In this document: positions 1 to 36,606 of the stretch, one piece after another
Layout: the number at the start of each line of letters is the position of its first letter
Position numbering within the stretch: the first letter of the stretch is position 1
NCBI GenBank assembly: GCA_902805975.1
Contig: CADCUT010000105.1
Coordinates: 1 to 36,606, forward strand
Length of the DNA: 36,606 nucleotides
From: an uncultured Rubrobacteraceae bacterium
Lineage (GTDB): Bacteria > Actinomycetota > Rubrobacteria > Rubrobacterales > Rubrobacteraceae
Direction of reading: 5' to 3'
Translations under genes and position numbers: made by a program
The notes under the pieces: model-generated
What the model was told of the DNA's origin: nothing
Seen by the model: the letters and a program-made list of their open reading frames with translations, nothing else
Databases searched by the model: none

Positions 1-126
1 GGCTGCCTGCTCACGGTCTCGGACACCATAGGCGCCGAGGTGGTCAGGATCGGCGACGAGGAGCTGCGCGGCGCCGTGGACAACATGATGGCGCTGGCGC
101 TGGACACCCTCCACGCCTTAAACTAG
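1..126 (+). CDS. Nucleoside phosphorylase (PNP/UDP family), C-terminal end, partial
   Basis: Only the last 41 codons are inside the window, ending at a TAG at 124-126. The peptide contains TVSDTIG followed by an amphipathic helix rich in Met, Ala and Leu. This resembles the C-terminus of hexameric purine nucleoside/uridine phosphorylases, where the Asp of the TVSD motif is the catalytic acid in the E. coli DeoD type. Those enzymes split nucleosides with phosphate in the cytoplasm for salvage. The start lies left of the window, so full length and substrate class cannot be judged. The next gene begins 62 bases later on the same strand, so co-transcription with the BchN-like gene is possible. 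The family call is moderately sure and the substrate is unknown. Confidence 0.62.
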   Translation, partial: GCLLTVSDTIGAEVVRIGDEELRGAVDNMMALALDTLHALN

Positions 127-188
127 AAGCCTTTCCGCAGGCGACCGAGAGGCGGCGCCTTCCCGCGGTAGAGGTTTAGGGAGATGGT

Positions 189-1481
189 TTGACGATCCTC
201 AACGAGTCGGGGATACCGGACGTCCTCCACCCGCTGCACGCCGTAAACGGCCTGGCGGGCAGGCTTCCGGGGACGCTCGTGATCGTGGTCGGCATGCGCT
301 CGGAAGCCCACGTCGTCCGCTCGTTCCCGGGCGGCGGTCCGGGGGGCCGGGTCCGTTTCGCCATCCTCGACCCGAGAGATCCGCCGCAGCAGGGCCAGCT
401 CGCCAACCTCGCCGTCGACGCCGCCGGGAGGCGCGCGGAGAAGGTCCTGCTCGTCGGGAGCCGCACGGCCGCGGCCCTCGGGGTGGACGTGGACTTCGAG
501 GCCCGCCTCGCCGCCCGCAAGTCGGGCCTTACGGTCGCGGCGGTGGACGCGGACGCCCCCTACGCCAACCCCGGCGCCCTCTCGACCGACCTCGAGGACC
601 GGGTACTCGCGGCCCTCGTGGACCTCTGCCCGAAGCGGAGGACCTCGGAGCTCGTCGAGGCCGCCTCGCAGGCCAAGCGCACCGGGTTCTTCGGGCTCGG
701 GGGCAGGAACCGGGAGCGGCCCGCCGAGCAGGGCCGGCCCGTGGTGCTCCTCGGCGGCGCCCTCTCCCCCGGGTCGGCCGCAGACCTCGTCGCGGAGCTC
801 GCCCGGACCGGGGTCGAGGCCGCGGGGGTCGTGCCTCCCACCGGGGACGACCTGCCGCCCGTGGGCGAGGGGACGGTCGTCGCGGTCATGGACCCGAACC
901 TCGGGACGGCGGCGAACGCGGCGCGCGAGCGCGGCGCCCGCGTGGTCCGGACGCTCATGCCCATAGGGGTGGACGGGACGGCCCGGTTCTTGCAGGACGT
1001 GGCCGAAGACGCGGGCGCGCGGACGAGCGAGGTGATGCGGGCGCGTTCGGTGTGGGAGGAGTTGGGCGCCTTGCGCGGCCGCGTGAGGGGGAAGAGGATC
1101 TTCTTCGCCGGGGACACCGGCTACGAGGTGCCGCTGGCCCGCTTTCTGGCCGACGCCGGCGCGGTGGTGCTCGAGGTCGGCGCCCCGCGGCTTGACCGCA
1201 GGTTCCTCGCCGAGGAGCTGCAGGCGCTCGGCTCTGGCGTCGACGTGGTCGTCTCCCCGGACTGGCGGGGCCAGATGGCGCGCATAGAAGAATCCAACCC
1301 GGACGTCGTCGTGGCGAGCGCGGGCCTCCACGCCCCGCTCGTCGCCCGCGGCCACCTGTGCCGTGGACCGGAGGACTTTGTCCGGGCCGGCCTGCACGGC
1401 TACGAGGGGGCCCGGCGTATCCTGGAGCTCTTCGCCAGGACCTTTGATCGGGCCGAGGCCCTCGACGCTTCAAGCCTGTGA
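189..1481 (+). CDS. BchN-like (nitrogenase component 1-type) protein lacking the cluster cysteines
   Basis: This 430-residue protein matches the light-independent protochlorophyllide reductase N subunit over its length, with a GxxxxAH turn near residues 35-41, LCPKRR near 150 and GKRIFFAGD opening the third Rossmann-like domain near 310. The real N subunit holds a [4Fe-4S] cluster through three cysteines (Cys26, Cys51 and Cys112 in Rhodobacter numbering, from memory). An ungapped comparison puts His14, Glu39 and Arg92 at those places, and the protein has only two cysteines, both elsewhere. The fold is kept but the canonical cluster cannot be. The start is TTG with AGGGAGA about six bases upstream; the ATG at 184 is followed at once by a stop in its frame. 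The BchB-like gene follows after 10 bases, so the two probably form a complex. No BchL/NifH-type ATPase gene is in the window. Function unknown. Confidence 0.8.
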   Translation: MTILNESGIPDVLHPLHAVNGLAGRLPGTLVIVVGMRSEAHVVRSFPGGGPGGRVRFAILDPRDPPQQGQLANLAVDAAGRRAEKVLLVGSRTAAALGVDVDFEARLAARKSGLTVAAVDADAPYANPGALSTDLEDRVLAALVDLCPKRRTSELVEAASQAKRTGFFGLGGRNRERPAEQGRPVVLLGGALSPGSAADLVAELARTGVEAAGVVPPTGDDLPPVGEGTVVAVMDPNLGTAANAARERGARVVRTLMPIGVDGTARFLQDVAEDAGARTSEVMRARSVWEELGALRGRVRGKRIFFAGDTGYEVPLARFLADAGAVVLEVGAPRLDRRFLAEELQALGSGVDVVVSPDWRGQMARIEESNPDVVVASAGLHAPLVARGHLCRGPEDFVRAGLHGYEGARRILELFARTFDRAEALDASSL

Positions 1482-1491
1482 GCGGGGCCCC

Positions 1492-2745
1492 GTGAGGCTC
1501 CTTAAGGACGTCTACGAGGGACCCGGAAGCCACGGCATCCTGCGGCTGGCCGCCTGTATCGGCGGCGTCCACGCGGTGCTGCGGGCGGCACCCGGCGAGG
1601 CGTACCTACCGGCGCTCTACGGGTCGCGGGAGCGGGACGGCCTCGCGGCGGCGGTCACGCTGAGCCCCCTGCAGGACGGGCGCAGGGAGATCTACGCGCC
1701 CGGTGACCTGTCGCAGGACCTGGCAGGCGTCGGCAGGCGCCACCCTGGGGCGGAGGCCGTGATCCTGGCCCGCTCGGAGGCAGCCCTCCTCTCCGGGGAG
1801 ACCATCCCGGCCCCCTCCCCCCCGCAGCCCGGCGGTCGCGACCCCGCCCTGGTGACCTGCGCCTGGGAGTCGCCCGGCATGGGCGAGACCGAGGCCGCGG
1901 ACCTCGCCCTCGAAGACCTCGTCAGGACGCACGCCCGCAAGGGGCTGGAGCGAAGCCCCTACCCGACGGTCAACCTGTTCGGCCCCCCGGTCTTCGGGCC
2001 GGGCGCCGCGGCCGAGTACGACGAGGCAGAGCGTCTCCTGAACCTCGTCGGCGTCGAGGTGAACGCGCGGGTGCCGCTCGGGGCCACGGTCGAGGGGCTG
2101 CGACGCCTCCCCCGCGCCTGGGGCAACGTGCTCCTCTACCGGGAGGTCGGCGAGTCGGCGACCCTGTACCTGCAAGACGAGCACAAGGTCGGCAGGGTCA
2201 CCACGCCCATGATCGGGGCCGCGGGCACGGGCGCGGCGCTCCGGGCCGTGGCGGAGCTCTGCGAGCTCGACCCGAAGTTCGTGGAGCGGACGGTCTGGTC
2301 GGAGCTCGCCCGCACCTCGAAGCTGCCCTGGTACGCCCGGCTCAAGCCGCCTGAGACCTTCGCGGGCCTCAAGGCCGCCGTCTTCGGGGACTTCACCTAC
2401 CCTCTGGGTCTCGGGTACGCCCTCTCACGCGAGGTTGGCCTCGACGTCGCCGCGTGCGGGACGTACCTGACCCACCTCGAACGGGACTTCCTTTTCCACG
2501 CGCAGACCTTCACCGAAGGCGGCTTCGTCGAAGACGACCCCGAAAGGGTCGCCAACAAGATAGTGGCCGCCCGCCCCGACCTCGTGGTCGGCACGGAGCT
2601 AGAGAGGGCCGTCGCCACGGACCTGGACGTCCCATTTCTGCCCCTGTGCTACCCGACGGCGGGCCGCCCCTTCGTCGAGAACCCCCTCATGGGCTACAGG
2701 GGGTCGAGCATCCTCGCCGACAGGCTGGACGAGGCGTTGGGGTAG
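1492..2745 (+). CDS. BchB-like (nitrogenase component 1-type) protein without the C-terminal PCP-reductase domain
   Basis: The 417-residue product starts at GTG 1492, 10 bases after the BchN-like gene, with the YEGPGSHGILR opening typical of BchB (usual form YxGPxHxGxxR). Longer in-frame starts to 1363 lie inside the upstream gene and were not used. Recognisable BchB stretches are LPWYARL, AVFGDFTYP, CGTY, DLVVGTELER and NPLMGYRGSSILAD near the end. The aspartate that supplies the fourth cluster ligand in BchB (Asp36, from memory) is Glu36 here in an ungapped alignment. BchB proteins are usually about 510-540 residues and end in a helical PCP-reductase domain; this protein stops before it. 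It presumably pairs with the product of the gene before it. Whether it binds any cofactor or tetrapyrrole is unknown. The family call is firm, the function is not. Confidence 0.8.
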   Translation: MRLLKDVYEGPGSHGILRLAACIGGVHAVLRAAPGEAYLPALYGSRERDGLAAAVTLSPLQDGRREIYAPGDLSQDLAGVGRRHPGAEAVILARSEAALLSGETIPAPSPPQPGGRDPALVTCAWESPGMGETEAADLALEDLVRTHARKGLERSPYPTVNLFGPPVFGPGAAAEYDEAERLLNLVGVEVNARVPLGATVEGLRRLPRAWGNVLLYREVGESATLYLQDEHKVGRVTTPMIGAAGTGAALRAVAELCELDPKFVERTVWSELARTSKLPWYARLKPPETFAGLKAAVFGDFTYPLGLGYALSREVGLDVAACGTYLTHLERDFLFHAQTFTEGGFVEDDPERVANKIVAARPDLVVGTELERAVATDLDVPFLPLCYPTAGRPFVENPLMGYRGSSILADRLDEALG

Positions 2746-2749
2746 TTTT

Positions 2750-2787
2750 CAGGCTCTAGGCTCTAGGTTTTAGGTTCTAGGTTTTGG
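2750..2787 (+). repeat. Degenerate AGGTTTTAGG-type intergenic repeat, copy A1
   Basis: Just after the BchB-like stop codon there is a run of imperfect short units of the kind AGGCTCTAGG / AGGTTTTAGG / AGGTTCTAGG. The block is AT-richer than its surroundings. A related block in the opposite orientation lies at 2858-2892, so the two could pair as a long imperfect stem around a loop of about 70 bases. Confidence 0.6.
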
Positions 2788-2857
2788 GGTGAGGATGTGG
2801 CGGGCGAGGCGTCCTCTCTTGGGGGTGGCGGGGTCGGGCTCTGTGCCTCTTACCACG

Positions 2858-2892
2858 CCCCTGATGCCTGCGGCCTGAAACCTGAAGCCTCC
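2858..2892 (-). repeat. Intergenic repeat, copy A2 (inverted relative to A1)
   Basis: Read on the minus strand this block begins GGAGGCTTCAGGTTTCAGGC and ends with CAGGCATCAG. The first and last ten bases of a 30-base core (AGGCTTCAGG and CAGGCATCAG) are identical, with the same spacing, to the repeat at 7666-7695, which shows a dispersed family. It sits directly before the promoter of the next gene. Confidence 0.6.
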
Positions 2893-2895
2893 AGG

Positions 2896-2901
2896 TATAA
2901 T
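2896..2901 (+). promoter_or_regulatory. -10 box TATAAT, leaderless-type promoter
   Basis: A consensus TATAAT ends eight bases before the GTG at 2910, so transcription would start at or within a few bases of the start codon. No good -35 hexamer is visible at 16-18 bases upstream, where the sequence belongs to the intergenic repeat. Confidence 0.6.
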
Positions 2902-2909
2902 CGCGGGCC

Positions 2910-3182
2910 GTGGGTATTCGAGACTTTATACAGTTGCTGGCGGAGCACCGGGAACGGTTGGCCGGGGGCCTGTCTGAGGATGAGCGCTCGGAGGTGCTGC
3001 GCGAGGCGGAGACGATGGTTGGGATGATCGACGCCGCCGTCAGGGAGCTCGAGTCCGTCATAAAGAACCGGCGCGTCAACCTTCCCGAAGAGCACGCCCT
3101 CCGGTTCGCCCAGGACGTCTTCCGGCACTTGCGCGAGGAGGAGGAGAGGGTGAAGGCCAAGGTTCGGGGGATGGGCCTCTAG
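2910..3182 (+). CDS. Small helical protein of unknown function (90 aa)
   Basis: I do not recognise the family. The product is 90 residues, highly charged and predicted almost wholly helical, with no signal peptide or membrane segment, so it is probably cytoplasmic. A middle stretch (about residues 35-60) has heptad-like hydrophobic spacing and the C-terminus is Arg/Lys/Glu-rich, which fits a short coiled coil. The GTG start is chosen because a TATAAT -10 box lies eight bases before it and no Shine-Dalgarno sequence is present, implying a leaderless mRNA. It converges on the small lipoprotein gene at 3207-3344. Coding character (GC-rich third positions and no interruption) supports a real gene. 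Confidence 0.7.
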   Translation: MGIRDFIQLLAEHRERLAGGLSEDERSEVLREAETMVGMIDAAVRELESVIKNRRVNLPEEHALRFAQDVFRHLREEEERVKAKVRGMGL

Positions 3183-3206
3183 CGCTTCAGCCCGGGTCGG
3201 GAATGG

Positions 3207-3344
3207 CTAGTCGTCTTCTTCGCCCTCGTCGTCGTCTTCCTCGCCGCCGCATCCGGCGGCGAAGGCCAGGGCCATAGCCGAGATCCCCGCCACGCCAAGC
3301 TTCAAGAAGGCCGCGCGGCTGATCTTCTCTTCCGTGTTCGGCAT
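3207..3344 (-). CDS. 45-residue putative lipoprotein with acidic tail
   Basis: The product has an SRAAFLK-type N-terminus resembling a degenerate twin-arginine motif (one arginine only), a hydrophobic stretch of about 18 residues, and a lipobox-like FAAGC at residues 28-32, followed by a tail of Gly, Glu and Asp only. If processed at Cys32, the mature peptide would be a 14-residue acidic lipopeptide on the outer face of the membrane. The ATG at 3342-3344 is preceded on the minus strand by GGAAAGGGG at suitable spacing, which decides this start against longer in-frame extensions that overlap the divergent gene. It is transcribed away from the HtrA-type protease gene. Function unknown; a physical link with the acidic secreted protein at 21985 is only a compositional similarity. 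Confidence 0.65.
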   Translation of the reverse strand: MPNTEEKISRAAFLKLGVAGISAMALAFAAGCGGEEDDDEGEEDD

Positions 3345-3538
3345 CGCGCCCCTTTCCAGGGTTCGTCGGGAACCCTTTGGACCTCTGCGGTCATTCTCTC
3401 CCGGCGAAGTTCGCGAGGCTCGATACACCGGCAACCCGCCGCCCCGGCGATACGACGGGGCTCTGGCGAGACCGAAACTGACGGTCTGGTCTCTTCGTAT
3501 AGACTCTGTGGTGAACGACGCGCCTTTCAGGCGCCCAC

Positions 3539-3544
3539 AGGAGG
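3539..3544 (+). promoter_or_regulatory. Shine-Dalgarno AGGAGG deciding the TTG start of the HtrA-type gene
   Basis: A perfect AGGAGG lies 11 bases before TTG 3556. This supports a start just before the lipoprotein signal rather than at any of the upstream in-frame codons back to 3334. Confidence 0.6.
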
Positions 3545-3555
3545 TACGCAAGGTC

Positions 3556-4668
3556 TTGAATCTCAGAACCCGAACACGCTGGCTTCTCTTGCTCGTGGCG
3601 GTCGCGGCCATCTCCGCGGGATGCTCGGGCGATAGGTCAGGGTCAAACGAGAGCGCCGCCGCGGCCCAGACACCCACGGAGTCGCCGCCGGCGCCCGCCG
3701 GGATACCCGCGGACGAGCCGGTGGCGAGGGTGGCCGCGGCGGTCAGCCCGAGCGTCGTGCAGGTCAACGTGGAGGTGTCGCAGCAGACGCCGCTCGGCAC
3801 CCAGCAGGGCGAAGGGCTCGGGAGCGGTGTGATCTACCGCGAAGACGGCCACGTCATCACGAACGCCCACGTCGTCGATGGGGCCTCCGACGTGGAGGTA
3901 GCCTTCGCCGACGGCTCGACCGAGCCGGCCGAGGTCGTCGGCTCCGACCCGAACAGCGAGATCGCGGTCCTCAAGGTCGACCGCAACAACCTGCCGGCGG
4001 CGGCCTTCGCGTCGGACAAGCCGCCCATCGTGGGCCAGATGGCCGTCGCCATCGGCAGCCCGGCCGGCTTCGAGGCGACCGTGACGCTCGGCATCGTCAG
4101 CGCCGTGGGGCGGGACTTCCCCCCCGAGTTGACCCGCGGCGACAACAACGCCTCCCAGGCACTCTCCGACCTGATCCAGACAGACGCCGCCATCTCGCCG
4201 GGCAACTCGGGCGGGGCCCTCGTGGACCGCGACGGGAACATCATCGGCATCAACGTGGCCTACATCCCCCCCGCCGACACGGGCGCCGTGAACCTCGGGT
4301 TCGCTATCCCCGCGGACACGGCAATCTCCATCGCCGACCAGCTCATCGAGACCGGCGAGGTCACCACCCCCTACCTGGGCGTCATCACGGCCGACGTAAA
4401 CCCCGATGTCGCCAAACAACTCGACCTCTCCGTGGACTCCGGCGCGCTGGTCAGGGAGGTTGAACCCGGCAGCGGCGCCGACGAGGCCGGGGTGCGCGTG
4501 GAGGACGTCATCACCGCCCTCGAAGGGGCCGAGGTCGCGAGCTACGGGGACCTTTTCGGCGCCCTGCGCGACTACCGGCCGGGCGACACCGTCGGCCTTA
4601 CGGTGGTCCGGGGCGGCGAGGAGCGGACCCTCGACGTCACCCTCGGCGAGCGGCCGGAGAACACGTGA
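3556..4668 (+). CDS. HtrA/DegP-type serine protease with PDZ domain, putative lipoprotein; Glu at the catalytic Asp position
   Basis: This 370-residue protein has a basic N-terminus, a hydrophobic segment at residues 9-21 and a lipobox-like SAGC ending at Cys23, then a Ser/Ala/Pro-rich linker, a trypsin-like domain (about 55-265) and one PDZ domain (about 270-365). HtrA proteases degrade or refold damaged envelope proteins. The catalytic His is His105 in ITNAHVV and the Ser is Ser218 in GNSGG. The third member is expected in the D-IA-L motif (SDIAL in DegP), but here the sequence reads NSEIAVLK, giving Glu135. Glu can be tolerated in some hydrolases, yet activity may be reduced or conditional. 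The TTG start is supported by AGGAGG at 3539. The last codon overlaps the start of the next gene by four bases (GTGA), so the two are translationally coupled. Confidence 0.88.
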   Translation: MNLRTRTRWLLLLVAVAAISAGCSGDRSGSNESAAAAQTPTESPPAPAGIPADEPVARVAAAVSPSVVQVNVEVSQQTPLGTQQGEGLGSGVIYREDGHVITNAHVVDGASDVEVAFADGSTEPAEVVGSDPNSEIAVLKVDRNNLPAAAFASDKPPIVGQMAVAIGSPAGFEATVTLGIVSAVGRDFPPELTRGDNNASQALSDLIQTDAAISPGNSGGALVDRDGNIIGINVAYIPPADTGAVNLGFAIPADTAISIADQLIETGEVTTPYLGVITADVNPDVAKQLDLSVDSGALVREVEPGSGADEAGVRVEDVITALEGAEVASYGDLFGALRDYRPGDTVGLTVVRGGEERTLDVTLGERPENT

Positions 4669-4901
4669 GGAACCCGTGGGCGCGCAGGGCGGCCGAGACC
4701 TTCGCCGTCCTCACGATGGGCGACGCTATCGTGGAGCTGGTCTCCCCCAGGGAGCACTCGCTGCTCTGGGAGACCGGCCCCGCCTGGAGCCGCGGCGTCG
4801 CCCGCTTCTTCGCCGAGAACCCAAACCTCATGCGCCTCCTCGGCGCCGCCCAACTCGGCTTCGGCCTCTGGCTCGCCCTGCGCCAGTACCGCGAGGAGTG
4901 A
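4665..4901 (+). CDS. Small membrane protein of unknown function, coupled to the HtrA-type protease
   Basis: The 78-residue product begins at GTG 4665, whose last two bases and the following A form the TGA of the protease gene, an overlap typical of translational coupling. It has a basic N-terminus, a moderately hydrophobic segment near residues 10-30 and a second near 55-72 (LLGAAQLGFGLWLAL), so it could be a hairpin membrane protein. I cannot name the family. Tight coupling to an envelope protease suggests a partner, anchor or substrate adaptor, but this is inference only. Confidence 0.7.
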   Translation: MRNPWARRAAETFAVLTMGDAIVELVSPREHSLLWETGPAWSRGVARFFAENPNLMRLLGAAQLGFGLWLALRQYREE

Positions 4902-4921
4902 GGACCGAAAGAGGCCGGCCG

Positions 4922-4939
4922 GCGGGGTAAAATACCCGC
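4922..4939 (+). promoter_or_regulatory. -10 box TAAAAT inside an inverted repeat, before the CDF gene
   Basis: TAAAAT at 4928-4933 lies six bases before the ATG at 4940, implying a leaderless mRNA. The box sits in an inverted repeat, GCGGGGTA at 4922-4929 and TACCCGC at 4933-4939, with one unpaired G. A repressor bound here would block both polymerase and start codon. No convincing -35 element is visible. Confidence 0.5.
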
Positions 4940-5881
4940 ATGGGCCACGACCACTCCCATACCAACCACTCTCACGGCGGGCACTCGCACGGGGCGGGCG
5001 CGGGCAAGCGCGCGCTCACGTTCGTCTTCGCGCTAACGACCGCGTTCCTGGCGGTCGAGGTCATAGGCGGGCTGTTGACCGGCTCGCTCGCGCTGCTGGC
5101 CGATGCCGGGCACATGGCCTCAGACGCCGTCTCCTTAGGGCTCGCGCTCTTCGCCGTCTGGCTGGCCGAGAGGCCGGCCACGCCGCAGCGGAGCTTCGGG
5201 TACAAGCGGGCCGAGATCCTGGCGGCTTTGGCCAACGGGGTAACGTTGGTCGCGGTCTCGGTCTGGATCTTTATCGAGGCCTTCGCCCGCCTGCAAGACC
5301 CGCCCCCCATCCTCGGCGGCTGGATGCTGGCCGTCGCCCTCGTCGGGCTCGCGACCAACGTCACCGGCGCCCTCGTCCTCTCCCGCTCCGGCGGCGAGAG
5401 CCTCAACGTCGAGGGCGCCCTCAGGCACGTTGTGGCCGACCTGCTCGGCTCCATAGGCGTCATCGCCGCTGCGGGCGTCGTCCTGCTCACCGGCTGGCGT
5501 TACGCCGACCCCATCATAAGCCTCGTTATAGGCGTCCTGATCCTGGGTAGCTCCTGGAAGCTCTTGCGCGAGTCCACGAACATCCTGCTCGAGTCCACCC
5601 CGAGGGACGTGGACGCCGAGAAGGTGGGCCGCAAGATGGCCTCCGTCGAAGGCGTCGAGGAGGTCCACGACCTGCACATCTGGACCATAACGAGCGGTTT
5701 TCCGGCCCTGGCCGCCCACGTCCTCGTCGGCGCATCCGAGAACTGCCACGCCCGCCGCCGCGACATCGAGGCCGTCCTCCTCCGCGACTTCGGCATCGAG
5801 CATACGACCCTCCAGGTGGACCACGCCGGCGACCACCACGCCTCTCTGCAAGCGCTCCGCTTCCCAGCCCGTCGCGACTAG
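4940..5881 (+). CDS. Cation diffusion facilitator family metal exporter (CzcD/ZitB type)
   Basis: This 313-residue protein opens with a His-rich stretch (residues 3-17, repeated HSH), followed by six predicted membrane helices (about 25-215) and a cytoplasmic C-terminal domain. It exports Zn2+ or related divalent ions from the cytoplasm in exchange for protons. The transport-site pattern is clear: His58 and Asp62 in TM2 (HMASD) and His163 and Asp167 in TM5 (HVVAD), the HD-HD arrangement of Zn-type CDF proteins. The C-terminal domain has [11 protein letters not shown] and the end is His-rich. Length is normal. The ATG lies six bases after a TAAAAT box, with no Shine-Dalgarno, so it is probably translated from a leaderless mRNA. 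The next gene starts 10 bases later and may be co-transcribed. Confidence 0.93.
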
Positions 5882-5891
5882 GTCCCGGGCG

Positions 5892-6287
5892 ATGGGCCGC
5901 TTCGGGAGGCTCAAGGCGTGGGCCGGGCGCCTCAAGACGGAGCTGCGCGCGTTGTACCTGGCCTACAGAGACCCCAGGGTGCCGTGGTACGCGAGGGGCC
6001 TCGCGATCATCGTGGTGGCGTACGCGTTCAGCCCGATAGACCTGATCCCCGACCCGATACCCGTCCTCGGCTACCTGGACGACCTGATCCTGGTCCCCTT
6101 GGGTATCGCGCTGGCCGTGCGCATGATCCCGCCGGAGGTGCTCGCCGAATGCCGCGCAAAGGCCCGCAACACCGAGACCAGGGCGGGGCCGAAGGGCACG
6201 GCGGCGGCCGTCGTCATCGTGGTCGTCTGGCTCGTTTTGGCCGCGCTCGCGGTCTACCTGACGGCCGGCGCCTTCGGGTTCCGGTAG
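5892..6287 (+). CDS. YkvA/DUF1232 family membrane protein
   Basis: The 131-residue product contains the DUF1232 core, [20 protein letters not shown] followed by [18 protein letters not shown], at about residues 27-67. The [14 protein letters not shown] segment is diagnostic for the family. A second hydrophobic helix lies near residues 104-127. The biochemical role of DUF1232 is not established. The start is the ATG 10 bases after the CDF exporter stop; the Shine-Dalgarno is weak. Position suggests one transcript with the exporter, which may mean a role in membrane or metal stress, but that is inference. Confidence 0.85.
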
Positions 6288-6437
6288 CGTTTCGCGCGGG
6301 GAGAACCACCCCCGAGGTCGCCCTGGCTCCGGGGGACCCGGTCACAATCCGGTCACAAGGCCGGCCGCTGACGGGTGAGGGCTGACCGCTCCATATGCTA
6401 ACCTCTATCCGCCAGAGAGCTAGACAGGGACGGGCAA

Positions 6438-7028
6438 TTGGGCAACAAGCGTAGCGGGCAGGTCCAGACGACGGCCTCCTCCGGGCTGAACAGGACCTAC
6501 CTCATCGTCGGGGCGATCATCGTGGTCTTCGTGGCCGGCTTTATAGCGCTGGTCGTGATCGACTCGCGCCAGCAGGCGGGTAGCTCGCCCCCGGGCGAGG
6601 TCGAGACCTACGACGTCGGGCCTGCGAACGAGCACACCGAGTCCGACGTGGACTACGAGCAGACCCCGCCGGCGGGCGGCGAGCACAACCCCGTCTGGCA
6701 GAACGAGGGGTTCTACGACGCGCCGGTACGTGACGAGAACGCGGTCCACACCATGGAGCATGGGGCGGTCTGGATCACCTACTCCCCCGACCTGCCGCAA
6801 GCCCAGAAAGACCAGATACGCCAGCTCGTCGAGGGCCAGACCTGCATGGTCGCGAGCCCCCACCCGGACCTCCCAACCCCCGTCGTGGCCTCGGCCTGGG
6901 GCAAACAACTGACCCTGGAGAGCGCGGACAGCCCCGACCTCGAACAGTTCGTCCGGGCCTACCGCCTCGGTCCCCAGACCCCCGAGGTCGGCGCCACCTG
7001 CAGCGGCGGCACGGCCGACACCCTCTAG
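6438..7028 (+). CDS. DUF3105 family membrane-anchored protein
   Basis: This 196-residue protein has a short basic N-terminus, one membrane anchor at about residues 20-43 and an external domain with the DUF3105 pattern: a PPAGGEHNPVWQNEGFY stretch, the NAVHTMEHGAVWITY motif, and PTPVVASAWGKQL. The conserved His residues in these motifs suggest metal or cofactor binding, but the family has no proven function. One Cys is in GQTCMV and one in GATCSG; they could form a disulphide outside the cell. The start is TTG 6438, with a purine-rich GGGACGGG just upstream. The DUF305 gene follows two bases after its stop. This DUF3105-DUF305 neighbourhood recurs in actinobacteria, to my knowledge, and supports a shared extracytoplasmic role. 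Confidence 0.85.
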   Translation: MGNKRSGQVQTTASSGLNRTYLIVGAIIVVFVAGFIALVVIDSRQQAGSSPPGEVETYDVGPANEHTESDVDYEQTPPAGGEHNPVWQNEGFYDAPVRDENAVHTMEHGAVWITYSPDLPQAQKDQIRQLVEGQTCMVASPHPDLPTPVVASAWGKQLTLESADSPDLEQFVRAYRLGPQTPEVGATCSGGTADTL

Positions 7029-7030
7029 AG

Positions 7031-7666
7031 ATGGCCCCGAAGACCCCTAGAGACGCGGGGCCGCTCATCCTGCTGCTCTCCGCCGCCACCGTGCTCTTCG
7101 CGGCGCTCGCGCTGTGGCTCTACCTCACGGGCCAGGAGCCGGGGGACAACTCGGCGGAGGCCGGGTTCGTGCGGGACATGTCCGTACACCACGCGCAGGC
7201 TGTGGAGATGGCCGAGATCGTTCGGGACAAGACCGGTAGCGAGGAGGTGAGGCTTTTGGCCGCCGACATGGCGCTCACGCAGCAGGGCCAGATCGGGCAC
7301 ATGCAGGGCTGGCTCGACTCCTGGAACCTACCCGCCACCGGCGCGGAGCCCGCCATGTCCTGGATGGGCCACCCGACGCAGGCCCGCATGCCGGGCATGG
7401 CCTCGCCCGAAGAGATACAACGCCTGCAAAACGCGTCCCCCGAAGAGGCGGACGAGATCTTCCTCAGGCTGATGATCCCCCACCACCAGGCAGCCGTCCC
7501 CATGGCCGAGGCGGTCATGGAGAGGACAGACCGGCCCGAGGTCGAGAACCTCGCCGGGGCCATCGCCGCCTCCCAGAGAGGGGAGATCCAGGTGATGAAA
7601 GACATGCTCGAAGAACGCGGGGCCGAAGCCCCGGAAAGCTCGCGCGGACACGATCACTCGCACTAA
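7031..7666 (+). CDS. DUF305 family protein (His/Met-rich four-helix fold)
   Basis: The 211-residue product has an N-terminal membrane anchor (about residues 10-33) and two copies of the DUF305 helix motif: DMSVHHAQAVEMAE with His53-His54 and MIPHHQAAVPMAE with His151-His152. DUF305 has a ferritin-like helical fold, and its His/Met pairs are often taken as a copper- or metal-binding site, though the family is not fully characterised. The middle part (about 105-125) is Met/Gly/Pro-rich and the C-terminus ends HDHSH, a further potential metal site. It begins two bases after the DUF3105 gene, so they are one operon. Both proteins would face the outside of the cell. Confidence 0.88.
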   Translation: MAPKTPRDAGPLILLLSAATVLFAALALWLYLTGQEPGDNSAEAGFVRDMSVHHAQAVEMAEIVRDKTGSEEVRLLAADMALTQQGQIGHMQGWLDSWNLPATGAEPAMSWMGHPTQARMPGMASPEEIQRLQNASPEEADEIFLRLMIPHHQAAVPMAEAVMERTDRPEVENLAGAIAASQRGEIQVMKDMLEERGAEAPESSRGHDHSH

Positions 7667-7695
7667 GGCTTCAGGCTATAGGCATCAGGCATCAG
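7666..7695 (+). repeat. Intergenic repeat, copy B1 (same family as 2858-2892)
   Basis: The 30-base block starts AGGCTTCAGG and ends CAGGCATCAG, identical at both ends and in spacing to the reverse complement of 2858-2892. It begins at the stop codon of the DUF305 gene. It can pair with the inverted block at 7832-7849. Confidence 0.6.
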
Positions 7696-7796
7696 CAGAT
7701 AGGCCAGGTGGCGGTGGAGGACCGGCCTTGTAGCGTCACCCGCACCTTGCCGTACAAGAAACCGGGGGCGGATGCCGACTACTCCGGCCAGCAGTA

Positions 7797-7850
7797 GCTG
7801 AAACCTGAGAGCCTCCGCGTCGGAGGCGACCTGAAACCCGATGCCTATTC
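7797..7850 (-). repeat. Intergenic repeat, copy B2, with internal hairpin
   Basis: Two CCTGAAACC-type units flank a perfect hairpin, GCCTCCG / CGGAGGC at 7811-7817 and 7821-7827 with loop CGT. The unit at 7832-7849 is nearly complementary to 7678-7695. The block ends at the response-regulator stop codon, so it may end transcription from one or both sides, although no T-run follows the hairpin. Confidence 0.55.
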
Positions 7851-8502
7851 AATCCCGCCTCACGACCCCCTGGCGCCAGGCGTAGACGGCGGCCTGGGTC
7901 CGGTCGGCGAGGTGGAGCTTGCCGAGGATGTTCGAGACGTGGCTCTTTACGGTCTTCTCGCTGACGTAGAGGCGGGCCGCTATCTGGGCGTTGCTCATGC
8001 CGTCGGCGATCAGCTTCAGCACCTCCAGCTCCCGCTCGGAGAGCTCGCGGAAGACGTTCGGCTCGTCGCGGCGGGCGCCGTGGAGCTCTCTGACGACCCT
8101 CGCGGCGACGCGGGGGTGGAGGACCGCCTCGCCCGCGGCGGCCTTGCGGACGGCGTCGGCCAGCTCTTCCGGGCCGATCTCCTTGAGGACGTAGGAGAGG
8201 GCGCCGGCCCGGATCGCCGGGAAGACGTGCTCGTCGTCGTGGTAGGAGGTGAGCATGACCACGTTCGTGCGGGGCGAGGAAGCCGTCAGGCGCCGGGTGG
8301 CCTCCACACCGTCCATGCCCGGCATGATCAGGTCCATCAAGGCGACGTCGGGCGCGTGCTCGGCCGCGAGCTTCACCGCCTCCTCCCCGCCCCCCGCCTC
8401 GGCGACCACGGTCAGGTCTTCCTGCGTCTCCAGGAACGCCCGCACGCCCTGGCGCACGAGCGCGTGGTCGTCCACCAGCAGGACGGTTATGGGTTCGCTC
8501 AC
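7849..8502 (-). CDS. NarL/FixJ family response regulator
   Basis: This 217-residue protein has a receiver domain (about 3-120) with Asp11-Asp12 in VLLVDDH, the phospho-acceptor Asp57 in VALMDLIMPGMDG, the Thr/Ser switch in VVMLTSY and Lys107 in YVLKEIG. A LuxR-type DNA-binding domain follows (about 152-213) with LSERELEVLKLIADGMSNAQ, the NAQIAARLYVSEKTVKSHV helix-turn-helix and NILGKL. Phosphorylation by its partner kinase should promote binding to target promoters. It starts at GTG 8500-8502, which overlaps the TGA of the kinase gene by four bases, so kinase and regulator are translationally coupled. Its targets are not evident in the window. Confidence 0.93.
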   Translation of the reverse strand: MSEPITVLLVDDHALVRQGVRAFLETQEDLTVVAEAGGGEEAVKLAAEHAPDVALMDLIMPGMDGVEATRRLTASSPRTNVVMLTSYHDDEHVFPAIRAGALSYVLKEIGPEELADAVRKAAAGEAVLHPRVAARVVRELHGARRDEPNVFRELSERELEVLKLIADGMSNAQIAARLYVSEKTVKSHVSNILGKLHLADRTQAAVYAWRQGVVRRD

Positions 8503-9986
8503 GGCGTCTTCCCTTTCTTGGATGGGTCTCTGAGCGGGCAGACGGCCGTAACCCGCGTGCCCCTATCTGGCTCGCTGTCCAGGGTGATGCGGCCACCCAG
8601 CTTTACCAGACGCTCGCGCATGCTCTGGAGGCCGAAGCCGCCGCCGGAGCCGCGGGACGGGTCGAAGCCCCGCCCATCGTCGGCCACGCGGAGCGTCACG
8701 TTACCGTCGGTGTAGGAGAGGTCCACTTCGGCGTGCCCCGCGCCGCTGTGGCGGGCGACGTTCGCCAGAGACTCCTGGGCGACGCGGAAGAGGGCCTGCT
8801 CGACGTCCAGCGGCGCCTCGCGCTCGCCCCGGACGTGGAATTCGGCCGGGATCTCAGCCCCCTCGGACCAGCGGGCGACGTACTCGCGTAGGGCAGCGGC
8901 GAGACCCTTGCCTTCCAGAGCCGCCGGGCGCATCTCGGCTATGAGGATGTTCAGCTCCTTCTGGGCCTGGCGGACCAGCTCGTCGGCCTGGCCTAAGTGG
9001 GACTCGGCCGAGTCGGTGTCCTTCTGGATCAGGGCGCGGGCTGTGGCGATCTGGAGCGAGACGGCGAAGACCTGCTGCTTGACGGAGTCGTGCAGGTCCC
9101 GCGCGAAGCGGTTGCGCGCCTCCAGCGTCGCGAGCTCGCCGCGCGCCTGTAGGAGGTTCTCAAGATCCGCCGCCATCTGGTTGAGCTCCCTGCTGAGTTG
9201 GCCTAGCTCATCTTTTGAGCGGTCCTTGGCGGTAACGGAGAAGTCGCCGCGGCTCCAGGACCGCGCGGCGCGGGCGAGGTTGCCGATACGGCGCGTTATG
9301 CCCCAAGCCGTGAAGAAGCCGAAGATGAGGCCGAGAAAAGCGGCCGGGACCGTCAGCAAGACCGCGCTGACGCCGACCGTGACAAGGAGTGGCCCCGTAA
9401 GGTTGGGGATGCGCACGGTGCCCACGAGCGCCCCGGCCAGGCGGCCGTCCCCGCCTTCTATGGGCGTGACCATCACCATCTGCCCCCCGGACGTGTTCGC
9501 CACGAGGTTCCTCGCCTTCTCCTCCCCCCCCAGCGCCGAGGCAAGCAGGGGATCAAGCTCCGGGATGCGTCCCGCCTCGAAGGGCTCGCCCTCGCGGAAG
9601 TCGTCCGTTTTGGGCACAGAGACCACGAGGGTCCCCTCCTCGTCCACCAGGAACAGGGAGCCCTGGTCCGCCGTGAAGCCCAGCCCCCCGTCCGGCGGGG
9701 GCCTGTCGGCGCCGCGGACATCGGAACCCTCCGCGAACCAGGTCAGCTCCTCCCGCAGCCTCTCCTCGTTCGGCGGGTCCTGGGAGAGCGGTCTCTCCAG
9801 TCGCGGCACGAACTCGTCCCTTACGCTCTGCGCCAGCAGGATGGGCAAGAGGTCCGAGCGCACAAAGACCACCAGCGCGCTCACCAGGATCAACTCCAGC
9901 ACGAGCAGGGCCACCACTGTAACCAGCGTGTAGCTGAACGTCAGCTTCCACCGCAGCCGCCGCAGCGAGAAGATGTTGCTTTTCAC
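8499..9986 (-). CDS. Sensor histidine kinase, HisKA_3 (NarX/LiaS-like) type
   Basis: The 495-residue protein has a membrane helix at about 17-42, an external sensor region of roughly 155 residues, a second helix at about 200-228, a HAMP-type linker (about 229-283), a HisKA_3 dimerisation domain with ARDLHDSVKQQ and phospho-acceptor His299, and a HATPase_c domain with the N-box (ESLANVARHS), DDGRGFDP and GGGFGLQSMRERL. It would phosphorylate the response regulator encoded immediately downstream with a four-base overlap. The external region resembles a general extracellular sensor fold with SLFLVDEEGTLV, but I cannot name a ligand. It starts at GTG 9986; an AG-rich stretch lies about ten bases upstream. 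Confidence 0.92.
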   Translation of the reverse strand: MKSNIFSLRRLRWKLTFSYTLVTVVALLVLELILVSALVVFVRSDLLPILLAQSVRDEFVPRLERPLSQDPPNEERLREELTWFAEGSDVRGADRPPPDGGLGFTADQGSLFLVDEEGTLVVSVPKTDDFREGEPFEAGRIPELDPLLASALGGEEKARNLVANTSGGQMVMVTPIEGGDGRLAGALVGTVRIPNLTGPLLVTVGVSAVLLTVPAAFLGLIFGFFTAWGITRRIGNLARAARSWSRGDFSVTAKDRSKDELGQLSRELNQMAADLENLLQARGELATLEARNRFARDLHDSVKQQVFAVSLQIATARALIQKDTDSAESHLGQADELVRQAQKELNILIAEMRPAALEGKGLAAALREYVARWSEGAEIPAEFHVRGEREAPLDVEQALFRVAQESLANVARHSGAGHAEVDLSYTDGNVTLRVADDGRGFDPSRGSGGGFGLQSMRERLVKLGGRITLDSEPDRGTRVTAVCPLRDPSKKGKTP

Positions 9987-10276
9987 GGGCGCTCTCTCTT
10001 CATCGTGAAAGCAGTTTAGTCCTACCGGGGCCGCAGCACATCGGTCCGGGGACCTACCCGCGATAGACCTCCGGGATTACGCGAATGCCCGCGCGACCCT
10101 CGCCCGGCTGCCGGAGCCCCCGGCCGGCAGCTTCGCGGGTCTCCCCGTGCCGCGCCGGACGGCGGGAAGATCGTCCCCGAGCCGTAGCCGCTATCGGCCC
10201 GCAGACCGATGACGCACCGGGCGCGTCAGGGCATTATCTGTGGTGTCGATACGGATCACGGAAGGAAGGGAGGATC

Positions 10277-10738
10277 ATGGCGGGGATAACCTACGGGGCG
10301 ACGGTCGCGCCGGACACGCAGGTCATCGGTAGGAGGGTGCTGGCGACGGTGATCGACCTGGTGCTGCTCGGGGTCTTGGGCAGCCTGTTCGCCGCGCCGG
10401 GGGCCCTGGTCGACGGCTGGGGCTCGGGGCAGTTCTCCGACGCCGCGTCGGGCGTGCTCTTCTCCTTCGGGGGCCTCGCGGTCCTGCTCGTCACCTTCGC
10501 GTACTTCGCGATCATGGAGGGCCGCTTCGGCCAGACCCTCGGCAAGATGGCTCTGGGCATAAAGGTGGTTCGGGAGGACGGCGGGACGATCGGGACCAGG
10601 GAGGCCGTCCTGCGCACCCTGATGCGCATCGTGGACAGCATCGGCTCCTACCTCGTCGCGCTCGTCGTGGCCCTCGTCTCGGGCAAGAACCAGCGCCTCG
10701 GCGACATGGTGGCGAAGACCCTGGTGGTCCGCGCGTAG
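10277..10738 (+). CDS. RDD family membrane protein
   Basis: The 153-residue protein contains the RDD domain: GRRVLATVIDLVLLG (Arg-Asp pair) in the first helix at about residues 14-35, a second helix near 55-80, GQTLGKMALGIKVV at about 87-100, and NQRLGDMVAKTLVV at the end. RDD proteins are small membrane proteins; some have been linked to ion transport, but the general role is unknown. The ATG at 10277 follows AAGGGAGGA at normal spacing. An in-frame opening extends back to 10085 but has a poor composition for a protein start. A strong bidirectional hairpin follows the gene. Confidence 0.9.
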   Translation: MAGITYGATVAPDTQVIGRRVLATVIDLVLLGVLGSLFAAPGALVDGWGSGQFSDAASGVLFSFGGLAVLLVTFAYFAIMEGRFGQTLGKMALGIKVVREDGGTIGTREAVLRTLMRIVDSIGSYLVALVVALVSGKNQRLGDMVAKTLVVRA

Positions 10739-10760
10739 AACCTGGATTATCCGCCACAAA

Positions 10761-10797
10761 CACGGGCCGCGTACCCATTCTGGGTGCGCGGCCCGTG
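10761..10797. terminator. Bidirectional hairpin terminator between convergent genes
   Basis: Arms 10761-10777 and 10781-10797 form a 17-bp stem with one G-T wobble and a TTC loop. It lies between the RDD gene (+) and the haloperoxidase-type pseudogene (-). There is no T-run on either side, so it may act by structure alone. Confidence 0.75.
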
Positions 10798-10862
10798 GCC
10801 GTCGGCATCTCTCTGGATAGATCCGCCCGGCGCAGCCCGTGTCTGCGGTAGCGAAAAGCGCG

Positions 10863-12271
10863 CTAGGTCCGCGGAGGGACCGTGGACTTTTTCATCCCGT
10901 CACCAAAGATGTCCTTGGCGATCTTGAGGCCGAGTGGAACGCCGCCGACGTTCTGGCCGAGGTCGAGGGCGCCGTCGCTATCGACTGCGAAGGCATCGAA
11001 TACCCAGTGAACGCCCAGGTAGACCCGGCTGCGGCCGTTCTCCTCGATCATCCTCCAAAGGCCGTCGGGGAAGTCGCGGACGTGCCTGGGACGCACGGTC
11101 CCCTTGTTGTCCTTGTTGAAGCCGTCGTACTCATCCGACACGAACACGAGGCCGTCGAACAGGGTGTCTGGATCCTGGTCCCCTACGTTCGGGTCGTAGA
11201 AGAGCCTCGTGATATGGAAGGCCGCCGCACCGAAGGTGGCGTGCCCGGACGGGTAGGCCGGGAAGGGCGGCGTTGTGTTCTTGCCGATCACGTTCGTGTT
11301 GGGCGCGCCGAGCGGCAGCCAATCCGGCTGGCACTCATCGTCCATGTCGTTGTTGCCCTCCGCCGCCGGGCCCATGGACTGGTCGTGCTCGCGAACGCCC
11401 AGGACGGGGCGCCAGAGGTCGTGGATGTACTTCTGGTCCCACGCCAGGATCCCAGCGTCGGCCATCGCGACGTTTACCAGCGCGAACAGCCTGGCGTTCT
11501 GCTCCGGGGTATTACCCTTCGCGACGGCGACTTCACGCACGATCTGGTTGTACAGGCGCGGCGGCGTGCCGAGGCCAGAGGCCCCGTCGTAGCCCCAGTA
11601 GGTTCCGATCACCGTCTCGTCCGCCGTGCGGTGTTCGAAGTCCGGGTCGGGGGGCACGCTACCCATCAGTTCCGGCGCGACGCCCTTTGACGTACCTCCC
11701 TTAACGCCCTCCTGTACTCCGGGTCGACCAGACGCGGTGGGGCGTCGAGCTCGTGCCGGTCCGTGACGGCGAAGCACCTAGACCCGGCGCCGTAGAACGG
11801 GGCGTGGTAGCCCTGATCCGGCCTGTCCGGGTCCGGCCGGTGCGCGCCACGGGCCATCGACGGCGCGTACCCACCGTCGCCCGCGCCGGGATCTCCCTTC
11901 CGGTCAGCCAGTATGTTCCTGGCGACCAGCAGGCCGAACCTGTGACCTTTTCTCAGGCCCGCGCCCGACAGGCCCGCCTCGGCGTGTTTCCGGTCGAAGA
12001 ACTGCCTCTGGCTCGGGAAGAGGCTCGACAACGTGGCGTGCGCCGCCCCAGCCACCGCCGCGCCCACTGAAGACCCGGACGCCGGCTTGGGGGTTAGATA
12101 GTGGGTGAGGGCGGCCTGGGAAGCCCCGACGAAAGCGTCGTACATGGCCAGATGCACGATGGCCAGGGCGCGCGAGCTGAGCGTGGGGCCCGTCTGCTCC
12201 CCCTCTCCGTTTGTGTGGCTCACCCGGTTGGCCTCGAGCGCGACGTCGTTCCAGTACAGGATGGGGTCCAT
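10863..12271 (-). pseudogene. Vanadium-dependent haloperoxidase/PAP2-type protein, broken by a one-base frameshift
   Basis: Two overlapping minus-strand frames encode one family member. The N-terminal part (ATG 12271, behind GGAGGAGAGAG, to a stop at 11666) runs from MDPILYWNDVALEANR to PEYRRALREV. The C-terminal part continues in another frame from SKGVAPELMGS to the stop at 10863. They join around 11688-11696, where one base appears lost; restoring it would give about 470 residues, a normal bacterial length. The C-terminal part keeps the vanadate/phosphate-site motifs: KYIHDLWRP, YPSGHATFG, and SRVYLGVH followed by Asp. Such enzymes oxidise halides with peroxide or act as acid phosphatases. 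There is no canonical slippery heptamer at the junction, so programmed shifting is unlikely. It is either a recent pseudogene or a sequence error. Confidence 0.8.
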
Positions 12272-12544
12272 CTCTCTCCTCCATGCTTCCGCTTTGCCGA
12301 TACTGTCATCGCCAATATCACACGCGCCCGTGAATCGACGATGAAACACCGATGAGAAGCTGCCCCTGGACGTTTTAACGGCACTATCCGAAGTCCGACC
12401 ATTCTTTCTACTCCATCTTTGCGGCCGATCGGCCGCAACCTCGAAGAAGATGCCCGCGGGGGAGCTCTGCGGCGACCCTGTGTCGCGAGGTTGGGACTGG
12501 GATGAGTTCGCGTTCGAGGCTATTGCAGGGAGTCAAGCTGCGTT
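12272..12544. other. Non-coding stretch, no gene seen
   Basis: Together with the terminator at 12545-12576 this stretch between two minus-strand genes is just over 300 bases. It must hold the promoter of the haloperoxidase-type gene, but I see no clear -10/-35 pair. The sequence CGGCCGATCGGCCG at 12422-12435 is a short perfect palindrome. No open frame here has coding character. Confidence 0.5.
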
Positions 12545-12576
12545 CACGCCGGGGGCCACGAGCGGCCCCCGGCGTG
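12545..12576 (-). terminator. Hairpin terminator after the ABC permease gene
   Basis: Arms CACGCCGGGGGCC (12545-12557) and GGCCCCCGGCGTG (12564-12576) are perfectly complementary around a six-base loop. It lies a few bases beyond the permease stop codon at 12583. No T-run follows. Confidence 0.75.
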
Positions 12577-12582
12577 GATCTC

Positions 12583-15500
12583 CTACTCGTAGCGCAGCGC
12601 CTCCGCCGGGTAGACTTTCGATGCCTGGCGGGCCGGCAGGAACGTGGTGAGGAGTGAGGCTACGTAGGCGAGGCCGATGACAACGCTCAGGGTGGTCCAC
12701 GGCACCGTGTACTGGATGCCGGTGAACTGCTCGGCGAACGAGTCGACGATCCCGACCGAGAGCGCCGCCCCCAGAGCCACCCCGAGCCCGATGCCGAGCA
12801 GGGCTACGAAAGAGGACTCTATGAGGAACGCGAGCCGCACCTGGCCCCGCTGGAAGCCCAGGGCCCTGAGCATCCCGATCTGCTGCCGCCGCTCGACGAC
12901 GGAGCGGGCGGCGATGACGCCCAGAGCCGCGATGCCCACGAGAAGACCCAGGCCCATGAAGCCCATGAGCAGGTTGTTGAAGAGCCCCTGGGAGGCGGAG
13001 CCGTCCCTTATCTCCTGTTCCACGGAAACGGCCTGCAACCCGTTCTCCGCGAACGCCTTCTCGAGGTCCTTCGTCACGGCCCCCGCCTCTGCCCCGTCCG
13101 CCAGCCTGAACTGGTAGCTCTGGGCTGGCACGGGCGAGCCGGCGAGGTCGTCTATGGTGGCCGCAGAGGTCATAACGCTCGGCGCGAAGAACGCCGAGTC
13201 CTCCAGCACGCCTATGATGCGCAGCTCCCGCGTCTGGCCGGACTCCGGGTCCTCGGCCCGGATGTACAGGTCGTCCGGCAGCGCAGGGTCGTCCCCGTAG
13301 AAGCCGGAGAGCTCTATGGAAGACTGCCCGCCGTCGAAGGCGAAGTTCTCCCTGGTCGGCGCGAGGTCGGCCGAGATAACCGCCGTGTTGGGCTCATCCC
13401 GGAGCGCCGTCCACACGTCCCCACGCGTGTCGTACTCCGCGACGGTGGTCTTGAAGCCGTAGCCGACGTTCTCGGTGTAGCCGCCGTCCACGCCCTGCAC
13501 GAAGAGGGTGTCGGGCTGGCGGTCAGTGTCCCTCTGCTTCGCCTCGACGGGGAGCCCCGAGATGGTCCCAACGGCGGTGATGTCGTCCTCGTTTACGCCT
13601 TCGGCGTCTTTCAGAGACTCGTTCATGTCCTCTATTGGGACCGCGTAGCCGGCGTCGGCGCGAACGTCGAAGCCACCCGAGAGGCGGTCGGTGTCGGAGA
13701 AGATGGATCCGAAGGCGGCCGTTATAAAGCTCATGGTGACGATGGTGAAGACGACGAGGGAGAACATGGCGAGGGTCATGCCGGTGCGGAAGCGGCTCTG
13801 CATCGGGTAGGAGACGGCGGCACGCAGGACGGGTGGCATACCCCTTATCCAGCCGAACATGGCGACTACGGCGCCGAGGAGCAGGTCGGAGTTGTGGATC
13901 ACGATCCACACCCCGGCGAGCACGATCATCACCCCTGAGATAAAGAACAGGTCTATCCCTTCGGTCATCCCTTCCGGGGCGAACGAGACTGGCAACAGCC
14001 AGAGCCCGAGCAAAAGCACCCCGGCGGCGGTGAAGGCGACCCGCTCCGGCAGGCGCAGTATTCTCGCTATGAGCGCCGCGCCCACGATGAGAAGGGAGAG
14101 CCCGAGCATGTAGAGCCCCATCTGCTCCGCCTGAAGGCCTTGGAACGTCAGCGCCGCGCCGGCGACCGGGGTGGCGAGCGCGAGCAAGACGCCCCTCACC
14201 GAGCGGCCCTTCTTGTCCGGCTCGGGGATGTCGCGGATGGCGCGGACCACGTTCAGGCGGCTCACGCGCCAGGAAGATATGAGAACGACGGCGAAGGTGA
14301 GGACCATGCCGAGGCAGAAGGCTATGACGATGTTCTGGGGGCTCGTGGCGAAGCGGATGTCGAAACCGGAGCCGGCGAAGGCCTCGCCGAGCACGCGCAC
14401 CATCAGCCAGCCGACCCCGACGCCGAGCACGCTGCCGATGGCGCTCGCGATCACGGCGTACATCGCCCCCTCGAAGGCGAACATGCGCATCAAGTGCCCC
14501 CGCCGCATCCCGACGGCCCGCGCGATGCCGAGCTCGTGCTTGCGTTCGGCGGCGAGCATGACGAAGATCAGGAAGATCAAGAGCACCCCGGCGGCCACGG
14601 AGAACTGCCCGAAGAGCAGGAAGATGCTCGTAAAGGTCTCCCCGCCCTCGTCGGCCTGGTCTATGGCCTCCTTCTTGACGGGCTCGGCGGCGAGGTCGTT
14701 CTCCCTGAGGACCGGACCGAGGTCATCTACCGTATCGCTCGTGCCGGCGCCGCCCTCGACGGCCGGGCCCTCGTGGGTCACGAGGACGGAGTTGATCCTA
14801 CCCTCCTCCCCCACCATCCCCTGCAACCTCCCCAGCGGCATGACCATGGACGCGGAGGCGGACGGGTTCGCCCCGCCCTCGTAGACGCCGGCCACCGTCA
14901 ACTCAGACGGCTCGGGCGCGACGGTGGCCTCCTCGACGCTGCCACCCGCGGCACGGGCCGCCGCGGCGAGGTCGGCGTTGCCGCCCGCGTTGACGTCAGG
15001 GCTCCGGGGCGAGCCGGGATCGGCCTCCGGCTCCGGGGCGAGGGTGGCGCGGACGACGTCCCCCTCGCCGACGCCGAGGCCACTGGCGGCATCGGCGCTC
15101 AGGTAAACCTCGTCCTTGCCGAGGTCGCCAACGCCCAGGGTCCCTTCCGAGGCGGTCGTGAGGCGGTCGAAGCCCTGCATGGAGTCTCCGTCGATGCCGA
15201 GCACGCTTACGGCCGGCTCGCTGAGCTCGGTGCCCCTGGCGGTGACGGGGACGGTCTCTGTGGCGAGCGGGGCGACGCCGGCGACGCGCTCGTTGCCCGA
15301 GAGACGGTCGCGGACGTCCGTGGCGACCCCCTCTTCGAAGTAGCGGGCGCGTTCGGCGGTCGTCTCGCCGAAGGGGTCGCCGCCCGAAGAGCTCTGGCCC
15401 TTGGCCTGCACCTGCACGTCCACCTGGCCGAGGTTCTCAAGAGACTGGAGGCGCAGGGAGTTCGTGAGGGTGTCGCCGGTGGTGAAGGAGGCGGAGAAGA

Positions 15501-15693
15501 GCATGGTCGCGAGCATCAGGCCGAGGATGACGAGCCCCGTCTGCGCGCGCCTTCGCGGCAGGTTGCGGGCGGCCATCCTGAAGGAGACGCGGTTGCGCAG
15601 GGCGCTCGCGACGGTAAGGAGGAGGCCGACGCCGAAGACGGCGAGGAGTACCCACATCAGCTGCGTCGTCGGGACGCCGAAGAGGCTCTCCAT
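12583..15693 (-). CDS. ABC exporter permease with two FtsX/MacB domains
   Basis: This 1036-residue membrane protein has two short helices at the N-terminus (about 11-30 and 50-70), an external MacB-type periplasmic-core domain (about 72-350), a first FtsX domain with three helices (about 358-475), a run of four or five extra helices (about 490-620), another helix near 635-660, a second external domain, and a C-terminal FtsX domain (about 905-1036) with the LPARQASKVYPAEALRYE ending. This is the large duplicated permease type that works with a LolD/MacB-like ATPase to move lipids, peptides or lipoproteins. The ATPase gene ends one base before the ATG of this gene, so the two form one transporter operon. 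The cargo is not evident. No accessory membrane-fusion gene is adjacent. Confidence 0.93.
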   Translation of the reverse strand: MESLFGVPTTQLMWVLLAVFGVGLLLTVASALRNRVSFRMAARNLPRRRAQTGLVILGLMLATMLFSASFTTGDTLTNSLRLQSLENLGQVDVQVQAKGQSSSGGDPFGETTAERARYFEEGVATDVRDRLSGNERVAGVAPLATETVPVTARGTELSEPAVSVLGIDGDSMQGFDRLTTASEGTLGVGDLGKDEVYLSADAASGLGVGEGDVVRATLAPEPEADPGSPRSPDVNAGGNADLAAAARAAGGSVEEATVAPEPSELTVAGVYEGGANPSASASMVMPLGRLQGMVGEEGRINSVLVTHEGPAVEGGAGTSDTVDDLGPVLRENDLAAEPVKKEAIDQADEGGETFTSIFLLFGQFSVAAGVLLIFLIFVMLAAERKHELGIARAVGMRRGHLMRMFAFEGAMYAVIASAIGSVLGVGVGWLMVRVLGEAFAGSGFDIRFATSPQNIVIAFCLGMVLTFAVVLISSWRVSRLNVVRAIRDIPEPDKKGRSVRGVLLALATPVAGAALTFQGLQAEQMGLYMLGLSLLIVGAALIARILRLPERVAFTAAGVLLLGLWLLPVSFAPEGMTEGIDLFFISGVMIVLAGVWIVIHNSDLLLGAVVAMFGWIRGMPPVLRAAVSYPMQSRFRTGMTLAMFSLVVFTIVTMSFITAAFGSIFSDTDRLSGGFDVRADAGYAVPIEDMNESLKDAEGVNEDDITAVGTISGLPVEAKQRDTDRQPDTLFVQGVDGGYTENVGYGFKTTVAEYDTRGDVWTALRDEPNTAVISADLAPTRENFAFDGGQSSIELSGFYGDDPALPDDLYIRAEDPESGQTRELRIIGVLEDSAFFAPSVMTSAATIDDLAGSPVPAQSYQFRLADGAEAGAVTKDLEKAFAENGLQAVSVEQEIRDGSASQGLFNNLLMGFMGLGLLVGIAALGVIAARSVVERRQQIGMLRALGFQRGQVRLAFLIESSFVALLGIGLGVALGAALSVGIVDSFAEQFTGIQYTVPWTTLSVVIGLAYVASLLTTFLPARQASKVYPAEALRYE

Positions 15694-15694
15694 C

Positions 15695-16450
15695 CTACTC
15701 CCCCCTGCCGTTCGGCTCGTCGCTCGTGATGTTGCCGTCGCGCATCAGGATCGTGCGGTGGGCGCGGGCGGCGACCGCGGCGTCGTGGGTGACGAGGACG
15801 AAGGTCTGGCGCTGCTCCCCGTTCAGCCGAACCAAGAGGTCCATGATGCCCTTGCTCGTCTCCGAGTCGAGAGCGCCCGTCGGCTCATCGGCCCAGACGA
15901 TTGCGGGGTTGTTTACGAGCGAGCGGGCGACGGTCACGCGCTGCTGCTGGCCGCCGCTCATCTCGTTCGGGCGCTTGCTCGCCTGCTCCGGGAGGCCGAC
16001 CATCTCAAGGGCATCAAGCGCCCAGCGGCGGGCCTTCTTAGGCTTCTTGCCGGCGACGAGCAGGGGAAGCTCAACGTTCTCCACCGCGGAGAGGACCGGG
16101 ATCAGGTTGTAAGACTGGAAGATGAAACCCATCTTCTCCGCCCGAAAGCGCGTCCGCCGCTTGTCAGACATCCCCCCGATTGACTCGCCGTCAACGAGGA
16201 CCTCGCCGTCGGAGAGGTCGTCGAGGCCGGAGAGGACGTTAAGAAGCGTCGTCTTGCCGCAACCGGATGGTCCCATGATGGCGACCATCTCCCCGCGCCG
16301 GATGCCGAGGTCAACCCCGCGCAGCGCGCGCACCCGCAGGCCGCCGGCCTCGTAGACCTTCTGCACGCCGGCGGCCTCGATCATCAGGTCCGCGCCGTCC
16401 ATCACGGGATCTCCTCGCTCCTCGACTCCGGCCATCTTCTCGACAAACAT
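15695..16450 (-). CDS. ABC transporter ATP-binding protein (LolD/MacB type)
   Basis: The 251-residue protein has all ATPase motifs: Walker [10 protein letters not shown] (residues 60-68), the Q-loop FQSYNLIP (111-118), signature MSGGQQQRV (164-172), Walker B AIVWADEP (183-190) with catalytic Glu189, and the H-loop LVTHD. It powers the FtsX-type permease encoded one base downstream. Two starts are plausible: ATG 16450, behind AGGAGG at five to six bases, and an internal ATG at residue 17 (16402), behind GAGGAGA. The upstream one is kept because its ribosome site is stronger. The first 20 residues are not part of the conserved domain. Confidence 0.93.
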
Positions 16451-16569
16451 CCCGGCCTCCTACGACGCCTCTACACTACGTCCCAGACCCTAGGCTGGTT
16501 TCCGCCCGCCCACATCGTCCGGGAGACCCATTCCGGCTACGCCCGCAGGTCTAATCCCGTATCGACCGT

Positions 16570-16592
16570 CCTGCCGCCCTCCCTCGGGCAGG
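16570..16592 (-). terminator. Weak hairpin after the Clp-N gene
   Basis: A six-base stem, CCTGCC at 16570-16575 and GGCAGG at 16587-16592, lies about 40 bases past the stop of the Clp-N gene. The loop is pyrimidine-rich and there is no T-run, so this is a weak candidate. Confidence 0.3.
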
Positions 16593-16630
16593 GTCAAGCG
16601 ACGAGGAACCCGAGATACAGGGACCGAGCG

Positions 16631-17140
16631 TTAGCCGGCCGCCCGCCCGCGCAGATCAGACAGCCGCTCTTCCAGGACGGCCGCGGGGACGCCCATGCGG
16701 GCCAGCATCCTCGCGGCCATGCCGTCGACGTTGCGCAAGGCTCCGAGCAGCACGTGCTCGGTGCCGATGTGGCGGTCCCCGAGCCTCATCGCCTCCCCGA
16801 GCGCCCGCTCCAGGGTCTTCTTCGCCGCGGGCGAGAAAGGTATGCGACGGCCCCTTGGTATCCGCATATCAAAGGCCTCCCCCGCCTCCCTGCGTATGTC
16901 CTCCAGAGAGATCCCCACGTAAGCGAGCGCCTCATCGGCCATCATTTCGGATTCCTCGCGGGCGGCCTCCAGGGTCACGCCCAGGGAGGAGAGCGCCTCG
17001 GCCGCCAGCCCCTCGCCGGCACCTAGAACTCCGAGCAAGAGATCCTCATCACCCACCGAGTCATGGCCCAGCGTCCGGGCCTCCTCCAGGGCGGCCTCCA
17101 CGCTTGCGCGGGTCTCTCTGGCGAAACGGTTGAAGATCAC
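16631..17140 (-). CDS. Clp N-terminal domain protein (stand-alone)
   Basis: The 169-residue protein consists of two Clp repeat units of the kind found at the N-terminus of ClpA/ClpC: FARETRASVEAALEEARTLGHDSVGDEDLLLGVL (about 5-40) and FSPAAKKTLERALGEAMRLG followed by HIGTEHVLLGAL (about 82-120). There is no ATPase module, so it cannot unfold proteins alone. Stand-alone Clp-N proteins may act as adaptors or regulators of Clp proteases. Its ATG overlaps the stop of the upstream HTH gene by four bases (ATGA), so the two are translationally coupled. The pairing of a small HTH protein with a Clp-N protein recurs in actinobacteria, to my knowledge without a settled function. Confidence 0.87.
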   Translation of the reverse strand: MIFNRFARETRASVEAALEEARTLGHDSVGDEDLLLGVLGAGEGLAAEALSSLGVTLEAAREESEMMADEALAYVGISLEDIRREAGEAFDMRIPRGRRIPFSPAAKKTLERALGEAMRLGDRHIGTEHVLLGALRNVDGMAARMLARMGVPAAVLEERLSDLRGRAAG

Positions 17141-17397
17141 CCGTCCTTCCCCCTTCGTCCCGGTCCTCGCCGGGCGTACGCGTCCCTGATCCTCTTCGCG
17201 TGCTTCTTGTGCACGGCCTGCTTGCTCACCCCCAACACCTCAGCGATCCTCGCCCAGGACCATCCCGCACAGACAAAGGCGTTCTCGACCTGCGCCGCCT
17301 CCAGAGCTTCCAGCGTGCGCCTCAGCGCCACCACCGCCTCCAGACCCCTGCGCGGATCCTCCGGTCCACCAACCCCTGTCCTCGTCGTCTCGTCCAT
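17137..17397 (-). CDS. Small helix-turn-helix DNA-binding protein
   Basis: The 86-residue protein has a helical N-terminal part (about 15-40) and a helix-turn-helix at about 48-68 (SWARIAEVLGVSKQAVHKKH), ending in a basic tail. It is likely a transcription regulator. The ATG lies six bases after a near-perfect -10 box (TAATAT), so the mRNA is leaderless. A 46-bp palindrome covers the -35 and -10 elements and suggests autoregulation, which is inference from position. It is coupled by a four-base overlap to the Clp-N gene downstream. Confidence 0.85.
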   Translation of the reverse strand: MDETTRTGVGGPEDPRRGLEAVVALRRTLEALEAAQVENAFVCAGWSWARIAEVLGVSKQAVHKKHAKRIRDAYARRGPGRRGKDG

Positions 17398-17398
17398 G

Positions 17399-17444
17399 CG
17401 TCAATATTAGTTGACGGATAAGAGTTTGTCAACCAATATTGACG
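17399..17444 (-). promoter_or_regulatory. Promoter embedded in a 17-bp-arm palindrome (probable operator)
   Basis: The arms CGTCAATATTAGTTGAC (17399-17415) and GTCAACCAATATTGACG (17428-17444) are complementary except at one position and are separated by 12 bases. On the minus strand the sequence holds TTGACA, a 17-base spacer and TAATAT, six bases before the ATG at 17397. This is the best consensus promoter in the window. One arm covers the -35 box and the other the -10 box, as expected for a repressor site. Confidence 0.8.
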
Positions 17445-17511
17445 GAACTCTGGGCGGCCTCTTCCCGGTGGTCTGGGATCGGGTCTCTTGGCGCTGTGGC
17501 GCGTGTGGTGC

Positions 17512-17517
17512 GAGAAT
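17512..17517 (+). promoter_or_regulatory. Extended -10 box (TGCGAGAAT) before the HipA-like gene
   Basis: GAGAAT is preceded by TGC, an extended -10 arrangement, with TTGGCG 18 bases upstream at 17488-17493. The ATG at 17529 is 11 bases downstream, so the leader would be only a few bases. The same 13-base sequence at the same distance precedes the ATG at 26363. Confidence 0.5.
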
Positions 17518-17528
17518 AGCGCCACTTC

Positions 17529-18326
17529 ATGCTCCGCACTGTGATCGCAACGAGGTACGTCACGCCCCTGCGCGAGGGGGGCTCGTTGCCGGCGATCGTC
17601 GAGGCGGACGACCTCGGGACCTACGTGCTCAAGTTTCGCGGCGCTGGGCAGGGGCGCAAGGCGCTCATCGCGGAGCTTATCGCGGGTGGGATCGGGCGCG
17701 TTTTGGGCCTCGCGGTGCCTGAGATAGTCCTCGTCGACGTCCACCCCGACCTCGGCCGGGCCGAGCCGGACCCCGAGATTCAAGACCTTCTCCGCGCCAG
17801 TCGCGGCCTGAACCTCGCCCTCGACTACCTGCCCGGCTCTCTAGGCTTCGACCCGCTCGTGGGGCCGCCGGACGGTGGCCTGGCCTCGCGCATCCTGTGG
17901 TTCGACGCGCTCGTCCAGAACGTGGATCGAACGCCCCGCAACACGAACCTGCTCGTCTGGCACGGGAGGCTCTGGCTCATAGACCACGGCGCCTCCCTGT
18001 ACTTCCACCACAACTGGCCCGGCCGCGATGGGCCCGCGCTAGAAGCCGTGGCCCAGAGGCCCTTCGCCGCGGCCCGCGACCACGTCCTGCTGCCCTTCGC
18101 GGACAAGATCCCGGAGGCCGACGCGGACCTCGCCCCCCGCCTTACCGCCGAGGTTCTGGGGGAGATAATGGGCTCGATCCCCGACGAGTGGCTCGCGTCC
18201 GAACCCGGCTTCGGCGACCCGGAAGGGGTCCGCGACGCCTACGTCTCCTACCTCGCGTCCCGTTTGCGGGAGCCCCGCGTGTGGGCGCACGCGCTCGAAG
18301 AGGCCGGGAGGGAATGGCTTGCCTAG
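17529..18326 (+). CDS. HipA-like kinase family protein
   Basis: The 265-residue protein has the core of a HipA-type protein kinase: an ATP-site lysine Lys35 in TYVLKFRG, the catalytic loop NVDRTPRNTN with Asp133 and Asn138, and the Mg-binding Asp152 in LWLIDHGASLYF. It is shorter than classical HipA (about 440 residues) and lacks the N-terminal HipA subdomain, fitting the small HipA-like family found next to DUF3037 proteins. Classical HipA phosphorylates glutamyl-tRNA synthetase and causes growth arrest; whether this one does is unknown. The ATG follows an extended -10 box by 11 bases, so the mRNA is nearly leaderless. The gene overlaps DUF3037 by eight bases. No HipB-like HTH gene is adjacent downstream; the HTH gene at 17137 is divergent. 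Confidence 0.85.
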   Translation: MLRTVIATRYVTPLREGGSLPAIVEADDLGTYVLKFRGAGQGRKALIAELIAGGIGRVLGLAVPEIVLVDVHPDLGRAEPDPEIQDLLRASRGLNLALDYLPGSLGFDPLVGPPDGGLASRILWFDALVQNVDRTPRNTNLLVWHGRLWLIDHGASLYFHHNWPGRDGPALEAVAQRPFAAARDHVLLPFADKIPEADADLAPRLTAEVLGEIMGSIPDEWLASEPGFGDPEGVRDAYVSYLASRLREPRVWAHALEEAGREWLA

Positions 18327-18705
18327 CCCCTTCGAGTACGCCCTGCTCCGCGTCGTCCCCCGCGTCGAGCGGGGCGAGTTCGTCAACGCGGGTGTCGTCC
18401 TCTACTGTCAGGAGAAACGGTTCCTGAAGGCCGCCATAGACCTCGACCCCGGGCGGCTGCGCGCGCTCGCCCCGCGCCTGGACCCCGAGGCCGTGCGGGC
18501 GCACCTGGAGGCCGCGCATCGCGTCTGCGCCGGCGGCCCCGGGGCCGGGCCCATCGGCCTTTTGCCCCCCGTCCAGCGGTTCGGGTGGCTCGTCGCGCCG
18601 CGAAGCACGATCGTCCAGCCCGGTCCCGTTCACACCGGCCTTGTAGAAGATCCACAAGAGGCCTTAGACCACCTCCTGAAGACCATGGTCAGCCCACCGG
18701 AGTAG
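18319..18705 (+). CDS. DUF3037 family protein, partner of the HipA-like kinase
   Basis: The 128-residue protein has the DUF3037 opening FEYALLRVVPRVERGEFVNA followed by GVVLYC at about residues 5-31, and the later FGWLVAPRSTIVQPGPVHTG segment. The family has no proven activity but is commonly encoded next to small HipA-like kinases. It starts at TTG 18319, inside the end of the kinase gene, behind GGGAGGGA at five bases. The eight-base overlap suggests coordinated synthesis and a functional pair. It might be a substrate, inhibitor or scaffold of the kinase. It converges with the hydrolase gene at 18717, 11 bases away, with no terminator visible between them. Confidence 0.87.
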   Translation: MPSPFEYALLRVVPRVERGEFVNAGVVLYCQEKRFLKAAIDLDPGRLRALAPRLDPEAVRAHLEAAHRVCAGGPGAGPIGLLPPVQRFGWLVAPRSTIVQPGPVHTGLVEDPQEALDHLLKTMVSPPE

Positions 18706-18716
18706 CCGCCGGGCCC

Positions 18717-19589
18717 TTACAGGTATCCCAGGAACGCGGCGGTGCGGTCGTTTATCCCGGCAAGAGCCTCTCTCGACGGGACGTGGCGGTTGTTGGGGAG
18801 TGTCTCGGTCTTTAGGTTGGGGATGATCTCCCCGGCGCGAGGAATGACTCTCTGCGCGGGGAAGAACAGGTCGTTCTCGGCGGCAAAGAGCAGCGTGGGT
18901 GATTCGTAATCTGCGAGCTCCTCTCCGGTCGCGGCCCGGGGAAGTTCCCTGTCCAGCTTCACGTGCCTGTAGACGAGGCCGAGCTGGCGGACGTACGGCT
19001 CTTCGAGATCCGTCAGGATAGGGCGCGCAGCACGGATCAGACGCTTTCGTTTCGGGGACGCGCGGTAGAGGAGGGCGGGCAGGGCCGTTCTCCTGATCAT
19101 CGGCCAGATCGGGCCAAGGGCTATGCCGGCCGGTGAGACCAGCACGGATCCGGCGATGCGCCCCGGCGCGAGGCCGGCCAACCTCAAGATAAGGCCGGCC
19201 CCGTAGGAGATACCGACGAGCGGCACCCGACCGAGGCCGAGGCCGTCGAGCACGTCCACGAGCCAGCGCGCGTGCCCGTCTCCTTTGGCGGAGGGACGGG
19301 TCCGGGCGCTGCGGCCCGGCTGGCCGATGATGTCCGGCGCGTAGATCCGGAACGCGGCCGCGAGCGGCAGGAACCACGAGAGGCACATCGGGTTCAGGAA
19401 GTTGCCGCCGGGAAGGACGATGAGGGGAGGCGCGTCTTGAGGGCCGGCCAGGATCACGTGCGTCTCCCCGAGGCCCGTGGCGATCATGCGCGTCTCACAT
19501 CCGGACCCGAGCCGCGCCAGCGCCTCCTCGTAGAGCGCCGCAAGCTCGGCCTCGCCCCCGGGGCTGCGGTAGATGGAGGACCCGCCCAT
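18717..19589 (-). CDS. Alpha/beta hydrolase
   Basis: The 290-residue protein has the alpha/beta hydrolase order: an oxyanion-hole region LPGGNFLNP (about 59-67), the nucleophile elbow GISYGAG with Ser128, Asp240 in AAENDLFF and His269 in NNRHVPS. These form a complete Ser-Asp-His triad. The LRL-hydrophobic stretch after the elbow is typical of esterase/lipase or C-C hydrolase members. No signal peptide is present, so it is probably cytoplasmic. The ATG at 19587-19589 is chosen; the upstream stretch is short. The substrate cannot be deduced from sequence. It lies 32 bases after the LURP-one-like gene on the same strand and may be co-transcribed. Confidence 0.88.
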   Translation of the reverse strand: MGGSSIYRSPGGEAELAALYEEALARLGSGCETRMIATGLGETHVILAGPQDAPPLIVLPGGNFLNPMCLSWFLPLAAAFRIYAPDIIGQPGRSARTRPSAKGDGHARWLVDVLDGLGLGRVPLVGISYGAGLILRLAGLAPGRIAGSVLVSPAGIALGPIWPMIRRTALPALLYRASPKRKRLIRAARPILTDLEEPYVRQLGLVYRHVKLDRELPRAATGEELADYESPTLLFAAENDLFFPAQRVIPRAGEIIPNLKTETLPNNRHVPSREALAGINDRTAAFLGYL

Positions 19590-19621
19590 GGGATCAGGCC
19601 GAAGACGCCGCCGGCGTCTCC

Positions 19622-20206
19622 CTACCCGCGATCCCTCTCAAGAAGGATCATCATGATGACGCCGGCGAGGATCAGGTCCTCCTCCTCTTCGGAGAAGTCC
19701 TTGAGCTTCTCGAGCCGGAAGCTGCTCTCGAAGACGGACCTCTGCTTCGCCACTCGCAGGGCCGGCCCGCCGCGCAACTCCACGATGTAGGCCGGGTTGA
19801 AGAAGAGACCGCCTAAAGCGTCGCCGAACGGTATCGCCTCCATGAGGCCGTCGAGCACCTTGACCCAGGGGTTCTCCTCGTGGATGGACCCGACGCCGCT
19901 GCCGGAGGCGTTGGTGAGCGCGTAGGTGCTCTTCCAGAGGGAGCGCATCCCCTCCTGGCGGACGGCGCCTATCCGCGTCCCGTCGGGGAGGTTCACGCCG
20001 TAGCTCGCGCCGAAGTCGAGCATCCTGTCGGCCTTTATGCGAAAGAGAAGCTTCCTCTGGTCCTCGTCCGCGTAGACGCCGACGTCCTCCTTGAGCCTGA
20101 ACTTCTTCTTGCGGACAAAGGCGATAAGGTTCCCGCCCGCGTCGGTCACCCGGACCCTGGTGCCGATGGTCGCTATCTTGAACCTCAGGTCGAGCGGGTA
20201 GTTCAT
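19622..20206 (-). CDS. LURP-one-related (tubby/scramblase-like fold) protein
   Basis: The product of about 194 residues begins NYPLDLRFKIATIGTRVRVTD and continues with alternating beta-strand motifs: IAFVRKKKFRLKEDVGVYAD, KLLFRIKADRMLDFGASYGV. This is the pattern of LURP-one-related proteins, which share a beta-barrel with Tubby and phospholipid scramblases. The central helix of that fold could be the C-terminal hydrophobic stretch LILAGVIMMILL (about 180-191). Function in bacteria is unknown. The ATG at 20206 overlaps the TGA of the upstream small gene by one base, which favours it over the TTG one codon earlier. GGAGGAG lies about 11 bases upstream. Confidence 0.78.
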   Translation of the reverse strand: MNYPLDLRFKIATIGTRVRVTDAGGNLIAFVRKKKFRLKEDVGVYADEDQRKLLFRIKADRMLDFGASYGVNLPDGTRIGAVRQEGMRSLWKSTYALTNASGSGVGSIHEENPWVKVLDGLMEAIPFGDALGGLFFNPAYIVELRGGPALRVAKQRSVFESSFRLEKLKDFSEEEEDLILAGVIMMILLERDRG

Positions 20207-20490
20207 CAAGCGCCGATCTCCTCCTCCGGGTAACGTTGCCTCTCACCGACAGGACGCCGCAGCAGGCGGACCACCCCGGTCGTGCGCACGACGTCCTGAC
20301 GCCGCAGCTCGCGCAGGAACGCGAGCAGCTCGGGGTCCTCGTCCCTGGTCGCCTGCCGGATGTGCGCGTCGTAGGACTCGGCGCTCTCCAGCACGTCTAG
20401 CAGGAAGTCCGTCAGCTCGCCGTCCCTGGTTCTCACGGCTGGACTGGACGGCGTCTTCCTCGGCGGTCCCTCTCTCTCGGCGTGTATCAC
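20206..20490 (-). CDS. Small soluble protein of unknown function (94 aa)
   Basis: I do not recognise the family. The 94-residue product is hydrophilic and helical, with a core DFLLDVLESAESYDAHIRQA (about 30-49) and a second amphipathic stretch ELLAFLRELRRQDVVR. The spacing suggests a short helical bundle. There are no cysteines and no signal peptide. It starts at GTG 20490, behind AAGGAGA at about six bases, and is driven by a good promoter (TTGCCA-16-TATGAT). It overlaps the LURP-one-like gene by one base, so these two are an operon, possibly with the hydrolase. Confidence 0.7.
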   Translation of the reverse strand: MIHAEREGPPRKTPSSPAVRTRDGELTDFLLDVLESAESYDAHIRQATRDEDPELLAFLRELRRQDVVRTTGVVRLLRRPVGERQRYPEEEIGA

Positions 20491-20514
20491 AAGGTTCTCC
20501 TTCCCTGCCGTTCC

Positions 20515-20542
20515 ATCATACTCTTACGCACGGGGATGGCAA
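20515..20542 (-). promoter_or_regulatory. Promoter TTGCCA - 16 bp - TATGAT
   Basis: On the minus strand TTGCCA (20537-20542) and TATGAT (20515-20520) are separated by 16 bases and lead into the 94-residue gene at 20490. A leader of about 18 bases would carry the AAGGAGA ribosome site. Confidence 0.65.
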
Positions 20543-20555
20543 AAGGCTTCAAGCG

Positions 20556-20590
20556 CCGGCGCCCCCGACGCAAAACGTCGGGGGCGCCGG
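20556..20590 (-). terminator. Intrinsic terminator after the DUF4870 gene
   Basis: Arms CCGGCGCCCCCGACG (20556-20570) and CGTCGGGGGCGCCGG (20576-20590) are perfectly complementary with a CAAAA loop. On the minus strand TTTT follows about ten bases beyond. It separates the DUF4870 gene from the promoter of the next operon. Confidence 0.78.
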
Positions 20591-20607
20591 GTCCGTCGGG
20601 CTACTCT

Positions 20608-21147
20608 CTAGCGGTTCTCGATCAGGTCGGCCACTATCGGGTAGCGATACTCGCCCTCCTTGCTGACCTTGTAGGCCGCGTAGCCCATGTGGGCGAACGG
20701 CACGACGGTCAGGATCATCATCGCCGGGATGAGCAGGAAGCCTATGAGCACGAACGTCAGCAGGATCGTCAGCGCCCACCCGATGCCGAGGATCGCGAGC
20801 CACGCCCCCTGGTAGGCCGCCGACTGCAGCGCGTTGAACGCCACCTTCGACGAACGGTCCCTGTATATGAGCCACACGATAAGCGCCGCCACCGGCCCGA
20901 GGAACAGCGTGAAGATGTTGAGGAAGCCGCTCAGGTGCGAGAGCACCGACCACGTCCTCTCCTCCCGCGTCCCCATCGCGACGGACCCGCGCCCGGCGGC
21001 CTCATCCTCGATGGCCCTGTAGCCCGTCTGGTCCTGTCCCGTCTGGTCCTGCCCCGCGTGGTCCTCCTCCACGGCCCTGGGCCCGACGGACTCCCGCCCG
21101 GGCTCCGGCTGCGCGGAGAGCCCGTAGTTCTGTTCCCTCGACTCCAT
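20608..21147 (-). CDS. DUF4870 family membrane protein
   Basis: The 179-residue protein has a polar, Gln/Glu/Asp-rich N-terminal region of about 65 residues, then TREERTWSVLSHLSGFLNIF (about 60-79), the DUF4870 opening, and three to four membrane helices. The KVAFNALQSAAYQ motif (about 100-112) is also characteristic. Function unknown. The ATG 21147 is selected because GAGAGGAA lies about nine bases upstream; the longer frame to 21300 would overlap the divergent lspA promoter. The N-terminal region holds an imperfect GQDQTGQDQTG repeat (residues 32-42). It is a single-gene unit with its own terminator. Confidence 0.85.
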   Translation of the reverse strand: MESREQNYGLSAQPEPGRESVGPRAVEEDHAGQDQTGQDQTGYRAIEDEAAGRGSVAMGTREERTWSVLSHLSGFLNIFTLFLGPVAALIVWLIYRDRSSKVAFNALQSAAYQGAWLAILGIGWALTILLTFVLIGFLLIPAMMILTVVPFAHMGYAAYKVSKEGEYRYPIVADLIENR

Positions 21148-21291
21148 TCTGTGGTTCCTCTCTGTCGTTTTTTCCAGCCTGCACGAATAAGTTAAGCCCC
21201 CACCCCCTCGACCGCATCGGACCCCGGACCGAAAAGGGGTAGTCCTTCGGGTGGAGGGTCGGCGCGCCTCAGGGGGCGGTTTCCGCTGTGC

Positions 21292-21297
21292 TAGGAT
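21292..21297 (+). promoter_or_regulatory. -10 box TAGGAT before lspA
   Basis: TAGGAT ends ten bases before the ATG at 21308, giving a leader of only a few bases. No clear -35 hexamer is visible, and no Shine-Dalgarno precedes the ATG. Confidence 0.4.
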
Positions 21298-21307
21298 CAA
21301 CGCTCCG

Positions 21308-21835
21308 ATGGAAGAGTCCCCGACAAAAAACCAGGGAAACCGCGTCAGGAGCCTGCTGCGGGCTCTGGCGACCGCCGCCCTGGTCTTCGCCGTGGATCAG
21401 GGGCTGAAGGCCGTCGTGGAGAGCTCCATTCGGGTCGGGGAGAGCATCCCGCTCGTGCCTGGTCTCTTGAGCCTCACGCACATCAAGAACGACGGCGGCG
21501 CCTTCGGCATCCTCGGCGGGAGCCAGCTCTTGCTGCTCGTCGGGAGCGCGGTGGCCGTCGGGGTCGTCTTGTGGATGCTCCTCTCGGGACCGACCTCGCG
21601 GGCAACGACCTACGGGTGCGGCCTGATCCTGGGTGGTGCGGCCGGCAACCTGCTCGACCGCCTGACGGCAGGCGAGGTCACCGACTACGTCCACTTCTCT
21701 TTCTGGTACATCTTCAACGCGGCCGACACCGCCATAACCGTCGGCGTCGGCCTCTTGCTGCTCTCGGCCCTGCAGCCAGAGGGGGGCGGGCGGTCGTCCA
21801 ACGATCACCCCGCCGACCAAACTTCCTTGCGTTAG
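21308..21835 (+). CDS. lspA: Lipoprotein signal peptidase (signal peptidase II)
   Basis: The 175-residue protein has four predicted membrane helices and the conserved regions of the family: the D-Q-K motif VDQGLKAVV (residues 29-37), HIKNDGGAFGIL (58-69), GGAAGNLLDRL (109-119) and the two catalytic aspartates Asp126 in EVTDYVHF and Asp140 in FNAADTAI. It cleaves the signal peptide of prolipoproteins after lipid attachment to the lipobox cysteine. Lipoproteins in this window, such as the HtrA-type protease and the 45-residue peptide, would be clients. In the usual second motif Asn-x-Gly-Ala-Ala-Phe, a Gly replaces the first Ala (NDGGAF). The ATG at 21308 lies ten bases after a -10-like box, so the mRNA may be leaderless. 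Confidence 0.94.
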   Translation: MEESPTKNQGNRVRSLLRALATAALVFAVDQGLKAVVESSIRVGESIPLVPGLLSLTHIKNDGGAFGILGGSQLLLLVGSAVAVGVVLWMLLSGPTSRATTYGCGLILGGAAGNLLDRLTAGEVTDYVHFSFWYIFNAADTAITVGVGLLLLSALQPEGGGRSSNDHPADQTSLR

Positions 21836-21869
21836 AGATCTCTAATCCAGCTCTAATCTGCCGTTAATC
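21830..21869 (+). promoter_or_regulatory. Direct heptamer repeats with 4-bp spacers (PhoB/PhoP-like box)
   Basis: TCTAATC (21841-21847), TCTAATC (21852-21858) and GTTAATC (21863-21869) are separated by exactly four bases, an 11-bp period, with a weaker unit CGTTAGA at 21830-21836 in register. OmpR/PhoB-family regulators bind such 7+4 direct repeats. The site lies about 115 bases before the Asp-rich protein gene. Confidence 0.55.
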
Positions 21870-21925
21870 TTTCAAACACACTTTACCTGCGACGACGCAC
21901 GCGGGCAGAGGGGGTAGAACGGCGC

Positions 21926-21953
21926 AGAGACCTTACGGAAGTCTCGGGAGGAG
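21926..21953 (+). promoter_or_regulatory. 5' leader hairpin next to a strong Shine-Dalgarno
   Basis: GAGACCTT and AAGTCTC (21927-21945) can form a seven-base stem with one bulged C and an ACGG loop, directly followed by GGGAGGAG at 21946-21953. The ribosome site is five bases before TTG 21959, not at optimal distance from the ATG at 21985. Confidence 0.4.
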
Positions 21954-21958
21954 AACGG

Positions 21959-21988
21959 TTGATCCAGAGAGAGGACGCAAGCTCATGA
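21959..21988 (+). CDS. Possible 9-codon leader peptide
   Basis: TTG 21959 follows the strong GGGAGGAG by five bases and reads MIQREDASS before a TGA at 21986-21988. That stop overlaps the ATG of the secreted protein (ATGA at 21985). Translation of the short frame could therefore hand ribosomes to the main gene. This rests only on signal strength and overlap. Confidence 0.3.
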   Translation: MIQREDASS

Positions 21989-22302
21989 AGAAGCTCACGA
22001 TGTTGGCGGCGATGCTGGCCCTGGCGCTGCTGATCGCCGCCCCGGCCTCGGCCCAGGTGATCGACGTGGACGACGACGAAACCTCGGCCGGGGGCGTCAC
22101 CACCATCCCCGACGACGGCTTCGGCGCCGGCTTCCCGTTCGACGACGATGACGGCTTCGACGTTGGCGGGGTCACCTCGTTCGAAGATGACGACGATCTC
22201 GGCGACGACGATCTCGACGACGACGATCTCGGTGACGACGATGGCACGGGCGGCGACGATGACGAAGGCATGGACGATGGCGACGACGGTGATGACGACT
22301 AG
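21985..22302 (+). CDS. Secreted aspartate-rich protein
   Basis: The 105-residue product has a clean Sec signal peptide (MKKLTMLAAMLALALLIAA) with a likely cut after ASA at residue 23. The mature part is about half Asp, with two GGVT(T/S) boxes (GGVTTIPDDGFGAGFPFDDDD and GGVTSFEDDDD) and a C-terminal run of DDDLG/DDDLD units ending DDGDDD. Such poly-Asp proteins may bind Ca2+ or other cations, interact with mineral surfaces or remain disordered, but no function is known. I do not recognise a family. The ATG 21985 follows GAGAGAGG at ten bases, and an overlapping 9-codon frame precedes it. A strong terminator follows. The PhoB-like repeats upstream suggest control by a two-component system. Confidence 0.8.
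   Translation: MKKLTMLAAMLALALLIAAPASAQVIDVDDDETSAGGVTTIPDDGFGAGFPFDDDDGFDVGGVTSFEDDDDLGDDDLDDDDLGDDDGTGGDDDEGMDDGDDGDDD
22189..22242 (+). repeat. 15-base tandem repeat coding for DDDLG/D
   Basis: Three 15-base units of the form GACGACGATCTCGRY (22189-22233) plus a partial fourth lie inside the Asp-rich gene. They differ only in the last two bases. The repeat number may vary between strains through slippage. Confidence 0.75.
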
Positions 22303-22340
22303 GCCAGGGTCGGGCCGCTAGGCGGGATCACCACGGTTAC

Positions 22341-22371
22341 CGGGGCCCGGGGACGACCTCCCCGGGCCCCG
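22341..22371 (+). terminator. Hairpin terminator after the Asp-rich protein gene
   Basis: CGGGGCCCGGGGA (22341-22353) and TCCCCGGGCCCCG (22359-22371) are perfectly complementary with a five-base loop. It lies between convergent genes; no T-run follows. Confidence 0.75.
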
Positions 22372-22381
22372 CTCGCATCCT

Positions 22382-22537
22382 CTACGCCAGGCGGCTCAGG
22401 ACGAAGGCAAGGAGGAACCCGAAGGTGGTGACGACGCCCACCACGGGGCCACCGTCCTCGTAGGCCTCGGGCATCATGGTGGAGGCGAGCATGGTGAGGA
22501 TGGCGCCGGCGGCGAAGGATTGGATGGCGGCGACCAC
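22382..22537 (-). pseudogene. C-terminal remnant of a ZIP family metal transporter
   Basis: The last 51 codons of this frame read VAAIQSFAAGAILTMLASTM followed by MPEAYEDGG and a hydrophobic helix ending FVLSRLA. This is the C-terminal end of ZIP-type divalent-metal importers, whose final two helices carry the AxGAILxMLxxxMMPEAxE motif. The rest of a ZIP protein (about 200 residues more) is absent: the frame continues upstream only as an arginine-rich antisense shadow of the next gene. A GTG at 22535-22537 could start a 51-residue peptide, but there is no ribosome site. I read it as debris of a deleted or rearranged transporter gene. Confidence 0.7.
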
Positions 22538-22563
22538 GTCCCCGACGCCCCGGCGACGGGCTC

Positions 22564-23154
22564 TTACCGCTCTATGAGACGCTCGTACACGGCCCGGTAG
22601 CGGCCGATCGTCTGTCGCAGGTCTTCGGTGGATTGTTCCTCCGAATCCCCATCGGAGGTCCGGGCCGAACGGGCGACCACGTCGGCCCGGATACGGCGGG
22701 CCTCGCGGTAGTCGTCGGCGACGTCGGGGTGCATGGCGGCCAGGTTCTTCTCCGTCTCCTCGTCGCTCTGGGATGAGTCCGTGACGAAGCGGCGCTCGTT
22801 GAGGATGTCTGCTACGGTGCGGTCGGCCATCTCTATGGACTTCTCCGGGTTGTCCACGAAGACCCGCTCCACCTCGCCCCACTGACCCTCGAAGTGCTCC
22901 CGCCGCTCGTCCGAGAGCGGCTCGGCGCTCCGCTCCACGCTGCCGCGTCTTCGCCGGAGCTCCTTGTCCGCCTCCTCCTCCGACCCCGTCTCCCGGGCGG
23001 TCCGCTCGTACTCGGAGCCGAACTCCTCGCGGCTGCGCTGCCTCTGTTGCTCCTGCCGTCTCGCCCGGCTCCGCCGCACGGCGAAAAAGATCGCGAGTAA
23101 CAAGATCACCACGACGACGATCACGATGATAGTAACAAGCAACGTAGTATTCAA
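22564..23154 (-). CDS. Membrane-anchored, highly charged helical protein of unknown function
   Basis: The 196-residue product starts NTTLLVTIIVIVVVVILLLA, a single membrane helix at residues 3-27, followed by an Arg/Gln/Glu-rich coiled-coil-like stretch (about 28-75) and a globular helical part with RTVADILNERRFV and HPDVADDYREARRI. The latter part resembles small proteins of actinobacteria sometimes called alanine- or stress-related membrane proteins, but I cannot name a family. TTG 23154 is chosen because AGGAGG lies seven bases upstream; longer starts overlap the divergent promoter. The chain faces the cytoplasm if the anchor follows the positive-inside rule. It is divergent from the small hydrophilic protein gene at 23309. 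Confidence 0.78.
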   Translation of the reverse strand: MNTTLLVTIIVIVVVVILLLAIFFAVRRSRARRQEQQRQRSREEFGSEYERTARETGSEEEADKELRRRRGSVERSAEPLSDERREHFEGQWGEVERVFVDNPEKSIEMADRTVADILNERRFVTDSSQSDEETEKNLAAMHPDVADDYREARRIRADVVARSARTSDGDSEEQSTEDLRQTIGRYRAVYERLIER

Positions 23155-23258
23155 GACCCTTCCTCCTTCCCTTCGTTTACCCAGTTTTGTTCCCCCAAAC
23201 GAAACGTACGTAACGCGATCCAACACAGGAGCGGTTTCCCATCCGGCCCGTCGTGGCA

Positions 23259-23264
23259 TAAAAT
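23259..23264 (+). promoter_or_regulatory. -10 box TAAAAT before the small hydrophilic protein gene
   Basis: TAAAAT lies 44 bases before the ATG at 23309, with GTTTCC upstream at 23234-23239. The leader would be about 38 bases and carries GAGAGGAG. The -35 match to the housekeeping consensus is poor, so an alternative sigma factor is possible. Confidence 0.4.
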
Positions 23265-23308
23265 CCACGGTGGCGGTGACGCCGCCCAGCTAGCGAGAGG
23301 AGCGACGC

Positions 23309-23497
23309 ATGACCGAGCGCGATCGACGCGAAGGAACGGGCGAGACCAGAGACAACGTCCGCGACGACTTGGACGAAGCCTCCAGGGGCCGCAAAAAGGA
23401 CGCCACCCCGGACGCCGTGGAAGCCGAAGAGGCCACCGGGGGCGGCGGGGTCAAGGACAACGTCAAAGACGAGCACGAAGAGACCCAGCGCCACTAG
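23309..23497 (+). CDS. Small hydrophilic, probably disordered protein (62 aa)
   Basis: The 62-residue product is made of charged residues and small residues, with almost no large hydrophobic ones. It holds two similar motifs, ETRDNVRDDLDEASRG (about 12-27) and GGVKDNVKDEHEET (about 46-59), each with DNV[RK]D. This composition suits an intrinsically disordered, stress-type protein. I cannot assign a family. The ATG 23309 follows GAGAGGAG at about six bases. A perfect intrinsic terminator with a T-run follows, which supports a genuine monocistronic gene. Confidence 0.75.
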   Translation: MTERDRREGTGETRDNVRDDLDEASRGRKKDATPDAVEAEEATGGGGVKDNVKDEHEETQRH

Positions 23498-23520
23498 GCA
23501 CCGGGCTGGTTGGATCTCGA

Positions 23521-23553
23521 GGGCCGGGGCGGCGTGGCCCCGGCCCTTTTCTC
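23521..23553 (+). terminator. Intrinsic terminator with T-run
   Basis: GGGCCGGGGC (23521-23530) and GCCCCGGCCC (23537-23546) form a perfect 10-bp stem with loop GGCGTG, followed by TTTTCTCT. It is the most classical terminator in the window and ends the 62-residue gene. Confidence 0.85.
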
Positions 23554-23557
23554 TGCC

Positions 23558-23989
23558 CTAGCGCACCCTCGGACGGTTGGAGTCCGTGCGGGAGCGGCCG
23601 AAGAGCCGGTCGAGGTAGTGGTCGGCCACGTAGGCTCCTGCGGCGCCGCCGAGGACGCCGAGGATAACGTCGAAGATCGTGTCCGGCAAGGCGTTGTAGA
23701 TGCTCGCCCCCATCAAGGCCAAGATAACCTCGATGACCTCCCACCCGCCGGCGCCCAGAAGACCGATGACGGCGCCCGTGGCGATGGCGTGGCGGGGGGT
23801 GTCGAAGAACTCGTCGTCGCCCCCGCCGCGGTAGATGATCTCCGCAACAATAGCCACGAGCACGAACGGCGTCAGGAAGTGGGCGATCTCGTCGTAGAAC
23901 GGTATCGGCTCGAAGATCTTGAAGATAAACCCGGCCGCGTTCAGCGCGATGCAGACCAGAATCAGCAAAACAACCCACCTACGCGGCAT
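23558..23989 (-). CDS. Small polytopic membrane protein, DUF2238 (YjdF)-like
   Basis: The 143-residue protein has about four membrane helices: residues 5-25, 34-54, 70-92 and 100-122. Features include PFYDEIAHFLTPFV (about 32-45), GGWEVIEVILAL (about 83-94) and LPDTIFDVILGVLGGAAGAY (about 101-120). The order of acidic motifs (D-x2-H-F, W-E-x2-E, D-T-x2-D) resembles the YjdF/DUF2238 family, whose function is unknown. The ATG 23989 is preceded by GGAAGGG on the minus strand. It lies 40 bases after the thymidine kinase stop codon and could be on the same transcript. Confidence 0.72.
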   Translation of the reverse strand: MPRRWVVLLILVCIALNAAGFIFKIFEPIPFYDEIAHFLTPFVLVAIVAEIIYRGGGDDEFFDTPRHAIATGAVIGLLGAGGWEVIEVILALMGASIYNALPDTIFDVILGVLGGAAGAYVADHYLDRLFGRSRTDSNRPRVR

Positions 23990-24029
23990 ACTCAGACCCT
24001 TCCGGTTGCACCGTGGCTTCCAATAGCGC

Positions 24030-24662
24030 CTATACCCCCGGGAGCCCGTACTGAAAAACGCCCTCGGGTACCTCGTGGCAGTGGCGGCAACGGGCCTCAT
24101 AGCTCTCTTCGGCTCCAACCAGGATGATCGGGGCTGAGGCCGGCGCGGGTTGGCCGTCTATGAGGCGCTGGGAGCGGGCAGCGTCCCGGCCGCAGCGGGC
24201 GCAGATGGCGCGGAGCTTGACGATCTCGTCGGCCCCGGCGAGCAGGTCCGGCATCGGGCCGAAGGGCTCGCCGCGGAAGTCCATGTCGAGGCCGGCCACG
24301 ATCACCTCGTAGCCGCCGTCGGCTAGCTGCCGGCAGGCCTCCACGATGCCAGCATCGAAGAACTGGGCCTCCTCGACGGCGACTACGTCCGTGGCCGGGT
24401 CTACGGCTTCGAGCAGCTCCCCGCTGGAGCCGACGGGGACGGCCTCGTGGGGGACGCCGTTGTGGGACCGGATCTCGTCGTGGTCGGAGCGGGTCTCGAG
24501 GGCGTGCTTGAAGACCTGCACCCGGCGGCGGGCGTAGATCGCGCGTCGGGAGAGCCGGATCAACTCCTCCGTCTTGCCGGAGAACATGGAGCCAGAGATC
24601 ACGGTCAGCGAGCCGGACCTGAGAGTCGGGTCTTCTTCTAGGGATCTGAAAGTCTGCATCAT
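24030..24662 (-). CDS. tdk: Thymidine kinase
   Basis: The 210-residue protein has Walker A GSMFSGKT (residues 24-31), [10 protein letters not shown] (94-103) containing the catalytic Glu98, the lasso-type segment [12 protein letters not shown] (124-135) and four zinc-binding cysteines: Cys154, Cys157, Cys192 and Cys195. It phosphorylates thymidine with ATP in the salvage pathway in the cytoplasm. Length and motif order fit the bacterial type II family; the usual DEAQF reads EEAQF. The mRNA is probably leaderless: TAAAAT lies eight bases before the ATG pair at 24662. Either ATG (24662 or 24659) could be used. Confidence 0.95.
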
Positions 24663-24670
24663 ACCGACCT

Positions 24671-24676
24671 ATTTTA
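24671..24676 (-). promoter_or_regulatory. -10 box TAAAAT before tdk
   Basis: On the minus strand TAAAAT ends eight bases before ATG 24662, implying a leaderless or very short-leader mRNA. A -35 candidate (GTGACG) lies 20 bases upstream, which is long. Confidence 0.5.
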
Positions 24677-24698
24677 CTTGTCCTCGATAGGATTACCG

Positions 24699-25418
24699 TC
24701 ACCCCTCAAGCCTCCCCGGACCCCTCTTTCCACGCCTCACAATGGCGAAGACGAGCACCCCGACGACCACGAGCGCGGACGTCACGAGGAAGAGGCCGAC
24801 GTACTCGGGGGCCCGCTGGCCGAGGTAGGAGTAGAGGAAGGTCTGGGGGAGGATGCCGAGGGTGGTGGCGAGCACGAAGCCGCCGAAGCGCATCCGGGTC
24901 AGACCGGCGGCGTAGCTTATGGCGTCGAAGGCCACGCCGGGGACGAGCCTGCCGGCGAAGACCGCGTACGTGCCCCACCGCTCGAACCAGCGGTCGGCGG
25001 ACTCGAGGCCCGTCCTGCCGACCAGCGCCTCAACGGGCCCGCGTCCGAGGGTCCGCGAGACGCCGAAGCAGACCGCGGCGGCCAGGACGTGGCCGAAGAG
25101 GGAGAGCATCCAGCCCCAGAAGACGCCAAAGGCGAGGCCGTTGGCGAAGGTGATCAGGAACGAAGGCACCGGCGCCGCCAGCGCCTGCAGGACCATCAGA
25201 AAGCACGAGACAACCGGCGCCCAGATCCCGAACGAGAGGATGTAATCCCGCAGCCCCGCGACGTCCCCCCGCCCCAGGATGCCCAAAGCCCGGTTCGTCT
25301 CCTCCCTGAACCCGTCAACGAGCCCGTACAACAGCCCGAAGCCTAACGCGGCGCCCAGGAGCGCCCAGAGGCGCAGCCGGCGCACCGCGCGCCCGTTCGG
25401 CTCCGTAGGCCGGCTCAT
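24699..25418 (-). CDS. TVP38/TMEM64 family membrane protein
   Basis: The 239-residue protein has a short cytoplasmic N-terminus, a helix at about 14-33, and the SNARE-associated/VTT domain (about 70-190) with GIWAPVVSCFLMVLQALAAP, ANGLAFGVFWGWMLSLFGH and GRLVPGVAFDAISYAAGLTR, followed by a C-terminal helix (about 205-228) and a basic tail. The family is thought to act in lipid scrambling or membrane homeostasis; the bacterial role is not settled. The ATG at 25416-25418 lies 15 bases after the lyase gene stop, so the two genes are likely co-transcribed. Confidence 0.9.
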   Translation of the reverse strand: MSRPTEPNGRAVRRLRLWALLGAALGFGLLYGLVDGFREETNRALGILGRGDVAGLRDYILSFGIWAPVVSCFLMVLQALAAPVPSFLITFANGLAFGVFWGWMLSLFGHVLAAAVCFGVSRTLGRGPVEALVGRTGLESADRWFERWGTYAVFAGRLVPGVAFDAISYAAGLTRMRFGGFVLATTLGILPQTFLYSYLGQRAPEYVGLFLVTSALVVVGVLVFAIVRRGKRGPGRLEG

Positions 25419-25433
25419 ATCCCGCGGGGGAGG

Positions 25434-26363
25434 CTAACCGTGCCCGGGAGCCGTGTCCAGGGTCCTCCGGGCCATCCGGATCGAGGCGGCGTCCACCATC
25501 TGCCCGTCCACGCTGACCGCCCCCGAGCCGGCCGCGTTCGCCTCCTCGTACGCCCCGACCACTTTCTCCGCCCACGAGACCTCGTCTTCCGTCGGCGAAA
25601 AGACCTCGTTGACGACGGAGACCTGCGCCGGATGGATGCACCACTTGCCGTCGAAGCCGAGGGCCCGCGCCACCCGGGAAGCTTCCCGCAATCCCTCCTC
25701 GTCGCGGTGGTCCGCGACCGGGCCGTCGAGCGCCCGTAGCCCCGCCGCCCGCGCCGCCACCACGATGCGCTGCATGACGTACCCGAAGCGGTGCCCCGGG
25801 TACGCCTCGTCCCACCCGTCCCTGGTGCCGAGGCTCGTCTGGGGCATCCCCAGGCTCGCCGCGAAGTCCCCGGGGCCGAAGTGCAGGGCTTCCAGCCGCT
25901 CCGTCGAACGGGCTATGGCGTCGACGTTCGTCAGGCCCTCGGCGGTCTCTATCTGGGCTTCGAGCTTTATCTTGCCGGGATCCAGGCCGGTGGCGAGCTC
26001 TATGCCGTCGAGCAGGACGGCGACGGCGCGGAGGTCTTCGGGGCGGTTGACCTTGGGGACCAGGACCGCGTCCAGCGCGTCCCCCGCCACTTCTGACACT
26101 TCGATCACATCCCGGTAGAACCACCGGGTGTCGAGGGCGTTGGCCCTGAACAGCGTCGGCCTGCTACTCCAGTCCAACTCTTTCAGGGCCCGGACCACGT
26201 CTTCCCTGGCGCTCGCTTTCCTCTCCGGGGCGACGGCGTCTTCCAGGTCGAGAAAAACGGCGTCCGCCCCCGAGGCGAGCGCCTTCTCGACCATCTTCCG
26301 GTTCGAGGCAGGTACCGCCAACAGAGAACGCGCCGCAACCATCTTCCGACCTCCCTCTTCCAT
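25434..26363 (-). CDS. HpcH/HpaI aldolase family CoA-ester lyase (CitE/malyl-CoA lyase-like)
   Basis: The 309-residue protein is a TIM-barrel lyase: RSLLAVPASNRKMVEKALAS (about 12-31), DAVFLDLEDAV (34-44) with metal- and substrate-contacting acids, LDAVLVPKVN (about 97-106), KLEAQIETAEGL with Glu in the metal site (about 133-144), LHFGPGDFAASLG (about 159-171) with Asp, and GKWCIHPAQV (about 233-242). These features place it with citrate lyase beta-subunit and malyl/methylmalyl-CoA lyases, which split or form CoA esters using glyoxylate or acetyl units. No citrate lyase alpha/gamma genes are near, so it is not a citrate lyase subunit. Two starts are possible: ATG 26363, just after an extended -10 box, and ATG 26342 behind GGGAGG. 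The former is given. Confidence 0.88.
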   Translation of the reverse strand: MEEGGRKMVAARSLLAVPASNRKMVEKALASGADAVFLDLEDAVAPERKASAREDVVRALKELDWSSRPTLFRANALDTRWFYRDVIEVSEVAGDALDAVLVPKVNRPEDLRAVAVLLDGIELATGLDPGKIKLEAQIETAEGLTNVDAIARSTERLEALHFGPGDFAASLGMPQTSLGTRDGWDEAYPGHRFGYVMQRIVVAARAAGLRALDGPVADHRDEEGLREASRVARALGFDGKWCIHPAQVSVVNEVFSPTEDEVSWAEKVVGAYEEANAAGSGAVSVDGQMVDAASIRMARRTLDTAPGHG

Positions 26364-26374
26364 GACCGCCCGCT

Positions 26375-26380
26375 ATTCTC
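26375..26380 (-). promoter_or_regulatory. Extended -10 box (TGCGAGAAT) before the CoA-ester lyase gene
   Basis: On the minus strand TGCGAGAATAGCG precedes ATG 26363 with the same spacing as in front of the HipA-like gene at 17529. The leader would be only a few bases. Confidence 0.45.
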
Positions 26381-26416
26381 GCACACCCCTTCGGCCGGAA
26401 ATATCTGCCGTCGCCC

Positions 26417-26445
26417 TTGACACGCTCCCCGTCGCGTACTTTTAT
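26417..26445 (+). promoter_or_regulatory. Promoter TTGACA - 17 bp - TTTTAT
   Basis: A perfect -35 hexamer at 26417-26422 is followed after 17 bases by TTTTAT (26440-26445). It is placed 45 bases before the ATG at 26491 and is divergent from the lyase promoter. Confidence 0.65.
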
Positions 26446-26490
26446 CGGAGAGTTGGATACGCGCGACAACCCACGGGCGGGCGCCGCCGC

Positions 26491-27210
26491 ATGAGCCGCT
26501 CCTTGAAGCTTGGCCTGGACTTTCTGTTCGGGCTCGTCGTCCCGATCATCATCCTCTCGCGCTTTAGCGACGAGCTCGGGAACGTCACGGCTTACGTGGT
26601 CTCGGCGCTCGTGCCGGTGACGTGGGTCGCCGTGGACCTCTTGTTCATCACCAAGCGGTTCAACTTTATAACGAGCTTTCTCGGCCTCAACGCCGTCGTG
26701 CGCGGCATCCTGGCGTTCTGGTTCGTGGATGGCGTCGCCTATGCCTTCAAGGATTCGGTGCCGAGTCTGTTGTGGGTGGTCGTCTTCGGGGCCTCGCTGG
26801 TGTTCGGGCGGCCCCTGATCGGGGCCTTCCTCGAGCAGTCGTTCGATCCCCGCTCGCCGGAGCAGGAACGCTCGCTTAGAGACCTCTTCGACGAGCGTCC
26901 GGCCCGCCGGGCGCTCTGGCTCGGGACGCTGGCGATGGTCCTCCTCTCGGTGGTCACGGGCATCGCCAACTTTTTCTTGAACATCTGGATCGTCACCGCC
27001 GACTTCGGGACCCGGGCGTTCAACGCGCAGGTCGCCGAGTCGAACGCCATCGCCCGGTTCGCCATCTCCATCCCGGAGACCCTGGTGCTGATGGTCGTCG
27101 TCGCCCTCGCCCTGAGGGCGGTCTACGCCAGGCTGCCCGGAGACCCCACGGACAAGGACTTCTGGGAGCTTATGGAGCTGAGACGCGCCCGGCGGGAGAA
27201 GAACGCTTAG
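26491..27210 (+). CDS. Polytopic membrane protein, VC0807-like
   Basis: The 239-residue protein has about six membrane helices: near 8-24, 31-53, 62-80, 88-107, 140-165 and 195-215. Charged loops separate them, and motifs such as NFITSFLGLNAVVRG and FGRPLIGAFLEQSFDP resemble the VC0807 family of uncharacterised integral membrane proteins. The longer open frame to 26128 was rejected because it is antisense to the lyase gene and contains the divergent promoter. ATG 26491 lies 45 bases after a TTGACA promoter; the ribosome site is GGGCGGGCG-like and weak. No function can be deduced. Confidence 0.72.
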   Translation: MSRSLKLGLDFLFGLVVPIIILSRFSDELGNVTAYVVSALVPVTWVAVDLLFITKRFNFITSFLGLNAVVRGILAFWFVDGVAYAFKDSVPSLLWVVVFGASLVFGRPLIGAFLEQSFDPRSPEQERSLRDLFDERPARRALWLGTLAMVLLSVVTGIANFFLNIWIVTADFGTRAFNAQVAESNAIARFAISIPETLVLMVVVALALRAVYARLPGDPTDKDFWELMELRRARREKNA

Positions 27211-27218
27211 AGCCGGGC

Positions 27219-27266
27219 CGGCCTCCTCCTCTGGATGGCGGCCCCGGGTGGCCGCGATGGGAGGCC
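27219..27266. terminator. Two-part hairpin between convergent genes
   Basis: An inner stem GCGGCC/GGCCGC (27238-27255) lies inside an outer stem GGCCTCC/GGAGGCC (27220-27226 and 27260-27266). It fills the gap between the VC0807-like gene and the MOSC gene and may stop transcription from both sides. Confidence 0.5.
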
Positions 27267-28081
27267 TAGGGGTCGAGCGCTTCTACGCGGTCGCCGACCC
27301 GTAACTCCCCACCGGAGAGCACGTCGGCCCGCAGCCCGCCCCGGTGTACCAGGCCGCGCAGCACCCCGGGGCAGGTGAGCCGTTCGAGGTGCGCGCACGG
27401 CTCGCAGCGCCGCTGCCCGAAGCACTCGACCTCGCCGACCCGGAATCGCTTGCCTATCAGGCCGTCAAGGTCGATGCCCCTCACGACGAGGTTCCGCCGC
27501 GCGTCGGCGGGCGCAAGCTCGACGCCTTCTGCGGCAAGCCTCTCCAGCGCCTCGGCTTCCACCAGGGTGAGGTCGTAGCCGCGCCCCTCCGGGTTGGAGA
27601 ACGTCCCCTCTCCGCGCTCGTAGCGGTCGCCCCGCAGCCCGCGCCCGGCGACAGCCTCGGCCGACGGCGCGACCGTCATGGGGCCTTCGGCCTCGGCGGC
27701 GAGCGCGACGAGCTCGACCACGCCTGCCCCGCCCGGCCCGGCGCTCCCGAGCAGGGGATCGGGCTGCGCCAGCACGAAGGCGGCCTCCAGGTCGGCCCCC
27801 GCGCCCCCGTCCACGTCCGGTTCGGCCGCCGGGTCGAACACCGCGCCGGGCGGCACCCCGAAGAACACCACCCAGGTGCCGGACCCCCGGCGCCGGCCGA
27901 GGAAGCGTCCGGGCCACTCGAAGCCTTCGGGCGAGGCCACAGGGACCAACCCGAGGTTCCGTCCCGCGAGCCACTGGCGCAGGCGGACCTCCCCCTCCCT
28001 GGGGACCTCCTGAGGCTCGACGCCAAGCACGTACGCGACGCAGGCGTACAGCGAACCCGCCTCGGTATCAGTCACCGGCAC
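27266..28081 (-). CDS. MOSC domain protein with an extra N-terminal domain
   Basis: The 271-residue protein ends with a MOSC domain (about 130-270): GRGLRGDRYERGEGTFSNPE, a YDLTLVEAEALERL helix, ARRNLVVRGIDLDGLIGKRF, and ECFGQRRCEPCAHLERL with cysteines near the conserved site, then HRGGLRADVLSGGELRVGD. MOSC proteins bind sulphur or molybdenum cofactor and transfer sulphur or reduce N-hydroxylated compounds. The first 125 residues form a separate domain (EPQEVPREGEVRLRQWLAGR, GTWVVFFGVPPGAVFD) that I do not recognise. The GTG at 28079-28081 is preferred because GGGGAGG lies seven bases before it; a longer frame to 28117 has no ribosome site. Confidence 0.83.
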   Translation of the reverse strand: MPVTDTEAGSLYACVAYVLGVEPQEVPREGEVRLRQWLAGRNLGLVPVASPEGFEWPGRFLGRRRGSGTWVVFFGVPPGAVFDPAAEPDVDGGAGADLEAAFVLAQPDPLLGSAGPGGAGVVELVALAAEAEGPMTVAPSAEAVAGRGLRGDRYERGEGTFSNPEGRGYDLTLVEAEALERLAAEGVELAPADARRNLVVRGIDLDGLIGKRFRVGEVECFGQRRCEPCAHLERLTCPGVLRGLVHRGGLRADVLSGGELRVGDRVEALDP

Positions 28082-28147
28082 CAAACCGCCTCCCCTCTGG
28101 TCAAGCCCACCCAGCACACTCTATAGGCAGGCCGAAGGGCACGCAAA

Positions 28148-28178
28148 GGCGGGCGGCCGGATGTTTCGGCCGCCCGCC
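28148..28178 (-). terminator. Hairpin terminator after glcF
   Basis: GGCGGGCGGCCG (28148-28159) and CGGCCGCCCGCC (28167-28178) form a perfect 12-bp stem with a seven-base loop. It lies 30 bases past the glcF stop codon. A short TTT follows on the minus strand. Confidence 0.75.
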
Positions 28179-28207
28179 CAAAAAAGGAGAACCTCAGAGC
28201 CTGGGAC

Positions 28208-29737
28208 CTACTTCTCGAGCAGCGTCTCGATGTCCTCGCCCCGGATCGAGGCGTCGAGGACCTCCATGGGGTGGGCCATCGGCATCGAGTGGCCCATCCG
28301 CTTGAGGGAGGCCTGTATCTGGAGCATGCAGCCCGGGTTGGAGGTGACGATCATGCGCGCCCCGGTGTTCAGGACGTTCTTCGCCTTGCGGTCGCCGAGC
28401 TCGGTTGCGGGCTCGGGCTCTATCATGTTGTAGATGCCGGCCGAGCCGCAGCAGATCTCGGCCTCCTTTATCTCCCTCACCTCCATGCCCGGTATCTGCT
28501 TGAGGGTCTGGCGCGGCTGCCGGCGCACGCCCTGGGCGTGGGCGAGGTGGCAGGCGTCGTGGTACGCGGCGGCAACCGGCAAGGGGTTCCGCTCCGCGAC
28601 CGGCCCGAGCTCCTGGATGAACTCGGTTACGTCCTTGACCTTCTCGGCGAACCGGCTCGCCCGCTCGGCGTACTCGGGGTCGTCGCGCAGCAGGTAGCCG
28701 TACTCCTTGAGCGTCGAGCCGCATCCGGCGGCGTTGATGATGATGTTGTCGAGCTCGAGGCCCTCGAAGGTGTCTATGAGCTTGCGGGCGAACCCCTCGA
28801 ACTCCTCCTCGCGCCCGGCGTGGACGCTCAGGGCGCCGCAGCAGCCCTGGAGCTTCGGGGTCACGACCTCGCAGCCCTCGGCGGCGAGGACGCGCACGGT
28901 GGCGGCGTTCACGTCGGAGAAGAAGACCCGCTGCACGCAGCCCTTGATAAACCCGACGCGCCGGCGCTTCTCGCCGACGGCCTCTGTCACCTCGGGGAGC
29001 TCGTGGTGCTCTGAGAGCATGGGCATGAGGGCCTCCATCGCGCGCATGCGCTTGGGGAGGAGCTTCATCACGCCCGCCTTGTGGAGCATGTCGCCGACGC
29101 CGAAGCGCTGGTAGAGCTTGAGGGGGGCGGCCATCAGGCGCAGCCGCTCTGGGTAGGGGAAGATCTGGAAGATCATCTCCCTGAAGGCCTTGTCCTGGGC
29201 CGTCCGCTCGTAGCGCCGCTCGACCTGCCCGCGCGTCGCCTCGATAAGCTTGTCGTACTGCACCCCGGAAGGGCACGCCGTGACGCACGCCATGCACCCG
29301 AGGCAGAGGTCCCAGTGGCGGACCATCTGGTCGTTCATCGGCTCCTCGTTGAGGCCCTTGTTCATCAGGTAGATGCGCCCGCGCGGGGAGTCCATCTCTT
29401 CGCCGAAGAGGACGTACGTCGGGCAGGTCGGCAGGCAGAAGCCGCAGTGGACGCAGTCGTCTATGAGGTCCTTCTCCGGCGGGTGGTGGTCGTCGAAGGC
29501 CGGGAACATAAAGCTCCCGCTCTCCGTCTTGCGGCCGATGCCGACCGTCTGCTTTACGGCGCTGCGCGAGGCGAAGGTGTCGTCGGGCAGGTCATCGGGG
29601 CTGCCGGCGCCAATGCTCTGGGCCGCGGCGTCCTGGTTTGTCGGGGTTGCGACGTCGTTCTTCCGCTCGGTGGCGTCTGTCGCGTCGTACGGGTTGTTGT
29701 TCTCCCGAGGGTCGAGGGAGTCGTTGTTTCTGTCCAC
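28208..29737 (-). CDS. glcF: Glycolate oxidase iron-sulphur subunit
   Basis: The 509-residue protein has two [4Fe-4S] motifs: CVHCGFCLPTC (Cys95, 98, 101, 105) and CLGCMACVTAC (Cys145, 148, 151, 155), then two CCG domains with GCCGALSVHAG and CCGSAG. It carries electrons from the flavin subunits to the membrane quinone pool during glycolate or lactate oxidation. E. coli GlcF is about 407 residues; the excess is a 90-residue N-terminal extension rich in Asn, Asp, Thr and Ser, likely disordered. The GTG start at 29737 follows GGGAGGT by about ten bases. It lies four bases after the glcE stop, so glcD, glcE and glcF are one operon, and a terminator follows. Confidence 0.93.
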   Translation of the reverse strand: MDRNNDSLDPRENNNPYDATDATERKNDVATPTNQDAAAQSIGAGSPDDLPDDTFASRSAVKQTVGIGRKTESGSFMFPAFDDHHPPEKDLIDDCVHCGFCLPTCPTYVLFGEEMDSPRGRIYLMNKGLNEEPMNDQMVRHWDLCLGCMACVTACPSGVQYDKLIEATRGQVERRYERTAQDKAFREMIFQIFPYPERLRLMAAPLKLYQRFGVGDMLHKAGVMKLLPKRMRAMEALMPMLSEHHELPEVTEAVGEKRRRVGFIKGCVQRVFFSDVNAATVRVLAAEGCEVVTPKLQGCCGALSVHAGREEEFEGFARKLIDTFEGLELDNIIINAAGCGSTLKEYGYLLRDDPEYAERASRFAEKVKDVTEFIQELGPVAERNPLPVAAAYHDACHLAHAQGVRRQPRQTLKQIPGMEVREIKEAEICCGSAGIYNMIEPEPATELGDRKAKNVLNTGARMIVTSNPGCMLQIQASLKRMGHSMPMAHPMEVLDASIRGEDIETLLEK

Positions 29738-29741
29738 CGCT

Positions 29742-31016
29742 CTAGATACCTCCCACGAACCTGCCCGGGTTCAGAATCCCCCGGGGATCGAACTTCTCCT
29801 TTACGCGGCGGGTGAGGTCGAGGCGGGTACCTATCGGTCCCCACGCCTCCACCCGCTCCTTGAAGGCCGGCGGCGCCTCGCGCACCACGACGCTGCCGCC
29901 CCTCCTGAGCCAGATCTCGCGAAGCTCCTCCACGACCCCGGCCCTCGCCCCCTCGTCGCCGCCCGAGAGACCTACGTAGGTGACGCCCGTGCCCGCGTGC
30001 CCGGTGATCCGGGGCGTGACGCCCAGGCGCGAGGAGGCACCTAGCGTCGAGTCCAGCACGCCCGCAAGCTCAGCCGGGGGCGCCGAGATCTTTACGGCCA
30101 CCCCGTCGTCTCCGGCCCCGGGAGGGCTCGAAGACCCCGCCTCGTCGTCCCCGAGCGTACTGACCTCGCCGAAAGACCCGAGGATGTGGGAGGCGGTCTC
30201 CGCCTGCGCCTCGATGCCCGAGGGTATCCCCTCGATAAGGACCGCGATCATGCGCGTCTCGCCGTCCCACAAGAGCTCGACGGCGCTCGGGACGACCTGG
30301 GCGTGCAGGATCGCCTGCGACGCGGCGCCCGCGGAGGCGGTGTCGGGCAGCTCCACGGCCACGGTCCTGGCCGTCTCAGGACGCGGGTGCAGCCTGAAGT
30401 TGCACTCGGCGATGAAGCCGAGGGTGCCTAAAGAGCCCGTAAAGAGCTTGGCGAGGTCGTATCCGGCGACGTTCTTGACGACCTTGCCGCCGGCCTTGGC
30501 CACCGTGCCGTCCGCGAGAACGACGGTGATGCCGATTATCAGGTCCCGGATGGTCCCGTAGCGGTACCTCTTGGGGCCCGAGGAGTTCGCGGCGACGATC
30601 CCCCCGACCGTGGCACCATTCCCCGCCTCGGGCGGGTCCACCCCGAGCATCTGGTCCGATTCGGCGAGCCGCGCCTGCAGGTCGGCGAACCTTATCCCCG
30701 ACTGGACCCTGACGACCTGGTCGCCGGGGACGTGCTCGACTACCGCGTCCATGCGGGACGTGCTCAGGATCAGGCCGAGCTCCCGCGGCGGGTTGCCTAG
30801 AGACATCGACGTCCCGCCGCCCCTCGGCGCCACCGCGAGGTTCCTGTCGTTGGCGAGCTTCATCAGCTCGCTTACGTCTTCTGTGGAGCCGGGCTCGACC
30901 ACGAAGGACGGGGCGACGCCGTCGATGGCATCCTCTGGCGCCGCCTCGCGGGCGTGCTCCTCGCCGACTATGCTCTGCAGGTCCTCCAGCGAGACGTTCT
31001 CCGTGCGCGTAGCCAT
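29742..31016 (-). CDS. glcE: Glycolate oxidase FAD-binding subunit
   Basis: The 424-residue protein has the FAD-binding type 4 fold: FVVEPGSTEDVSELMKLAND (about 39-58), PRGGGTSMSLGN (about 64-75), and GNGATVGGIVAANSSGPKR followed by YRYGTIRDLIIG (about 130-160), ending KEKFDPRGILNPGRFVGG. It is the second flavin subunit of the three-part glycolate oxidase. There is a Gly/Ser/Pro-rich insert near residue 300. ATG 31016 is chosen although the same frame stays open to 31703 inside glcD; the glcD stop overlaps this ATG by one base (TGATG), a coupled arrangement. Confidence 0.92.
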   Translation of the reverse strand: MATRTENVSLEDLQSIVGEEHAREAAPEDAIDGVAPSFVVEPGSTEDVSELMKLANDRNLAVAPRGGGTSMSLGNPPRELGLILSTSRMDAVVEHVPGDQVVRVQSGIRFADLQARLAESDQMLGVDPPEAGNGATVGGIVAANSSGPKRYRYGTIRDLIIGITVVLADGTVAKAGGKVVKNVAGYDLAKLFTGSLGTLGFIAECNFRLHPRPETARTVAVELPDTASAGAASQAILHAQVVPSAVELLWDGETRMIAVLIEGIPSGIEAQAETASHILGSFGEVSTLGDDEAGSSSPPGAGDDGVAVKISAPPAELAGVLDSTLGASSRLGVTPRITGHAGTGVTYVGLSGGDEGARAGVVEELREIWLRRGGSVVVREAPPAFKERVEAWGPIGTRLDLTRRVKEKFDPRGILNPGRFVGGI

Positions 31017-32470
31017 CAGAAGTTCTCCGCCAGGCCGGCCTTCTGGACGGGGTGCATCCGGAACGGCCCGGGCCGCTCGCCGCATAGGCGCGGGGTCGGA
31101 AAGATCTTGCCGGGGTTGCAGATCTGGTGCGGGTCGAACGCGCACCGGAGCAGCTGCATGGTGTCGAGGTCCTCCGTCGTGAACATCTTCGGCATGTACT
31201 TCTTCTTGTCCTCCCCGATGCCGTGCTCGCCGGTCAGGGAACCGCCGTGCTCCAGGCAGGTAAACACGATGTCGCCTGCCAGGGCCTCGGCCTTCTCCGC
31301 CTCGCCCGGAACGTCGTTGTCGTAAAGGACGAGGGGGTGCAGGTTGCCGTCGCCGGCGTGGAAGACGTTCGCGACGCGCATCCCGTACTCGGAGCCGAGC
31401 TCGCTGATCCTCTTGAGGACCGCGCCTAACTCGGTGCGCGGGACGACGGAGTCCTGGACGTAGTAGTCGTTGGCGATGCGGCCCATCGCCGCGAACGCCG
31501 CCTTGCGGCCCTTCCAGAAGAGCGCCCGCTCCTCGTCGTCCTCGGCGATCCTGACCTCCGAGGCGTCGTTCTCCTCGCAGACCCTTATGGTGTGCTGGAA
31601 CTGGTCCTCGACCTCGGCGGCCGGGCCGTCGAGCTCCACTATGAGGATGGCGCCGGCCTGGGGGAAGCCCGGGTGGACGGCGGTCTCGACCGCCTCGATG
31701 CACAGGGAGTCCATCATCTCTATGGCGGCCGGCACTATGCCGCCCCCGATGATCCCGGAGACAGCACCCCCGGCCTCCTCCGTGTCCTTGAACGCCGCGA
31801 GCAGGGTCCTCACCGCCTCGGGCTTGCGCACGATGCGCAAGGTTATCTTTGTCGCTATCCCTAAAGTGCCCTCCGAGCCCACGAACGCGCCGAGGAGCTC
31901 GTAGCCGGGGGCGTCCGGGGCCATGCCGCCGCCGACGTTGACCATGGAACCGTCAGGGAGAACGATCTCCGCGCCCATCACGTGGTTTGTGGTGAACCCG
32001 TACTTCAGGCAGTGGACGCCGCCTGAGTTCTCGGCGAGGTTGCCGCCGATGGAGGAGACGATCTGGCTTGCCGGGTCGGGAGCGTAGTAGTAGCCCTCGT
32101 CGGCGACCTCCTGGCTCACCCAGATGTTTATGACGCCGGGCTCGACGATGACGCGCTGGTTCGGGATGTCCACCTCGAGGATGCGTCGCAGCCTGGAGAG
32201 CACTATGAGCACGCCCGACTCGACGGGGAGCGCGCCGCCTGAGAGGCCCGTGCCCGAACCGCGGGCGACGAACGGGATGCCCTCGTTGTAGCAGAGCTTC
32301 ACGACGCTCTGGACGTGCTCGGCGGTCTCCGGCAGAACGACGAGCTCGGGGATCACCCTGTAGTTCATAAGGCCGTCGCACTCGTAGGAGCGGAGCTGCT
32401 CGCGCTCGGAGATCACCCCCTCAGGGCCGAGTATGGCTTGCATCTCCCGTATCAGCAGGTCGCGCTGCAT
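31016..32470 (-). CDS. glcD: Glycolate oxidase subunit GlcD (FAD-linked)
   Basis: The 484-residue protein has the family layout: YECDGLMNYRVIPELVVLPE (about 29-48), the FAD phosphate loop ARGSGTGLSGGALP (about 69-82), ASQIVSSIGGNLAENSGG (about 133-150), GSEGTLGIATKITLR (about 196-210), and a C-terminal domain with NVFHAGDGNLHPLVLYD, EHGGSLTGEHGIG and FDPHQICNPGKIFP. It oxidises glycolate (or D-lactate) to glyoxylate (or pyruvate) using FAD. ATG 32470 starts the first gene of the operon; the upstream region is shared with a divergent MFS gene. Family members include D-lactate dehydrogenases, but the adjacent glcE and glcF favour glycolate oxidase. Confidence 0.94.
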   Translation of the reverse strand: MQRDLLIREMQAILGPEGVISEREQLRSYECDGLMNYRVIPELVVLPETAEHVQSVVKLCYNEGIPFVARGSGTGLSGGALPVESGVLIVLSRLRRILEVDIPNQRVIVEPGVINIWVSQEVADEGYYYAPDPASQIVSSIGGNLAENSGGVHCLKYGFTTNHVMGAEIVLPDGSMVNVGGGMAPDAPGYELLGAFVGSEGTLGIATKITLRIVRKPEAVRTLLAAFKDTEEAGGAVSGIIGGGIVPAAIEMMDSLCIEAVETAVHPGFPQAGAILIVELDGPAAEVEDQFQHTIRVCEENDASEVRIAEDDEERALFWKGRKAAFAAMGRIANDYYVQDSVVPRTELGAVLKRISELGSEYGMRVANVFHAGDGNLHPLVLYDNDVPGEAEKAEALAGDIVFTCLEHGGSLTGEHGIGEDKKKYMPKMFTTEDLDTMQLLRCAFDPHQICNPGKIFPTPRLCGERPGPFRMHPVQKAGLAENF

Positions 32471-32616
32471 TGGACCTCCTCCTGGAATACCGTGCTTCCC
32501 CGTGGGTCTCCCCGTAGGTTCCCCCTGGCCGCATTCTATAACAGAAGCCCCCGCCCGCGCCGACCTAGCGGCCGCCCTAGCAGCCGCCCTTGCGCCGGCG
32601 CCCTCCCGCCGGGAAG

Positions 32617-33837
32617 ATGGGCGCCATGGGACGACGGGGCGGAGAGGACGGGGAGCCTACCGGGGAGCCGAAACGCGCGGCCCTGATCTCGCGCCCCGTG
32701 GCCTCCCTGACGCTGGCGATGCTCGCCTCCGCCTTCGGCTTCCAGCTGCTGCTCTCGGTGGTGCCGCTCTACGCCGCCGAGATAGGGGGAGGGACGGGCG
32801 GCGCCGGGTCCGCGACGGCCGCCTTCATGTTGACCACGGTCCTGACGCAGATGGCGATGCCGCGCCTGCTCGCCCGCTTCGGGTACCGCAACGTGCTCGT
32901 TGCGGGCCTGCTCTTCCTGGGCCTGCCGGCCCTCCTCTACCCGCTGGCGGGGAACGTCGCCTGGGTCCTGGCCGTCACGCTCCTCAGGGGTATCGGGTTC
33001 GGGATCGTCACGGTCGGCTTCGCCGCCCTGATCGTCGAGCTCTCCCCGCCGGAGCGCCGCGGCGAGGCGCTCGGCCTCTTCGGCCTGGCCATGACGCTAC
33101 CGACCGTCCTCTGCAACCCTCTAGGCCTCTGGCTCGTAGACGCCTCAGGCTACACCACGGTCTTCATCCTCGGCGGCCTCTTCCCCCTGCTCGCCCCTTT
33201 AGCCGTCGTCGGTATCAGGACCGGCTCCATAGACCGCGACGCCGCGGCGGGCGGCGCGGGTTTCCTCGAGGGCCTGCGGCGCGGGCCGCTGCTCCGCCTG
33301 TTCCTGATCTTCGCCACCGTCACCTCCGCCACCGGCGTGGTCGTGACGTTCCTCCCGCTCACCGTTCCCCGGTCAGGCCTCTTCTCCGCGGCCTCGGCCC
33401 TCCTCGTCTTCGGCCTCACGAGCGCCCTCAGCCGACTGTGGGCCGGCCGCTTCGGCGACCGCCGCGACCCCCACCTCCTGCTCGTCCCCGGCCTCGTCGC
33501 CGCCGCGGTCGGCATGGCCGCCCTCCCGCAGGGCGGACCCCCGACGCTCGGCGGGGCGCTCCTCCTCGGGGTGGGGGTCGGCATGCTCCAGAACTCGACG
33601 CTCATCCTCACCATGGACCGGGTGGGCGACAACGAACGAGGCCTCGGCAGCACCCTGTGGAACGTCTCCTTCGACGCCGGCACCGGCGTCGGCGCCTTCT
33701 CCTTCGGCTTTATCGTGGGCGCGGGCGGCCTCTCCTCAGCCTTCTACATCTCGGCCGTCATCCTGCTCGCGGCCATAGGCCTCGTCTTCGTCGACCGTCG
33801 CACCAGGAAAGGGGCGCACCCCCCGCCAGAACTCTGA
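32617..33837 (+). CDS. Major facilitator superfamily transporter
   Basis: The protein of about 406 residues has 12 predicted membrane helices and MFS features: the first helix VASLTLAMLASAFGFQLLLS, the helix 4 region LRGIGFGIVTVGFAALIVEL and the loop LSPPERRGEALGL, a common variant of the MFS A-like motif in drug exporters. The middle loop is short and the C-terminal half repeats the fold (LWAGRFGDRRDP). Substrate cannot be deduced; this subgroup often exports sugars or drugs. The start is uncertain: ATG 32617 or 32626, with GGGAAG nearby. The promoter region is shared with glcD on the other strand. Confidence 0.87.
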   Translation: MGAMGRRGGEDGEPTGEPKRAALISRPVASLTLAMLASAFGFQLLLSVVPLYAAEIGGGTGGAGSATAAFMLTTVLTQMAMPRLLARFGYRNVLVAGLLFLGLPALLYPLAGNVAWVLAVTLLRGIGFGIVTVGFAALIVELSPPERRGEALGLFGLAMTLPTVLCNPLGLWLVDASGYTTVFILGGLFPLLAPLAVVGIRTGSIDRDAAAGGAGFLEGLRRGPLLRLFLIFATVTSATGVVVTFLPLTVPRSGLFSAASALLVFGLTSALSRLWAGRFGDRRDPHLLLVPGLVAAAVGMAALPQGGPPTLGGALLLGVGVGMLQNSTLILTMDRVGDNERGLGSTLWNVSFDAGTGVGAFSFGFIVGAGGLSSAFYISAVILLAAIGLVFVDRRTRKGAHPPPEL

Positions 33838-33894
33838 CCGGACGCGGCGATAGCTGGCGCGCTCGAGGTCCGCCGCCAGAAGGTCTTGCAGGTG

Positions 33895-33921
33895 TTGGGG
33901 AGGGGCTGCGTCTCTTAGACT
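33895..33921 (+). promoter_or_regulatory. Possible promoter before the alpha/beta hydrolase gene
   Basis: TTGGGG (33895-33900), 15 bases, then TAGACT (33916-33921), ending six bases before GTG 33928. The spacer is short, but the position matches the leaderless pattern elsewhere in the window. Confidence 0.4.
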
Positions 33922-33927
33922 AGGCGG

Positions 33928-34779
33928 GTGGTGACGGAGACGGATCTTGCGCTGGACGAGGGTCGCACGCTGCACGTGTACGATACGCACCCGAACGACG
34001 CGGACAACCGCCTCGCGGTCTTCTGGCACCACGGCACGCCGAACGTCGGCGCGCCACCCGAGCCCCTCTTCGCAGCTGCGGACAGGCTCGGCATTCGCTG
34101 GGTCTCCTACGACCGGCCCGGGTACGGAGGATCAACCCCTCTCCCGAACCGAAACCTGGCATCGGCATCCGCCCACACCTCCGCGGTCGCGAATGCTCTT
34201 GGCATCGATCGGTTCGCGGTCATGGGCCATTCCGGCGGCGGTTCGCATGCCCTGGCTTGCGGCGCGCTGCTGGGAGAACGCGTCCTGGGCGTGGTCAGCG
34301 TGGCCGGGCTGGCCCCGTTCGGCGCCGAGGGGCTCGACTGGTTCGCGGGCATGGCACCCTCCGGGGTGGCGTCGCTGCGTGCCGCCGCCAGAGGACGGGT
34401 GGCGAAGGAGAGATACGAGGCGTCGTCCGGCGAGCAGGACCCCGGGTTCATCCCGGCGGATTGGGCCGCGCTCTCCGGCGCGTGGTCCTGGCTGGGCGAC
34501 GTCGTCGGCCCGGCCCTGGAGGGCGGGCCGGGCGGGCTTATAGATGACGACCTTGCCTACGTCGCCCCGTGGGGCGCCGACCCCGCTCGGGTAACCGCGC
34601 CCACCCTCCTGCTGCACGGCGGCCGGGACCGGGTCGTGCCCCCCTCGCACGGCGAGTGGCTCGCCCGCCGCTGTCCCTCGGCGGAACTGCGCCTGTTTCC
34701 GGACGACGGGCACATCTCGGTCCTCGACGGGAGCGCGGCGGCCCTGGACTGGCTCAGGGAGCACGCCGGCCGAAGCTGA
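33928..34779 (+). CDS. Alpha/beta hydrolase
   Basis: The 283-residue protein has a complete catalytic set: the oxyanion-hole region WHHGTPN (33-39), YDRPGYGGS (61-69), the nucleophile elbow GHSGGG with Ser102, Asp234 in GGRDRVVPP and His262 in DDGHIS. It is a cytoplasmic hydrolase of the epoxide-hydrolase/proline-iminopeptidase type by layout. Its substrate is unknown. GTG 33928 is taken because a -10-like TAGACT precedes it by six bases and no Shine-Dalgarno is seen, implying a leaderless mRNA. There is no obvious terminator after it. Confidence 0.88.
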   Translation: MVTETDLALDEGRTLHVYDTHPNDADNRLAVFWHHGTPNVGAPPEPLFAAADRLGIRWVSYDRPGYGGSTPLPNRNLASASAHTSAVANALGIDRFAVMGHSGGGSHALACGALLGERVLGVVSVAGLAPFGAEGLDWFAGMAPSGVASLRAAARGRVAKERYEASSGEQDPGFIPADWAALSGAWSWLGDVVGPALEGGPGGLIDDDLAYVAPWGADPARVTAPTLLLHGGRDRVVPPSHGEWLARRCPSAELRLFPDDGHISVLDGSAAALDWLREHAGRS

Positions 34780-35014
34780 GTTCCGCGGTCCCGTCGAAGC
34801 AGGTCCAAACACGGGCGGCGATCTTCAAGGAGGCCGACGGCGGCCAGCTGATTTCTGTCTCTCCCCCATGCTCACCGCCGAACCGTCAGGGTAGGTACTC
34901 CACGCGCCGCACGTACCTGGTGGCAGCCCAGGGTCCACGTGCCGGGCCATGCGGCTTTCCCTCCGTGCCCTGCCGCGGCCCGACGTTGCGCCGCTCTTGC
35001 GTGGACCCCGGGAG
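34780..35014. other. Intergenic region, no gene seen
   Basis: This 235-base gap separates the hydrolase gene from the convergent pyruvate phosphate dikinase gene. GGGTCCACG and CGTGGACCC form a widely spaced inverted pair (about 34931-35008), but the loop is too long for a standard terminator. No open frame has coding character. Confidence 0.5.
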
Positions 35015-36606
35015 CTACCCCTCCAGGGCGGCCTGGGCGGCCGCGAGGCGGGCGCCCGGCACCCTGAAAGGCGAGCAGGAGACGTAGTCGAGGCCGACCT
35101 CGTGGAAGAAGGCGACGCTCTTCGGGTCGCCGCCGTGCTCCCCGCAGACGCCGAGCTTCAGGTTCGGGTTCTCCCCCCGGCCCCTCTCTATGGCCGTCTT
35201 GACGAACTCGCCGACACCGTCCCGGTCTATCGTCTGGAACGGGTTGAAGCTCAGGATGCCCTCGCCAAGGTAGTCGGCGAGGAACTTCTCCTCGGCGTCG
35301 TCGCGGCTGATGCCGCAGACCATCTGGGTCAAGTCGTTCGTGCCGAAGGAGAAGAAGTCCGCGGTGGCGGCTATCTTGTCCGCCACGGCACAGGCCCTCG
35401 GCAGCTCGATCATGGTCCCTATCGGGATGCCGATCCCGGCCAGCTCGCCCTCCAGCATCGCGCGCATTCTACGGAGCTCGGGGGCGAGGGCGACGAGCGG
35501 GATCATGATCTCGACCACCGGGTTGCCCCCCGCCTCCCGGACGGTCCTGGCGGCCTTGGCTATGGCCCGCGCCTGCATCAGGTACACCTCGGGCTTGAGC
35601 AGGCCCAGCCTGACGCCCCTGAGGCCCAGCATCGGGTTCCTCTCTTCGAGGCCCTCGGCGACCCGGAGCTGGCGCCTCTCCTCCCCGGCGTCCTCCCCGC
35701 GCGCCTCACGCTCGGCGATCTCCGCCGCGAGGTCCTTGGAGTCTGGCAGGAACTCGTGGAGCGGCGGGTCGAGCAGGCGGACGGTAACCGGCAGGCCGTC
35801 CATCGCCCGGAAGATGCCCTCGAAGTCCTCGACCTGCATGGGTTCGAGCTTGGTGAGGGCTTCTTCCAGTGCCTCATCGCCCTCCGAGAGGATCATCTCG
35901 CGCATGATCTTGAGCCGCTCGCCCTGCATGAACATGTGCTCGGTGCGGCACAGCCCGATGCCCCCGGCGCCTAGCTCCCTGGCCCGCTGCGCGTCCTCGG
36001 GGGTGTCGGCGTTGGCCCTCACGCCGAGGGCGCGCACCTCGTCGGCCCACCGGAGCACGGTCTCGAAGTCCTCGCTAGGCTCTGGCGGGACGAGCGGCGC
36101 CTCGCCCCGGATGACCCGGCCCGTCGCCCCGTCAATGGTCAGGACGTCGCCGGCCTCGAAGGTCTCGCCGCCGATGCTGACCTCGCCGTTTGCGCGGTCT
36201 ATCTTGAGGGCGTTGCAGCCGGTGACGGCGGACTTCCCCATCCCGCGGGCGACGACGGCCGCGTGGCTGGTCATCCCCCCGAGGGCGGTGAGCACGCCCT
36301 GGGCCGCGATCATGCCCTCCACGTCGTCGGGGTTGGTCTCGCGGCGCACGAGCAGCACGGCCTCCCCGGCCGCGGCCCGCTCCTTGGCCTCCCCGGCCGA
36401 GAGGACCATCTTGCCCGTCGCCGCCCCGGGCGAGGCCGGGAGGCCGCGGGCGAGGACGTCGATCTCCGCCGTCGGGTCGATGCCGGGGTGGAGGAGCTGG
36501 TCCAGGGAGGCCGGCTCCACGCGCAGTAGAGCCTCCGCCTGGGTGATGAGGCCTTCCTCGGCCATCTCGCGGGCTATCCTCAGGGCCGCCGCCCCGGTCC
36601 GCTTGC
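35015..36606 (-). CDS. ppdK: Pyruvate phosphate dikinase, partial (N-terminal part beyond the window)
   Basis: The frame is open across the right edge; the ATG seen at 36565 is internal, because codons upstream still read RTGAAALRIAREM, which is conserved in the family. Visible parts are the end of the nucleotide-binding region, the phosphohistidine domain with GGMTSHAAVVARGMGK (catalytic His), and the PEP/pyruvate-binding TIM barrel with GLCRTEHMF, RNPMLGLRGVRL, SFGTNDLTQM and GVCGEHGGDPKSV (catalytic Cys). The enzyme interconverts pyruvate, ATP and phosphate with PEP, AMP and PPi in the cytoplasm. About 530 of the usual 870-900 residues are present. No truncation or frameshift is seen in the visible part. 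No terminator is evident downstream. Confidence 0.95.
   Translation of the reverse strand, partial: KRTGAAALRIAREMAEEGLITQAEALLRVEPASLDQLLHPGIDPTAEIDVLARGLPASPGAATGKMVLSAGEAKERAAAGEAVLLVRRETNPDDVEGMIAAQGVLTALGGMTSHAAVVARGMGKSAVTGCNALKIDRANGEVSIGGETFEAGDVLTIDGATGRVIRGEAPLVPPEPSEDFETVLRWADEVRALGVRANADTPEDAQRARELGAGGIGLCRTEHMFMQGERLKIMREMILSEGDEALEEALTKLEPMQVEDFEGIFRAMDGLPVTVRLLDPPLHEFLPDSKDLAAEIAEREARGEDAGEERRQLRVAEGLEERNPMLGLRGVRLGLLKPEVYLMQARAIAKAARTVREAGGNPVVEIMIPLVALAPELRRMRAMLEGELAGIGIPIGTMIELPRACAVADKIAATADFFSFGTNDLTQMVCGISRDDAEEKFLADYLGEGILSFNPFQTIDRDGVGEFVKTAIERGRGENPNLKLGVCGEHGGDPKSVAFFHEVGLDYVSCSPFRVPGARLAAAQAALEG

Follow-up and report, generated by a model that had tools for sequence, protein, structure and literature searches.

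The window, by which we mean the whole 36,606-nt stretch of DNA that was analyzed, carries near its left end two adjacent genes flanked by the remnant of a nucleoside phosphorylase gene and a gene for a small protein (Table 1). Judged by profile and structure matches, the two products are, as the initial annotation had claimed, clear relatives of BchN and BchB, the subunits of dark-operative protochlorophyllide reductase (DPOR), with a homology far above chance. Both matched the Pfam family Oxidored_nitro (E values of 7.8e-22 for the N-like protein and 7.3e-36 for the B-like protein) and the NCBIfam models DPOR_bchN (1.8e-63) and DPOR subunit B (7.2e-114), respectively, and their top matches among solved structures were the DPOR N and B subunits of 2xdq (1.4e-37 and 2.3e-37; phmmer). 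Measured against the NCBIfam DPOR equivalog cutoffs, the N protein reached 214.9 of 419.95 and 212.7 of 324 bits, and the B protein reached 381.5 of 509 and 214.8 of 490.35 bits, below the cutoff in each case. The longest open frame of the B-like gene begins at position 1363, and its most likely start is the GTG at position 1492.

Table 1. Features of the locus and residues found in aligned Rubrobacteria homologues at the DPOR ligand and proton-donor columns
Feature	Position	Strand	Evidence or residues
DeoD-type purine nucleoside phosphorylase, C-terminal end, cut by contig end	1..126	+	Translation; 92% identical to G024 phosphorylase
BchN-like subunit, 430 aa, no Cys at cluster-ligand columns	189..1481	+	TTG start; profile, phmmer, MAFFT, hhalign
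His14 codon, BchN Cys26 column	228..230	+	Ser 19, Pro 9, His 2, Ala 1, gap 1 (32 rows)
Glu39 codon, BchN Cys51 column	303..305	+	Glu 25, Asp 6, gap 1 (32 rows)
Arg92 codon, BchN Cys112 column	462..464	+	Arg 27, Leu 2, Trp 2, His 1 (32 rows)
BchB-like subunit, 417 aa, without C-terminal PCP_red domain	1492..2745	+	GTG start, most likely; profile, phmmer, MAFFT
Glu36 codon, BchB Asp36 ligand column	1597..1599	+	Glu in 34/34 rows
Pro286 codon, BchB Asp274 proton-donor column	2347..2349	+	Pro 16, Val 6, Ser 5, Arg 4, Thr 2, Ala 1 (34 rows)
Conserved 90-aa protein that follows B in relatives	2910..3182	+	No Pfam/NCBIfam family over cutoff

The initial annotation had placed His14, Glu39, and Arg92 at the three cluster cysteines of BchN and Glu36 at the aspartate ligand of BchB, and this placement was confirmed. 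In phmmer alignments, 2ynm gave all three N columns and 2xdq gave Arg92, whereas 2xdq, 2ynm, and 3aek all agreed on Glu36; the four assignments were repeated by MAFFT and by hmmsearch with Rubrobacteria profiles, and those in N also by hhalign. Scoring of the ligand columns across the DPOR references and the Rubrobacteria homologues, a check that had been proposed at the outset, found cysteine at the BchN columns in 0 of 32 Rubrobacteria N rows (MAFFT; in the G003 row, two of these columns are gaps) and glutamate at the BchB column in every B row. In none of 31 N rows did each of the three columns have a cysteine four or fewer residues away, and the window N protein has, as had been stated, only two cysteines, C147 and C391, neither of them at a ligand site. 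There is a negligible chance that cysteines are hidden by a wrong start, a frameshift, or a misalignment: nothing in favor of this was found for the window, a frameshift occurs in one relative (G028, early in N; excluded from the counts), and the outcome was identical in 31 to 32 MAFFT rows and when profiles were aligned with solved structures and with canonical BchN. Such artifacts were rejected because the ligand columns sit within sequence that is conserved across the 31 to 32 aligned N rows. The old site very likely holds no cluster.

Three of the four ligand positions are occupied across Rubrobacteria by conserved acidic or arginine residues. N E6, D11, and E/D39 are kept in 31 of 32 rows (the remaining row is a gap), B E36, D76, R94, and E103 in 34 of 34 rows, and B R31 in 33 of 34. 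Cysteines are conserved outside the ligand columns (N C391, 32/32 rows; B C257, 34/34; B C386, 32/34), so another cofactor is conceivable. The pair may accordingly be read as a metalloenzyme with a different center, either a divalent metal at Glu39/Glu36 and their neighbors or a relocated cluster or cofactor at N C391 and B C257/C386, with electrons supplied by a donor different from BchL. The acidic residues at the Cys51 column (31/32 rows, one gap) and the Asp36 column would suit the former and the conserved cysteines the latter, and B C386 aligns with a conserved NifD histidine column (hhalign, probability 95.4), presumably that of the FeMo-cofactor ligand. We consider this reading unlikely, however, because the residue at the Cys26 column is variable, arginine predominates at the Cys112 column, and the identified neighbors of the pair, which are not all of its neighbors, include no electron donor.

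Other features of DPOR are missing as well. First, Asp274 of BchB, which has been described as the proton donor in DPOR (PMC12518044, PMC4157233), has given way to other residues in all 34 B rows. Second, BchB residues 402 to 409 are deleted, again in 34 of 34 rows. Third, BchL was not recognized in 39 Rubrobacteria genomes when the BchL-like protein of the actinobacterial genome G223 was used as the query; there were weak matches in 29 of the 39 (E values up to 1e-4; best, 34 bits). That query scores 281 bits with Fer4_NifH, and the genome to which the window belongs has three Fer4_NifH matches above the Pfam cutoff of 25 (best, 41.3 bits). We interpret these as further P-loop ATPases belonging to that family; they are not diagnostic of BchL, because 13 of 14 control genomes have matches above the cutoff too. 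No BchL-type ATPase gene adjoins the pair, in agreement with the initial annotation; because the contig ends at the left edge of the window, the upstream side was judged from relatives, where a purine nucleoside phosphorylase sits. Finally, Photo_RC and BchM were each over the cutoff in 0 of 21 genomes (two of which are non-Rubrobacteria), the BchM search being uninformative below the cutoff because methyltransferases match in 21 of 21 genomes and 14 of 14 controls.

The C-terminal PCP_red domain of BchB is visible by alignment in 28 of 34 B rows and by Pfam in the B protein of G014 (47.8 bits); the window B protein has no PCP_red match by Pfam, and the window lineage and the two G030 copies have either lost the domain or carry it in disrupted form. 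Retention of PCP_red in most rows, together with kinship to the tetrapyrrole-reductase branch, would fit a complex that carries or senses tetrapyrroles or corrinoids, in which the old protochlorophyllide cavity binds heme, cobalamin, or a precursor without reducing it. This is rather improbable, since the deleted segment includes Gly409 of the Gly409-Leu410 contact in all 34 rows, Asp274 is gone, PCP_red itself is lost or disrupted in the lineages named above, and the genes upstream of the pair are nucleoside genes. With all of the ligands and the catalytic aspartate gone, the Rubrobacter genes are hard to read as a working DPOR, and we are nearly certain that the pair cannot work as one; the Rubrobacteria pair, although often named after the DPOR reaction, probably has a different function. 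An NCBIfam model would call at least one member a DPOR subunit B: the B protein of G014 passes NF002789 (579.2 versus a cutoff of 509), and its automatic naming as DPOR is therefore expected.

B was present in 34 and N in 32 of the 39 Rubrobacteria genomes, and by this count the pair without cluster ligands is class-wide. Gene loss in five class genomes was rejected; an assembly gap is likelier because the neighboring phosphorylase is missing there too. Both genes are under purifying selection, with dN/dS values of 0.09 to 0.27 in eight pairs of relatives (a ninth pair was too similar for a verdict), and the pair is almost certainly functional. With its class-wide occurrence, purifying selection, and no BchL recognized, the ligand-free branch of the nitrogenase superfamily suggested in the initial annotation is supported at the sequence level, whereas the use in cofactor binding or scaffolding that it also put forward stays a hypothesis; class-wide conservation, the loss of Asp274 and residues 402 to 409, the gene neighborhood, and selection are what the present analysis adds. 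A scan of genome contigs returned only three close relatives; in the viral contigs scanned, neither relatives nor references were found, and phages likewise yielded none. The canonical reference sequences were taken from plasmids. One short match, in G361, also appeared in the search for relatives.

In both the N and the B trees, the Rubrobacteria pair formed a single clade outside the DPOR rows, and the Nif rows formed a separate clade. BchY rows joined Rubrobacteria in the N tree, a grouping that was weakly supported (80/79) and subject to a warning of long branches. The AU test gave P values of 0.493 for N, with Rubrobacteria placed with the DPOR and L-N-B rows against BchY and Nif, and 0.177 for B, with Rubrobacteria grouped with G223 and G043. 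These values leave open the branching order of DPOR, chlorophyllide a reductase (COR), and Rubrobacteria, so an actinobacterial origin is neither supported nor rejected. Because the four proteobacterial DPORs and two actinobacterial L-N-B sets that were scored retain the three cysteines and the aspartate, the absence of the ligands would most simply be a loss, with long branches in play and the order within DPOR/COR unsettled by the trees.

Gupta and Khadka, in 2016, reportedly treated the Rubrobacter BchN and BchB as an ancestral form. That the two genes are present in Rubrobacter is already published, and several papers take them to point to ancestral or vestigial photosynthesis in Actinobacteria (PMC4773611, PMC4783071, PMC8429399). 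In the literature on Rubrobacter BchN/BchB other than the 2016 work, as far as it was examined, no mention of the ligand loss was found. An ancestral form, or a relic of photosynthesis lost in Actinomycetota, would accord with the single clade outside the DPOR rows and with the magnesium-chelatase homologues reported in Rubrobacter (PMC7203096), though according to PMC7901476 bacteriochlorophyll synthesis is represented in that genus by the genes for BchB and BchN alone. We hold both versions to be very unlikely: the genes are not decaying, BchL was not recognized, neither the reaction centre nor BchM was over the cutoff, and loss is the simplest account. The idea of an ancestral form, against which the initial annotation had set the missing ligands, is weakened, since the scored relatives keep the cysteines and the aspartate.

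The neighborhood of the pair is one of nucleoside salvage. The phosphorylase of G024, to which the window remnant was compared, scores 258.4 bits with the DeoD-type model NF004489 (cutoff, 230). By tblastn, the purine phosphorylase lies upstream of the pair in 30 of 33 loci, the small protein lies downstream in 32 of 33, and a pyrimidine phosphorylase lies upstream in all 20 loci with at least 2.9 kb of upstream sequence. The identified neighbors, with names from NCBIfam, are a phosphopentomutase, the two phosphorylases, the small protein, and an HtrA-like protease (not every neighbor was named); separate gene finding used a rough reading-frame rule. The 90-aa protein, which has a promoter-like TATAAT just upstream of its start, is a possible partner of the pair.

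Taken as a whole, the reading to which we give somewhat better than an even chance is that of a DPOR/COR-branch complex that has lost the [4Fe-4S] cluster, the ATP-dependent electron donor, and protochlorophyllide chemistry and does a nonredox job in a nucleoside-salvage cluster. N and B would form a heterodimer or heterotetramer, by analogy with DPOR. The charged residues N E6, D11, E/D39, and R92 and B R31, E36, and R94 may make up a network at the former cluster site, one that falls short of all four positions because the Cys26 column varies (Ser, Pro, His, Ala). Their spatial closeness is inferred from DPOR alone because AlphaFold models, with only four sequences in the alignments, were too poor for use (mean pLDDT, 55 and 37). 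This network or the old substrate cavity could bind a small polar or phosphorylated ligand, for which a nucleoside or pentose phosphate would be a first guess from the neighbors, and the complex might be a ligand-binding regulator or an acid-base enzyme. The tie to nucleoside salvage is tentative, as gene neighborhood alone is no proof. It is possible, though less likely than not, that this branch of the nitrogenase superfamily operates with no metal cluster at all, as an enzyme or a ligand sensor, and that its former cluster site has become a charged pocket for nucleoside salvage; to our knowledge, no other metal-cluster-free branch of this kind exists. Being class-wide, the pair is well suited to testing whether a nitrogenase fold can be put to use in the absence of metal.

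Several known systems invite comparison. Like DPOR BchN/BchB (2xdq, 2ynm, 3aek), the Rubrobacteria proteins are encoded by an adjacent gene pair, are similar along both subunits, and mostly carry the PCP_red tail (28/34 rows); unlike DPOR, they lack the cluster ligands, Asp274, and residues 402 to 409, have no recognized BchL, and occur in a nucleoside-salvage neighborhood in genomes with no reaction centre or BchM over the cutoff. The L-N-B sets of G223 and G043 (Actinomycetota) are likewise N and B relatives, with about 25 to 29% identity to the window pair, in genomes without a reaction centre over the cutoff, but they possess the three cysteines, Asp36, and an adjoining BchL-like gene. The COR subunits BchY/BchZ share the superfamily branch, and PCP_red matches BchZ weakly (31.3 bits versus a cutoff of 32.5), whereas the window pair scores only 44 and 48.5 bits against the BchY/BchZ cutoffs of 425 and 529. 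Nitrogenase NifDK/NifEN shares the Oxidored_nitro family; membership there was rejected, as no Nif-type model gives the window pair more than 27.8 bits and the Nif rows form a clade of their own. TroA/BtuF-type receptors, which are grouped with nitrogenase in the SCOP "chelatase-like" group, are extracytoplasmic single chains, but they provide a precedent for a related fold that binds ligands without a cluster.

Two genes related to BchN and BchB lie in the window, which is the first part of contig C105 in an assembly of 238 contigs (3.53 Mb, completeness 82%). Both are matched by Pfam Oxidored_nitro (N, 7.8e-22; B, 7.3e-36). The top NCBIfam families are subunits N and B of dark-operative protochlorophyllide reductase (DPOR), at 214.9 bits for N (cut-off 419.95) and 381.5 bits for B (cut-off 509), and the top solved structures are 2xdq chain A (1.4e-37) and chain B (2.3e-37), respectively. 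Neither Pfam match covers the start of the protein: that of N begins at residue 166 and that of B at residue 120. The N-terminal part, with the cluster ligand columns, is thus the part that has diverged most from the superfamily.

Positions of the gene pair in the window
Feature	Position
N-like gene	189-1481
B-like gene	1492-2745

We take the cluster cysteines of BchN to be numbered Cys26, Cys51, and Cys112. Two papers, in their accessible parts, give the three BchN cysteines plus Asp36 of BchB as the residues that hold the DPOR cluster, and name Asp274 of BchB as the proton donor (PMC12518044, PMC4157233). The initial annotation had placed His14, Glu39, and Arg92 at the three cysteines and Glu36 at the aspartate, and phmmer, MAFFT (with four plasmid-borne proteobacterial DPORs as references), hmmsearch (profiles built on 31 N and 33 B sequences), and, for N, hhalign all concur (for hhalign, the comparison was with canonical BchN, at probability 100 and E 2.3e-46). 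Among 32 N rows, with G023 (contig end) and G028 (frameshift) left out and G003 partial, the Cys26 column holds Ser in 19, Pro in 9, His in 2, Ala in 1, and a gap in 1; the Cys51 column, Glu in 25, Asp in 6, and a gap in 1; and the Cys112 column, Arg in 27, Leu in 2, Trp in 2, and His in 1. The Asp36 column is Glu in 34 of 34 B rows, a count that includes two copies from G030 and leaves out the partial G004.

The window N also has only two cysteines, C147 and C391, neither at a ligand site, as first noted. A lone Cys lies within 4 residues of the Cys26, Cys51, and Cys112 columns in 4, 1, and 11 of 31 N rows, respectively; four rows have one close to two of the three columns, and none of the 31 has one within 4 residues of all three. 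One main rival explanation is that the pair holds another cofactor, at the conserved cysteines N C391, B C257, and B C386. The other is a tetrapyrrole-binding role. Both would be compatible with the sequence. The Asp274 column shows Pro in 16 of the 34 B rows, Val in 6, Ser in 5, Arg in 4, Thr in 2, and Ala in 1, and residues 402-409 of BchB are deleted in all 34. The deletion includes Gly409 of the Gly409-Leu410 backbone, a possible substrate contact according to the part of PMC4157233 available. Of two Actinomycetota genomes outside Rubrobacteria with BchL-, BchN-, and BchB-like genes (L-N-B sets), G043 has an equal gap and G223 does not.

Pathway partners were searched for as well. The BchL query, the G223 BchL-like protein (281 bits with Fer4_NifH), matched weakly (E no higher than 1e-4) in 29 of 39 Rubrobacteria-class genomes, the best at 34 bits and most of them short P-loop stretches; the two examined look ParA- and CooC-like by our reading. 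The window's own genome has seven Fer4_NifH hits, three above the Pfam cut-off of 25 (best, 41.3 bits). These do not mean BchL, since 13 of 14 control genomes also have the family above that cut-off. Across 21 genomes (19 Rubrobacteria, G223, and G043), neither a reaction centre nor BchM was found above cut-off; G036 gave one weak reaction-centre hit (19.3 bits; cut-off 27), and methyltransferases match BchM below cut-off everywhere. That the N-B pair would form a complex lacking the cluster and serving a non-redox role is well supported at the sequence level.

BchN and BchB in Rubrobacter are already published (Gupta and Khadka 2016, as cited in the accessible text of PMC4773611, PMC4783071, PMC7203096, PMC8429399, and PMC9561532). 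Likewise in partial text, these genes are described as no sign of phototrophy (PMC7901476, PMC9561532), and PMC7203096 speculates that the enzyme is a simplified dimer serving another function. The loss of the ligands was not mentioned in the available portions of the literature on Rubrobacter BchN/BchB, a scope that does not include the text of Gupta and Khadka 2016.

B was found in 34 of 39 class genomes (21 of 22 good genomes) and N in 32, with G004 and G023 having B alone on a contig that ends in or at B. In the five genomes without B, the neighbouring purine phosphorylase was also unmatched, so an assembly gap is likelier than gene loss. An evenly drawn phylum sample (n=396) gave three further matching genomes, two of them with L-N-B sets, and a BchN model search gave three more with weak hits only, which by our reading carry nif genes. 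For N and B alike, dN/dS was 0.09-0.27 in eight pairs of relatives (the ninth, near-identical, was uninformative); judged by sequence, the function of N and B is kept. Mean identity within Rubrobacteria is 0.68 at N 1-30 (Cys26 column), 0.46 at N 31-60 (Cys51), 0.60 at N 91-120 (Cys112), and 0.57 at B 31-60 (Asp36), compared to 0.85 in the best-conserved stretch, N 301-330. This means that the old cluster site as a whole is not specially conserved, whereas single residues are: in N, E6, D11, and E/D39 in 31 of 32 rows, the other row being gapped, with E104 and R110 in 32 of 32, and, in B, R31 in 33 of 34 and D76, R94, S95, and E103 in 34 of 34. By analogy with DPOR, we infer that some of these may meet in space.

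The main clue to function, a circumstantial one, is the nucleoside-gene neighbourhood. Within stretch limits, the order pyrimidine phosphorylase, purine phosphorylase, N, B, and small protein (90 aa) is constant at 33 loci. The purine phosphorylase is present at 30 (the stretches of the remaining three reach no more than 136 bases upstream of N) and the small protein at 32 (the remaining stretch is too short), with the G009 and G012 copies at a greater distance. At the 20 loci with at least 2.9 kb upstream, the pyrimidine phosphorylase occurs in all and phosphopentomutase, further upstream, in 12. One member of each matched NCBIfam thymidine phosphorylase (473.6 bits; cut-off 269), DeoD-type PNP (258.4; 230), and phosphopentomutase (479.7; 256). 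From this context, our guess is that a small polar ligand now occupies the former cluster site or substrate cavity of the pair, with nucleoside salvage as its most likely source.

A TATAAT lies eight bases 5′ of the small-protein GTG start (window 2896-2912), likewise in G020, G021, G024, and G030a, and further upstream in G030b. It is possibly a leaderless promoter, in which case the small-protein gene may be independent of the operon.

Some P-loop ATPase hits have one in-frame TGA: L072 (G018:C47:1971-2711) and others in G013, G017, G035, and G036. The one read, from G018, is CooC-like in look, with the TGA two codons 5′ of a Cys, where CooC has a CxC motif. In a seven-genome search, SelA passed its cut-off in three (G013, G036, and G014), gave a partial match in G018 and G035, and was not found in G017 or the window's genome. 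A selenoprotein is possible.

The L-N-B operons (G223, L061:7106-10632; G043, L062:6096-9375) have all cluster ligands, with the Asp274 column changed to Asn in G223 and a gap in G043. With neither a reaction centre nor BchM above cut-off, they would be DPOR-like reductases in apparent non-phototrophs. The G223 set adjoins ResB- and CcsA-like genes, with multihaem cytochromes close by (identities by our reading of the sequence). The ligand-free B of G014 (L044:8853-10295), at 579.2 bits, exceeds the NF002789 cut-off of 509, and judging by it this NCBIfam model probably gives rise to mistaken DPOR annotations.

In trees, the Rubrobacteria sequences of N and of B each group as a single clade (100/99) on the side of DPOR and chlorophyllide a reductase, separate from Nif; the branching order inside that side carries long-branch warnings, and AU tests did not separate the alternative orders. 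The C-terminal PCP_red domain scores 67.9 bits in BchB and weakly in BchZ (31.3 bits, below cut-off). It can be seen in 28 of the 34 Rubrobacteria B rows (47.8 bits in G014) and is missing from the window protein, G021, G024, and, by length, G020; in the two G030 copies it is either lost or broken, G030a retaining a remnant and G030b having the tail in another frame. After the window B stop (2746-2900), no coding remnant of it was seen by eye, and short CTAGG-rich repeats occur there. The reference sequences scored, four DPORs and two L-N-B sets, each retain all four ligands, so loss of the ligands is a simpler explanation than a ligand-free ancestor.
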